This document shows, piece after piece, positions 1-64,000 of a DNA stretch of 64,000 nt. Every line of letters begins with the position of its first letter. The first letter of the stretch is position 1. The stretch is taken from assembly GCA_037952775.1 (NCBI GenBank), contig JBANAY010000003.1:4092001-4156000 (forward strand), read 5' to 3'. The notes beneath the pieces are model-generated. The model did not search any database. It was not told the DNA's origin and worked only from the letters and a program-made list of their open reading frames with translations. Both the position numbers and the translations under genes were made by a program. The stretch comes from Clonostachys chloroleuca. Its lineage: Eukaryota > Ascomycota > Sordariomycetes > Hypocreales > Bionectriaceae.

Positions 1-502
1 TCGATGTAATCTGTCTGAAGCTTTTTCAAGCTTGCCTCCACTGAGAGATGAAGTGACTTAGTACCACAGCCACCGTAGTTGCTCTGCATACGAGTCTTAT
101 CTGATTGCGCCTTGTAGCCGGAAGAAAACTTGGTTGCAATAACCATATCATCTCGCAGACCTCGCTTTGCCAGCCACTCGCCGACCCAAATTTCCGATTC
201 TTCGTCTTGGTACATGTTAGCGCTAGGAGAAGTAAGCATTTCTGTTCTTACTAAGCGTTCCGTGGCGGACAGGAAGGTGCTTAATATACTCACGTGTCGA
301 TGAAGTTCCCGCCTTGTTCATAAAAGAAGTCAAGCATCTCGAATGCAGTCTCCTTGGTACACTCCCCGAATTTGTCCTTCCATGCTTCTCCGAAGTTCAA
401 GGCGCCCAAGGAGAGAGGACTGACATACACAGATGCAGATGGAGATAGGAGACGGTGCCTTCCAAGGGCTGTCTTAGGTGGCGGGCAAGGTGGCGCGGTC
501 AT
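1..502 (-). CDS. Aldo/keto reductase (aryl-alcohol dehydrogenase / norsolorinic acid reductase-like), partial
   Basis: N-terminal part of an NADPH-dependent aldo/keto reductase, cut by the left window edge. Start is the ATG at 502 (MTAPPCPPPK); the frame is open further upstream but only at a non-ATG codon. Exon 1 is 294-502, and an intron of 71 nt (GTGAGT...CTAG) spans 223-293. Exon 2 continues through position 1. The join reads FIDTANMYQDEESE, carrying the Asp and catalytic Tyr of the family, followed by VIATKFS with the catalytic Lys. PLSLGALNFGEAW is the usual N-terminal strand of the AAD/NOR1 group. The family reduces aldehydes or ketones in the cytosol, often in secondary metabolism or aryl-alcohol turnover; the substrate is not predictable. 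Confidence 0.85.
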
Positions 503-1374
503 CTCGAAACTTATGTTCAAGTAGCTTGTCTTTGATCGCGGTGGAAAGAAAGTATCTCTAGTCGTAAGGGAATATTAATCAACGCAAACAGCACTCCTCC
601 CACCATACCCATCCTATTGGTATTTATACGCATTCTCCGGGCTTTACGAACGCCATTCTTTATCAGACGTATGGGGTTTGGGTTTGTTAACTCCGAAACT
701 CCATCCTGCCATTCCGTCACAATCATGCAACTCCATACCCCTCATATGCGTTGATCTTCCTAATTCAGACAGAATATGAGTTATGACGTTACGTATAAGA
801 TCTTGTCCGGTTAGTACCCAATGAGGTACCATAAGACGAGTCCACATGATGCAGCAAGAGGATGTTGCATCAGAAGGCTGGTTAGCCAAGAATACTAAAG
901 CCTAATGCCGAAAGACAGATCAATATTTAAGTCTATCACAAGAGGTTGAATCATTGGCCATTATGGTTAGACCAATGCAACATACTTGTCTTGTTATGTC
1001 ATAATTAATAATGATAGAACCTTTATTCTCCCTCTCTCGCCAGAAAAAGAAGGACGAAGGCAAGCGTAAGTCCCCAAACTCGTAAGCTAAAGAAAAATCA
1101 AAGTTCATGGATTTCACTTCTTGATAACCGAGATCAGAGCAACGGGGAAAGACGCCATGCTCAACAACAAATCTAGAATTTACTATTCTGACTTGACTTA
1201 TCTAGTTTAATTGAACATATGTTCTCCCGTCTAGACATCGCTCACTCTGTATAGAGAAAAACCATATGGAATCGAGAAAACCATACAAAGAAGAGTAGCC
1301 TTTCAGATCCTGCACTAAACACAAAAAATTCAACCATTGAATTATTTCGTCTAACAATCCATGAAATGACCAAT
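503..1374. other. Intergenic, no gene recognised
   Basis: Upstream region of the aldo/keto reductase. Only short, unsupported open frames occur, with no splice-consistent or family-like protein on either strand. Confidence 0.5.
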
Positions 1375-1775
1375 TTAGACACACGAAGCGGTTGAAGGGT
1401 TCTGGTTGGTCAGCTTGCAGCCGAGGATTTTGTGTTAGTGCCTCACGATTCACGCAAACCTCCCGAGCGAATACACTTACGTCCGCGCTTGATAGTACCG
1501 GCGCCGTCGGTCCAGTAGGCACAAGCCTCATTATTGCGATAGATGGCAGTGTTGTCATTCATTCTTGTGCATGACTCATGCACATTAGCTAAATAGTGGA
1601 AGGTTCATATGACCTTTGCGAAACTCGAAACTTGGGTTTGTCTGGGTAAGTTCACTTACTACCCTCGTATAACCCACCAATTCTTATTGGCAACCTAAAT
1701 TTCCTGGCCGTCTTTGGTCCAGGCTTGGATACCGGTGGCAAAGGCAAGGGCAGCGACGATGGAGATGAAATGCAT
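1375..1775 (-). pseudogene. Small secreted cysteine-containing protein, apparently broken
   Basis: The ATG at 1775 opens a clear signal peptide (MHFISIVAALAFATGIQA) followed by WTKDG, then a TAG in frame. A consensus donor GTAAGT near 1650 and an acceptor TTTAG at 1589-1593 lead into a well-formed exon (1481-1588) reading NVHESCTRMNDN ... EACAYWTDGAGTIKRG, ending in GTAAGT. A third exon would start near 1413-1422 and could end CKLTNQNPSTASCV at 1375. Exon 1 cannot be joined to exon 2 in frame without a one-base change, and exon 3 phase is also uncertain. The Trp- and Cys-bearing segments after a signal peptide resemble small effector-like secreted proteins. Function is unknown. It may be a pseudogene, or the splice model may be incomplete. 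Confidence 0.35.
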
Positions 1776-3623
1776 CTTGAAGAGATATTGAACAGTAGGT
1801 AGTGGTAGGATGAGTGATAACTAGCAGCAGTAGAGATGAGGATGATGATCTAAGTCTGAAGAATAAGTGTTTCCCAGGGAGATACAGAGGAGTTCTTATA
1901 TAATTTTCCTCAGCTAGACACGTCGCAAAATTGTTCTAAAAGCAGCAGGCTGTTTCCGTCTTGATAAGCCCGTTCCTTTTGTTACCGTTTGGTCTGATCT
2001 TTTCCGGTATGAGTATTTCTCGCTGACGCATCCACGTACGAGATGAGAAATGCGTCAAAGAATCTCTTCTATGCAAGAATCGAAGGTCTATAATTGGTTG
2101 CCGAGTGTTTGAGGCGCGGGACAGCATGAACTTGTCATGCATCATAATTATATTCAAACGACGTTTACCTAGCACAGCGGTGGAACTTTGGATGAAACAT
2201 CAGGCTTTGGTCCATAAAAGAGTGTCTAGGATGTCCAACAGACGAGGGAGGTACAGTCATCGTGGCGAGCAGGGTTCACATTGGCGGCAGGCACCTGCAC
2301 GCCCAAGAGCCAACAGGACTGAGTACTTCTGTTTCCGAACGGTAGCAAACCCCAGTAATATCCAAAGTTCCCAAGAAAATCTTGGAGTTTAGAGAAGATC
2401 ATCAGGTCATGCAAATGTTTTGGGTAAATAGGCGTACAACACTTCCGCATACAGGCTATGCGTAGCGAACTATCGGCCGTGTGGCACTGAGGTCTGACTC
2501 TTTGCAACTGTAGAACACGCCCCGGTGGGGATTTTCAGGTGATATTGCTCTGTGTCTATAAAATTACCAACTACTATGAATGATTATCTCCATTCGATTT
2601 TGGTTGTTGAATGAATAAGAAAGCAGCCTTGCTATGGTACGTTATCTCTATTTCTTAGATTTTCGGGCTACCTTAGTTAATTGTTATGGCTAATGGCCCC
2701 TGTCTCTTCATATCGAACGGCTGAGCAGAGTCTTTGTCACATATTGATCGTTACTACGGCATCTGGCAGCAACTGAAGAACATCTATTCATGCATGCTCA
2801 TTAGGGTTTTGCGCACAATGAAACCCTCAGGCAGCACCCTTCTTAAACAGGCAGGGATGAAGAAATTGTATCTCGTGAGACAACTTAGGTCCGTATGTCG
2901 CTAAGATCTGACGTTAAACTTGTATTTATGTCGATCATTCTTTCACTATACATTAACGGGCAGGTAAAGGTTTCAAAGGGGAAAGACATCATTTACCGTA
3001 TAGGTCAGGAAAATTGAGGTCATGTCCTCTAAAGTCCGTCAGTTCTAGCAGCCATTGCGGAAAAGATAGGACTGTAAACAGAACCACTGGCTATGTATCA
3101 ACGTGTTTTCAACCGTGCCAGTTACTGAGAGATATCTCCGGGCTTAAAGGGGGTATGCATGCAAACTACCGAAAGCGAGAGCGAAAGCCCCAAACCATCT
3201 TGAACATTCAGATAATTATGAATATTCAAGTCAAGACAGTGATGAGCATGAAGACAACTGGGTAAATAGCAGTCAGTCCTCATCATTGGCTAGCAAGCAC
3301 TTTGAATCACCCCCAGAGAACTCATTCATATTAAATGCTCAATCCAGATCCGATGATATTCTCACTAATTAGCAAGATAGCCTCGACTAGTTATCCCCTG
3401 TAAATGACTACAATAAATGTTCGGATGGGCCCGGAGGGATCAACAACAGGATCGAACAGGTGTGTCAATAACCTGTGTTAGAAATGATACGTAATCAGGA
3501 CATCAGCTAGTGCTAGTGGGCTCAATAATTACCATTCGGTCAATATAGAGGCTATTTCTATCACCAACTAAGGGTTTTCCACCAATGGCCAATCTCTCTC
3601 CAACTCGGAATTACGACGCATAC

Positions 3624-3656
3624 TTAGCCTTAACATGCCGTATCGTCTAGGCTAAA
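3624..3656. promoter_or_regulatory. Inverted pair of GGCTAA elements (XlnR/Xyr1-like sites)
   Basis: TTAGCC at 3624-3629 and GGCTAAA at 3650-3656 form an inverted pair 20 bp apart, about 280 bp upstream of the mannanase ATG. GGCTAA is the known core bound by the XlnR/Xyr1 (hemi)cellulase activators of ascomycetes. Control of the mannanase by such an activator is an inference from position and sequence. Confidence 0.45.
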
Positions 3657-3841
3657 GAAACCCGCAAAAAAACAAAGAATAATTGGTGGGATTGTGGAGT
3701 CTAATGGAGAACCCTATTCCGTTGCTGAAAGAGGGCAATTATTAACTATTGACGGATCGGCGGGCCTACTTCCATAAATGTCCCCTCACTGAGAAGGTCA
3801 ACATTGGCCGAGTCTGGATACATCCTGTGATAACTTTCAGG

Positions 3842-3849
3842 TATAAATA
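3842..3849 (+). promoter_or_regulatory. TATA box of the mannanase gene
   Basis: TATAAATA lies 83 bp upstream of the ATG at 3932, a normal distance for a strongly expressed, regulated secreted-enzyme gene in ascomycetes. Confidence 0.5.
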
Positions 3850-3931
3850 CAGCTCAAAACTGATGAAATGTCGTGATGCATCATTGTCCGCAATCTCATC
3901 CTGTTGATTAGGTCTACAAAAGAGAGGGAAT

Positions 3932-5408
3932 ATGAGACTCTCAAGTCTCTATCTTTGGCCTTGCCTCACGGCAATCGCGTTGGCGCAAGCTCCTCTTTAC
4001 GGTCAATGCGGTGGTGTGAATTGGACAGGGCCGACCACCTGCGTGGCTGGCTCCTATTGCCAGTATCAGAATGAATGGTATTCCCAGTGTGTTCCAGGTA
4101 AGAACATGTGTGACTCTGGATTTCGATCAATGCAAGAGCTCACCGGAAATGCAATGGACAGGAGCGGCATCGTCCTCAACTCTGGTGACCTCTAGAACTT
4201 CTACAACGACATCGACGAGCCGTGCTGCCACCTCCACGTCGACAACATCAAGCCCGCCACCCACCGGTACTGGGTTTCCGAAAGCAAGCGGAACCAAGTT
4301 TACAATTGACGGCGTGACAAAATACTTCGCCGGAACGAATTGCTATTGGTGCAGCTTCTTGACCAACAACGCTGATGTTGACCTCGTTTTTGACCATCTC
4401 AAGGAGTCGGGCATCAAAATTCTCCGCATATGGGGCTTCAACGATGTGAACAGCATCCCTGGATCTGGAACTGTATACTTCCAGTATCTCTCAGCCTCTG
4501 GGTCGACCATTAATACCGGGGCAGACGGTCTACAGAGGCTCGACTACGTTGTATCGGCAGCTACAAGTCGTGGGCTCAAACTCATCATCAACTTTGTGAA
4601 CAACTGGGATGACTACGGAGGCATCAAGGCCTACACCAACGCTTTTGGAGGAACTCACCAAGGATGGTACACAAATACCGCGGCGCAGACGCAGTATTTG
4701 AAGTACGTCCAAACGCTGGTGAACCGCTATAAGTCGAGCACGGGTATTCTGGCATGGGAGCTGGCAAATGAGCCTCGCTGCCAGGAGTGTAGTACCGACG
4801 TGATCCATCAATGGGCAACTTCCACATCTCAGTATATCAAGAGCTTAGATCCCAACCATATGGTGACACTTGGCGATGAGGGGATGGGTCTTGCTGGAGA
4901 CACCAGTTATCCCTACACGTTCTGGGAGGGAACCGATTTCGCGAAACATTTAACGATTCCTACTCTTGATTTTGGAACGTTCCATTTATATCCAAATTCC
5001 TGTGAGTATTTCTGGGGAAACAAGAATATTTGAGATGTCTCAGCTGACGACGGTGGTAAAGGGGGCGTCTCCTACGATTGGGGCAACCAATGGATCAAGG
5101 ACCACGCAGCAGCATGCGTTGCCGCCAACAAACCTTGTCTCTTCGAAGAATGCAAGTTCTAGATCCCTATTTCACTACTGATTTCACAGCTAACACGACA
5201 ATTAGATGGCGCACCTTCGGATCACTGCACTATTGAGCGACCCTGGCAATTGACATCCGTTGCTACAACAGGTATGGCAGGTGACGCTTTCTGGCAGTTG
5301 GGTGATACCATTAGCACAGGACAGACACATAACGATGGGAACACCATTTACTATGGAAGCTCAGATTGGCAGTGCCTAGTCACAGATCATGTAGCCGCCA
5401 TTGGATAA
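3932..5408 (+). CDS. Endo-1,4-beta-mannanase, GH5 (subfamily 7 type) with N-terminal CBM1
   Basis: Secreted enzyme cleaving beta-mannan. Four exons: 3932-4097, 4162-5001, 5044-5151 and 5206-5408, giving 438 residues. Order: signal peptide (about 1-18), a fungal cellulose-binding CBM1 ([15 protein letters not shown], about 20-55), a Ser/Thr-rich linker, then the GH5 barrel starting near [11 protein letters not shown]. The acid/base Glu is in WELANEPRC and the nucleophile Glu in FEEYG. The Tyr of FEEYG is created by the third splice. That third intron (5152-5205) starts with GCAAGT, so it is a GC-AG intron; the downstream reading (APSDHC ... [12 protein letters not shown]) confirms it. The second intron is short (42 nt). 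The gene stands alone, and its promoter has a TATA box and GGCTAA pair. Confidence 0.93.
5152..5205 (+). other. GC-AG intron in the mannanase gene
   Basis: Donor GCAAGT and acceptor TTAG with a GCTAAC branch-like element 15 nt upstream. Skipping the intron gives the conserved FEEYG catalytic motif; reading through ends at a TAG after eight bases. Confidence 0.8.
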
Positions 5409-7701
5409 TGGCATGGACGTCTTGACGGTATCTGTTAGGAACTTGGGAAGAGGGAGACTTGACAGCAAAATTGAACATAGCGTGAATCTATATATTTTAA
5501 AGTTTCTGGATGTAAATCTACGCCAAGTCCAGCGCAAACCCGTTATTTTCAATCAATTGGAGTCCGTTGGTTCTTTACTCCCCCCTTTTCCATTCCAGGC
5601 CAACCTGTATTTTTTTCTTTTCTATTCTTTTACCAGGCCTTCAAAATCGACCTCACGATTTCATAGGTGTTGTTTCAGTTGAGGTATCTCGTTAGACTCT
5701 GGGGCTGTGTGCCTTTTGTTTCTAAGGACTTAGTCGGAACAGGGCGACAGTAACCAGCGCGAGTGAGATATGTAAAATCCAATAACTGGTCGGCACGAGA
5801 GATGGTGTATTATTTTCTTCTATGGTCATCTAGATTCAAGGCTTCTCGCCTAGGTTTGGTGATTTTCATGAACAGCTGTTCTTTAATGCCAATTTCATCA
5901 ATAGCTCCAGTAGTCAAGCCCATCGTCTCCGAGATGTGCCGCTCGGTGTTCTTATAGTGAGTCCCGAAACTCTTCAAACTAAGGAGATTGTTGAAGCTCG
6001 TAAAGTATGTGAGTTTCAAAATGTCTTGGGACTCTAGGTGCTGAATCAACGGGGAGGCTGCCAGATCGTCACTGATGGTAAGTCGTTTGATGCTCGATAC
6101 CCTATACCAACACCCAAGCTCATGGGAGGCCCGACGCGTCGCTACTAGTGCACTGCCGAATCCGTTGTCTTTCCGTCACTTGGGACATTATTCGAAAACT
6201 CAGATAAGCTGGGAGCAGTTGCCGGACTGCACTGGCTGACTTGAGCGCCCGTACCTTTGGGCTGATATCTGCGTGAATAAATTCTACCAACGAGCTTGGG
6301 TTCGGACAATATACTCCATTGTGCTCACATGGCGAGCAGATCGGCCGGGTCATCTTCCTCTATCCGGCTTAGTGAGCTTGGGAAGCCAAGCCAGTGGTGA
6401 ACGGAGGGATAAGCTTCCGTGTCTGTGCCCTGACATTGAGAACCGGGTATGCTGGATAGTGGGTCAGACCAAGGGCAACGTGGAGGGAGCCAACGAGGTC
6501 TAAGCGAGCACCATGACAAGGGGGAGAATAATCGGGCTTTGCAGGTAGAGTATCAGGCATGAAGGACACTCTTCTCTGTGGTAATCAACCTTTTGAGATC
6601 CTTCTGCTGTCAGGACTAGCTAGAATCTCAGCGTTGGATTCTTTTTGCAACTTCAATGAAAGTCCCCAAATGTAAATAGCACGCGGCTGTTGTTTCTTTG
6701 GCCAGCCACGCGTCCAGTTCATATGAGAGCCCACTTTATTCTGTGCTATTTTAAGAGAAATACACTCTTATCAAGTTGTTCACGGGTCCTTTGTCCGTCT
6801 TCAAATTCCAGAAACTCATAAAGGCAGTAGTTATCCAGCCCACTCAGCCGCAAGAGCCTAATTTAGGAAGTGGCAAGGCCAAAGTTGAGCCATCCGCGTC
6901 TTACACTGCCAGTCTTCAGGGCCCTTGACTGTGATAATTCCGTCCGCGTGACTAGCCCTACGACCGAACCCGCTATCACCCAGCGGTGCTCAGTAGCTGT
7001 TTCACTTCACCAAAAAGACGAACCTTCATTGGCTCAAAATGGCCGAGTAGCTTTGGCTACAGAGACGGCCTGAGGGGAATTCTTCTTCTAGATCAACTAC
7101 CCTAAAGTGAGTGTTTTTTTGGGAAGCATCGTATGATGTGATGGTTATCCAGACTGGTCGTCAACGCTAGTAGGGGGCCGTAGGGCAGACTAAACATTGG
7201 TAAGACGGACTAGGCCCGGATCCCCAGTGATTATTTGCAAGGCTTGGATGGACCAGTATCCCGGCGTATGCTTGCATGCTTTGCTGAAACCAGTTCGCTG
7301 CATAAAAGTGATAAGTGTGGATTTGCCACCTCAAGTTAGAGGTGACATATGACTAAATAAAGAGAAATGTGATGGATCGTACATTGTCAAAGGTTTCACT
7401 ATGAACTCGTCATATCTTGTTGATAAAAGCCTTCCATTTCGGATCGCTATTTATGTTATGGTCTAAATTATTATCCCGTTATGAAGGCTTAATATATGGG
7501 TATATTTATTATGATCTGCAAACTGGCTGCTAATAACTGTCATGATGCCCCGAACCCCCATGGCTGGCTGTTGAACTTGCCACTACCCTTCATTAACGGG
7601 GCACTTTCTGGTTGCCCTGATACAGCTACAAACAAGCAAGAACTCGCCAAGAACATGCCTCCACAATCGAACTACCCCGATCCTCTCCCTAGTCTGGCTA
7701 A
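5409..7701. other. Intergenic, about 2.3 kb, with only a doubtful gene remnant
   Basis: Between the mannanase and acyltransferase no intact gene is visible. A possible Zn2Cys6 remnant on the minus strand is listed separately. The rest shows only short open frames without recognisable content. Confidence 0.5.
5810..6353 (-). pseudogene. Possible remnant of a Zn2Cys6 transcription factor
   Basis: Near 6353-6310 the minus strand reads RPICSPCEHNGVYCPN, the second half of a fungal binuclear zinc cluster (C-x2-C-x6-C). The first half (CxxCRxRKxKC) is not found upstream. A polar linker follows in a shifted frame (GTGAQVSQCSPATAPSLSE) and ends in stops. A further open stretch, SIKRLTISDDLAASPLIQHL onward, ends at 5810. 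No complete model can be built, so this is either a decayed gene or a coincidence. Confidence 0.28.
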
Positions 7702-9253
7702 TTACAACCCATCCGTCTCACGCAGGGCCTGTTCAACCTTATCCCAGTATCCAGCGATTCTGAACCCGTAGAGCCAGACATTCTTGGCATTATCCTGTCC
7801 AATGACGCAGAACCCTTCAGGGAAGTTGAATGGAAGCTGTGTAGTCTGGATGTAGCTGGGATACTGCGGCTTCTCCGCGTCATGCTTGGAGACGGCGGCA
7901 GGGCTAAAATCATGACCGTACAAATCAGCTTTGCCCCAGTTGGAAAGCGTCATGAGGTGCATGCCGGCGTCGCCAAAGAACGGGACCATCTTCCCCGCTG
8001 CTTGGCGTTGGAGGGCGAAGTATGCCTCAACCTGCTCTCTCGTGCCTTGCTCTACTATAGACTGGCGAATCTCGCGCGCGAGATAGCTGACTGGCTTCTG
8101 GATGATCTCACTAGCGGGCAGAAGGGTGTAGAGTATGGTGAAGAGGTTGCTGAAGTAAGGATCCTTGGCAGGGTCGGTCGACATGCCCAGGGCCTTGCGA
8201 GCACTGGCGGCGTACTGGAGGTTGACGGTGCGGTTGGAGTCGGCTTTCATTAGGGAAGTCACTGCCAGCTTGGTCCACCATGCTCCGAGCACATCTGCCT
8301 CGGTCACAAATGGCTTCTCTGAGGATCCGGCCGCTGTAGCCTGAGCCTGGAGCTCGGCAAGGATCTTAGCCCTCAGGTTCTCGATAAAGGCACCGGGGAC
8401 GCAAACGATGCGGTTCTCCTTGCCCCGGAATGCCAGGTCGATGATGTTCGAGGCGCCATATCCCACCAGGCCAGCAGTTTGCATAAGGTGCTTCTGCAGA
8501 ACGTGCGGCTCAGTTGGGTTCGTTCCCAGCGAGCTCAGAGAATCGAAATCATCTGAACCTGGGTCGCCACCAACAGGAGTGGCTACTTGGTCCTCGCGGC
8601 CATGTAAGACATGTGTCCATGCAGTCATCAGAGCTCCCCAGCCCATTAGATCGAAAGATGTGTGGTTGTAGTATAGAATCACGAGCGTAGCATCGAGGAA
8701 TGACACCACGTGCAACCCCAGCTGGCCACGATCTTGCACCAGATAGTCATCTATCTTGGTCGGCGCCCCCTCAGGCTTGAGCAAGGGCGTAAATATCTCT
8801 GGGTCTCCTGCTATTATCGGTCGGGTAGGATTCGGTCTCGGTAGCTGCGATGGTAAGGGTGCGCATCGATCGCCACATCGTGCTTTACGTGCGAGAAGGC
8901 AATGGCAGGTCGCTCTGCTGTGAAGGTCTCGGGAACGTGATACTCGATTTCACCCTTGCTCTATCACTTGCAGTCAGCATCCACAATCTGTAGGAAAATG
9001 GGGCCTGTCGATGCTGGGATCGAATGTAACATACGTTCTTGCGGAGGCGAGCGCCCAGCTTTTTCCATCCCTTAATGGATGCAAGGCGCTCCAAGCTCGA
9101 CCGCAGCTTCTCGGCATCGAGCAGCGAGTCGTATCTAGCCAGGGAGTACACCACGAGAGACTTGAGGAGCACGGCATCGTCCCAGAAGCGGAGTGGCGCA
9201 ACAGTGTCAGTTGGGACGTGCGACGGGGCCTTGGGCCCGAACCAGCTACTCAT
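7702..9253 (-). CDS. BAHD-like acyltransferase (trichothecene 3-O-acetyltransferase family), with a one-base frameshift
   Basis: Transfers acyl groups from acyl-CoA to hydroxyls, usually in secondary metabolism. Exon 1 is 9035-9253 (MSSWFGPKAP start) and the intron is 8961-9034 (GTATGT...ATAG). Exon 2 runs from 8960 to the stop at 7702. The HxxxD catalytic motif is HTSFD, and LSNWGKADLYGHDF near the C-terminus corresponds to the DFGWG-region strand. Exon 2 starts SKGEIEYHVPETF and reaches HVKHDVAIDAHP, but the rest of the protein (SQLPRPNPTRPIIAGDPE onward) is in another frame. One extra C in the CCC run near 8857-8859 would join them as HPLPSQLPRP. No plausible intron explains the break. Either a disabled gene or a homopolymer error. 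Confidence 0.8.
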
Positions 9254-9833
9254 TGTGTATGCTCGCTAATGCGCCCTGTGTGCAATTGAGAAGATCTGCG
9301 ATGCAGGGCCGTTCAATCTGTGCTTTGCCGTAGGCAGAATGCAAGAACAGGATGTTTTAAGAGCAATGGGAACAATTTCGGGGGCAGAGCGACCCCGGGA
9401 CCCCGTCATTGAGGGGCCCAAGTCCAGGAAAGATGAACAGTTCGTGGACTAGACGAGTAGCTGTTCGTCTGTTATCGATTTGGGTAACTTAAGGCAACCC
9501 CTTTTAATTTCTATGGTAACTGATTCCTACAAGACCGGTGGACTGACCCCCCAAAGCTTGAGAGACCAGTGCCACCCGTGTGGAAACAACGTGATTGAGT
9601 CAGGATGTGAAGTGGACATTCAACGGGTATGTCAAAATCACGTTTCCAGAGTCAGGGATGAGTATCCAGACTATGCCGCCAGACTGGGAATTTGCCAGGT
9701 GAGGCACTCCGCCCTCGGGAGTGGCTATGTGTACCATCCCCATAGGATGCAAGGCACATCCATTTTTTTCTCCGGCAGATATCCTTCGATTCGAACACCG
9801 ATCCGTACGTTGTATGCATGAGGAAGCACCAAG
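9254..9833. other. Divergent promoter region
   Basis: 580 bp between the minus-strand acyltransferase and the plus-strand membrane protein. No gene seen. Confidence 0.5.
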
Positions 9834-11368
9834 ATGGGGACGTTGGAAGAAGGAAAGCAGATACAAGCGCAAGCTTATGCGACAGCATCCATCCAGCCAT
9901 TGGACCTTGGCCCCGCGTCGAATGGCCTGATCTACTTCTTCTCGGCCCTTGTCACCATTGTTCTCGGTCTTCGAGTCTATGTCCGCTTCTTCAGTCGAAA
10001 AGTATGGGGCTGGGATGACCTGTTGGCAATAGCTGGCTATGTAAGTTGCCCAATTCCTCCTTTCTTCCATTGCTTCTTCAGATTTGGCTCTGGCAAGAAC
10101 CATTGTAACGAAGAACAAAAATGAACCGGGCTAACGGAAGGGTTTGTGGATTTAGGTCGCATTCGTCCCCTCCAACGTCCTTGGTGTGATAGCTTCCTAC
10201 TACGGCCTTGGAGCATATAAACAAGATCTCGCCCCCGACACGCAGTCGCTCCTCTAAATCCGCGCTATCGAATAATTCATGTACTATGAGATCTTGTACT
10301 TTGCTGCGTCGGCAACTACCAAAATCTCCATCACCATTGCCGTCCTCCGACTATGCGACAAGCACGATATCTACAGATGGATTGCCATTGGGAATGCCGC
10401 TCTTATGATCGTGGCGGCTGGAGCGGCAGGAGTCTTCGTGCTCACCAACTGTCGGCCTTTTGCTGTCTACTGGAACCCCGACCTGTTAGTCACTTGGAGG
10501 ATTGGCTTTTAGAGCAAGCTTGCTGACATATTGTAATAGTGGTATATGCACCTTTGGAGACAAGGGTCTAGCAAGTCTCAAGATTGCCAGCTTGGTTGGT
10601 TCATCTTTCCAAATGCTTAGCGAGTAAGCGGAACAACTCTTCGGTCCTCTCATACAAACCATTTGAGATTGCTGCCTCTAATCATGTGAAGTCACAGCTC
10701 AGCTTGAACAGAGCATAGTTGCTAACAACACAATCAAACAGCTGGGTTAGCGCAATTCTACCCTTCTTTATCATCTATAAGCTCCAGATGCCCTCCCGTA
10801 CTAAGACAGCCTTGATCGGTGTCTTGAGCCTCGGTATCTTGGCCAGTGCAGCTCCACTCGCCCGAATGTTGTACTACGGGTATTGGGATACGAAGAAACA
10901 CCCAGATACCCTGCTTTGTGAGCCTTATCCACTTCAACACTCTTAGAAGGCAATGCTAATTGAAGTATTCTAGATTACACCGCAGTCATCGTGATAACCT
11001 CTGAGCTTGAGGTTGGTCTGGGAATGATTGCATGCTCGCTGCCCCCGCTGGGTAGAATGCTGAGAGCGGTCTTCTCAACGCACCGCTCAAACGGCAACTC
11101 CGACATGCGCTACAACGGTCCCGGTAACAGCGGTACGCCGCTTCGAACACTACCAACATCAGGCCTTCGAAGCCATCCTCTTGGAAAGCCATCCAGCGAG
11201 TGGGCTCACCTGGGTGATAACGAAAGCGAACGAAAGAGTGGAGAGAGCAAAGCCCCGATTTATCGTATTAACCGCGAGACGACAGTGCAGGTGGAAGTCA
11301 GCAAGGCTGATTCAGATGGATCTATTGAGAACCCGCCAAGGAAGAAGGGGATCACAGAGCATTGGTAA
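9834..11368 (+). pseudogene. Rhodopsin-domain integral membrane protein (PTH11/SAT4-like), two in-frame stops
   Basis: A seven-span membrane protein of the fungal rhodopsin-domain family, a group that includes PTH11-like receptors and genes of secondary-metabolite clusters. Exons: 9834-10040, 10156-10484, 10540-10623, 10742-10917 and 10974-11368; all phases agree and give about 396 codons. Recognisable segments are LGLRVYVRFFSRKVWGWDD, YYEILYFAASATTKISI, FVLTNCRPFAVYWNPDLG and SWVSAILPFFIIYKLQMP. The tail is a polar cytosolic region. Exon 2 contains TAA at 10255-10257 and 10273-10275, six codons apart, in the loop before the YYEILYF helix. No intron can remove them. Both could arise from CAA by C-to-T change. 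The gene therefore looks recently inactivated. Confidence 0.75.
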
Positions 11369-11924
11369 CTTGACATGACGATTCTCAGTTCAGCAGACGA
11401 ACCATTTTTTCATTTTCCGAATAATTACATATAGACTTTCATATGCTCACCGTATAAAATAGCATTTTAGCGAATCAATTACTTAGCGTTGTCCATTCTA
11501 AAAAGCATCCTTTGATTCACTTGTCCAATATTGCTCAATTGGTGAGGTGTAACTGCAGGAGGAAAACGCCATATTTCGATTCTAGTAAGAACAGGGTTAA
11601 CACCGTCTTTGCTCGTAACCCAGTTCGTCTTATCTCGAATGGCACCTTGAAGATCTCAATACGATTCCCATGCTCTTGGATTTTATCCCCTGAGTGCGAA
11701 TTCTGATTGCAATCACTCTGTCATGGCTATATCCTTGTCTTTAACTCCCTAATAACTCAAATTTAAGACATAAGAGATTGTATTAAGAACCTGGGGTTCG
11801 CTATAGAATGGAGATGGTAGGATATTTATAGATAGGATCTTATTTTACAAAAATGGTTCCCTCCCCACACCATATATTACTTTGAAATTTTCATCTGGCC
11901 CCCTTCCACATCGGAACATATTGC
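11369..11924. other. Convergent intergenic region
   Basis: 3' flanks of the rhodopsin-domain gene and the ABC transporter. AT-richer than its surroundings; no gene seen. Confidence 0.5.
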
Positions 11925-14900
11925 CTAAAGCGTCTTCTTCCCCTTTGGCATTCGCACTAGGTAATACAAAGCCAATGCCGCACAGACATTGAAAACAATG
12001 TAGACCCAGCCAAGTCCAAAGTCTCTCCATCGATTGCTATAGCTAGAACCGATGGTCTGTAGAAAGACGTTGGTGTCGCTCATGGAACAATAACTACAGC
12101 TGGCTGTGCTATCCGCGTCCAGCACGTAGCCGCCCCGGCTGGAGATGTATTCCGCCATATAGCTACCGCAAGTCTCGTTCGCCGGAAGACTGACAGGGAC
12201 CCATTCATTAGTAGCACATTCGACTTTGTTATTGGCCAGACCTGTTGAAAGAACGGAGGAGACCCAGTATGTCAATGGTGTACAGCGGTAAAGGAATATC
12301 CAGAAACGGGGCATGGAATCGGCCTTGGCGAGAACACCACAGAAGAAAAAGGACAACATGAAGAGCAAGTTGGCAAGGTTTCCACCCGACTCCCCCGAGT
12401 CAGTGAAAGACATGCACATAGTCGCAAATGTCGACGTCAACATGATGAACTGAAGGAACAACAGCCACATCAGCACACCTCTTTCTGTCCCCTGGTCGGC
12501 GGCTTCAGCGTTTTTATAGAATCCCACCGGGTAGTATATCAGAGCCCATAGAAACACTGAGGCGATAATATTCCAGGGAATCTCAATAATGATCTGGCTG
12601 AGCATAAATATCTTCCAGGAGTATGTCTTGGATGGCCGCTCGCGGGCTTCGTAGAGAGTGCGTTGTGTCACGAAACTTGGTATCTGCTGCTGGACGAGCT
12701 GGGAGAAGATGGAGCAGAATTCGAAGATGGCGAACATCTGGTTTTGAAGGCCCTGGATCGATCGTGGTCCATCGAGAAATACTAAGCCAATGAATAAACT
12801 TACGCAGATGCACAGGCTCAATTTGGAGTAGATGTAAGAGGGTGTGCGCCAATATTGTTCAAAGGCGCGGGTCGTTACAACTAATAGTTGGTCCCAGAGT
12901 GGTGCTGCGAATTCTGCATATGCGTGGTTGTCGTGAATTTCTGTAGTAGCTGATTCGGTCTGTCTCGATTCCTTGAGGCGTTTCAGCTCGTTCTGGACGG
13001 CTTCAAATTCGGGGCTAGAGCGCCACGTCTGATGCCAGTCGACCTGTGACTCGCTCCCTGGGGCATCGCCAATGGCCTCGAACATCCATTCGGCTGGGTT
13101 GACACCTGGAGGGCAGGCCGGCGCCAAATATCGTTCGAAATACTCAGTCAACGTTCTGGAATTCTCTCCAATATCACCTTGTGCACGTCGTTAGCTCATT
13201 GCGTAATGGATTGAAACACACCAATAGTTGTACTTACCAAAATATACGGTTCTCCCATTCTTGGACAAGAAGAGCAGTCTATCGAATCTTTGGAAGAGCA
13301 TAGCCGAGGGTTGGTGGATGGTGCAAAGAATGGACTGTCCAGCTTTCGAAAGCTTCTCTAGCAGGTTGAGAATAGCCCAGCTGGTTTGAGAGTCAAGACC
13401 TGATGTAGGTTCATCAACGAAAAGAAGTAGAGGTGGTTTGGCAGCCAGCTCAACACCAATCGTGAGGCGTTTGCGCTGCTCGATGTTGAGACCCTCGCCC
13501 AACACGCCGACAATTGCATCCGCATATTCTTCCATGTCTAGCAATTTGATCACCTCATCGACGTATGCAAGCTTTTCTTCGCGAGTGTTCGATTCCGGTT
13601 GGCGGAGCAGTGCTGAGAATTCCAAAGCCTGTGTTGTGATATTGTTAGCTCGTTTTGCACAGAGAGATTGGTGTGTTTTCTTTTTCTTTGCTTACCTCTC
13701 TGACTGTGCTTGTCTCTAGGTGAAGATCTTGCTGCTGAACATAACCCGTCTTTCTTTGAAAGCTTTCGTCGCGGAGATGGCCGTCAACCAGCATCTCTCC
13801 CGTGATGACCCCAGCGCCCAACCGAGCAGCCAGGCAATCCAGCAGAGTTGTTTTACCTGCACCTGAGACTCCCATCAGAGCTGTGAGTGTGCCTGGTTTG
13901 ACCCAACCATCAACGTGATCAAGGATGCGCCGGGTTTCCTTTTTGATCTTTAGATCGTAGCATACGTTGCTCCAGTGGAAAACACTCACAGACGCTTGAA
14001 TGGTCCGATCAACACTTGACGAGGATCCCTCAAACTGCTTTGTAACCTGCACCGGGTGGGGCAGCGACTTTTCGACGTCAGTTCTGTCCCTGACATGCGA
14101 AGCAGGCACAAAGCCTCGTCTGAACACAAGCACTTCACCCTTGGATTTCTTAGCGGTGATATACTCGCTGGCAACAAAGTACACAACGTGGTTGAAAATG
14201 ATCATGGCTATGATGATTCCCACGTTGCGCCACTTATGGGCATGATAGTAGCTGTAAGCAGTGTTGATGTAGTCCTCGCCGTTGACATACGAGCGGCCGG
14301 GAACAGCTCCGATAGCACCGCAAGCCGCACTTGCGCGGTCGGCATAATCAGGGACGTAGGTAGTGCAGGGGAAGTCACGGCCGTGGAACTCATTGACCAT
14401 GAGAGATTCAAAGCCATAGGCGACCGGGTTCAGGTAGCTGATCCAGCGGCACCATGACAGCATGTAGTCGATGGGCATTACGAAACCGGTGAAGATAATG
14501 AGGGAGAGCATCAGGATGGCTGCAGGTATCATGGCCTGATACAGGGTTCGAGATAACGCGCTTGGAAAATGGTTAGCAAACGGCGCGGAGTTAGATAAGA
14601 TGTGAGGATACATACATGGATCTAAAGACCCCAGACATGGCCAAAGTGACAAGAAACATGACGAACATATAAAAGAAAAAGGGTCCTGGCTGGCGGTTGA
14701 GATTCGTCATGAAATAGAAGACACTATTGAAGACAATGTTGTTGAGAAGCTTGATAGGTAGGTCGAGCAATACAGAAGAGTATGATTCGGCTGAAGGATG
14801 ATAGAATGCGTAACGATTTTGCTTTTCAACAATGGGCCGTTGATCATACAGGGTAAAGATCTCGAGCATTGAGGCGAAGGCATTGGAGATAATGGTCATG

Positions 14901-16612
14901 AACAGGACACAGCTGCGGCCGTAGAACGAGTCCGTGTTCAGCCCCAAGTTGTAGAATAGCGATGAGAGGATAAGCCCTATCACGAGATTGCCGATGGACA
15001 TGCCAACGGGAATCCCGGGGTCTGCCAGGAGACGTCTATATCCACGCCAGAGACAAAGCATGACTTGTTGAGAGTAGCTCAGCATGAAAGCAGAATTGAG
15101 TCGCTGGCCGTGGGCCTGTACTGATTTCTTCTGCTCCCGGAAATTCAGAGCATCTGAGCCGCCAATGGGGTGCCGTATTTGGTACTCTTCCATTTGCATC
15201 TTTAATTCTCGATAATCCCGACTTGCCTTCCAAGCAGCTGCGAAATCCTCCGGTGTTTGGGGAGGGTTGAAGCCAGGTCGGGTTACACGTTCTGAAGGCG
15301 AAGTCATTGATGTCAAGAAATCAGGCGTGGTTTGCCGAGCATGAGGCTTAAATCCAAGTCTGATAAAATACTCCTTGGCCTTGGATGCAGGGCCAAAGTA
15401 TATCTGTCGTCCTTCGTAGATCACCATGGCCTTGTCAAACAAGTCGAATGCTGCTTGTGGTGCCTGATAAATCGATACTGCGCACGCTTGTCCGAACAGC
15501 TGAGACTGCAGTCGAAGGGTCTTGCAAAACTCGATTGCGTTGGCAGAATCAAGGCCACGTGTTGAGCTAGAGGCATGAATTAGAAATATGATAGAGTGTG
15601 TGAAAGTGATGGAAGGATCAACTTACTTATCCCAGCACTGAAATGGGGCGTTTGCCAAAGTCGACTCGGCGATGGTGACTCGTTTTCGTTCACCTCCTGA
15701 GACCCCTCGGACAAAGTCATTGCCGACTTTGGAGTTGAGAGTATGACTGATGCCATACATGGCCATCACTACATCGCGAAGGTGCTCACAATACCTGTCA
15801 TGGAAAGGTAAGTACGTGGAAGAATGTTAAAGGGGCTCCTGGGCATACTTGTCTTTCGAAATACCAGGCGGCAATGATCTTGGGCAGCGAGCTTGAGATG
15901 CAAATTGCAAAGTCTCCCCGACTGTGAGTTTAGGAAAGTGGACGTCTGTCTCGGCAGTATAGATAGTCTCGCCCCTGTGAGCGGTGTGCATCTCCTGAGA
16001 TGAAATACCCTGGTAGTTGAAGTGTGAGTCCTCGGAAATATGAATGCCATTTGTCTCGCCCGCAATGGACTTTAGAAATGTCGAACACCCTGATCCAGGC
16101 GGTCCCAAGACAACGCACATCTCGCCGGGATTGATGATACCGTCCATGTGATGTAAAATGTCAATGCGTCGGTCATTTGTCGAATGTAGGAACAGGCGAC
16201 GGATCATATTGGGTAGCGCAAGCCACACATTGGCGACATCCTTCTGGAAATCGATCGGAGTGCCAAAACCGAAGACACTCATGTTTTGGAAGCAGAGACC
16301 AGTTTGCCGAAACGGTATTTTGGAGGATCTGGCAGCGTTCACTACCGTCATCGCCCAGGCTTTTGCATCGAATTTCTCACCATGGGGATTCAAAGGGGAG
16401 TCAGGGGAATTGCTGACGAGGGCTGGGTGCTCATTGCCAAGTGCAGACTGGTCCGAGAATTGGCGAGCAAGGTGTTGGATCATCGAATGGCGCTGGTTCA
16501 TGTCTGGAACACTGCTTTCAGCTATAGCTCCTGTCTTCTCGACTTCGATATTAGGGGTCGACGCCAGTGTCGAAGACGTTCCTGGCGGGTTGACGACTTC
16601 TTGTTGCTTCAT
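11925..16612 (-). CDS. Full-size PDR-type ABC transporter (ABCG, CDR-like)
   Basis: Plasma-membrane multidrug or metabolite exporter powered by ATP. Start ATG is at 16612 ([11 protein letters not shown]); six exons are 15849-16612, 15627-15794, 14616-15566, 13696-14560, 13238-13628 and 11925-13177, with all phases consistent, giving 1463 residues, the usual family length. Layout is NBD1-TMD1-NBD2-TMD2. NBD1 has the fungal Walker A variant GPPGSGCST, signature VSGGERKRV and Walker B region [15 protein letters not shown]2 has [12 protein letters not shown], the degenerate signature [12 protein letters not shown] and [12 protein letters not shown]. The paired deviant and canonical sites are normal for PDR pumps. 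C-terminal extracellular cysteines (ETCGSYM, CSYCS) fit the CDR group. No lesions were seen. Confidence 0.96.
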
Positions 16613-17950
16613 AGCGAGGTAGCCCACGATACGAGCGTGAAGGGGCAGGAAGAGTGCAATTTAGCTGGGCAACCAATTTCTCTTAGCCCAAAGCGCAAAT
16701 CACCTACCAGAGTAAAAAAAAAACGACTCTCTTATATTTTCTACCTGCTGGGTTAGGAGAAACGGAGATTTATGTTCTCGGCCGAAATATTCAGTCAGCG
16801 GAGACGGACATAAGTAACTCGCGCATGACAATCGCGGAGCACGGCTGAGAAGCGAAATTTGTTTCGTTTCCAGGGCAGAAATAGGCCCCGATTCCTTTCC
16901 TTCACGTGGTAGGCCCAGTAGAAGTCTAGAGTTTGTTCAACATCTCATTTCGGAGTTGGCACCGGCGAGGCTGGCTGCTGAAGGTTTGTTAAAATACCGA
17001 CATCGACGACGGATCCGGCTCAAGATAACGGATGAAATTGGACGTCTTAGACACTTTTGATGATAATCATTTATTGTCAATGGTTTTAGTTTTCCGTCAA
17101 CTGAGGTAGCGGTGATTTCGGGATGGGAAATAACCAAGAGGCCTGTAGAACGTCGAACAGTCTGCTGTCGCCTGATACCGCCCTTCTTGTGCGAGCACCA
17201 TATCTCCGTGTTGGGGATATTTCCGCCTTTGAGATTAAGGATCCCCCTGGCATATCTCATTATTATGACAGAGTACAAACGCTCACTGCAAGCACACGTA
17301 AATAGCTTATTCTCATTCTATGTAGTGGGAGAGGTGCTGGTAAGCTAGGTACAATTTTTATAATATCAAGGGTGTAGACTAAATTACTTATTGCAAAACG
17401 ACATACGTACTTTGAGCTTTAACAAAAATGTATAGAAAAATATCAATCGGAAAATTCGATAGAGGCTAGAGCCACCGACTACCAGAAAAGGTTTACCGTT
17501 GTTACTCTTGTACAACATCATATGCACATAGCACTAGGAGTTGTCAGTCGTCCTTTCCTTTCGAGTCCTAGACTTCCCAGTTCTTCAACACATAAGTCAC
17601 GCGGTAGTCCTTTCATTCGGCTGAGACTATTCGCCTCCTCTCTGTCTTGCGTAGATTTCTTCACCGAGACTCAGATAGGCCCATTGCAGAAGGCCAGCAA
17701 GTATCGAACATTCCCCTAAAAGCTCCAAGCCACATCCATTCAAACTAGAGGCAAATCAACACCAAAAATTGGGTGCTCGAGCTCGCAAGTACGATCATCA
17801 TCCCAAGCTGCTTCATTCAAGGACTGCTGCTACCCCTCATTCCCGCTTTGTTGTCGGTCGATGGCTCTCCTGTTTCTGTCGGTGTTTTTTTTCCCCGGTC
17901 TTTTGTCACTGGTGTCTTTTTCTCTATTGCCGTTTCTAGTCCTGCTATTT
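16613..17950. other. ABC transporter promoter and flanking non-coding DNA
   Basis: About 1.3 kb. A 60-codon open frame at 17123-17305 (plus) is unrecognised and unsupported. No TE or RNA gene seen. Confidence 0.45.
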
Positions 17951-18094
17951 CTATCTTGATGGTTGCTGTCCCTGTTGCTGTCCATTTTCTGGCGTCATCA
18001 CTATGCTGCCGCTAGCGTCGTCACTCTCCCGGTTGTTGGTCTTGTTGCTGGGGCTGTCAGGTGCTGCTACTGGTGCTACAAGTTGTTGGGCTGT

Positions 18095-18648
18095 TTACCC
18101 CTTATCGTGAGTGATCGAACTCACCGGACCTTTTTGCCTCGGGGCTTTAATATCGTAGTGAATTTTGCCGAGAAGCTCCTTGAGCTCTTTGTCCTTAGCA
18201 TCCTTTGCTCTAGCCTTAGCCTCCCGGTCCTTGTCCTGAAGCCCTCGCACTTGGTCCTTAAGATCCCGTATTATTCTATCTTTCTTCTCCGACTTTCGTT
18301 CATGATAGTCATGATCGTCTTCGGACGAGCTATCGTAGCGCTTCTTCCGTCGACTTGCCGAGGCACGGGGGCTTGTGTGGGTAGAGTAAGGATACTGGAT
18401 GCTCTGCCGGGCATCGATGGGCCGTGAGTAATCGACCTGCTGTTGGGCAAGAGAAACTTGAGATAGTCTTTCCTGAAGTCTTAGGACGGATTCGACCCCG
18501 AATCTAGCAGCAACAAAGAAGACATAGATGAGGAATACAATAACGAGTGTAATAAATATCTACAGCACTTCAGTTAGGAAGTTTGAAGACATGCTATGCT
18601 GGAATACCATACTTGGAAGTGATACTCTGAATCTGTTGTGGAAGACAT
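18095..18648 (-). CDS. Small single-span membrane protein with charged coiled-coil tail, function unknown
   Basis: Two exons. The first is 18613-18648 (MSSTTDSEYHFQ) and the second 18095-18559, joined across an intron with GTATGG and CTGTAG, for 166 residues. After the splice the protein begins with a hydrophobic helix (IFITLVIVFLIYVFFVAA), then an amphipathic segment (LRLQERLSQVSLAQQQ), a Ser/Arg/Asp-rich region and a Lys/Glu-rich coiled coil (RDLKDQVRGLQDKDREA). It ends at TAA 18095-18097. The same frame continues open beyond that codon to a TAG at 17951-17953, reading QQLVAPVAAPDSPSNK and ending GQQQGQQPSR. The full protein may therefore be about 48 residues longer, cut by a nonsense change or joined by an intron starting at the GTGAGT near 18122. 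No family is recognised. Confidence 0.6.
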
Positions 18649-21531
18649 GACGGGAAATCTCCTTGGAGGAGTGCCTTCCGTGTTCCCTGATATAGGTTGC
18701 TTTGATAGAGACAGACGAGTATCAGAATGCGCGGCACAGTGGTAGCCCATGTATAGGAAATAGTTTCACAAATAGGTAGTTATGAAAAATGAAAAACTTG
18801 TCCCCTTTCGAGGAAAAAAACGCCTCAATTTATAGACACGTAGCAATCAGATGCCAGAGAGTAATCCAGTTCGTCTCTCGCTCAGACAATATCGCGCAAA
18901 TGCAATGGAACCCAAGAAAACAAGCTGTTAGCGATGTTGACAGAAGAAAACGTCAACTCACAGCGGCCGATGTTCATGTCATTGGACGATAATTGTCCGC
19001 GATCAGGTGGTAGACTGAGCGGGCTTGGAAGCAGTGGAAGGTGATTGGTCTTGTGTGCTTTACAGACCACGTCAGAAACTTGATCGAGATTCAGCTGCGA
19101 CGTTAAAACTTGGAACCCTCATGCATATATTGATATTGGCATGCAGAATGCTATATGTAGATATGAGGTTGCACCAACTGCTCAATTGGGCAATAAAGCG
19201 AGCAAGATGCGTTGCACCGTAAACTGATTCGAGCCTCTATCTCATCTTTTTTGGTATACCGATTGAACAGCTAGCGAACAAGCGGTCTAATGGGATCATA
19301 ATACGGACGCTTAATACCCAGTCCAGGGTATCATCCAAGCCAGAGGCGTCATGCTCAGACTTCGGGCTATCTGTTGTTGCCCGAAACTCCGTTGTACAGA
19401 TATCTATTACTTTCCGGTTTGAAAGTTGGAAGGCTTCTCTGGTTCGTTCTCAAACTTTATGGAAGCAGAAAAAAAAATCCGCCTTCTCCCTTCTAGTGCG
19501 AGATAGTGTAGAAATGAACGATGAGAAATCAAGCACCTTTTAAGAAACTCTATTGCCAAAGCCTATAGCATAATATGCAAGATTCTCGTGTACAATTTGG
19601 CTCTCATTAGGGTTCATCCTTATTACATTTATTGAAGCTTGGAACCTAAAGTTGAGTGCGTGCCTTAATATCCTAGTTTCTACAGTACCTCCAGCCAGAC
19701 TCAAAGCTCGGCAACTTCTATGAAGGCTCCAATTGCATGTTCGCAAATTTGGGCCATCGCAGCCACTACATAATACTAGTTGAGCTGCGATGGTGGTATA
19801 TTTGGTCGATTACTTGAGATGCAAGCTAATGCGTTCATAGTTAAGTCTGTAAAGCCACGAGCATTTACGCATTCCAGCTGACTAAACTAAGCTTTTGTTG
19901 TTCGTGTTGGCGCGAATTGAAGGTGACGCAATCAAAGACTTGACTGGTTCGAGGATTTCACAGTGTGCGACGAGGTCGATCAATAGACTATTCTGGAAGC
20001 CTGCCAATTTCGAAGCTCTCAGGGGTCGTCGTTACATTTCGATACGCGGCGTCTAATCCAGTGGTCACCGGACATTTCAATCGACGAAGGTCCGAGTGAA
20101 AGCTTGGCAGTATATCTATGCAGACGGGCTCACACAATCAAACCTTGACGTGTTGTGGTGACGCGTCCGGCCTCGTCCGAAGCGTCTTGGCGTCTTTGGG
20201 TTTGCTCTCTATCTTTTCTCGAGTCTGCCACGTGAAGCTTCTACGCCCTCACAAAGGTTCTATAACGGCCGCTTTGCTTGGTTAAGAAATTTTCACCACT
20301 GGACTCCTTTAGGGATGGCCCCTTCCGTGTTGACGCCACTTGATCGTAGCGTTGTTGGAGAAATAGAAACACTTACGTAGGATTCCTTCAGGCCCGATTG
20401 CGGGGAACCGATCTCCAATATTGACGTGTAGGGCCGGCTGAGAACTGACAAGCAAGCCCAGGATGTTAGCTCAGGGAGCACGTGAGCTAGCTGGATGCTT
20501 TACAGACATCAACCGTGCATCTAGGCTGAAAATAGAACGCCCAGGGACAGAGTTCGTCCGTCGGCATCATCTCGGGTGAGGAGAGGAGGGAGCTGGTCAG
20601 CTGGGGACGGGTACGCCGTCCGCGGATAGTGATTGGCCGCGCCGTACTTTTGGCATAACACGACGAAATTGGGACTTACTGTGGCGGAGCCGTGCCTGAT
20701 CGTATATGTATACGCGCAGTAGTAGTAGTCAGGTCCGGCTAATAGGGCTAATAGGGCTGATTGTCTACTCTTTCTCTACACCGTGGCCAGACTTCACGCC
20801 ATAGTTGGTGCACGTGGTGACGCTGCCCAGCTCTTCGTTTGCGCAATCGACGCCCAACCCACCGGGAGGGGGCCAGAACGCGAAGAGGGAGCAGAAGGGA
20901 AAGGGGGAATGACCAGTCTGTCTGAATTTCTGGAAGAGACGTGCCGGGCCCCAGCCGCTATTTGCATTAGCTCGCGGGAACATCATCCATCAGGGACTCA
21001 GGGGTTCCACAGCCTGGCGTCTGAGCGTTCCAGGCGCAGTAACTTCGTCTGGCTTGGAGCTTCCCAAGCGTAAAAGCCCTTTCGGTCGGCCACTCGGCAT
21101 GCAGAGCAGAGGGATTACTAACCGGGCGTTGTGTGTGGGCGGCCTCAGCCGCCACTCCCTCCCACATTTCCGTGGATGGCAGACGCCTGTGCCTGTAAGT
21201 TCTAGACCACTCCTGGGCGTATGTGTGACAGCTAATGTTCACGCCCGAATGACGGCTCTCTGTTCGCGCCAGGGCCAATAGACGGCGTGATCATGCTGCT
21301 GTGCAACAGTCCTGGCCTGGACCAATATTGCGATTCAGCCCCGTCCCGAGTAATTGTTCATTTAAACGCCTTCTTCCCGCCTTGGAAATGCGCCTAATAT
21401 CTCTTTGCCAACATCGTGAACACTGCTAAATCAGCTTCTGTTCTCTGCGCACTGCCAAGGGCTAGGTCTGGGTTCGCTACCTGAGCACCATCAACCTACT
21501 TAATCCGGCACTCCATTCCATTTCAACCATC
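18649..21531. other. Intergenic, about 2.9 kb, no gene recognised
   Basis: Promoter of the coiled-coil gene on the left and of the multi-pass membrane gene on the right. It contains short open frames only and a small tandem repeat of AATAGGGCT near 20740-20760. No recognisable protein, RNA or mobile element. Confidence 0.5.
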
Positions 21532-22564
21532 ATGCCGGCCATACCCGACTACCTCTACCCGAGGGATGAAAAAACAGTAGTGACATGGGGAGGGTCAACA
21601 CCAAAGATAGCGAAAATCGTCAACCGCCACCTCTCACCTCTGACCCCTTATGGATCCATCATCATCACATGCGGCGTCATCTTCATTGTACTGCTCTCTA
21701 ATATTCTTGAAAGATGGGTTCTACGAATGGTATACAAAGATATCTATCGGAACCTGGAGAAGCCTGGAAATGAGCGACGCCGCCGCTCGTTCACATACTA
21801 CCATGTCGGCGTCATGATGCTCTTTTCGCTTTTCTGCACCGGCGTCTACCCCGTCCTCATGTTTCTCGTCGGGCCTGGAGATTTCGGCACCCATATCGGA
21901 AGGAAAGGTGGAGGTGCAACTATTGGAGATTTGCTCTTCATGTTTGCGGAGATCTATACGGCATACTACCTCTACGAGATGTGCTTCCGCACGCAATTTG
22001 CCAGTCCGCTCACCATTGCGCATCATATTGGACTACTGCTGGTAGTGCAGACATCGGTTGCCCTCTTTGCCGACTCGGACAGCCATAAGGAGGCGACGTT
22101 GGAGTTTTACATGTGCATGGTGTGGGGTGAGTCAAGGCTTTCCTGATGATTTATCAATTTCAGCCAACTAATCATGTCTTATAGGAGCATTTGATGTGGT
22201 CGTGGAAATGCCTGTCTTTGTCTCCATGATAGTTTGGCGTATAAAGCGTCATAACCACGGACTCCTCGCCAAGATCGGTCTCGGATGCTGCATTTGGATT
22301 ATTGTAGCAGCCACCACCGAGGTCGTCGTGACTATCTACCTCTTGAACAGATCCTGGCATCGATGGGGAACTGTTTTCCGGGTCATCACGCCCGTTGTAT
22401 TTGCTCTCTGGATCGCGACGCAACTTTATGGCGCTTATAGACTTTACAATATGGGGCGGGCAGAGCTGCAAGAGCATAGAAAAGAATCCGGTGCCATCGA
22501 ATCAGAGTCTATTGAGTCGGGAAACTCTGAATCTGGAAGCACCAAAAACAAGGTTTTGGAATAG
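21532..22564 (+). CDS. Multi-pass integral membrane protein of unknown function
   Basis: Two exons, 21532-22126 and 22185-22564, joined as MVWG/AFDVVVE across a GTGAGT...ATAG intron of 58 nt; 324 residues. About six or seven hydrophobic spans are visible, e.g. SIIITCGVIFIVLLSN, VMMLFSLFCTGVYPVLMFL, IAHHIGLLLVVQTSVAL, CCIWIIVAATTEVVVTIYL and VFRVITPVVFALWIA. The His-His pair in IAHHIGLL sits where TLC-domain proteins have paired histidines, but the remaining match is too weak to assign that family. The C-terminus is a repetitive Glu/Ser tail (ESESIESGNSESGS). Intact, with a good ATG context. It converges with the GH3 gene. Confidence 0.75.
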
Positions 22565-22684
22565 ACGGAGGAGAATTATACACGAATAATGAGCTATGAA
22601 CTTTTTGGTTTAATTTATAATAGACAAGACAGCGTCGTTGGCAATAGAGTCTTATTTTGAGATAATCTTCCCATCGCTCTCTTT

Positions 22685-25022
22685 TTAAGCCGCCTGAATG
22701 GTGCCTTCGAGCCTGATATCTCTGCTGCTTGCTCCCACACTGACTACGAATTTTCCTGCGGGCACAGTCCAAACTTGTGCGGCCGTATCCCAAACACTCA
22801 GATCCCTACGAAGGAGGGAGAAGGTTGCAACTCCTGATGCACCCGCCTGGAGCGGGAGCTTGTCATAACCTCTTAGTTGACGAGGAGGTGTGCCAGCGGA
22901 GTCTGGGAAGGAAACGTAGAGTTGTGCCACTTCAGCGCCTGCAACACCACCCGAGTTGGTGATGGTGGCGGTGACTGTGGCCACCTCCTCAAAGAGATCC
23001 GCATGACCTCCGGGGATAACTGGGCCAGTAGCGGGGCCGCTACTGAGCTGTGAATCAATAGTGATGTCGGAGTACGAAAAGTTGGTGTAGGCTGTTTGTT
23101 AGGACGAGATGTTAGTCCAACAAGATCCGCAACCAGGGGGGCCTCTCAAGAGTCAAGGATGAACACTTAGATTCCACTTACACAACCCAAAACCGAACTC
23201 AAATTCAGGCTCAATTCCCGCATCGTCAAAATGGCGATAATCGACGAGAAGTCCTTCGCTAAAGTTGTCGTCACCGTTGACAACCTTAGTGTTGTAATCG
23301 GCCGCATTCTTGGCAATGGTGTAGACCAACTTCCCGCTCGGGCTCACATCTCCCCAGACAACATCGACGAGGGCATTCCCGCTCTCTTGGGATGGAAGCC
23401 CGGCCCAGACCACGCCCTTGACCGAAGGCAGCTCGAGGAGAGGCGAGAGGGTGACGGGCCCAACAGAGTGCACCACGATGATCACGTTCTCGCTGACCGC
23501 TGCCACGGCCCGGACCAGCTCAGCGCCATTATGCCACGGCTCCAGATGATTCCTATCACCCAGATGCCCCTCAACAGTCAGATACCCCTCTCCCGCATCG
23601 CTCGTGAGAAAGACTAGCGCGACGTCCTTGCCACTAGCTGCTCTGGCCCCAGCATCGGGCTCGTCAGTCCCGCTTAGCGTCACGGCGGCGCCCTCCTTGT
23701 CCGCTCGCCCCTTGATGGCATCGTATGGCGCGATAAAATACGGATACTTGACCGTTCCAGAACCCCAGCCCATCCCCAGCGCCCCGTTGTTGCAGGCCTT
23801 GTCCTCGCACACGTTGTTGGCGTGGTCGCCCTTGACGGCTCCAGACCCCACGACCGCGATGCTCAGGGGGCCAGAGAGTGGCAGGATCCCGCCCTCGTTC
23901 TTGAGCAGGATGGTGCCGTCGCGCGCCACCGCCCGGACGTTGTCCGCGTGGTTGGCCTTGACGTCGCGGGTCAGGTCGATGGAGGGGAAGCCGGCGTCCT
24001 GGCCGGTCTTGTACCACGCCGCGAGGATGCGTGTGGCCATGTCGCCCACGCGCTCCTCGGACACCTGGCCGGACTGGATGGCGCGGGAGAGGTTGTCGCC
24101 CCAGTAGACGTTGTCGCCGGCCCACGCTGACCCCGGCATGGACATGTCCAAGCCGGTGTTGGCGCTCTCCACGGTCGAGTGCTGGGCGCCCCAGTCCGTC
24201 ATGATGTACCCCGGAAACGCGAGCTCCTCCTTGAGTAGACCGTTGAGGTAGTGGTCGTTCTCGCAGGCCCAGGTCCCGTCGAGCTTGTTGTAGCTGCACA
24301 TAACGGCCGCGACGCCCGCGTGGACGGCCTCGGCGTACGGCCACAGGTAGATCTCGTGCATGGTGCGGTCGTCGACATTGGAGGACATGGAGTCGCGGTT
24401 GAGCTCCTGCTCGTTGGCGACGTAGTGTTTGAGGGTCGCCTGGACGCCCGCGGCCTGCATGGCCTTGATGGAGATGGCCGAGTTGAGGCCGTTGAGATAA
24501 GGGTCTGATCCCCATCCCTCCCAGTTGCGGCCGCCCTCGGCGATCTTGCCGATGGCGCCTGCCACTGGGCCGAGGAGGACGTGAACACCGAGTGCTTTGG
24601 CTTCCTCGGCGTGGAACTGGGCACGTTGGCGGATGAGGTCTTTATCCCATGTTGAGGATGCGTGGACGCTGGGGGTGAAGGCCGTGACGGAGGATGCGTA
24701 CCGGACTCCAAGGGGTCCGTCTTGCAGGCAGAGAGTGGGATATCCGATTGAAGCGACGGGATAGGTGTTTCCCACGCATGGGCCCTTGTTCCAACCAACT
24801 CCAGTTACGATGCCAACCTTGTCCGATGTTGTGATTTTGGCAACAGCTGCTCGCGCCTTTACATAGGCTTCTTCCCAGCTGAGCTCAGCTATAAGTCAGA
24901 CATGTGTTAGTACATCATATACTCTGTCTTTCTCGGGTCTGAGAATCATTGGTCAGTGGTCTCATACCAGTCACCAAAGGCAGGACTGCCATGGCCAACG
25001 CGGCCACAAATGAGTACTGCAT
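22685..25022 (-). CDS. Secreted beta-glucosidase, glycoside hydrolase family 3
   Basis: Hydrolyses terminal beta-glucosides outside the cell. Three exons, 24968-25022, 23182-24888 and 22685-23091, all in phase, giving 722 residues. Exon 1 encodes the signal peptide (MQYSFVAALAMAVLPLVT). The GH3 N-domain follows with TLCLQDGPLGVRY, KHYVANEQE and the nucleophile Asp in MTDWGAQHS. The C-domain has RDGTILLKNEGGILPL, then FGFGLSY across the second splice. The C-terminal fibronectin-III-like domain ends with VAQLYVSFPD and PPRQLRGYDK. The length fits the shorter secreted fungal BGL1/Cel3A class. No lesions seen. Confidence 0.95.
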
Positions 25023-26122
25023 GATCAACTACTCGAAGTTACGTTGAAGCTTCTAGACAAGTGCTGTGATGGCTTGTCAGGTGCCGGGTCGCTACAGAAC
25101 AACCAATGTGAGGCATCCCGTCACCTATTATACCTGTTCAGGGGCAACATTCTCGTGGATACTCTTCTTGGCTGCCTTAAGTCCCTTCCATTGCAGGACA
25201 AGTTTGAGTATCAAGTGATGTAGGCCAAGCCGACGACTGCATAATACTCATTTCGCCAAAAGCGCTCGAATGGCTACTTTCCGGAGGTGAGGCCCGCGAG
25301 ACGTTTTTACCGGGACCAGATGGTTACATCGGAAGGACTACAACCGGCGGGGGATTGTGATCTGCTGGTCATTGTGCCTGATTGCAACGCATGAAAATCT
25401 CCACAAACCCTTTGGGGAAGAGCCGTGCTTCGGTGCATTTGCAGTCAGTTTCGCTGCAGATCTAGACGGGCACTAGGTTTGGTTTCCCCTCATCGGAATA
25501 GTAGGGCCGATAAGCTTCTGATCCTTGTTAGTTCTTATGGTTATTTTGCCAAGCAGCGGAACAGGTTTCTTGGCCATGGAAAGAATCAAGTAATTATCTG
25601 CATGTTCTATGTCCATGTATCTGTGAGGGGTAGAAAGCGACGTCACATGAGGCTTCCAAATAGCCCCTCCCAGTTGTGCTCACAAATAACCAATGACTTA
25701 TCTTGTAGCTCCGGGGAAGCCTTGATAAGATGAAAATTGGTTTTTCAGGATGATGGCGAATATTATATTGGAGGTAGAGGTCAAAGGACCGTGCTTGGTT
25801 CGAATATGAAAACACTTGAGATCTGTCATGACGGTAGTCCCCCTATCTCGCAGTTTCAAGACCCATAGTAGTAATAAGATCTCCTATAAAGTAGGTTCAA
25901 TATCATCATTCCCAGCTAAGACTTCTTGATTTGTATTCCTGATAAAGAGTGCCCATTTACGTAGCTGAGGTCAACTCTCAGGCCTACTTCTCACGAGATG
26001 AATTACATAAACACACTTCAAATCGATAAAACCGATGTCAATTCAGATAGATAAAAGGGTATATAGTATTATTACTTCGGGCTGAGCTCTAGATGTTGTT
26101 GCTTTAAATCCCAGATATCCAT
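25023..26122. other. GH3 promoter and MFS 3' flank
   Basis: 1.1 kb without a recognisable gene. Weak short frames only. Confidence 0.5.
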
Positions 26123-27755
26123 CTAGGTAGACTCCTCCACATTCTCCTCAACAGAACTGACCTTGGTCTTGGACTGCCTCCACCTCTGAAGAAGAGGGAT
26201 ACCAACCCCAGTCCAGACAGTCAGTGCCACGACCCAAGAGAGCGCGCTGCCCCATCCGTGGGTAGCGACAAACTGGGGCGCCTGGCTGCTGGGCATCTGC
26301 AGCTGCTGGAAAGGGATGACGACAGCCTGGCCGACGGACACCATGAAGCCGAGGACGAAGGCGCGCTTCTGCTGGTCGCCGCCGCAGGCCTCGTTGGTCC
26401 ACCCGGCCAGGAGGGGCGTGTAGCACCCGTAACAGCCCGCGAGGATGAACACGGCCAGCCGGAGGGTGTGAGGCACGGCCCACGCGGTGAGGACGGCGTA
26501 GACGAAGGTGAGCAGGGAGCCGACGGCGAAGCAGACGGGGGCGCGGCTGCCGATCTTGTCGGACACGTAGCCCGTGGTGACCATGAAGAGGAAGTTGACG
26601 GCGCCGACCGAGGTGGGGATGTTGTTGATCTCAGGGACGGTGTAGAGCTTGGTGGACTTGAGGTAGAGGGTGAAGTACTGGATGATGTAGGAGCCGCAGG
26701 TGAGGGTCCAGAAGGAGTAACCGAGGGTGAAGGCGTAGACCTGCCAGGAGCCGAAGATGCGGCGGATGATGGTCCAGTCGAGCTTGCCGACGGGCTTGCG
26801 GCCCTCCTCCTCGATGCGCTCGCGGCAGCGCTGCTTCTCCCAGTCATTCAGGTACCAGGCGGTGGTGGTGTGAGGAGTATCGGGGAAGCAGATCTATGAA
26901 GACGGTTAGCGACTCTCCTTCTGATGTTTCATAGGTGAAGTATATGAACTTACAAGGCCGTAGACAACTACAGGAATGGCAATGATGAAATCAAAGATGA
27001 AGAGCCAGCGCCAAGCGGACAGTCCACCCCTGCCTTCCATACCAGTGTACAGGGCAGATTGCAAGTATCCCGAGAACATCTGGCCCAAGACACCGCTCAT
27101 GACGAAGAGGCCTGATCGCCGGGACAGCTCACTCTTGCGGTACCAGCACCCAATGCAGTACATGACGCCGGGCCAGGCAGCCGACTCGAAAAGGCCGATG
27201 AAGAATCGCAGAGCGTAGAATTGGGAGGCAGTGTTGCACTTGTACAGAAACAAGACAAAGATGGACCACGTCATGAGGCATCCGCACAGCCAGTATCGGG
27301 GACGAACAACGGTGATGATCAAGTTGGCGAAGGAGCCACCGATGATGGTACCGATGCTGAAGTACGTGTTCATCCATGAGAGCTCGTTGCCTGGGCCGAA
27401 CTTGAGCTCCTCGGACATGCCTGAGACATAGGCATTGGAGATGTTGTTTTGATCAAGCTGGATTCCTTCATGTCAGATCTGATCGGGAGCAGGAGTGGTT
27501 TGGGTAACTTACCTGTTTGACGAAGAACATGAGACAGCTCCAGCTGAGCAGGAACCAGTCCAGCTTGAAGATCAGCTTCTTCTCCTCAGTCGAGGTCCCA
27601 GGCTCGTGCCAGTGAAACCACCCGGACGCAGGCTCTGGCTGTGGGGCTGCGGGTTTGCCAGTAGCTGACGTTACGGACGTCGCATCCTTTTCTTTGCTCT
27701 GTATCTCGATGGTATCAGGCGCAGCGGCCTTGACCGTGTCGGTTTGAGTGGCCAT
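26123..27755 (-). CDS. MFS transporter, anion:cation symporter type (allantoate permease Dal5-like)
   Basis: Plasma-membrane uptake of small organic acids, vitamins or nitrogenous compounds. Three exons, 27513-27755, 26954-27457 and 26123-26893, all phase 0, 505 residues. The start ATG at 27755 (MATQTDTVKAA) is the first in frame after the promoter. The first spans carry LDWFLLSWSCLMFF, LDQNNISNAYVSGM (the family's conserved loop) and NELSWMNTYFSIG. Later come LRFFIGLFESAAWPGVMYC and WRWLFIFDF. It is transcribed divergently from the alpha/beta hydrolase, and the shared 618-bp promoter holds a perfect TCGG-N7-CCGA palindrome. Likely the uptake step of the adjacent gene group (inference). No lesions. 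Confidence 0.93.
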
Positions 27756-28373
27756 GGCGGTGATGGGCCCAGCTTGGTGTAGTTGGATACAAAGAAGCAG
27801 GACACGGGAGAAAACAGAAGCCGCTGAAGAACAAGGCAGTTGATTGAACTGATCCAACGGATGTTTCAAATGGGATGTATACGAAGATCTTCGCGCAGTA
27901 TTTCAATGCACGAAGCCGTCAACTGCTCCAGCTCAGGAAGAGATTTCCACTCGCTAGCGGCCAGTCCCTTTAACACCAGACGAACCTATATGCGAACCAC
28001 TTTAAGCATCTCCCGATAACGCCCTTTGCTGGGGCGATGATACCATCTTGTCTCTAGCCAATGAGCGACTGCCGGCAGCAGGCTTCGGCCAACTGCCGGT
28101 TACTGCTTGAAGCAATTTGCGTCGGATGCTCCCCGACACGCTAGACCCCGACCATGGTGTAATCTGTTGATCTGTTGCGAGAGCGGGAAGAGCCCGGCCA
28201 GTGCTACGCGAGCCTGTTCGTTTGACTCGTGGGCTGGACTGACTCGTGGGTGTCGGCATCTTCCGCCATAGCGTCTTTCTCTTGGAAAGTGCGTGCGTGA
28301 GTGTCCTGTTTGTGGTTCATATACATGATAGATTGGCTAAGCCATCGATTTCAGGCGGCCAGGACAGATCACA
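27756..28373. promoter_or_regulatory. Bidirectional promoter between MFS transporter and alpha/beta hydrolase
   Basis: 618 bp separating two divergent start codons. It contains a 17-bp palindrome at 28121-28137, and a CGG-N6-CCG arrangement near 28254-28265. No gene is supported in it. Confidence 0.6.
28121..28137. promoter_or_regulatory. Perfect palindromic operator GTCGG-N7-CCGAC
   Basis: Reads GTCGGATGCTCCCCGAC. On the other strand it is GTCGGGGAGCATCCGAC, differing in two of 17 positions from the element at 33999-34015. CGG/CCG inverted half-sites with fixed spacing are the standard target of dimeric Zn2Cys6 regulators. Confidence 0.6.
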
Positions 28374-29437
28374 ATGGTGGAATTTGTAGAAATCAACGGC
28401 GCACGTCTCGCCTACCGTCTGGCTGGGCCCGAAGATGCCCCCTTGATGATCACTCTCCACGGCGGCCGTGGCTTCGGTTTGTGTTGATGATCTATGCCTT
28501 CATCTATAGCTACTTATTAATGAGAGGCAGGCGACCACAGATCGGATTTCAAAGTGTACAGCCAGCTGAGCGACAAGATCCGGGTCCTCTCATTCGACTA
28601 CCGAGGCCACGGGAAGAGCTCCCGAACAAAACCATACACCTTTGACCAGATTGTCGACGACATTGAAGGCATCAGGCACCATTTCCTCGGCGATGAGCAG
28701 GCCATCATCTGCGGTGGGAGTTTTGGCGGCTTCCTGGCGCAGCACTATGCCATCAAATATGCGTCGCGCGTGTCGCATCTGATCCTCCGGGGAACTGCGC
28801 CCTCGCACCATCGTGAGTCTTGGTAGAATCCGTCTGTGTGAGAGTCACGAGAGTCATCACTGACCAGCTGCAGATGAGGCTGGAGCCATAAAGACGCTCG
28901 AGGAGCGGGTGAGCAAGGTTCCCGGCTTCTCGGTCAACATGTTGAGGAACAAGGTCTTTGGGGCGTATGAGAGCGATCGCGAGTTCCAACTGGTATATTT
29001 TGCCATGCTGCCGCTTTATAAAGAAACATATAACGCGGACGCAGGTTTGAAGAGTGCTCTGGACATTGAATATGTGGCAGAGTCGCATAGTAAGAAGAGA
29101 CTTAACCTCCTAGCATATTCAATTTCTAATCAGTCATAGATGACCTCTACTCGGAGCAAGAAAAATACTTTGATTACACTGATCGCTTGTCAGAGATCAC
29201 CGCCAAGACGCTCGTCGTCGTGGGGGCGAGGGACTGGATTTGCCCGCCAGGTTCGTTGTCCAAATAATCAAGCCAGAGAAGGATTTGCTGACGATGAAAA
29301 ATGCAGAAAATTCCCAGCTGATTACTGAGAAAATCCCCGGCGCAGAACTATTCATGGTTGAAGGGGCGAATCACGGCGTGCACGCGGAGAAGCCAGAGGT
29401 GGTTTTGCCCAAGATACGTAGTCATTTAGGAATCTAA
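28374..29437 (+). CDS. Alpha/beta hydrolase (proline iminopeptidase-like fold)
   Basis: Serine hydrolase, probably cytosolic (no signal peptide). Five exons, 28374-28476, 28531-28812, 28874-29089, 29140-29250 and 29307-29437; phases agree, 280 residues. The oxyanion region is TLHGGRGFGDH, the nucleophile elbow GGSFGG, the acid ARDWICPP and the histidine EGANHGVH, so the catalytic triad is complete. The family includes esterases, C-C hydrolases and peptidases; the exact reaction cannot be read from the sequence. Divergent from the MFS gene, and it ends 47 bp from the convergent Zn2Cys6 regulator. Probably a hydrolytic step of the local pathway (inference). Confidence 0.9.
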
Positions 29438-29484
29438 TCGTAATAAACATGAGAAAGACAAGCTATATATACACACAATATTGG

Positions 29485-31890
29485 TTATAAAAAGCCCAAC
29501 TCCAGGTTGGTCCAGCCGTACTCATCATTAGGCATGCTGGTCGCGCCAGATACGTGCATCGCCGGCCCTACAGGCAGCGAGCTGAGCGTCTGGCCATTGG
29601 CACCATTCATCCCCGAGGCCGTTGTCGAAGAAGAGGAATCTTGTGCCCCGGCATCGTCTGGGAATTTGTACAGTGCGTAGCAAGTAGACCGGCCAAGGAC
29701 TTGCCGCATGAGAGCCAGGAACTCGTCGATGATGGCCTTGAGCCCGGTCTCGTAGTATCCCGTTGAGACATTCATGAAGCCTGCTGTGGAGGAGCCCTTG
29801 GAGGATACGAGGTTCATTAGACGTCTGAAGATCTGGACGGCCTGCCGGGCGTGTAGCCAGCCCTCGGGGAACGCCTCTAGGATGCTGACAATGACGGCGA
29901 CGTCGTCTCTGGCCGAGTACGAGACGCAGTCGACGGGACATGAGAGGAAGCAGTGCAGCAGGATCAGACCGACGGGGAAGATGCGGCAGAGTGTGACGCG
30001 ATTGAGAGGCAACTGTCGCTGCTGGAGAAGCACAGAAGTCGACTGTAGGTGCTTCTGAGCCAATCTAAAAAGCTCTGCTGGCGAGATGATGGAGCCGCTG
30101 GAGTTGAAATGGCACGGGTAGTGCAGCAGGAGCAGCAGATGGTAGTATCTCGCGCTCAGCCACGTCACGGAGCTATGGATGGGCACATTATCCGTCTCTA
30201 GAGGCGACGCCAAACACCCGTTGCTGTACCAGTTCTCTACCTCGGACTTGATCTCCTTGGCAATGGCCTGCCGGTCTGCCTGGGACAAGGCAGCGACCTC
30301 GGACTCTTTCCTGGTGTGAATCTGCTGGAGGATCCGATCCTCGAGCTGTCGAAGATGTATGACATGGCGGTTAGTCTGCAGCATGGATGCATACTGCTGG
30401 CGCTCCGGCGAGGCGAACTCATCAATGGTCAGTCCAGGGAGCGGGACATCCATGTTCTCGTCGACCAGCGCGACCTGGATGCCCAGCGAGATTGCCACCA
30501 TCCGGTCGAGCACGAATATACTCCAGAATAACCGGTACCGGAACTCGATGTCCATGGCTGAGGACGCCTGGACCTTCTCGTCCGGCTCCTTGCGACTCAG
30601 ACCTGCCAGCATGGCCTGGCGGGCGGCGAGACCGGTGATGGACCAGGTCGACGTTCCCTTGGGGTCGAAGAGCGCGTACAAGGCCAGCAGCACGAGAATC
30701 TGGAGCGCCTCAACCTCGTCCTGCCTGGTAAGACACTCCTGGATGATGTCCGAGTACGAGATGTGGAAGGTCGACGAAACATCCTGGGGGATCTGGCCGG
30801 CTCTCTGCAGCGTGGTGCAGCCGAGCGCCATGACGAGATACAGGAGGGTGGAATCAGTGCCACCGCGTTTCCTGGCCAGCGTGCCGATCACGTCGGCGTT
30901 GCGCAGCAGCTTGGACTTGTTGATGAAGGGATACGCCTTGTGAATGTTGCGGAAGTACGCGTCCACGAGCCGTCGAGCCAGAGTGTCCTGCGCCAGCACC
31001 GTGAGGTTGGAGTGGTCCATCTCCCCGTGCGCCATCAACTCGATGGCCCCCGGCGTCGCGATGCTGTTGTTTGGCGAGCCGTCGATCGCCATCTGCCCGC
31101 GACTGTGGCACGACACAGGTGAGTCTGAGTTGACCGTGGCCACCAGGCTCGGCGTCCGGTCGTGAGGCAGGCCAGGCGCCGGCATGCTGCCCTTCTCATG
31201 GTGCGGCTGCGTCTTTGGGAACGGCGCCATCTCGCCACGAGCGATGCCTTCGAGACGACTGCCACTGCTGCCCTTGCTCGCTGCGTTTGAAGACGCGTTG
31301 ATGGACGCTGACGCCGCCGCCTTGTCGCTGCCGTACGGGCTCACGGCACCGCCCAGCAGCGACTCCAGGTCGGTCCCCGTGTCGATGGACTGGACGCCAT
31401 CGAGGCCGGGGACGTAGACATTGTTGTTGATGAAGCTGGTCAGCCACTCGATGCGCGCGCGCAGATGCAGAGTCTGCGCGCCGGGAGACGTGGCGGGCGT
31501 CGAGAAGGAGCATGTGTGCCCGGCGCTCGCGCACAGGCTGCAGACGGGGAACGTCCGGCTGCATTTCTTCTTGAAGCTGCGGCAGCGGTCGCAGGCCGGC
31601 GTCCTCTCCTTGCCAGATCTGGGCGAGGGCGCTGTTGCTGCTGCTGTGCTCGACCGGCTCAGCCCAGGACCTGACGATGGGCGGCGCGACGACGATGATG
31701 CCGGCGTGAGCTGCTGACCACTACCTCCACTACCACCGCCATTGGTAGATGGTGACTGCTGCAGGACGTGAGACGACGATGGGGCTTCATCTCGTCGCAG
31801 AGGCGGCGAGGCTGAGCGCCGGGATGCCCTCGCAGCAGGCTGGCGGACTCGAAAGCGGTGCACACTGGAAGCCAGCTGGTCCGGCGGCAT
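29485..31890 (-). CDS. Zn2Cys6 transcription factor with fungal-specific (MHR) domain, likely local pathway regulator
   Basis: Single-exon gene, 801 residues, ATG at 31890. A long Ser/Arg/Gly-rich N-terminus precedes the zinc cluster at residues 100-127: ACDRCRSFKKKC, then FPVCSLCASAGHTC, giving C-x2-C-x6-C-x6-C-x2-C-x6-C. A linker helix follows (LHLRARIEWLTSFINN). The fungal transcription factor domain covers roughly 290-640 (ARRLVDAYFRNIHKAYPFIN, FRYRLFWSIFVLDRMVAISLG). Divergent from the flavin monooxygenase and central to a five-gene group whose promoters share TCGG-N7-CCGA, so it is the best candidate to bind that element (inference). No lesions. Confidence 0.95.
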   Translation of the reverse strand: MPPDQLASSVHRFRVRQPAARASRRSASPPLRRDEAPSSSHVLQQSPSTNGGGSGGSGQQLTPASSSSRRPSSGPGLSRSSTAAATAPSPRSGKERTPACDRCRSFKKKCSRTFPVCSLCASAGHTCSFSTPATSPGAQTLHLRARIEWLTSFINNNVYVPGLDGVQSIDTGTDLESLLGGAVSPYGSDKAAASASINASSNAASKGSSGSRLEGIARGEMAPFPKTQPHHEKGSMPAPGLPHDRTPSLVATVNSDSPVSCHSRGQMAIDGSPNNSIATPGAIELMAHGEMDHSNLTVLAQDTLARRLVDAYFRNIHKAYPFINKSKLLRNADVIGTLARKRGGTDSTLLYLVMALGCTTLQRAGQIPQDVSSTFHISYSDIIQECLTRQDEVEALQILVLLALYALFDPKGTSTWSITGLAARQAMLAGLSRKEPDEKVQASSAMDIEFRYRLFWSIFVLDRMVAISLGIQVALVDENMDVPLPGLTIDEFASPERQQYASMLQTNRHVIHLRQLEDRILQQIHTRKESEVAALSQADRQAIAKEIKSEVENWYSNGCLASPLETDNVPIHSSVTWLSARYYHLLLLLHYPCHFNSSGSIISPAELFRLAQKHLQSTSVLLQQRQLPLNRVTLCRIFPVGLILLHCFLSCPVDCVSYSARDDVAVIVSILEAFPEGWLHARQAVQIFRRLMNLVSSKGSSTAGFMNVSTGYYETGLKAIIDEFLALMRQVLGRSTCYALYKFPDDAGAQDSSSSTTASGMNGANGQTLSSLPVGPAMHVSGATSMPNDEYGWTNLELGFL

Positions 31891-32296
31891 AATAGGTCTG
31901 TCTCGATGAAAGGATCGGGCAAGACGTATCGCATCGCACCGGGTCGGGATGAGGACGACTGGCTTGCTTCAACGGAGGGTCCTTGATGTTCGCCGGCGGG
32001 TCAGTCTGTCACTCTGGGCTATCGAGCACGCCATCGAGCTGATGCTATTGGCACATCGTCTCTGGCCGGGATCCTCCGTTGGTGCCACTAATCTCGCAAA
32101 TTTCGCGCACATCCCCGACCGGCGGCCTTGCCACGGTCTTCGGTCTCATGACTCTGTACCGTGTGAAGCCCGTGGGAGCAGTGTGGGAAATCGCCTGATT
32201 GTAGGTTCGGGATGATCCATCGCCGGAGGCTGTAGATATTTATTATTGTTGTTTGCAACAGAGAGCAGAGAAAACAGCAGAGAAAACAGAAATACA
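31891..32296. promoter_or_regulatory. Bidirectional promoter between the Zn2Cys6 regulator and the flavin monooxygenase
   Basis: 406 bp with a near-palindromic operator at 31943-31959, a CGG-N6-CCG arrangement near 32069-32080, and no gene. Confidence 0.55.
31943..31959. promoter_or_regulatory. One-mismatch operator GTCGG-N7-ACGAC
   Basis: GTCGGGATGAGGACGAC keeps the spacing of the perfect copies and differs at one outer base of the second half-site. It lies about 50 bp upstream of the regulator's ATG and about 340 bp from the monooxygenase ATG. Confidence 0.45.
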
Positions 32297-33785
32297 ATGG
32301 CCGTCTCTCGCGTGGCCGTTATCGGTGCCGGCCCGTGTGGCCTCGCTGCTCTCAAGTACGTGATGATATCAAGATCGACATATTCAGCGATACGAAGCAT
32401 TTAAATTAACACCCGTGACTATAGATATCTACTAGCAGAGAAGACATTCTCCTTCATCCAGGCGTATGAGCAGAGGGACACCTTGGGCGGAGTCTGGGCA
32501 TACAACACCCTCACTCGCGAAGACAATGAATTTGCTATTCCAAGGACGAGGCCCTCGAAGACGCAGACGTCCCCGTCCAAGTCGCAGATGCGTCTGCCCC
32601 TCAATTTGTGTCAGCTGTGTACGACACACTCGAGACCAACATCCCGCACACGCTCATGTGCTTCGGGGACACGCCCTTCCCTACTGGCTCGAATCTCTTC
32701 CCCCTCATCAAGCAGTCAAGAAGTACCTGGAAGAATATGGGGAGGAAGTCAAGCAGCACGTTTCATTCTCCACCCAGGTGCTCACCATCGACAGGGTCCA
32801 GGACGGCGACAAAAAGCACTGGGAGATTGAGACGGTAGACCTGAAGACAAAGACGCAGCAAAGGACGCAGTTTGATGCCGTCCTCGTTGCGAGCGGTCAC
32901 TACAATGATCCGTACATCCCAGACATCCCTGGCCTGGTCGAATTCGACAAGGCATACCCCGGGGCCATCTCACACTCCAAGTTCTACCGCAACCCCAAAG
33001 ACTACGCCGGCAAGAAGGTCATCGTGGTCGGAAACTCAGCCTCCGGGATCGACCTGAGCGCACAGATCCAAACCGTCAGCAAGCTCCCCGTCATCATCTC
33101 GGAGCGCTCGCCCCAGGTCACAGGCGGCGACGAACAGTCAGGCTGGTCCAAGCAGGTCCCCGAGATTGCCGAACTCACCCCCGAGGGACGCAAGGTTCGG
33201 TTCGCCAACGGCCACGTCGAGGAGGACGTCGACGTCGTCGTCTTCTGCACCGGGTACCACTACAGCTTCCCCTTCCTGCGCGGCCTCTCGCCGCCCATCG
33301 TCACCGACGGATCCTACGCGCGCAACCTATACCAGCACCTGGTCTACATCAACGAGCCGACCCTGGCCATCGTGGGCATCCCGCAGCGCATCATCCCGTT
33401 CCCCTTCAGCGAGACGCAGGTCGGGTGGATGGCGCGCATCTGGTCCGGCCGGGCAAAGCTGCCCACCGAGGAGGAGATGCGGGAGTGGGAGGATGCGAAG
33501 CGCAAGGAGAAGGAGGGGCAGGAGAAGTCGTTCCACGTGATGCCCTTCCCGCAGGATGTCGACTACATAAATCTTCTACATGGCCTCAGCGAGAAGGCAG
33601 AGACGAAGCCTGGGTTGGATAACGGGGGGCGAGGCAAGATCCCCCCATACTGGGATGCGTACAAGAGGTGGCTGCGGCAGCAGACTCCTCTCATCAAGGC
33701 CGCGTCGAGGAAGTTGGGGGAGAAGCGGAGGGAGATTCGCACACTGGAGCAATTGGGATTCCATTACACCGAGGAGAGAAATTAA
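32297..33785 (+). CDS. Flavin-containing monooxygenase (FMO family), with two apparent frameshifts
   Basis: NADPH- and FAD-dependent oxygenation of a nucleophilic N or S (or Baeyer-Villiger) substrate. Exon 1 is 32297-32355 (MAVSRVAVIGAGPCGLAALK, with GxGxxG for FAD), and the intron has GTACGT and ATAG. Exon 2 starts at 32425. The FMO signature region reads YPGAISHSKFY, the NADPH motif is VVGNSASGID, and VVFCTGYHYSFPF matches the ATG motif. Conserved sequence lies in three frames. GGVWAYNTLTRED is in the first, SAVYDTLETNIPHTLMC in the second, and VKKYLEEYGEEVKQH to the stop in the third. One added T in the TTT at 32531-32533 and one added C in the CCCCC at 32700-32704 restore a single frame. 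No GT-AG pair bridges either break. Probably broken, or homopolymer miscounts. Confidence 0.85.
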
Positions 33786-33998
33786 GCGGCCATGTAGACA
33801 TTGAGCATCATCAGCATTCATCTTGGTAGATATCAGCATCAACAATTAACAATTATTCAATCAACGTATACGCTTCCTTGGAGCATCTGTGAGATAGCAG
33901 CAGGTTTATCGAGTATGTCTACCCACGAGTTAGACAAGCGTCACTGGGATTGATATGAGGATGAGCCCATTGAGCTTGACTCGGGCTGGTGGAGAAGA

Positions 33999-34015
33999 GT
34001 CGGGGAGAGTCCGAC
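33999..34015. promoter_or_regulatory. Perfect palindromic operator GTCGG-N7-CCGAC
   Basis: GTCGGGGAGAGTCCGAC, 350 bp upstream of the oxoprolinase ATG. It matches the reverse complement of the element at 28121-28137 in 15 of 17 bases, including much of the spacer. Confidence 0.6.
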
Positions 34016-34104
34016 AAGCGTTATCTTTTCAATAGCCTAAAGCACGCAATTCAATAATAATTCGCGCTGGGGCCGCTCATCGGACGGAAGACGACAGATT
34101 CTTG

Positions 34105-34121
34105 ATCGGGCGCAGGCCGAC
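34105..34121. promoter_or_regulatory. One-mismatch operator ATCGG-N7-CCGAC
   Basis: ATCGGGCGCAGGCCGAC. The TCGG-N7-CCGA core is perfect, with one outer base changed. It lies 244 bp upstream of the oxoprolinase ATG, in the same promoter as the perfect copy at 33999. Confidence 0.5.
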
Positions 34122-34364
34122 GAGCAGCCCGATGGGTGATTTTCACGGCCTCACGCCAAACGGCAGACCATCGCAAACGCTGTGTCCTAACTCAAGTGGC
34201 TGTCGGGCTAGTAGCCAAGAATTGAAAATCATTAGGGTTTCCTTCAATCGACGAATGATCTCCGACATTGCATGTTTGTCAAGCCTCAGTCTCAGATGAG
34301 TGTCGGGTTGGGATTCACATGAGCTGAGCTTCACAATCGGCAAAAAGAACGGTAAAATCTCAAG

Positions 34365-37300
34365 ATGACAGGCGATATCAGCGTCGCCATTGACCGCGGC
34401 GGCACCTTTTGCGATGTCATTGCCCAGGTCGAGGGCCACGAGCCCATCGTCTTCAAGCTGCTCTCTGAGGATCCCTCCAACTACCCAGATGCGCCCACAG
34501 AAGCCATCCGCCGCGTCCTAGAGAAGGTCGAGGGCAAATCCATCCCCGTGGGCCAAAAGCTAGATGGGTCGAGAATAGGTACGTCTGTTCCCGAGAAAGT
34601 GTGGCCTCGATATTGATCTAGCCCAGCTTCATGCCGCATCGGCACCACCGTGGCCACCAACGCGCTGCTCCAGCACAAAGGCGAGCGCTTCGCATTCATC
34701 ACTACAAAGGGCTTCAAGGACGTCTGCACAATCGGCGACCAGTCCCGTCCAGAGCTCTTCAATCTCAAGATCCGCAAGCCCAGGCCCCTTCACTCGGCCG
34801 TGGTCGAGGTCGACGAGCGCATCGTCCCCGCCGACTACGACCTTAATCCCACCCCTTACGACAAGCAGGTTCTCGTCGCCGAGTCTGAGGCCAGGCCGGA
34901 TGACCTCGTCCGCACCGTCAGTGGCGACTTCATCCGCATCCTCCGCCGGCCAGATCCCGCAGATGTCCGGGCCAAGCTCGAGGCTCTGCGCGCGGACGGC
35001 TACACCTCCCTGGCCGTCTGCTTCCTGCACGCCTACCTCTACCCGGCGCACGAGAATCTCGTCGCCGACATCGCCAAGGAGGTTGGGTTCGAGTTCATCA
35101 CCACATCGGCCCGGACCAGTCCCTCCATCAAGTTCCTCAACCGCAGCACCTCGACATGTTCCGAAGCCTACCTGTATCCCGTAATCAAGCGTTATGTTGA
35201 GGGTTTCACAGATGGGTTCCAGAACCTGCCTCGCCGGGTTGATTTCATGTGCTCAGACGGCGGGTTAAAGACTGCCACCCGATTCAGGGGCAACGAGGCC
35301 CTCGTCAGTGGTCCGGCCGGCGGAGTCGTGGGAATCGCCCGCTCATGTTACGATCCGGACGAGGGAACGCCCGTCATTGGTTTTGATATGGGCGGCACGA
35401 GCACCGACGTCTCCCGCTACGATGGCAAGTATGACTATCTAAGCGAGACGTCCATCGCAGGGCAGACCATCACAGTCCCGATGCTCAACATTGCAACCGT
35501 CGCGGCAGGCGGCGGCTCCATCCTGTTTGCTCGCAACGGTCTCCTTGCCGTTGGCCCCGAGAGTGCCGGCGCACATCCTGGACCGGCTTGCTATCGTAAA
35601 GGAGGCCCACTCACAGTCACGGACGCAAATCTGTTCCTCGGGCGACTGGTGCTTTCATCATTCCCTTCCATTTTTGGCCCTAATGCCAACGAGCCTCTAG
35701 ATCTCGAGATCGTGCAGGAGAAGATGGCAGAGATTACGGCTGATTTCAACCGGCAGACCAACCAGAGCCTGACCTCTGAGCAAGTCGCTCTTGGGTTTTT
35801 AGACATCGCCAATGAGACGATGAGCAGGCCAATCCGCAACGCAACCGAAGCCCGAGGCTTCGCTCCCGAGAATCACCATCTTGTCAGCTTTGGCGGTGCC
35901 GGTGGTCAGCACGCCTGTGATATTGCGGACAAGCTTGGGATCCAACGCATCCTGATCCACAAATGGTCCTCCCTTCTCTCTGCGAGTGGCATCGCCCAGG
36001 CTGACCTGCAGCACGAGGTTCTCGAACCCTTCGGCTCCAAGCTTGACGGAGATGCTTTGTCACACGTAGAACAGCGCCTGGCTATATTAAAGCAAGAGGT
36101 TGCAAGCCAACTCCAGTCGCAAGGAGCGCAGTCTGACTCTCTAGTCTATGATCAAAGTCTGGTCCTTCGGTATTTCGGAACAAATACTGATTTGACGATT
36201 TCTCAACCAGCCGATAGTAAGAGCTACGCGCAAGTGTTCGAGGCAGAACACCTTCGGGAGTTTGGCTTTTCTATGGGCCGTGATATTGTCGTCGAATCTA
36301 TCAAGGTCCGTGGAACCGGCAGCTCTGTGACTAAGGTGGAAGGGGTCTCGGCCTTCAAGGATCTCGCGGCTCGCGGCCAAACCTCGACAACTGCCCCAAA
36401 GGAGACTAAGCAGGTATATATCAACGGATCGTGGCAAGAAACGGGTATCTTCAGACTGGATGATGTACCCAGGGGGTCTAAAATTAACGGCCCTTCTCTT
36501 GTCATCGACGACACGCAAACTATCTTCGTATCCCCCAGCTTCCATGCCAATATCCTCACTACTCACATCCTCCTCCAAAAGAACTCCGCGACAGCTGAAA
36601 AAGAGTCCGCTGAAGGGCATGCCAGCACTTTGTCATCCAGTCTTGCTCTCGCCGCTGGCAGCTCTGCTACAGTAGATCCCATTCTCCTCTCCGTCTTTGC
36701 CCACCGGTTCATGGCCATAGCAGAATCAATGGGTTCGACGCTCCAAAGAACGTCCATCTCGACATCTATCAAAGAACGCCTCGACTTCTCCTGCGCTATC
36801 TTCTCACTAGAGGGAACACTCGTGGCCAACGCACCGCACATCCCCATCCACCTGGGATCCATGCAGTTCGCCATCCAAGCACAACATCGTCACTGGGCAG
36901 GCAAGGTGCAGCCCGGCGATGTGTTCTTGACCAACCACCCCCAGTGGGGAGGCACCCATCTACCCGACCTTACCGTCGTCACTCCTGTATTCATCGACGG
37001 TGCCATCGCCTTCTATGTCGCTTCGAGAGGTCACCACACCGACATCGGAGGAAAGGGAATCACCAGCATGGCCCCCGAAACCAAGGAGCTCTGGGAGGAA
37101 GGCCTCAACGTGCCCACGATGAAGATCGTGTCTGCGGGCGAGTTCCTAGAAGACGAAGTCCGCGCCGCGTTCAACAGGGCGGGAGACTTCCCCGGCTGCA
37201 GCCCGACGCGCCGCATCGCCGACAACATCTCCGACCTCAAGGCCCAGACGGCAGCGAACCAACGGGGCATAACCCTCCTCGGCAAGCTGTGCGGCGAAGC

Positions 37301-38327
37301 CACCCTGCCAGTCGTGCATAAATACATGAACAGCATCCAGGACAATGCAGAGCTAGCCGTCCGCTCATTCTTCAAGGATCTCGTTGCCAGCCACCCGGAG
37401 CCCTTCGAGGCTGTGGACCACCTCGATGACGGCACCGCGATGCAGGTGCGCATCAGCATCGATCCGGAAACTGGCTCCGCGACATACGATTTCTCCGGGT
37501 CAGGACCCCAGATGTGGGGGAACTACAACTGCCCCATCAGTATCTGCCACTCGGCCATCATCTACACCATCCGCTGCCTCGTGGACGTAGAGATCCCCCT
37601 GAACGAAGGCTGCCTGAAGCCAGTCGACATCAAGGTTCCCGAGGGGTCTGTCCTGAACCCGACTCCTAAGGTCGCCATCTGCGGGAGCACACTCGCCAGC
37701 CAGCGTGTTATCGATGTGATCCTGCGCGCCTTTGGCAAGCATGCTGCCAGCCAGGGCTGCGCGAATAGCTTCGGTTGGGGGATGGGCGGGAAGGATCCTC
37801 TAACAGGGGAGATCGTCAAGGGATGGAACTATGGCGAGAGTATCGGCGGCGGTGTTGGTGCCAGTGAGAATTACCATGGCGAGCATGCCACCCATGTAAG
37901 ATTTGAGGATTCTTGTTCGAAGTCTTTCTTAGAAACTAACGTAATGCTACAGGTTCATTCCACCAACACGCGTCAAACGGATGCAGAGGTGATCGAGAAG
38001 CGCACAGCAGTGCTGGTCCGCTCCTACGGAATCCGCCGTGGAAGCGGTGGTGTCGGTAAATGGCGCGGCGGCGACGGCATCACAAGAGAGATCCAGGCTC
38101 GTATACCTCTCAAGTTTAGTATTCTGAGTGATCGTCGCGTGTACCGTCCGTATGGTATGGCTGGCGGTGGTCCCGGGCACTCCGGTGCGAACTACGCATT
38201 TGTGTACAACGAGAAGGATGTTTTGGAAAGGGTGAATCTTGGAGGAAAGGCTGTGATGAATCTAAAGGAAGGGGAATATATTCAAATTAATACGCCGGGC
38301 GGCGGTGCCTACGGAAGCATAGAATAA
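34365..38327 (+). CDS. 5-oxoprolinase / hydantoinase A-B fusion
   Basis: ATP-dependent opening of 5-oxoproline or a related lactam or hydantoin. Exons 34365-34578, 34627-37895 and 37953-38327 give 1285 residues, the normal full length. The HyuA half starts [14 protein letters not shown] and has [18 protein letters not shown] after the first splice, CSDGGL and [12 protein letters not shown]. The HyuB half begins near [20 protein letters not shown] and includes [19 protein letters not shown] and [13 protein letters not shown]. The second intron (37896-37952, GTAAGA...CTACAG) is 57 nt with no stop, so an unspliced message would add 19 residues in frame. [16 protein letters not shown] across the splice fits the family better. 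The promoter has two TCGG-N7-CCGA elements. No lesions. Confidence 0.95.
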
Positions 38328-38710
38328 ATGAAATAGAAATATATTGATTCAAGTAACGCTCCGAGACCAGGTCCTCCAAACGCCCATATCAGCTCTCGTC
38401 GGCAATGGAACACGCATTATATCAACTTGGACGAATACAGCACCATACTACCAATCTGTAGCGAGCAAGTTTTACCCCGCGGCCACCAACAACGATTGGT
38501 GGTCACTTATGCGGCCTACCAACCAGCTGATGTCGAATCACGTGCGGTATATGCAAGAGGGCTACCATGAGTGTTGACGTGACAATCTGAGAATGAGTTG
38601 GCAAGATATGAAACTCCAACCCTCCCATCACGGGATGTTTTGACAGAACACGGTCTCTCGGTCTTCACACATAGCCACACATTATACGGGGAGTTTCTCT
38701 TCCTATCACA
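38328..38710. other. Intergenic, no gene seen
   Basis: 3' flank of the oxoprolinase gene and promoter of the deaminase-like gene. Only one short unsupported frame. Confidence 0.5.
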
Positions 38711-41017
38711 ATGTCATCATCGGCAGAGGCAGTTAATATCGCTGAGGATATTTCTATTCTTTTTCTTCTGCATCAAGTCGTTGAATTACCAACATCTCAT
38801 GCAGTCACACCTCCCAAAGGTCATCGCCCCACGGAATATAGCCTTCCGTTCGAGAAAGAAAGAGACCTTACCATTATTTTGGCGTAAATTTCCTGCATCA
38901 GAGACAACCCAACCCGGGTCCCTGCCCTTTGCATTAAGGAAAACAAAGCCGCCAAACAATTACACATTCTGTTTGCAGTCAACGCGTCCAACGCTGCTGA
39001 CGAGGGCGTTCTTCCCGAAATTCAAACGAGATTCCAAAAGCTCTTCAAATTACTATTCTCAGTCCCTACATGTAATTCCTTCCGTCGCGAAGAATTGAGC
39101 TTGAAAACGCCCCTTCCTTTCCCGGCTGACATGGCGTTTCCGTTCTTGCTAGCCGACCGTGCGGAAGAAGACATCTTCGCTGAGATAGTTTCAATGTGTA
39201 CCACTCGCATACTTGAGCGTTTAAGAATAATTCACCAGCAAGATAAGCCACCCATAGAGACACATCTTTTAGACGCAATTCGAATTCTCTCACAAAAGTC
39301 GCCCATATTCACCGACGCAGCCAAGGATTTAGTCCATAAATTAAACCTATGGAACAAGCATCAAACCACCTCAGAACTAATCAAGGTTGTCGAAAGTGCT
39401 CATCATCTTTCTAAAATCCCGGATTTGGCAACTCTACTGGATCATATCTCCAACAAAGACATGTCTCCAACCGCAAGATCGGGCCTTTTAAATGCCATCA
39501 AGAAAGTAGCCAGATACAGAATCGCCGCCAGGATCCTGTACAGAGCAGCAAAGAAATTCCCAATTGTGCAAAAAATGAACTTCATCCCCATCAATCTCCC
39601 GGAAGTCGCGTTCCAAAAGGTGCCAGCGACAATGCAAGACCCGGGGCGAGGGATATCCGAAGCCTTGTCAAGAACAACGTTGTCAAAACGCGAGCGCAAA
39701 CGCATGAATTTATGCTACGGCTATCTCAAGATTGATCAGGAACAAGCGAGTCAACGATTCAGAGTTCAGAAGACACAAACACTCCACGGAGCCAAAATTC
39801 ACGCCGAAGTACAGCTTGTATTCTTCTGCGAAGCGAACAATTTCCAACCACCTCCTCGGGTCATCTCCTCTAGCAAGGACGCGTGCTTTCTTTGCAATGC
39901 GTTGATCAAGGTACATGGGAAGTATCACATTCCACGTCAACATGGGAGGCTCTATCCAGGTTGGCGCTTGCCTTGGTTCCCTGCACCCAATAGCGTACAA
40001 AGCCGGTTGGCAAAACATCTCGAGGAAGTTATCAGCCGCTCTGTCAGAACGATGATACAAAGTCAGAAGCGAATAAATCACCCGCCTCCGAATGAAAGTA
40101 CAGCTCTAACAGTCGCAATGTCTGAGACTACTGCCAGTGGAAATGACAGCTGTCCTTCAACATCCTCACGCAGCAGTAGCCCAGCTGAGGCGGAAGTGCC
40201 GCAACCAGTTCCTCTACACGAACCTAGAGAAGTTGGGGCGTCCGCAGTCCGCTTGCCAACACCTGGCTCTTCCTCTCTGTCCATCGCAAATGTAGTGAAA
40301 GCTCAATGCGAAATGGCTTCGGAACCCCAAAAAGTCGTAGATCAGCGAGAGCATGGAAAAGTGAGAAATTCGGTATTACCCGAAAAAGCCAAAGAAGTCG
40401 CTGATGAAGGAGGAGAAAATGGAAAGTTGATGTTATCAGGGAAAGTCGAAGAAGTCGCATATCAAGAAGGGAAAAAGGTAAAGTCAGCCTTACCCGGGAA
40501 CCTAGAAGGAGGGGCAGACCAAGGAAGAGAAGAGGGAAAGTTGGCATCGTGTGAAAATCCACCAGAAGTTGGAGACGAGGGAGGAGAAGGAAAGGCAGTA
40601 GCTCATCCCGGAAAACCTCCTAAAGTCCCTCCACGGCCTCCACCCAAAGAACCCCCACGGGTGTTCTCACAGCAGTGGGCAAACCTTCTAAGCCCAACAC
40701 CAAACCGACTTATACAAGGAACGCCTCAAGTGGTAAATGTGGAAACCAACACCTCGTCTAGATTCTACAAGGGCGGTTCCGTGGGATTGGAAATCGAATA
40801 TTCCACTACAGGTCCGGCGGAAAAGAGAGTCGCACGCGATTTATCATGCAACTTGGAATGGCTAGCTACTGCAGACGCGGAAGCCGTCCGAGCCAATAAC
40901 GAAGCTCTGATCATACATGCGGAAAAGCTGGAGGCTGAAATACCGATCCCATCGAGCGCGCTGGGGAAATGGTACATTGCCTCAAAGGACATGATGATCC
41001 GTGTTCAAATAGAATAG
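38711..41017 (+). CDS. OTT_1508-like deaminase-fold protein (fungal nucleic acid/nucleotide deaminase superfamily), with an in-frame TAA
   Basis: A zinc-dependent deaminase fold is indicated by HAEVQL (His about residue 364, catalytic Glu) and CFLC (Cys about 392 and 395), followed by YHIPRQHGRLYPGWRLP. This is the motif set of the fungal OTT_1508-like deaminases, whose substrate is unknown. The ATG at 38711 (MSSSAEAVNIAED) opens a helical N-domain (FLLHQVVELPTSHAV, LPFEKERDLTIILA). TAA at 38885-38887 interrupts it. The same frame continues without another stop to 41017 (ISCIRDNPTRVPALCIKE onward), 769 codons in all. A shorter product could start at ATG 39131 (MAFPFLLADR, 628 residues). Near 40340-40610 a Lys/Glu/Gly-rich segment repeats about four times, then a Pro-rich stretch. 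No intron removes the TAA. Confidence 0.75.
40340..40620 (+). repeat. Imperfect protein-coding tandem repeat (about 22 residues, four copies) in the deaminase-like gene
   Basis: Successive units start EVADEGGENGK, EVAYQEGKKVK, GGADQGREEGK and EVGDEGGEGK, each followed by a short Leu/Pro/Gly stretch. The units are diverged at DNA level. They form a charged, probably disordered linker before the Pro-rich C-terminal region. Confidence 0.6.
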
Positions 41018-41065
41018 AAGGTAATAAGCTATATAGTTTTGGTAGATTCATTGCTCAATGGCGCC

Positions 41066-43388
41066 TCACATACTGAAATCAGGGTTAAAGCTATCCAGAT
41101 TTTGAAAGTATTGATCCAATAAGCCCTATTGAGTGTTAGTAACGGAGACCTATATCTCGTTTGTCTGAACTCACCCAGTCAAGACTCTCCGAACCATCAA
41201 TCATATGTGACATGGGTTCGGCATATGGGAGCTCCAAGTCGATATCGGTGGCTGTTGGGTCAACAACAGGGGCTGGTGATGGCGTAAAGCCGTAGACGCC
41301 CTTGTTAGCCACTTTTTTGATCATCAATTCCAGAGCCAGAGCAGCAATATGTGTCTCCGGTGATGCCGAGCGATTTCCCGCCCATATCCCCTGAGATACT
41401 TGCAGTGCTCTGTGCTCTCGGGTTGTCAGATCTTGGTCCCCAGCCACCACCGGTGACTGTGAGCGCATCCGGACAGAGAGGTCCAGGCACAACACCATAG
41501 CAGCGAGGAGGAAGTCGTGAATAGGCAATGACAAGACCATCCACCGATCATCATGTAATCGGCCTCCAGGCCCAGAAGCGTTGTGCAGATCTTCCTGTCG
41601 AGCAAGAATCTTCAAGGCGGCTTCCACAGATGCTCGTCGCGATGGAGCGTATTTGGGGCTATTGAGATCGTAACTTATATAACGCCGATGAAGAATCACG
41701 AGGCCCTTGAGGTAGAGAATCTCGATTGTGCAGCGTTGCAGAATCAACGCAGATGAGTCCATGAAACTACGGTTCACATCTCGCCGCTGGAACGTATCCG
41801 GCATGCTTGCGTAAACCCGGTTGAACTCGGCATCTAGTGCCAGTGTGGACTCGTAAGATGGGACTGTGAGAGCTTGTGTGTGCGCCGCAATCTTCTTGAA
41901 CATATTCATGACGGGGGCTTTCACGACAGTGTATAGGACAGGGGTGTGTTCGGAAAACGAACGGCTTGGAGGCAGCTCCTTCATATCCATGCGAAGATCT
42001 GGATAATCTAAATTCCGAGGTACTTTGGAGTCACAGAACTCGGACGGAATCATACTCGGAAAGCCTAACTGGAACGACATCAATGCCTCGATCTGGAATA
42101 TATTTAGCCAGACTCGTCGCCGCATCTCGCCATCAAAGGCAGAGATCCCAGCTAGATGTTCAGGATCGCGATGATAGCCCATGCGAAATGCAAGTCGAAT
42201 CACAGTGCCCATCTCGAACCATAAGTTTACAGGCGCATGGTCGCTTGTGATGAAGGATGTCTGAAGATGGATCAAAAAGGCCTCGAGTGCAAAGGAGTTC
42301 GCAGTAGCATACTTTCCTAGGATAAGACACTGGATGAGCCGCTGCTGCATGAGCCTAGTGGAGGGGATTGATTCATCTATGTCACCAGCTTTGGCAATAT
42401 TTTTAAGACATGTTGCAAAACCTAGAAGAGCGAAGAGTAGGCCAGTCCAAAGGGGCGGTGCTTTTTCTGGGGCATCCCAGAATGCCTCATACTAGAGATA
42501 TTTAATTCAGCAAAGTATGTAATCAGCTCCTGCTACTTACAGGTACTCACTTCTTTGAAACTTTGCAGGGTGAACGACTCCTTTCAGGATAAGATATCTC
42601 AGCTTCTAACCAGACAAGCGGTTATCAAAAAGGACTTACCTCCAACAAGAAAGCGAGTGGAGAAATAGAACGAAAGAAGCCGATCGCAGACAGGCTGCGG
42701 AGGCAGAGAGGTAAGTATGTCGCTTATATCCACGTTGGGATTCGCTCCAAATAGAAAGCTGGCGTCGGGCTCTATCCGGTCGTGTTCCTGGGATCCGCCA
42801 TCATAGGGCGAGGGGTGACTAGACCCAGACAAATGTTCTCGAACTTCTTTGATGTCTTCTAGAATCGACAGCCAGTGGTTTCGATCAATGTAGTGAACCT
42901 GGCCATCGCCTGTTTCGTGCATGTGAGGCGTCTCCGGAGTCAGCGCGTTGGCTTCCCCGCCAGCACGACCGGGACTTGAATTCGACTCTGAAGGTGTCAC
43001 ATTCTGAAGAGCACCTGATGCGGAGGGAGCTCTTCGCGTAGAATCATTCACACGGCCTCTGTCTGTTTGGATGACCGCGTCTCCCGATAGAAAGGACGAT
43101 ACCATCGCCTCAAGAGTATGTAACCGTTCCTTGAGCTCGCGCTGAGGCCCCGAGGGGGCAGGCCTGGTTCTGTTTGCGTTGCTCGCATAGTGGCACAGCG
43201 AAGACTTATTTCGTTTAACACATGAGTCACAGGGCAGCTCACGGTTGCACTTGAGTCTGCGGATTCACCAATTAGTCCACTGCCTGACACGGGAAATGGC
43301 CTTTTCAAGCTGACTTTCTGGTGCGACATGGCTCACACGAGACGGGCGGTCGATTGCGTTTTTCCACCTTTCTGGAGCCGGAATCCAT
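41066..43388 (-). CDS. Zn2Cys6 transcription factor with fungal-specific domain, frame problems in the N-terminal third
   Basis: ATG at 43388 (MDSGSRKVEKRNRPPVSC). Exon 1 is 43315-43388 and exon 2 is 42640-43257. Splicing restores CEPCRTRKLKCNRELPCDSC, a complete start of the zinc cluster. The last part of the cluster (LCHYASNANRTRPAPSGP) and the coiled coil (RELKERLHTLEAMV) lie in another frame; one base too many at the GG doublet 43200-43201 explains it. A 30-nt exon (42551-42580) is needed before YEAFWDAPEKAPPLW, but its phase also disagrees by one base. The main domain (41175-42491, e.g. LWFEMGTVIRLAFRMGYHRD, RRRVWLNIFQIEALMSF) is intact. A last exon at 41066-41125 ends LLDQYFQNLDSF. Divergent from the SDR. 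Confidence 0.8.
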
Positions 43389-43948
43389 CGCAATTGAGTC
43401 GCCGGCCGGATTTAATTTCAATCTGGAGCAGAGACAGGGTGAAATCTCTGGGGCTTGCGAAAGGTAAAGGAGACTTCCATGTCTTGGAATCCGCACGGAG
43501 AAGACTTGGGCTGATTCAGGCGGAGAGACACGGATTCTTTGGTGGGAGTACCGATTACTAAGGTAAGTCTTGAGTCTGAAGTTCTTTTGCACGTAAGATT
43601 CCTGGAAAAGGACATTACTAACATGTACCTGCTGACAGACTGTACAAGCGAGCGCGGAGATATTAAAGCCGCGGTGGGGCTAAACAATATCCCCGTTCCA
43701 GCGCCGTCAAACATCATCGTGGCATCAAGGAGAGACTTTATCAGCGACAGGAGGATATATTAAATCCTTAAAAATAGAGAGTATAGTCTATGAGATGTGT
43801 GGTATAAAGGAGCTGTCTATGTTGTCTTGAAATCATGTTGGCTCATCAATTCAAGTTATCATCACTTTCTTACACTCAGACTCCTCAAGTTCGCGTGTCT
43901 CTATTTCGACTATTTCAATCTCAAAACTTCGCAATTAATAACATCAAC
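43389..43948. other. Divergent promoter between the Zn2Cys6 regulator and the SDR
   Basis: 560 bp shared upstream region, no gene seen. Confidence 0.5.
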
Positions 43949-45032
43949 ATGGCCATTCTCGCAGCACTCGAGGGCACAGGCTCGGTCATGTATTCGAACC
44001 TATTCGTCAAGCTCCCAGCTCCCAGTTCAAAGACCAATCTCTCAGAACAAGTCTTTTGTAGTCACCGGTGGTAACGGTGGTCTAGGGTATGAGTCGAGTC
44101 TTCACCTCTCAAAACTTGGTGTTGGCAGATTGATTATTGCTGTCCGCAACAAAGCCAAAGGCGAGGCGGCACGACTGAAAATTCTCGCTTCTACCAAGCA
44201 GCCCGAGTCCTCAATAGAAGTTTGGATAATTGATATGGACAACTATGACTCTATCAAAGCCTTTGCGGCTCGTGTTTCATCCGACCTGCCTCGCGTCGAT
44301 GGCATTCTTGCTAACGCCGGTATTATGACGAGCCACCTTGCTTGGAGCGAAGGTAGCGAAAGTTCGCTCAATGTGAATGTCATCTCTACGTTTCTTCTTT
44401 TCTTCCTGCTTCTCCCTAAGATGCGAGAGTCCGGGAAAAAGACTGGCAATCCTTGCCGATTCACCATCCCCAACAGCGCCTTGCATTACATGGCTCCCCT
44501 TGGCGAGCTTCAGCCAGGAAAAGGGAGAATTTTGGACCGCCTGAATGATGAGAAGACCGCAAACATGGGAGGCCGATATCCCCTCACCAAGCTCCTGGTG
44601 CTTTATGTCGTGCGCGAAATCGCAAAGCGAGCACCCGTGTCCGGCGAAACTGGGCACTTCATTATCAACACACCCAACCCCAGCTTCTGCAAGTCGGACT
44701 TGGCCCGGGAGAATGCAGACAGTGCTGGCTTCAAGATATTCGAGAGAGTTCTGGCTCGCTCCACAGAGGAAGGCAGCCGAACTCTTCTCCACGGCGTGTT
44801 GGGTGGAACGGAGACTCATGGCCACTATCTGAACAATTGCCAAGTGCAGCCGTAAGTGATGGATCCCTATCTTTTGAATCTCAATTATGTCTTGAACAGG
44901 ATCTAACTTTACAAAAGAAGCCCAGCGTGCCATGTTACAGACAAGTTTGGGCAGCAGGTGCAGACTGCTTTCTTCGAGGAGCTCATCAGCAAGCTCGAAA
45001 GTATCCAACCAGGTGTATCCTTGCCCCTTTGA
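43949..45032 (+). pseudogene. Short-chain dehydrogenase/reductase disrupted by a 7-bp tandem duplication
   Basis: NAD(P)-dependent oxidoreductase of the retinol dehydrogenase / WW-domain-oxidoreductase-like SDR group. The ATG at 43949 reads MAILAALEGTGSVMYSNLFV. Within the next codons CTCCCAG is present twice in tandem (44012-44025), shifting the frame. Without one copy the protein runs FVKLPVQRPISQNKSFVVTG into the cofactor motif TGGNGGLG, then LANAGI, NSALHYM and the catalytic YPLTK. The exon 1 end (44851), the intron to 44917 and exon 2 (44918-45032, ending GVSLPL) then fit exactly in phase for 336 residues. As sequenced, translation from the ATG stops shortly after the duplication, at a TAA within 44072-44079. 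Neighbouring the NRPS-like gene. Confidence 0.8.
44012..44025 (+). repeat. 7-bp tandem duplication (CTCCCAG x2) causing a frameshift
   Basis: Two adjacent identical copies, 44012-44018 and 44019-44025. Removing one restores a single SDR frame and correct splice phase at 44851. Confidence 0.85.
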
Positions 45033-45836
45033 TTCGTTTTCTGTTGAATTGGGTGGCTCTTGATTTTTTCAATTACCTTTGACGTATATTGTACAATCAT
45101 TTTACTAGAGATAATAGTTCATTTTCAACTTATTGGCTGTAATACGAGATGAAAAAATTGCGGAACTTGAGAATGGGAGCTTTGCAAAATGCCGGATTGA
45201 TCGGCCTGCTAGAATTTATAGAGAATAAATTCAAACGCGACATTCTTCTACGTTACGGTCAATGTTGTTACAACGCCATCTAGGTTCGACACAAATATGA
45301 ACTTGGTGCAGAATTGTCATATTGTATCTTTTTTCTCAACTTTAGCAACAGCTCTAAAGGGGGAGGTCGAAAGACAAAAGAGTTTTCGCAAAGATTGCTG
45401 TGAGAGTTTGAAGTACGACTAGGACGACCATCCCTGGCTTGAGGCCATGTGATATTTTGTCAGCATATCTTTACCTCTAACCATAAGAATTTATTGTAAC
45501 TACCTAGGTACTATATAGAAGTAACCTTCATATTGGGACTCCAGCCGATGGAAGAACTAATAAAGTGTTGGCCTTGCCACCGTGTCCCCGAAATTACATT
45601 CCCAAAACCCGATTCTGATGCCGAATCTCACACCCCTGTTTCAGGAGTGTGAACGCCCACCCCCATAGCGGGCCGAAATACCTTGAGCCGGGATTTATGT
45701 TTACAATCCCTGTTGTTTTCGTCGGCAGCTTCTTCATATGAATAACACAACGCTCTGTGTTGATGAATGTAGAATCTAGTGTTGTCGATGTCGAGATTAC
45801 ATACATCCCATTACAGATAGATGTGACTGTTCCAAA
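45033..45836. other. Intergenic, promoter of the NRPS-like gene
   Basis: 0.8 kb, no gene recognised. Confidence 0.5.
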
Positions 45837-48800
45837 ATGAGTCCCAATTATTCGGCATTCCATGATGGGCTGGTGGACGAAATCAAACATGCCATCTCCA
45901 AGATCGAGACCCTTCTGAAGTCAGAGAAAGAGGCCTCAGCGAATATTCCGTCAATCTATTTGCCTGTGCAAGCCACTCAAAACGACAATAAAGATGCCAT
46001 CAGATTGGTAAAATCAGTCTCTCTGCCAGTAAGCGAACTGCTTGATTCACCGGCAGAGAGAAATCTTCTGGCTACAGCCTGGGCGTTAGTTCTGCACCTG
46101 TATGTTGTATCAGACACAGCGGCATTTGTAGTCATTGACAACCAGGATGGGCTGGTGTTGTCTGAGCAGCTCGTTGTTTCACAGTGGTCTGCATCATCAT
46201 CAAAACTCCCTCGACTGAGCTACGAACCTTTCATCGCTTCAGAACACAGCTCCAAGGCCAACACTGCCATCCAATTTGGCCAGGGCCATGGAACTACAAA
46301 ATGGAGTTCTTTCGACTACATCCTGCATTCGCCAGGACGCGGTTCCAAAGACCTTTCATGCCATACCCGGCAAACGTCAGTGCCACAAAAGTTCGCATCC
46401 GCTATTTGGAGCACCTTCATTGAAATTAGCTCCCAGGTCAGGGCTGCAGGTCCTCTTGGCCTGGCCAAGAAGTACCAGATCAGCGAAGCAGACAAGCGGG
46501 CAATTCGTTCCTTCTTGCCAGACTTCATTTATGAGGCACCGAGATCCTTGCATGAAAATTTTGAACATTCTCTTGAAGCAGTGCCAGACTCTCCAGCCGT
46601 CCATGCCTGGGATGGATCTCTCACCTACGAGGAGTTGGATGCACTTTCCAACAGGCTTGCAGCTCATCTTATTCAGAGAGGTGTACCAAAAGGTCATTAT
46701 GTTCCGTTCTCCTTCGAGAAGAGCATGTGGATGGCCGTTGCTGTTCCCGGTATTCTCAAAGCCGGAGGCGCGATTGTTCCCATTGACCCCTCGCAGCCTC
46801 ATGCCCGAGCCCAGCAGATCGTGCAAGATGTTGGTGCAAGAACCATCGTCACATCGACTTCTCAAGAGGCAAGATTCCAGACTCTTGTTGAGGAGGTAGT
46901 ATCCATCGGCGCCAATGATTCACTGGGTCTGGGGCGAGATACAGGGGCGAGCACCATCGTACCCAAGGTCTTACCTACAGATCCTGCTGTCATCATCTTT
47001 ACATCAGGGTCGACTGGTAACCCCAAGGGTATCATAATCGAACATGGAGCCATTGCTACTCGGATGATTGTCGAGGGGAGGGCTTTTGGTTATCAAGGCG
47101 CGAGAACCCTTCAGTTTGCTGCATCAACGTGGGACATTTTCCTCATGGACATTTTCACCACCTTGACGTTCCAAGGTTGCATCTGCATTCCAAACGAAGA
47201 AGATAGCAGGTTCAACCTGTCCAAGTTTTGCACAGACTACAAGGTCTCATTGGCGCTGATCACGCCGACCCTAGCAAATCTTCTTAAACCTGCGGCCTTC
47301 CCAACACTCAAGACACTGATCTTTGGTGGAGAGGCTCTCCGGGAAGATGTGCTTGAGAAATGGTCTGCGGTCAAAGGGATTTCTCTCAACCAGGGTTACG
47401 GCCCAGCAAATACTGGTCCATGCATTACAGGACAGGCACATCGCCGGCCAGAAGTCTTGGGCTACGCCTTGGATAACTCCGTTTGCGTGCTGGTTGATCC
47501 CCAGGATCACAATAGACTTGTTGCAGTAGGAGCAGTAGGTGAACTCATGGTGGGTGGACCAAGTTTACTCAGGAGATATATCAACAACCCTGAAAAGACC
47601 AACGCTGCTGTGATTCGAAACCCTGAATGGGCCGGGGAGCTTGGTCTCCCGATCAGCCGCTTTTACAAGACTGGGGACCTATTGCGCTATAGTTTTGATA
47701 CACTTGATGGCCGACTTGAATTCGTTGGGCAAACGGATGATCAGGCCAAGTATCATGGCCAGCGCATCGAGCTCGGAGAGATCGATTACCATTTGAGTAG
47801 TCTTCGAGGGTTAGTTTCCGTTATGGTCACTCTTGTGAAGGCTGGTCCCTTGAAAGACAAACTTGTCGCCGTAGCCCAGGTGACGCAAGGCAACAGTCCT
47901 CGGGTATCAAACGGTGGACTTTCTATTAATAAGGGTGCTGAGGTAACCATTGCCGATGTTAGAAAGCATCTTCTTCCTCGGGTGCCTCAATACATGATAC
48001 CAAGCGAGTTGGTCGTCCTCCACGAGATGCCGCTTCACATGTCCTTAAAACTCGACAGGGCTCGTATCAGTAAATGGCTCTCCGATAACAAAATAGATGT
48101 TTCGAATGCACCTGATCCATCTCAAAAATACGAGTCGAATACGTTGCTGGCTCACGAGTTGACAGCTTGGCAGGTGTCAAGGCAGTACGCATTGATTGTA
48201 GCTGAAGGCAACCAACATCGGCGCAGCGAACTTAAAGATACTGACTTCGACCTCCAATCCGGAGGGATTGATTCTGTTCAAATCATCTCACTTCATTCAA
48301 ATTTGAAGAGAATTTTCAAAGTAAAGATTCCAATAGATGAGATCCTTAGCTCCAAAGCGACTGTGCGCTCGATTGTGGCAGTCATTGATGAAAATAACCC
48401 CCAGCACCGGCCCAGTGTTAGCACCAATGGGGTTGAGCCTCATTTCGATTTTACCGAGTTGGGATTGCAGCACAGCTCTGATAGCTCAATCATTCACCGA
48501 ACGTTCATTACTAGGAGATCAGGTTTCCTCGGGATCGAGATTCTACGGCAGCTTCTTAGTGACCCCAACAGACATGTATATGCGCTAGTAAGAGCGCAAT
48601 CGGAGAGGGCTGCTGAAGAAAGACTTATTCGAAAGGCAACAGAAGCAGGTTGGTGGACGGATGCTTACAAGACAAGACTTCATGCCTGGATCGGTGACTT
48701 GGCACAGGCTCAACTGGGGCTAAACAGGACTCGGTGGCAAATGATTCAGGGCCTGACCACTCCAAGTATTGATTCAGTCATCCACAACGGAGCCAAGGTG

Positions 48801-48979
48801 CACTACAATCTGACTACGATAGTCTGAAACCTGCCAACGTATCATCAACGATTGAACTTCTAAACGCGGTCAACTCCCGCAAACAGTCATTGTGTGATAA
48901 AGTCACGTGCGTGGCAGGAATTACGGAACAAGAGATTGGCGCCATTCCTAAGGAGGTTAAGTCCCAATGTTGGGTCTAG
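45837..48979 (+). CDS. NRPS-like enzyme, adenylation-thiolation-partial reductase (A-T-R), truncated
   Basis: Activates a carboxylic or amino acid as adenylate, loads it on a carrier domain and would release it by NADPH reduction. From ATG 45837 there are 996 codons to TGA at 48825-48827. A leader of about 230 residues precedes the A domain (SLTYEELDALSNRLAAHL; A3 FTSGSTGNPKG; A5 NQGYGPAN, where GPTE is usual; A7 YKTGDLL; A8 GQTDDQAKYHGQRIELGEI). The carrier Ser is in SGGIDSVQII (about residue 812). The reductase domain starts near 888. Its NADPH motif is ITRRSGFLG instead of TGxxGFLG, and it runs to VIHNGAKVHYNL. One missing base after 48812 then shifts the frame. DYDSLKPANVSSTIELLNAV continues in the next frame to TAG 48977-48979. 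The remaining reductase domain is absent, so release is probably lost. Confidence 0.85.
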
Positions 48980-49115
48980 ACCTTTTGGGGAAGATGTTGC
49001 GGGCCGCGCTAATTGGCTGGTCACTGAAACTCAAGCCCCTGAAGCTTAGATTCAATGATAACTCGACGAGACCTTTATTGAGTCTAGACACCGGTTGTGA
49101 GACTGGTCATGAGCA

Positions 49116-50842
49116 ATGCCTAGCGCTCCCAGATCAACAGCTTGCCAGACTTGCAAGAAGAAAAGAACCAAGGTAGGTGTTTCAGGCCCTCCACCGCAGT
49201 AACACGTCCTCATCACCGCTTGTTCACAGTGCGATAAGAAATGGCCAGCATGCACGCAGTGCACTCGAAAGGGCGTCGAATGCCCAGGGCCTTCGTCCCT
49301 GGTCAAGTTCATAAGAAATGGCCACCACTCTGCTCCCCCTTCGCACAACCAGGCCTTGGCCGAAGGTTCCGAATCGTCACCATCCCCTCAGCGGCGGGTC
49401 ATGGTCAGCCAAGGCCCGTTGAAGTCATATCGTGGTGGGAATGGGGTAGAGGGTAGCTTTCGTCTCCAAGTTCCCCGCTCTAAACTTCAAACTGCTGTGG
49501 ACAGCATTGGATCTCTTTTAATTGGTCTTCTGGACACAAGGGGAACTTCAACTTTTGGGACCCTTCACTTTCTGGAGTTCTGTCCTCAGAGGATGTCACA
49601 AAGTACGTGTTTGCGGGATTGCGTAGCGCTCTATTGCCACGCTTGGATCCAGTGCCATCACTTCCGTCAACCCGTTTCGGGGGTGCTTGAAAGCAAAATC
49701 TACGGTGACGCAATCCGGAGTTTGCGAAAAACAATGAACGATGATATGCTGTACACAGCTGAGACGCTTGGCGCAATGGTACTACTGGAACGATTCATGT
49801 ACCCCTGCAGACTATCTAAGCCGAAAGAATTAGTACGTCACCAACTTGGAATCCGGCATGTGATGAAGCAAATTGGCCCTCCAAAACCAGATGATGACCT
49901 GCACAGCTGGCTGGTTCGGGGATCAGTCAACACGATGGTGAGTTCCACGCCTCTTTCTCTAATCTCGTTGACTAACTCGTATCGCAGTATCATGTTGCCA
50001 AGTATGGCTCTAGTGAAGATTCCACAGAACCCGAAGTCGATACGCCCAGCAACGAGGCAACTGGAACATCCCCGTATTGGGGGGATGGAAGCCACTGGGA
50101 AATAAAAAAAGAAGAAGACGATGGTGATTATGATGATGAGTTGGCGACACATGACGACGACGATGATGATGGGGCCATTGACAATGTCAAACAACAAGAT
50201 ACGTTCATTAAGAGAGGGAGATCTCTTGTCTTGCAGATCGCTTTCCGTCACACCAAGAACTGGCTGCCCAAGATAAGCGAACTGCGACAGAATCCTTGTG
50301 ATGCGGAGTGGCAGAAGGCCGCCCTCACTCAAAAGATAGAGAAGCTGGAAATGGCTCTCGACAATGTATTGAATAAAGTCTGGAAGTCGTGTTTGGCTTC
50401 AGGATCTATTATCGAGAGCCTAGATCCCAGCTTCTTCCTCGGCCGCAGGGTCGACTTTGTATCCTCGAAGCTAGCGGAGGATCTATTGAGCATGCTTCTC
50501 TACCATGCCATGACCGTACGTATGCTTGGTGTGTTAGGAGACATCCATGGGAATGCGGATGAGTCACTCTTGAGCAAATACAAAAGCATATGCCACTGCT
50601 GCTGGTTGTGCTTTCCGTATTTATGTACCGTCGACGCCGTTTTCCAAGCCAGCATGTTCAATAAGCTCATGGTGACACTCGAGCCTGCGACTTTGGAAGA
50701 GCTTGGTCATTTCCTCGCCTTAGATATGGACTGGACTTCATGTGGCGTGAAGGACCCGAAGGACGTTAAATCGTTCTTCTTTTGGGTCCATGGTATGGTG
50801 ACATTCTTCACGGGCCAATCAAACTGTCCAACCGGATATTGA
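49116..50842 (+). CDS. Zn2Cys6 transcription factor, intact
   Basis: Three exons, 49116-49172, 49230-49937 and 49988-50842, all phase 0, 539 residues. The first splice falls inside the zinc cluster, a common arrangement: CQTCKKKRTK / CDKKWPACTQC, then TRKGVEC, residues 10-37, C-x2-C-x6-C-x6-C-x2-C-x6-C. After it comes a Ser/Pro-rich stretch and a helical region (VYGDAIRSLRK-like, ETLGAMVLLERFMYPC). An acidic low-complexity run lies at about 50110-50175 (DDELATHDDDDDDG). The C-terminal helical part ends VKSFFFWVHGMVTFF. It starts about 140 bp after the truncated NRPS-like gene and may have been its pathway regulator (inference). Confidence 0.9.
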
Positions 50843-51899
50843 CAGGATATACGGACCCCGCGGAACTACCAACCCGTGATAGATATTCGGTGACCCATGA
50901 ATCCGATGCTTTGCTTTATTGCGCCGTCATTGCGAAGTAAAGAGTTTCGCTCGGTAAGATTGGGCTCGACGCTAAGTTTCCCTTTGCATCTGCAATAAAC
51001 AGCAACCTCATCTTCATAATCGCGAATTTCTATCCCACGGCCACTAGGTACACACCAATGGCTTGCCTGACTACAGCCTAATTCATCAGGCAGCACAGTC
51101 TTAGAATAAAATATCCGGTTACCTGGCCACCTTGCAAGAGCGATGAATCATGCCGCGGACCGAGGCGTATTGGCCGGCACGTGGATAGCTTGTATTGTTA
51201 AACTGCTGCATGAATCGGATGGGGTCGATAAGATATACAGGCTCGTTATGTTTGTTGTTCTCACGTTGGTCAACTGAAGAATGGAGCAAAGCCAAGTCTT
51301 TTTTTTTTTTTTTCCCCCCATCAATTTCCAGCCCCATTCCTTCTGCATCACATACTCCATTCAGCGACTTAGGAGGGGCATTTGCGTTCCACTTCTCCAG
51401 TCGGGTTAGCAATCCGGATCATGGCTACCGGTCCTTGGCTGGTAAAGTAGACGTGAGGCTCAGTGAGAGCGTAGGCACGACCTCAAGAGAGAATCCCGAA
51501 TTATACAGCGACTTGTACTGAAATCCAAGACCACGACAGTTTATTCGGATAAGGAGATGGTAACTGAAGATGCCAGGATTTCACGACATAATTAAGTGGT
51601 AAGGCAGATGAATTTGAAGAATAGAAGGCGCTGAGCGATTTGGCCAAGGCTCAAATCCAGAGTCAAATTACGAGGAAATGATTTTGCGACGGTACTACAA
51701 ACTGATGTATACTACCACCACATGCCTATCCCCTTATATCGTACTAGGGTATAAAATATGGTTATCAATGACCTTGTCCTTTCTTGGTAATGTCCAAACT
51801 GATCTTCCAACTTATCATCAACTGGGAGAACCTTATCCAAGGATATTGATCATCATATCAAGCTTCAAATAAGTAAGGAGGGTAGGAGACAGTCCCAAC
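50843..51899. other. Intergenic, no gene recognised
   Basis: About 1 kb. It contains a poly-T/poly-C tract near 51298-51317 and a cysteine-bearing minus-strand frame at 50866-51096 (SHWCVPSGRG ... YCRCKGK) that lacks a start with signal peptide and cannot be supported. Confidence 0.45.
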
Positions 51900-52519
51900 T
51901 TAGCACTCTCTTGTCTTAGAAGAAACAGGAGTTGTGTTGATGCAAGCCCCGCCACATGGCCTTCCCTGTCTACATGTCATCGTAGGGGTGCAGGTACCCT
52001 TTGGCTGGCACGGTCGATTATGCCCAACGATGCATCGAGTGACGGGTATTGAGGTCGGTGTTGCGATGCACGCTCCGCCGCAAGGCGAATTGGTAGTGCA
52101 AACCATAGTCGGTGTGCAGGTGCTTCCACTTGAACAGGGGGAATTATCGCCAATGGTGCACTCTGTAGGGGCGGCATACGTGGAAATACATTGGCCACCC
52201 CAGGGGAGGCCAGAAGTTGAGTATTCAGTCGGCGTACATATGCTGCCCGTTGGGCAAGGGGCGTCGTTGCCCACGGTGCAAGGGATGACAGGTGGGTAGC
52301 TTGGAGGGTCAATGCAAAGGCCCCCGCAGGCTGTGCTGGTTTGGCAGATCTCCGTTGGAGTACAGAACCACGAGGTTGGGCAAGGAGAGTCGTCTCCCAT
52401 GGTACATGGCACTGTGTATTTGGGAGGGGGGGCGTGGTCGTTGCGAAGCTAGAGGTGACTGGAGGGCTGGCGACGACAATCGATGCGAGTACGCCTAGGA
52501 AAGCAACTAGTGGATACAT
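51900..52519 (-). CDS. Secreted cysteine-rich protein with four tandem C-x-I/V-G repeats, frameshift at a C7 run
   Basis: ATG at 52519 opens a signal peptide (MYPLVAFLGVLASIVVASP) and a Thr/Pro-rich spacer. The mature part consists of four repeats of about 38 residues, each with the pattern C-T-(M/V/I)-G-(D/N)-(D/N)-x-P-C-P-x4-C-T-P-T, then a short variable part and GG-x-C-I. Examples are PCTMGDDSPCPTSWFCTPT and ECTIGDNSPCSSGSTCTPT. Each repeat holds up to six cysteines, and the protein ends TREC at 51900. Signal peptide and repeats are in different frames; one more C in the C7 run (G7 on plus, 52426-52432) joins them as TTPPPPKYTVPCTMGDD-like sequence. Extracellular role likely; family not recognised. 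Confidence 0.7.
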
Positions 52520-55341
52520 AGCGTATAGCAAAGCTAATAGAAATAAAATTCGGAGGCTTGATTTTTACTTTCGTGGAGTAATGTGTAAATTAAGACGAGT
52601 GGCGGTTGCCTTTCTTGAAATTGCAACTACGGGACGAAGGCTCTTTTATCGACGACAAAACCGGCCCGTCGGCTTACAACCAAGTCACAACTCACTTATA
52701 CGCGGTTGTCGGTGTAGGTAGAAATGTGTCCCAGGATAGGATCCCTGTAGTCGGCATAGTGAATGACGCGGGAAGAAATTCTCGTATTGCTCTGAACCCG
52801 TGACGTTTGCGGTTGGGCTGAACAGCAGCTGAAAATGATCAACCTATCAGATCACCATTCACTTTGCATGGCGTCCGCCTGCATTTCGTATTCACCGCAC
52901 ATACTTGTTTTTTTCCTCTCGCTTTCATCGCATTCGCGAGATAGTGGCAATGAGTGATTTCCAGCATTGCTAGTAAAGCACAGAAGGAAATCCATCACTT
53001 CGCTGATCGAAACACCACCTCGAGGTTGTTTATCCTTGATACCTAGCCATTATTGATATAGATTCAATTGAAATGACCATGTATCCTGACTCTACTGGGA
53101 TAGGCTAGCCTTCAACACTTCCGTCACCGCTATCTATAGAGTATCCCCGCACACACGGTCTTGATACCAAGCCCATCCAGCTATTCCTGTCAAGGACAAG
53201 CCTGGCTCGGGTATGTGGTGGGTGGAATTTACGATCTGACCTGCCTAGCTTCAAGGTAAAGATCAATAAGAAAGAACCACTTTCGCAATGTGAGTAGGTC
53301 ACCGCATGTCTACTTTGTACAGTCGGTGAAAGAATTAAAAAACAGGAGTGTATGGAAGAGCAAAATTGCATAGACCGGTTGACGAACTAAGACTGCAAAA
53401 CACCCAAAACAGCAATGATTTGCATACCTGCCGTGAATGATGGCTATTTTAGATATGGCGTTGGATTTCAAACCTGCATATGTGGTTGCAGGCCGGATCA
53501 AGAGATACCGCAAGTTGGCCATAGCGTTACTTGCGAGCATCTCGAATATCTTGAGGTCTTTAGCTTAATGTAGGCGAAGAACAAACTTATTCTCGCCGTA
53601 GAGTATCTCTTGGACCTCACCATGAAGAACCTTAAGAGAGGCACGAGCTGTTTGGGAGATACGGGCAACAGCATTCAGGGGCCCTCCCAGGGATGCTGCC
53701 TGGGCTTAATCTCGTACGTGGTTGGAATTGGCAGTCTGGAAAACCAACGGGATCTGAGCGCCTCACTACTCGCGAGGCTAGTCTTGTAACGACCGGGCAT
53801 TCTTGTGTCAAGTGGGCAAAGAAGTATATCCGCTTGCGGACTAGACAACGCAACGAGAGAAAGCTTGTAGTTATCGCGTTAATCAATACAACCAGAGGCG
53901 TCAGTCACAGGGCAGATACATATTCTGAGTAGCGACGAAGAATGGAAGTTTGGAACAGGATTTATAAGCCCACAGCTGTCTCATAGCGTTACAGTATGAT
54001 GTCTGCCCGATAACGAGTTGATCCCGACCCCGCTCGGACGTCGAGTATTAGTAGATGCTGACGCTGGGATCCGTACGACTTGGGTTGTTAAGAAAAACAG
54101 CATTTAAGAAGCTGGCTACTAAATACCTAAGAGAATTGTACCTAAGAAGGAGATTATCAAGGAAGAGGCCTTAGAAAGGTTTGCCCGGGACAAAGCAGGA
54201 AAAGAAATGGTAAGTTGAGTTACCAAATATTCCTCGACTTGGAACAAACGGAGATAGTAGGCGAGTCCTAGATACAGACTGTCTAGGGGAAAATCGGATA
54301 TCGTTTTCTTAAAACAATACTTGAAATATCAGTAAGACAGGGAAGAGGGTAGGCTACAGCTTTATTTACAGATATACAGCAGCTTAGTACATCACCTCTA
54401 TTCGCAGAGACATGGAGGTAAAAGTAGACAATAAGGAGTCGAGAAAAATAGGTAAAAGCCTTTCAGACAAGCCTTATATGGCATCCCTGATTTCGCCAGT
54501 GTATGATCGTATGCGAGGTTCTGGCGATAGATAGATTGTCAAGGAAAACCGGAGACGAATCTACTTCAGGGGAAAGGTTAGTGGTGTGATCCGTACCAAG
54601 ATGAACTTCAGCCCTATATATTTGGGAACCCATAGTTGTGAACCTACTAGCGAGGATACATTCAAAAATTAGACTCTTCCCTCTGGGTCGTTCACCCAAA
54701 TGCTGGTAGGATTGCCTCACAAAACACGAAACTTTCCCTAGATCGGAGGGCTAAGAATCCTACATGACGCCAAGAAGACCACCGAATGCCACATTTAGGC
54801 TGTTCTTAAGCTTTAACGAACGGTCAGAAATTTCGAAATCGAATGAATCAACACGTTATTTGGTAGGTATCACGCATTGAAACAGGAGAGCTACTATTGG
54901 TCAGAGTTGTCCGGCCAGTCCCTCTGAGTGTGAAAAGGATACTTATCAATGGAGAGCTCATGTCATTAAATTCTCATAGCTCCTTGGAAATTTCGAATTG
55001 ATTCTGGAATACCAGGATTGACGTACGAAAGGTTCCGCCGCATTGAGCCGGCAAAGGCTCTCCAGTGGCAAACTTTATCTGCCCAATACGATGTTTGAAT
55101 AGCATTCGAAGGAATGATCCGCCTCAAATATGTTGAAATGAAAAACTCTGATACTTATTATGTGGCCCGGCACCGAAAGCTGTGTTATAAAGCCAGGAGA
55201 TTGCCCCCGTCCGAGGGTAAAAACAGGGTCTACTCAGCCAACTCATGCTTATCCCTCATCGCTGGAGTCGCAAATGCAATCCCGCTATTTCTTCTCACAA
55301 GTGCAAAGACGAATCCTGATTCAAACAAAAGTCGTTCGATC
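52520..55341. other. Intergenic, about 2.8 kb, no gene recognised
   Basis: Only short open frames below 90 codons on both strands, none with family-like sequence or splice support. Composition is normal, not RIP-like. Confidence 0.5.
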
Positions 55342-56797
55342 ATGGGCTTCCTCAGATCTTTGTCAAAAGGTGTGAAAGATCCGCCCCCATACCCTCCTCG
55401 TCAGGAGGGTCAGCCATCCACCTCATGGGCAGACAAATACACCCCAAAAGCCGATGAGGAAACAGCGCAAAGACCCAGTATTCCGTGACAGATCACGTAG
55501 GTGCTATGGTAAGCCAGTTAAGATCGCTGGTTGTAAAGTCCAAGCCCGGCCAAGACACTGGTACGAAAGAGTCCTTTTGCCCGCCAAACACATGGAGAGC
55601 ACACAGATCAATCGAATTGGGCCCCTGCAAATGCTCTGTTGAAATCATGTCTATGGACCCTCTCATGGCCGCTGCATTCACAACTTGCCCTGCAGCCGCC
55701 TCTGTCAGCTTCCACAAAAGGTCCTCGTCGGCATCATGAAGCTTCTTGACCCTCTTCATATGCAATGTCTGAGGCAGACATGTCGACTCTTCCTACGTCT
55801 ATACTGCGATCCCAGTTTCGCGGATAGTCATGGCGTACAGAATTTCTGGCATTGGATGTCGCAATACCAACATTGGCTGAGTTCTGACAAAAGAAAGGTG
55901 ACCGTATTTGCATTGGAAGAGAGGGACATATTTGTCTGTGCGATCATAAAGTGGTGACTTGGGAGATGGTGTCGAAGGCAGCTGAACAGCTGATACATGT
56001 TGATGGTAAACTAAAGCCTACAATCCAGCACACTCACTGTGACCATCCTGACCACCATCCTAAGCATCATAACGATGCTATGGAGCTTCAATGTCTCTGC
56101 CAATATATGTGGAATGGAGGGCCATGGCCTTATGTTGGACTTGTCTTGGCAGGGTCACATGCTCGTTGAGGGAGACGCACCGATCAAACCCACAGTGCTA
56201 TGCGAACAGTTGGGGGAATTCCGCAAGGGAGTAGCACAAATTATCGCGCCCAGGCTACCCCTGGGACGATTGCCAGAAATGAGCTGTTTCGGCCCAAACC
56301 GTTGCGACTGTCTTTACTTTGAGGGCATGGAGCAATTGCCAGACTGGCCTCGACCGTCGCCTAATGCTCTCAAGATGGACAGCTGTCGAGCTTACCCAGA
56401 GGCTAGACTGAAAGCACTTCGAAACGTGGCCGAGGATTCTATAAGTTGGCCAGGTGGGCATACGACTGTAGCACGGTTTATAGCCAACTATGAGTATGGA
56501 GCCTCCGAGTTGCAGATCTCCGTTGAGTCTTGCGTGACCGGAGACAACCGATGCTTGGCGATTCGCTGTAGGCGTCTTATTGGATTGTGTTATTGTACGG
56601 AAGAGCGGCCTAAATGGCCGGATCACGTCACGCTGGCTTGGTGCCAAGCTCTGGAGCCTAAATCTTATGAACTGACAACTCGAGATCTTGAGGCCATTGG
56701 CATTAATTGGTGTCCCACGCGGGGCTGCATGAACTACTACAAGCACTTAAGAAAGGCTGCGGCTCCTGTTGATCGAGCTAATTTTTGGGGTGTGTAA
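55342..56797 (+). pseudogene. F-box-domain protein, broken by frameshifts
   Basis: ATG at 55342 reads MGFLRSLSKGVKDPPPYPP and stops at a TGA after 48 codons. Downstream, CQLPQKVLVGIMKLLDPLHM and LRQTCRLFLRLY form a typical fungal F-box (about 55690-55800), a substrate-adaptor motif for SCF ubiquitin ligases. The protein continues ALEERDI, then shifts by one base near 55932 to CLCDHKVVTWEMV and a His/Cys-rich stretch (HCDHPDHHPKHHNDAMELQ). It shifts again near 56110 to HGLMLDLSWQGHMLVEGDAP and stays open to the stop at 56797 (ANFWGV). The downstream part is 200 residues of coherent sequence. No introns explain both shifts. Substrate unknown. Confidence 0.55.
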
Positions 56798-57430
56798 TCT
56801 GTCAATGATATAGTTATTCTTGCCTGGAGAAAGCCTCATTCAACGTCATATGCTGCGGGCAAGGAATGAAACCCAATTGCCATAAAGTACTAACTTACAG
56901 CAGATGCGGCTCCTGGTTAATGACATTGAGCGGTTCTGATTCGCAAGCAGGTGGAACGGAGTTGACGTTGGCGGGACGGGGGGAACAACAGCTCAGTGAC
57001 TGGTCTGAACCGGATGGAAATCAGTCAACATCTCTTACGGAAGCAACATGAATAGTCCAAGAGTACAGCTGATGAGACAATCCAAGGGGATGACCGTCAG
57101 ACGACAAGCCAAAAATGGTCTGCAAGCATTGAGTCGGCTTGCATACCTAACCGAACCACATTCCCGGTCTGAGTTGGGCCCTATCTTCGCATCACTTATT
57201 CACTTTGCATCTTAATAGGCGCAGCAAAAAGAGGCGAAGAACCAAAAGACAAAAACGAAAACATACAACAGCAAGTATTCGCTGGTCGTCACCAGACCCA
57301 ACTACTAATCCGCCCCTCAGATGCTTAACTATGGGAGAGCAGATAGGATCCCTCGCGTTCCGGTAGTAATACTGTTTTCCGAGTAATCTGCGGAAGGGGA
57401 TACCTGCTTCCCTACTACTGAGCTAAATAA
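56798..57430. other. Flank between gene space and AT-rich block
   Basis: Normal base composition and no gene seen. The composition changes abruptly near 57430. Confidence 0.5.
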
Positions 57431-57773
57431 ACTATTTATTTAGCTAACCGGGGCTAGAACTATTAATACCTCCTGTTAAGTATCTAGCTTAAGCTAGCTA
57501 TCTATTTTATATATTATAACTTTCTAAATTTTATTTTTTATCTCTTTATAAAAAGAAAGATTATATTAGGATTAGCTTTTAATATAATACTATATAGATA
57601 TAGATAAATAATAGTTTACTTATAAGTTCTATAACTCTTTATCCTTCTATACTCTATCCCTTAGTTTATAATTTCTAATATTAATAATTTTAATATTTAA
57701 TATAGAGAGAGCTAAGATCTATATCTAGTATTTTAATAATAAGAATATATTATAAATAAAGTATATATTATAG

Positions 57774-58135
57774 ATATTATATAGTATACTCTATTTTTTT
57801 TTCTACTATTTAGAGCTAGATTACTCTGGATTATTAGTAGGCTTTTATAATTTAGAACTTAACTTACTATAGATTACTAATAAGCCTATATAAGCTATTA
57901 GATATATATATATATTTATTTACTAGCTAGAATACTCTCTTAAATAGTTATTAATATAATTATTAATATTTCTATTAGAACTAGCTCTTTAATACTTATA
58001 TATTAATTATAACTCCTATTATACTACTAAAGATAATATAATTATATTATTTAAAATAACTTTAATTAGTTTAATCTTAATTTATTTTAAACTTTATTTT
58101 ATATAAGTTACTTAATTATTATATAATATTTAATA
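57774..58135 (+). repeat. LTR-like repeat, copy 1 (more degraded)
   Basis: Aligns by eye with 58756-59145: both contain a stretch around ATTACTNNGGATTATTNAG, a TATATATATATATTTATT tract and TTAGTTTAANCTTAATNTA in the same order. Copy 1 has fewer surviving C/G positions. Confidence 0.6.
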
Positions 58136-58755
58136 TATTATATTATAAATTTAATATATATTATATTTACTTTTTAATATTTTATTATAATATTATAATT
58201 TATTATTAAAAAGTAATATATATAATAATTTAGTTTTTATTTATAAATTATTAAATTTAATTAATTATTATTTATTAAAAATATAATTATAATAAAAATT
58301 TATTAGTATACTAAATACTACTAACTAGTAGTTACTAGCTAGAAGCTAGAAGTAGAATAGTTTATTTAGTTAAAACTACTCTAGAATTATATTTATAATT
58401 AGTTTACTTCTATAGCTAGAATAGTATCTTAATTAATTACTTTTAATCTATCTACTCTATAGTATATACTTTAGAAAAGCTTTCTAATACTAATTAATAG
58501 TTATATAGTAACTATAGATTAGTAAAGAAGAAGAAATAGGATTTCCTAAATACTTAGAAAAATATAATCCTTCTATAAGTACTAGTTCTATACTATAGAA
58601 CTATATATAATATATAATATAATAATACTATTATCTTTTATATACTCTAAATAGTTACTTTAGAGATTATTTATTTCTCTAATAATACTATTAATACTAG
58701 AAATACCTCTAAAGAGTATTATATTATATATATCTCCCTATTAATATAGATAGAA

Positions 58756-59145
58756 TGTTATAAATTTGACCAGCGTATACTATTATATATAGACCCTACT
58801 TTTTCTCTCTAATTACACCTGGATTATTCAGATCTTATAATAATCCTTATAATCCTTAACTCAGGATTATTACTAAGCCTTAATAATCCCCTAGTATATA
58901 TATATATTTATTCTATTAGATAGAATACCCTTTTAGATAGTTATTAATACAGTTATAACTCTACTGTAATATTATCTATATATCTATTATTACTAGCTCT
59001 ATAATACTTATATATTAATAGTAACTCGTATTATACAGCCTAAGATAACCTAATTATACTACTTAGAATAACCCTCTGATTAGTTTAACCTTAATCTACC
59101 CTAGACCCCTATTCAGTATAAGTTATCTAACTATTATATATTAAT
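58756..59145 (+). repeat. LTR-like repeat, copy 2 (probable 5' LTR of the Ty3/gypsy element)
   Basis: Begins TGTTATAAATTTGACC, similar to the TGT... start of fungal gypsy LTRs, and precedes the gag/pol remnant in the right orientation. Boundaries are approximate; the 3' LTR would lie outside the window. Confidence 0.5.
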
Positions 59146-62100
59146 AACTCTTATTTAGCTAATTACCTTATCTTAATTACTATATAATAATAAAGAAGAT
59201 ATTATAGCTACTATAGTACCTTAAGCCCAGTAATAGTATACTCCCGCTACTAATAATAACCTACCTACTCTAACTATTAAGGATAATACTATAGATAAAG
59301 ATAGTAATAATAGTAGTAAGGATAATAATAACTATACTGAAGAAATCTAGCTCTTATAAGACTAAGTTAACTAGCTTAATATATACCTTATAAATACTTA
59401 TTAGGAATTAGCTAATATAATAGCCCTTATAGTATAGTAAGCTGCTATAAATACTAATATCTATACTCAGGCTATAACTGCTGTTTAAGAATAGGAGCTA
59501 GAATAACTACTTAAGCTACTACTATCTAAGATATTTAATAGAATCTAAGATAAACTCTAAGGATTTATAACTTAATTCTAAGTATATTTTAATTACTTTT
59601 CTATTATATTTAATACTAGTAAAAGAAAGATTATATATACTTACTTATAACTTAAAGGAGTTATACTTAACTGATTTAAATCTATTATAAGAAAATACTT
59701 TAGCAGATAGAGAAGCTAATAAACTATTAATATTATAATAAGTTTTAATTATTTTATAGAAGTTCTTAAATAAACCTTTAGTATTTAAGATAAGAAGTAT
59801 AAGATAGAATATAAGATTAATATACTTACTTAGAAAGGATTATATTTAACCTTTAGTACTTACTACCTCTAGCTATTAGCTAAAACTGGATAGAATAAGG
59901 AATATACTATATCTTACTACTTTAACTAACTTAAAAAAGAAGTTCAGAATAAACTCTATAAGGAAGATAGGCTAGTAAGTATTTATAAATATATAACTAT
60001 AGCTATAAGAATTAATAACTGATAGTACTAATAGTAAACTTATAAATAGTAAATAATCTATTTTACTAATACTAGGAAACTATAATAATAGTATACTATA
60101 GTCTCTAGAATATATATAGAACTTATAGAGCTAGAAGCTATAGAGAAATATAAATACTATAATTATAATAAGATTAGATATATTTTACTTTAATATTCAG
60201 AACCTAAAAAAAATAAGAAGAAAGATTAGAAACCTACTAAGGATAGTAAGAAATAATTAGAAGTAATTAGGAAAACTAATACTAAGGTTTTAGGAATAAT
60301 ATATAAGATTAATTAAGAAGGAACCTCTATAAATATTATAATTCCTGAATTTCCCTTAAGAAATATACCTATCTTTAGAGAAGTACTAGAACCTGAGAAG
60401 TATATAGAACTCAGTATAGCTAGAAAATAATAAGAAGAAATCTAATAGATCTTTTAAAAGCTTAAAGAAAAGCTTAAATAAGGGGAATAAGTCCTAGGAT
60501 TTAGACTACCTACTAAATATAAGTATATATTCTACTATACTAATAGAGTTATTCTATAAAATTCTATAGAAAAGGAATAATACTAGTAGATAAGGATAGA
60601 AATTAAAGCTAAATATAATAAACTCTATATATACTATTAAAAAAAGATATAAGAACAGTATCTAGATATATCAGAAGAACTAGTTATTTTTAGGAATAAT
60701 ACTATTAGTACCCTATAATATAGTAATAGTATATATAAAATACTGACCTATATAGAAACTATATAGATATATAACTACTCTTTAGAATTCTGGATAACTT
60801 ACTATAATAACTATTACCTGAAGTATTAGATAGAAAAGGTAAAGAATAATTTCTTTCTATACCCTAATAGAAGGATACCTAATAAGTATACTGCAGAATA
60901 AATATAATAATTTATATACTAATAATATAGTATAAAATAATATACTATCTTTAAGGAAGATCTAGAAAAATACTCTAAAGAATATACCTATAGTAAACTA
61001 CTAGCTGAATTATACCTAGAGCTAAGATATAAGGTTTATAAGAAAGCTAAGATTAAACTATAGTATAAAAATAAAGACCTTAAAGATTAAGTAATAGCTG
61101 AATATAATAGTTAAATTAAATAATACTATAACTAGAAGTATAGGAACTATCTAAAAGCTAAAATAATAGTATTAGAACTAGCTAAGTATAGTAATAATAA
61201 TATAAACCCTGCTAAAATATACCTATAGTAATACTAGTAGTAGGAAGAAGAAATAAGATAATACTATAAATAAGGTATACTATCTCTAATAAATAGTAGA
61301 GAAAATAATAATATAGAGGAATAAGAAATTACCTCTACTAATAAAAAAGAATAGGATAAAGCTTACTCTAATAATAGAATACCTATAATTATTAGTAAGC
61401 TAAATAATTAGAAAAGGAAATATAAATAATTTATCCCTAGCTATATAGATAAGCTAAGAACCCTTATAGATATCCTAAAATAAGTATCTAAGAATAAAGA
61501 AAAGTAAGAATAGCTTAAATAATAAGTTAACTAGATAAAAAATAATATAAACTATCTATAATAGAGCTATAGTATAGTAAAATAATATTAAATCAGAAGA
61601 CCCTAGGAGCTATTAAGGGAGGAAATTTAATTAATATTATTATAGATATTAAGATCGAGGGATATTAGCTTATAGTATAGATAGACTATAGAGTATTATA
61701 TAATTATATCTTACTAGTAGTAATTAACTAACTCTACTTACTATAGAGGATAAAGAAAAAGTCCTATAATATTATAACTCCGGATAGGATATTATTTAAG
61801 TATAATAATAGAATTATTAACTCTAAGACTAATTACTTTATAACTGAAATTTAAGGGAAAGAATTTAATATTATATATAACCTAGTACTATTAAATTCCT
61901 ATAATATTATATTAGGATTACTATAGCTATAAGATATAAACCTACTAATAGACTAGTTTACTAGCTATATAGAGTAGAGGGATACTCTTATAAACCTATA
62001 TTAGAATTAATAGAAATTAAAATTTTATTAGATATTAGAAGAATATAATAATTCCTTAATAACTAGAAGTACTACTATAAAAAACTAAAATAATAACTTA

Positions 62101-64000
62101 TAATAATAAGTAGATATAGTAGTTATAGCCTTAATAGTATTATAACCTGATATACTAAAAAATCTATTCTACTAAGAATTATAATAAATAAAATAAATTT
62201 TAGGCTAAATATAAAAATTAGAATAATCTCTAGAAATAGACTTTATTAATTAGATATATATAATAAATTAATAAAAATATAATTATAATATTAAATTTAA
62301 TCTATAGTATAAATAAGCCAGAAAGGAATAACTATAAAAAGATAAGGAAGAATACCTTAAAAGGGGAAGACTAGATTATATCCTAAAGGAATACTGGAAA
62401 TATAATAAATTATTTAAGGAAACCTTAGAAACTGGATTATTATAATATAGCTAATAGGATTATAAAATCTCTATTATTAATAGAGGAGAACTAGTCTTTT
62501 ATAAACTTTATAACCTTATAGAACCTTAGTTATAAATACTCTATAAATATATTAATAATATATTAGTAAAAGGCTATATATAATTATTAACTTTATCTAT
62601 AGGATACCCTGTAATATTTATACCTAAGAAAAATAGTAAACTCTATTTAGTTATTAACTATTACTAGCTAAATAAGATTATATATAAGAATAGGATACCC
62701 TTACTACTAATTATAGAACTTAGAGACTGGTTATAGGGTAAATAGTAATTTACTATATTAGATCTGAAGGGAGCTTATAACTTAATATAAATAAAAGAAG
62801 GAGATAAATAGAAAATAGTATTTAGAATAAAGTTTAGTTTATATAAGTACCTTATTATACCCTTCAGACTAATAAATATATCTATAATATTCTAATAAAT
62901 AATTAATTAAGTATTCTAGGAGTATCTTAATATCTTTATAATTATATATCTTAATAATATTTTAATATTCTTAGATAATCTAGATATATATAAGGAATAT
63001 ATATATAAGGTCCTAAAGAAACTAGAAGATATAAATCTCCTAGTAGAACCTGAGAAAAGTTAGTTTTATATTAAGAAAGTTAACTTCCTAGAATATACTA
63101 TTTAACCTAATAAAATATAAATAGAAAAAAGTAAAATTACTATAGTTTCTAAATAAGAGGAACTAATAAATATTAAGAAAGTATAAGCTTTCCTTAGATT
63201 TACTAATTACTATTAATAATTTATTAGGAATTATAGAAAGATTACTATACTGCTATATAATCTAACTAAAAAAGATAAAGAATTTTAATAGAACTTAAAA
63301 TATTAATAAGTATTTACTAATATTAAACTCTATATAACTAATAAACCTGTACTATAGATATTCAATCTAAATAAGGAAGTAGAACTTAAAACTAATACTT
63401 TAGACTTTGTAATTAGTATATAAATTAGCTAAAGAGATAATAAAGGAAGACTATACCCTATAGTATTCTACTTAAAGAAGCTATATAGTATAGAACTTAA
63501 CTACCCTATCTATAATAAAGAATTTATAGCTATAATATATATATTTAAAGAATTCGAATACTACTACCTGGGAATATAATATAAGGTTAAGGTATATATA
63601 GATTATAAAAATATTTAGTATTTTACTATAACTTAATAACTTAATGGATAATAAATATACTATACTAAATACTTATCTAAGTTTAACTATAAAATTATAT
63701 ATTAAAAAGGATTAGAAAACAGAAGAGCTAATACTCTTAGCTGGAAACCTGAATATAAACAGGTAGTTCCTAAGATAAATAGATAACTATTTACTATAAA
63801 TAATAAAGGATACTTAGTATAGAAAACCTTAAATACTATACTAAGGGAAATAGTATATATTAAAGTCCAGATAGATACTATACTAGATATAAAGATACTA
63901 TAGTAAGATATAAGAATAATACTTATTAAAGAAATTTATAAGTACCTACTCTTAGAATATTAAGAAGTTAAAAAAATATTTAATAGAATAAGATAATATT
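58756..64000 (+). mobile_element. RIP-inactivated Ty3/gypsy LTR retrotransposon, 3' end outside window
   Basis: Reading through stops on the plus strand gives, in order, a gag-like region with a ruined zinc knuckle near 60150-60190 (KYYNYNKIRY, cysteines converted to tyrosine), a protease-like segment near 61670-61715, and reverse transcriptase from about 62590. The RT has YPVIFIPKKNSKLYLVINY and IPLLLIIELRDWL, and its active site YLDD is changed to YLNN at 62947-62958. RNase H follows from about 63380 (ELKTNTLDFVIS), then YNKEFIAIIYIFKEFEYY and a LSKFNY / ANTLSWKPEY segment typical of the gypsy RNase H-integrase junction. The stops and Asp-to-Asn and Cys-to-Tyr changes are all C-to-T or G-to-A. 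Not functional. Confidence 0.85.

Follow-up and report, generated by a model that had tools for sequence, protein, structure and literature searches.

TCGG-N7-CCGA palindromes as putative operators in a five-gene group encoding its own Zn2Cys6 regulator in Clonostachys chloroleuca

Results

The window analysed here, a stretch of 64,000 nucleotides of Clonostachys chloroleuca DNA (C3:4092001-4156000; the assembly comprises 59.4 Mb in four contigs), carries a group of five genes. From left to right these encode an MFS transporter, an alpha/beta hydrolase, a Zn2Cys6 regulator, an FMO-like flavin monooxygenase and an oxoprolinase fusion protein, the first and third being read leftwards and the others rightwards (Table 1). 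The nearest PDB match of the hydrolase is a proline iminopeptidase, and that of the oxoprolinase fusion is an N-methylhydantoinase. In the assembly, the frame of the FMO gene shifts around 32530-32550 and again around 32690-32720, which may reflect either a decaying gene or assembly errors; intact copies exist, since a relative in another Clonostachys has 473 aa. The oxoprolinase family is expanded in this genome: about 13 loci, that of the window included, hold 47 matching pieces, and three weak single pieces come in addition. A second fungal transcription factor gene lies downstream of the group (window positions 41136-43264), with Fungal_trans on one exon and no Pfam match on the other, and a few GATA sites are present in the promoters of the group.

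Table 1. Genes and palindromic sites of the group, from left to right in window coordinates
Feature	Position	Strand	Remarks
MFS transporter gene, with introns	26123..27755	-	Pfam MFS_1 on two exon pieces; start codon from sequence
GTCGG-N7-CCGAC, perfect palindrome	28121..28137		MFS/hydrolase divergent promoter; about 366 bp to MFS ATG, 237 bp to hydrolase ATG
Alpha/beta hydrolase gene, proline-iminopeptidase-like, 280 aa, four predicted introns	28374..29437	+	
Zn2Cys6 regulator gene, 801 aa, single exon	29485..31890	-	
GTCGG-N7-ACGAC, degenerate; keeps GTCG-N9-CGAC, without CCG	31943..31959	+	Regulator/FMO divergent promoter; 53 bp to regulator ATG, 338 bp to FMO ATG
FMO-like flavin monooxygenase gene	32297..33785	+	Two frame changes in the assembly
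GTCGG-N7-CCGAC, perfect palindrome	33999..34015		Upstream of oxoprolinase gene, 350 bp from ATG
ATCGG-N7-ACGAC, degenerate	34079..34095	+	Before oxoprolinase gene
ATCGG-N7-CCGAC, perfect TCGG-N7-CCGA core	34105..34121		Second site before oxoprolinase gene, 244 bp from ATG
5-oxoprolinase / hydantoinase A-B fusion gene	34365..38327	+	

The initial annotation of this DNA had described two perfect 17-bp palindromes, at 28121-28137 and 33999-34015, agreeing in 15 of their 17 bases; both were confirmed, as was their agreement once one of the two is reverse-complemented. It had also seen, in spot checks, no TCGG-N7-CCGA outside the group, and our exhaustive scan agrees: the 64 kb contain exactly three (28122, 34000 and 34106), in two promoters of the group. 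The last of these had been listed as a one-mismatch copy, which is correct for the outermost base only, its TCGG-N7-CCGA core being perfect. In the case of the regulator/FMO promoter, the degenerate copy that had been reported is indeed there, but it is no CGG/CCG dyad: its right half reads ACGAC, and because of this CGG-N7-CCG is absent from that promoter, whose site lies in a stretch where the regulator frame stays open, with no in-frame ATG upstream of it. We therefore rejected the idea of a CGG-N7-CCG operator in all three promoters. The dyad is present in two of them, and what all three do have is the outer GTCG-N9-CGAC, of which the window holds three copies (28121, 31943 and 33999), one per promoter and none elsewhere. 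The degenerate copy at 34079-34095 is additional to the sites listed earlier. Within the window, the pattern TCGG-N7-[AC]CGAC has five distinct matches, and none is outside the three promoters, although the pattern was derived from these very sites.

How far these counts depart from chance depends on the question asked. Across the window, three copies of TCGG-N7-CCGA compare with a mean of 0.81 in dinucleotide shuffles, and the count by itself is borderline evidence because 6 of 100 shuffles also reach three. The genomic density (730 sites) predicts 0.79 per window, for which the Poisson probability of at least three is 0.046; values of this type overstate significance here, because the motif forms close pairs more often than a Poisson process would. 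Copies with one mismatch number 25 in the window (shuffle mean 20.1), a level reached in 19 of 100 shuffles, and degenerate copies are thus not enriched as a class. Within the three promoters (1602 bp in all), the expectation for TCGG-N7-CCGA falls to 0.03, and none of 2000 shuffles gives three sites.

We controlled for the choice of motif by accepting any 4-mer inverted dyad, with a spacer of 0-20, that had at least three sites in at least two promoters. Such dyads arose in 38 of 2000 promoter shuffles for any sequence and in 1 of 2000 for CGG-type words. In 5000 random triples of real segments, taken from 25 stretches (168 kb) of the same genome, 821 triples qualified with any word, 221 when the word had at least three different letters and 4 when it was of CGG type. 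Of the 18 copies of CGG-N7-CCG itself in the window, 5 are located in the promoters (1602 bp; binomial 6.4e-5); among the other CGG/CCG spacers, N6 is found twice in the promoters, and N5 and N8-N11 not at all. Because dyads of any word are common in these controls and CGG-type dyads are rare, the enrichment is convincing only if a CGG-type (Zn2Cys6) site is expected, and not if any palindrome is accepted. Read in that way, the promoters of the group have a common CGG-type dyad above chance, present in full in two of the three.

Genome-wide the picture is different. The initial annotation had named equal frequency in unrelated promoters as evidence that would count against the motif, and over the whole genome TCGG-N7-CCGA (730) is indeed about as frequent as TCGG-N6-CCGA (718; N6 is the sole other spacing counted), so that we rejected the N7 dyad as a genome-wide motif; it is nevertheless concentrated in the group. 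The longer palindrome GTCGG-N7-CCGAC occurs at 44 places in the genome, and two of these are the ones described here, 5.9 kb apart, where about 0.19 such close pairs would be expected. Only one other close pair exists (C4:9349163/9351115), and it was rejected as a shared operator since its first site falls inside an MFS-like coding stretch. Two further GTCGG-N7-CCGAC sites, C3:8706309 and C3:8957489, are exact reverse complements of each other, 251 kb apart, and are perhaps copies of one repeat. The 15-mer TCGGGGAGNNTCCGA has four exact places in the 59.4 Mb, two of them in the promoters of this group; the other two, C1:2261854 and C4:1928004, were rejected as operators because they are apparently parts of coding exons in an aldolase-like gene and a desaturase-like gene (these names, like the MFS-like one, come from reading the translations by eye and not from a family search).

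The dyad also clusters at other places. Among the first 50 distinct TCGG-N7-CCGA sites listed, there are three adjacent pairs within 250 bp, where 0.15 would be expected, one of the three being in coding exons; no triplet within 6.1 kb was found among those 50. Pairs were counted in the genome for gaps of 78-108, 1-31 and 109-139 bases only, giving 2, 3 and 1, against 2, 0 and 0 for a reversed-pattern control. The two pairs with gaps of 78-108 bases belong to the oxoprolinase promoter described here and to the divergent promoter of another Zn2Cys6 gene and an alpha-L-rhamnosidase gene, in which the two sites span C3:4691109-4691233. Furthermore, upstream of a malate synthase gene, three TCGG-N7-CCGA sites together span 175 bp (C3:6944558-6944732), and the dyad is therefore not exclusive to the group. 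TCGG-N7-CCGA thus looks like a type of working operator in this genome, not reserved for the local regulator, and another factor might use it too.

The regulator has a Zn_clus domain at residues 99-132 (PF00172, 32.9 bits; cut-off 21) and a Fungal_trans domain at residues 310-555 (PF04082, 101.7 bits; cut-off 23), and is 98% identical to a protein of C. rhizophaga and 94% identical to one of C. rosea. Some sources call it 'Stb5', which is an automatic name only. In an alignment of 19 regulators, made up of that of the window and 18 relatives hand-chosen from the best 120 listed, 20 of the 30 residues at positions 99-128 do not vary, and hardly any variation is seen in the linker that leads to the coiled coil. 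With the DNA-binding domain and linker nearly invariant, conservation of the operator, spacing included, is predicted as well.

In many other ascomycetes, linkage of the regulator gene is conserved both with the FMO gene and with the hydrolase gene, these three being the genes compared. Among the best 120 relatives of each, shared contigs were found for regulator and FMO in 24 cases, for regulator and hydrolase in 21, for FMO and hydrolase in 15, and for all three in 7. Relatives were counted as sharing a contig when their longest contigs were equally long; megabase contigs do not imply adjacency, and about 90 residues of the FMO query were out of frame. The species names agree by eye where both are given, save for two of the 15 FMO-hydrolase pairs, in which the cluster names are those of different Colletotrichum. 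In Colletotrichum musicola, regulator, FMO and hydrolase lie together on a contig of 20,596 bases. Consecutive locus tags place the FMO and regulator genes side by side in Fusarium zealandicum, Fusarium sp. NRRL 66182 and Neonectria ditissima (FZEAL_8267/8268, F66182_6372/6373 and AK830_g10931/10932), and the hydrolase and regulator genes in Phialemonium and two Apiospora (including VTK73DRAFT_5860/5861 and PG993_008451/008452). In scans for related DNA, 5 matches to the pattern were obtained in viral contigs and 68 in prokaryote contigs, with no relative among them.

Within the genome, the nearest paralogue of the regulator (45%) is on C4, beside an oxoprolinase paralogue and an MFS gene (C4:7415200-7425000). 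Of all the oxoprolinase paralogues, this one shares the most identity (68-70% over the longest two of its pieces), and the set of oxoprolinase, MFS and regulator genes is a duplicated sub-group. TCGG-N7-CCGA was not found there in C4:7410001-7416000 and C4:7419201-7431000, stretches that include little of the oxoprolinase interior. The open frame of the C4 regulator, however, continues from an N-terminal motif to the middle homology region without a Zn2Cys6 cluster. Because the regulator is without this domain, the missing operator proves little, and the C4 group was rejected as an uninformative test of conservation. Three other paralogues of the regulator (32-34% identity) lie within 30 kb at C3:826120-855227, each with the start of its zinc cluster interrupted by a likely intron.

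Discussion

We propose, with a probability of roughly 0.55, that the palindromes are putative operators of the group's own Zn2Cys6 regulator, in what would be a substrate-induced catabolic unit. A local regulon with a CGG/CCG operator had already been suggested in the initial annotation, and it is the reading best supported because of (i) the enrichment of CGG-type dyads in the promoters, (ii) the presence of a Zn2Cys6 gene within the group, (iii) the conserved linkage and (iv) the near-invariant DNA-binding domain; what has changed is that the operator is in two promoters, not in three. We infer that a homodimer of the regulator would recognise TCGG half-sites, inverted and separated by seven bases, and that in the presence of an inducer it would activate the oxoprolinase gene together with both genes of the divergent MFS/hydrolase pair, while the degenerate site at 31943 may give weaker, or indirect, control of the regulator's own gene and of the FMO gene. 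The gene set suggests catabolism of a nitrogen compound via ring opening, and the pathway might run from uptake through flavin oxygenation and hydrolysis to an ATP-dependent step that opens a lactam- or hydantoin-like ring. More tentatively, and with confidence well short of even, the proposal may be widened: the regulator family would read inverted TCGG-N7-CCGA, an element retained alongside the hydrolase-regulator-FMO unit in Sordariomycetes and outside them, and would mark an undescribed fungal pathway of oxygenation and lactam- or hydantoin-like ring opening.

A reading that overlaps with this one, being a variant of it, is that the sites do belong to the local regulator but that the true element is longer or different, for example GTCG-N9-CGAC or a TCGG half-site with a degenerate partner, so that the N7 CGG/CCG arrangement would not define it. 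We regard this as possible but rather doubtful. The one copy of GTCG-N9-CGAC in each promoter would be accounted for in this way, and both degenerate sites retain CGAC, not CCGA; on the other hand, three of the five sites retain both CGG triplets, which are the contact element of characterised Zn2Cys6 proteins. Binding by a single half-site has a case in TerR, which binds mainly via one CGG half-site, and best when a T precedes it (PMC4360782).

The chief rival to control by the local regulator is control by a Zn2Cys6 factor of wider reach, such as a FacB-type acetate activator, which would bind the sites and place the group in a carbon-utilisation regulon. FacB is a global acetate activator, unlike the local regulator proposed here, and has the consensus TC(C/G)-N8-10-(C/G)GA, with which TCGG-N7-CCGA is compatible in that it contains the outer TCG-N9-CGA. 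Of the 20 window copies of the latter, 5 fall in the promoters of the group, with all three promoters represented (binomial 1.1e-4), but these promoters show no more than a mild enrichment of the loose FacB-type consensus, with 10 of 195 window matches (binomial 0.026). The three dyads before the malate synthase gene also fit this reading, malate synthase being named as a direct FacB target in A. nidulans (PMC1794588). Against this, two of these three sites have CTCGG in their outer bases (the third has GTCGG), whereas the sites of the group have GTCGG or ATCGG, and the group has a dedicated regulator gene. On balance, we consider a FacB-type factor unlikely.

Finally, that promoter composition should have yielded striking but non-functional dyads, picked out post hoc, is in our judgement quite improbable: the window count, the lack of enrichment of one-mismatch copies, the frequency of any-word dyads in real triples, the clusters elsewhere in the genome and the fact that 730 sites make about 2 triplets within 6 kb expected somewhere (Poisson) would all allow it, but CGG-type dyads this strong are rare in both the shuffles and the real triples, the spacers are alike, half of the genome's copies of the 15-mer are in this group, and all three exact sites fall in promoters of a group that bears a Zn2Cys6 gene.

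Zn2Cys6 proteins form a very large family of fungal regulators, most of which, to our knowledge, have no known site. With regard to the operator of the local regulator proposed here, the half-site and orientation are those of the UaY and Ppr1 site, TCGG-N6-CCGA, whose spacer is one base shorter and whose targets are unrelated. Other parts of the arrangement recur in the systems that follow. PDR-1/RhaR, a catabolic regulator as would be the case here, has a site with inverted TCGG half-sites but a spacer of 11 in place of 7 (TCGG-X11-CCGA; PMC5469009). AcuK/AcuM share the spacer of 7 (CCGN7CCG; PMC11373862), but their site is a direct and not an inverted repeat, and they are global regulators of gluconeogenesis. 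A further parallel is GliZ, for which TCGGN3CCGA has been proposed in the promoters of the gliotoxin cluster except those of gliZ and gliA (PMC4006717): both systems have a local Zn2Cys6 regulator and inverted TCGG half-sites in cluster promoters, and GliZ offers a precedent for a regulator gene without a site of its own. They differ in the spacer (3 in GliZ, 7 here) and in the genes concerned, which serve secondary-metabolite biosynthesis in the one and are of a catabolic type in the other; in that paper, the GliZ site is a proposal given without experimental proof.

As for the enzymes, the oxoprolinase fusion compares with the 5-oxoprolinase/N-methylhydantoinase/caprolactamase superfamily, here with its hydantoinase A and B domains on a single chain, and scores 276 and 158 bits against the caprolactamase equivalogs, far under their cut-off of 1000. 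A literature text search, in which bracketed spellings of sites are unsearchable, found neither an inverted N7 TCGG/CGG element in the six spellings tried nor, among the titles listed, a published cluster with this combination of enzymes; the FacB consensus did not turn up in print either. A local Zn2Cys6 operator with inverted TCGG half-sites is accordingly of a known kind, while a spacer of 7 in this orientation was not found described. For a regulator whose DNA-binding domain is near-invariant across many ascomycetes, there is now a concrete prediction of the operator, inverted TCGG with a spacer of 7, together with a linked set of enzymes whose pathway could thereby be opened to study.
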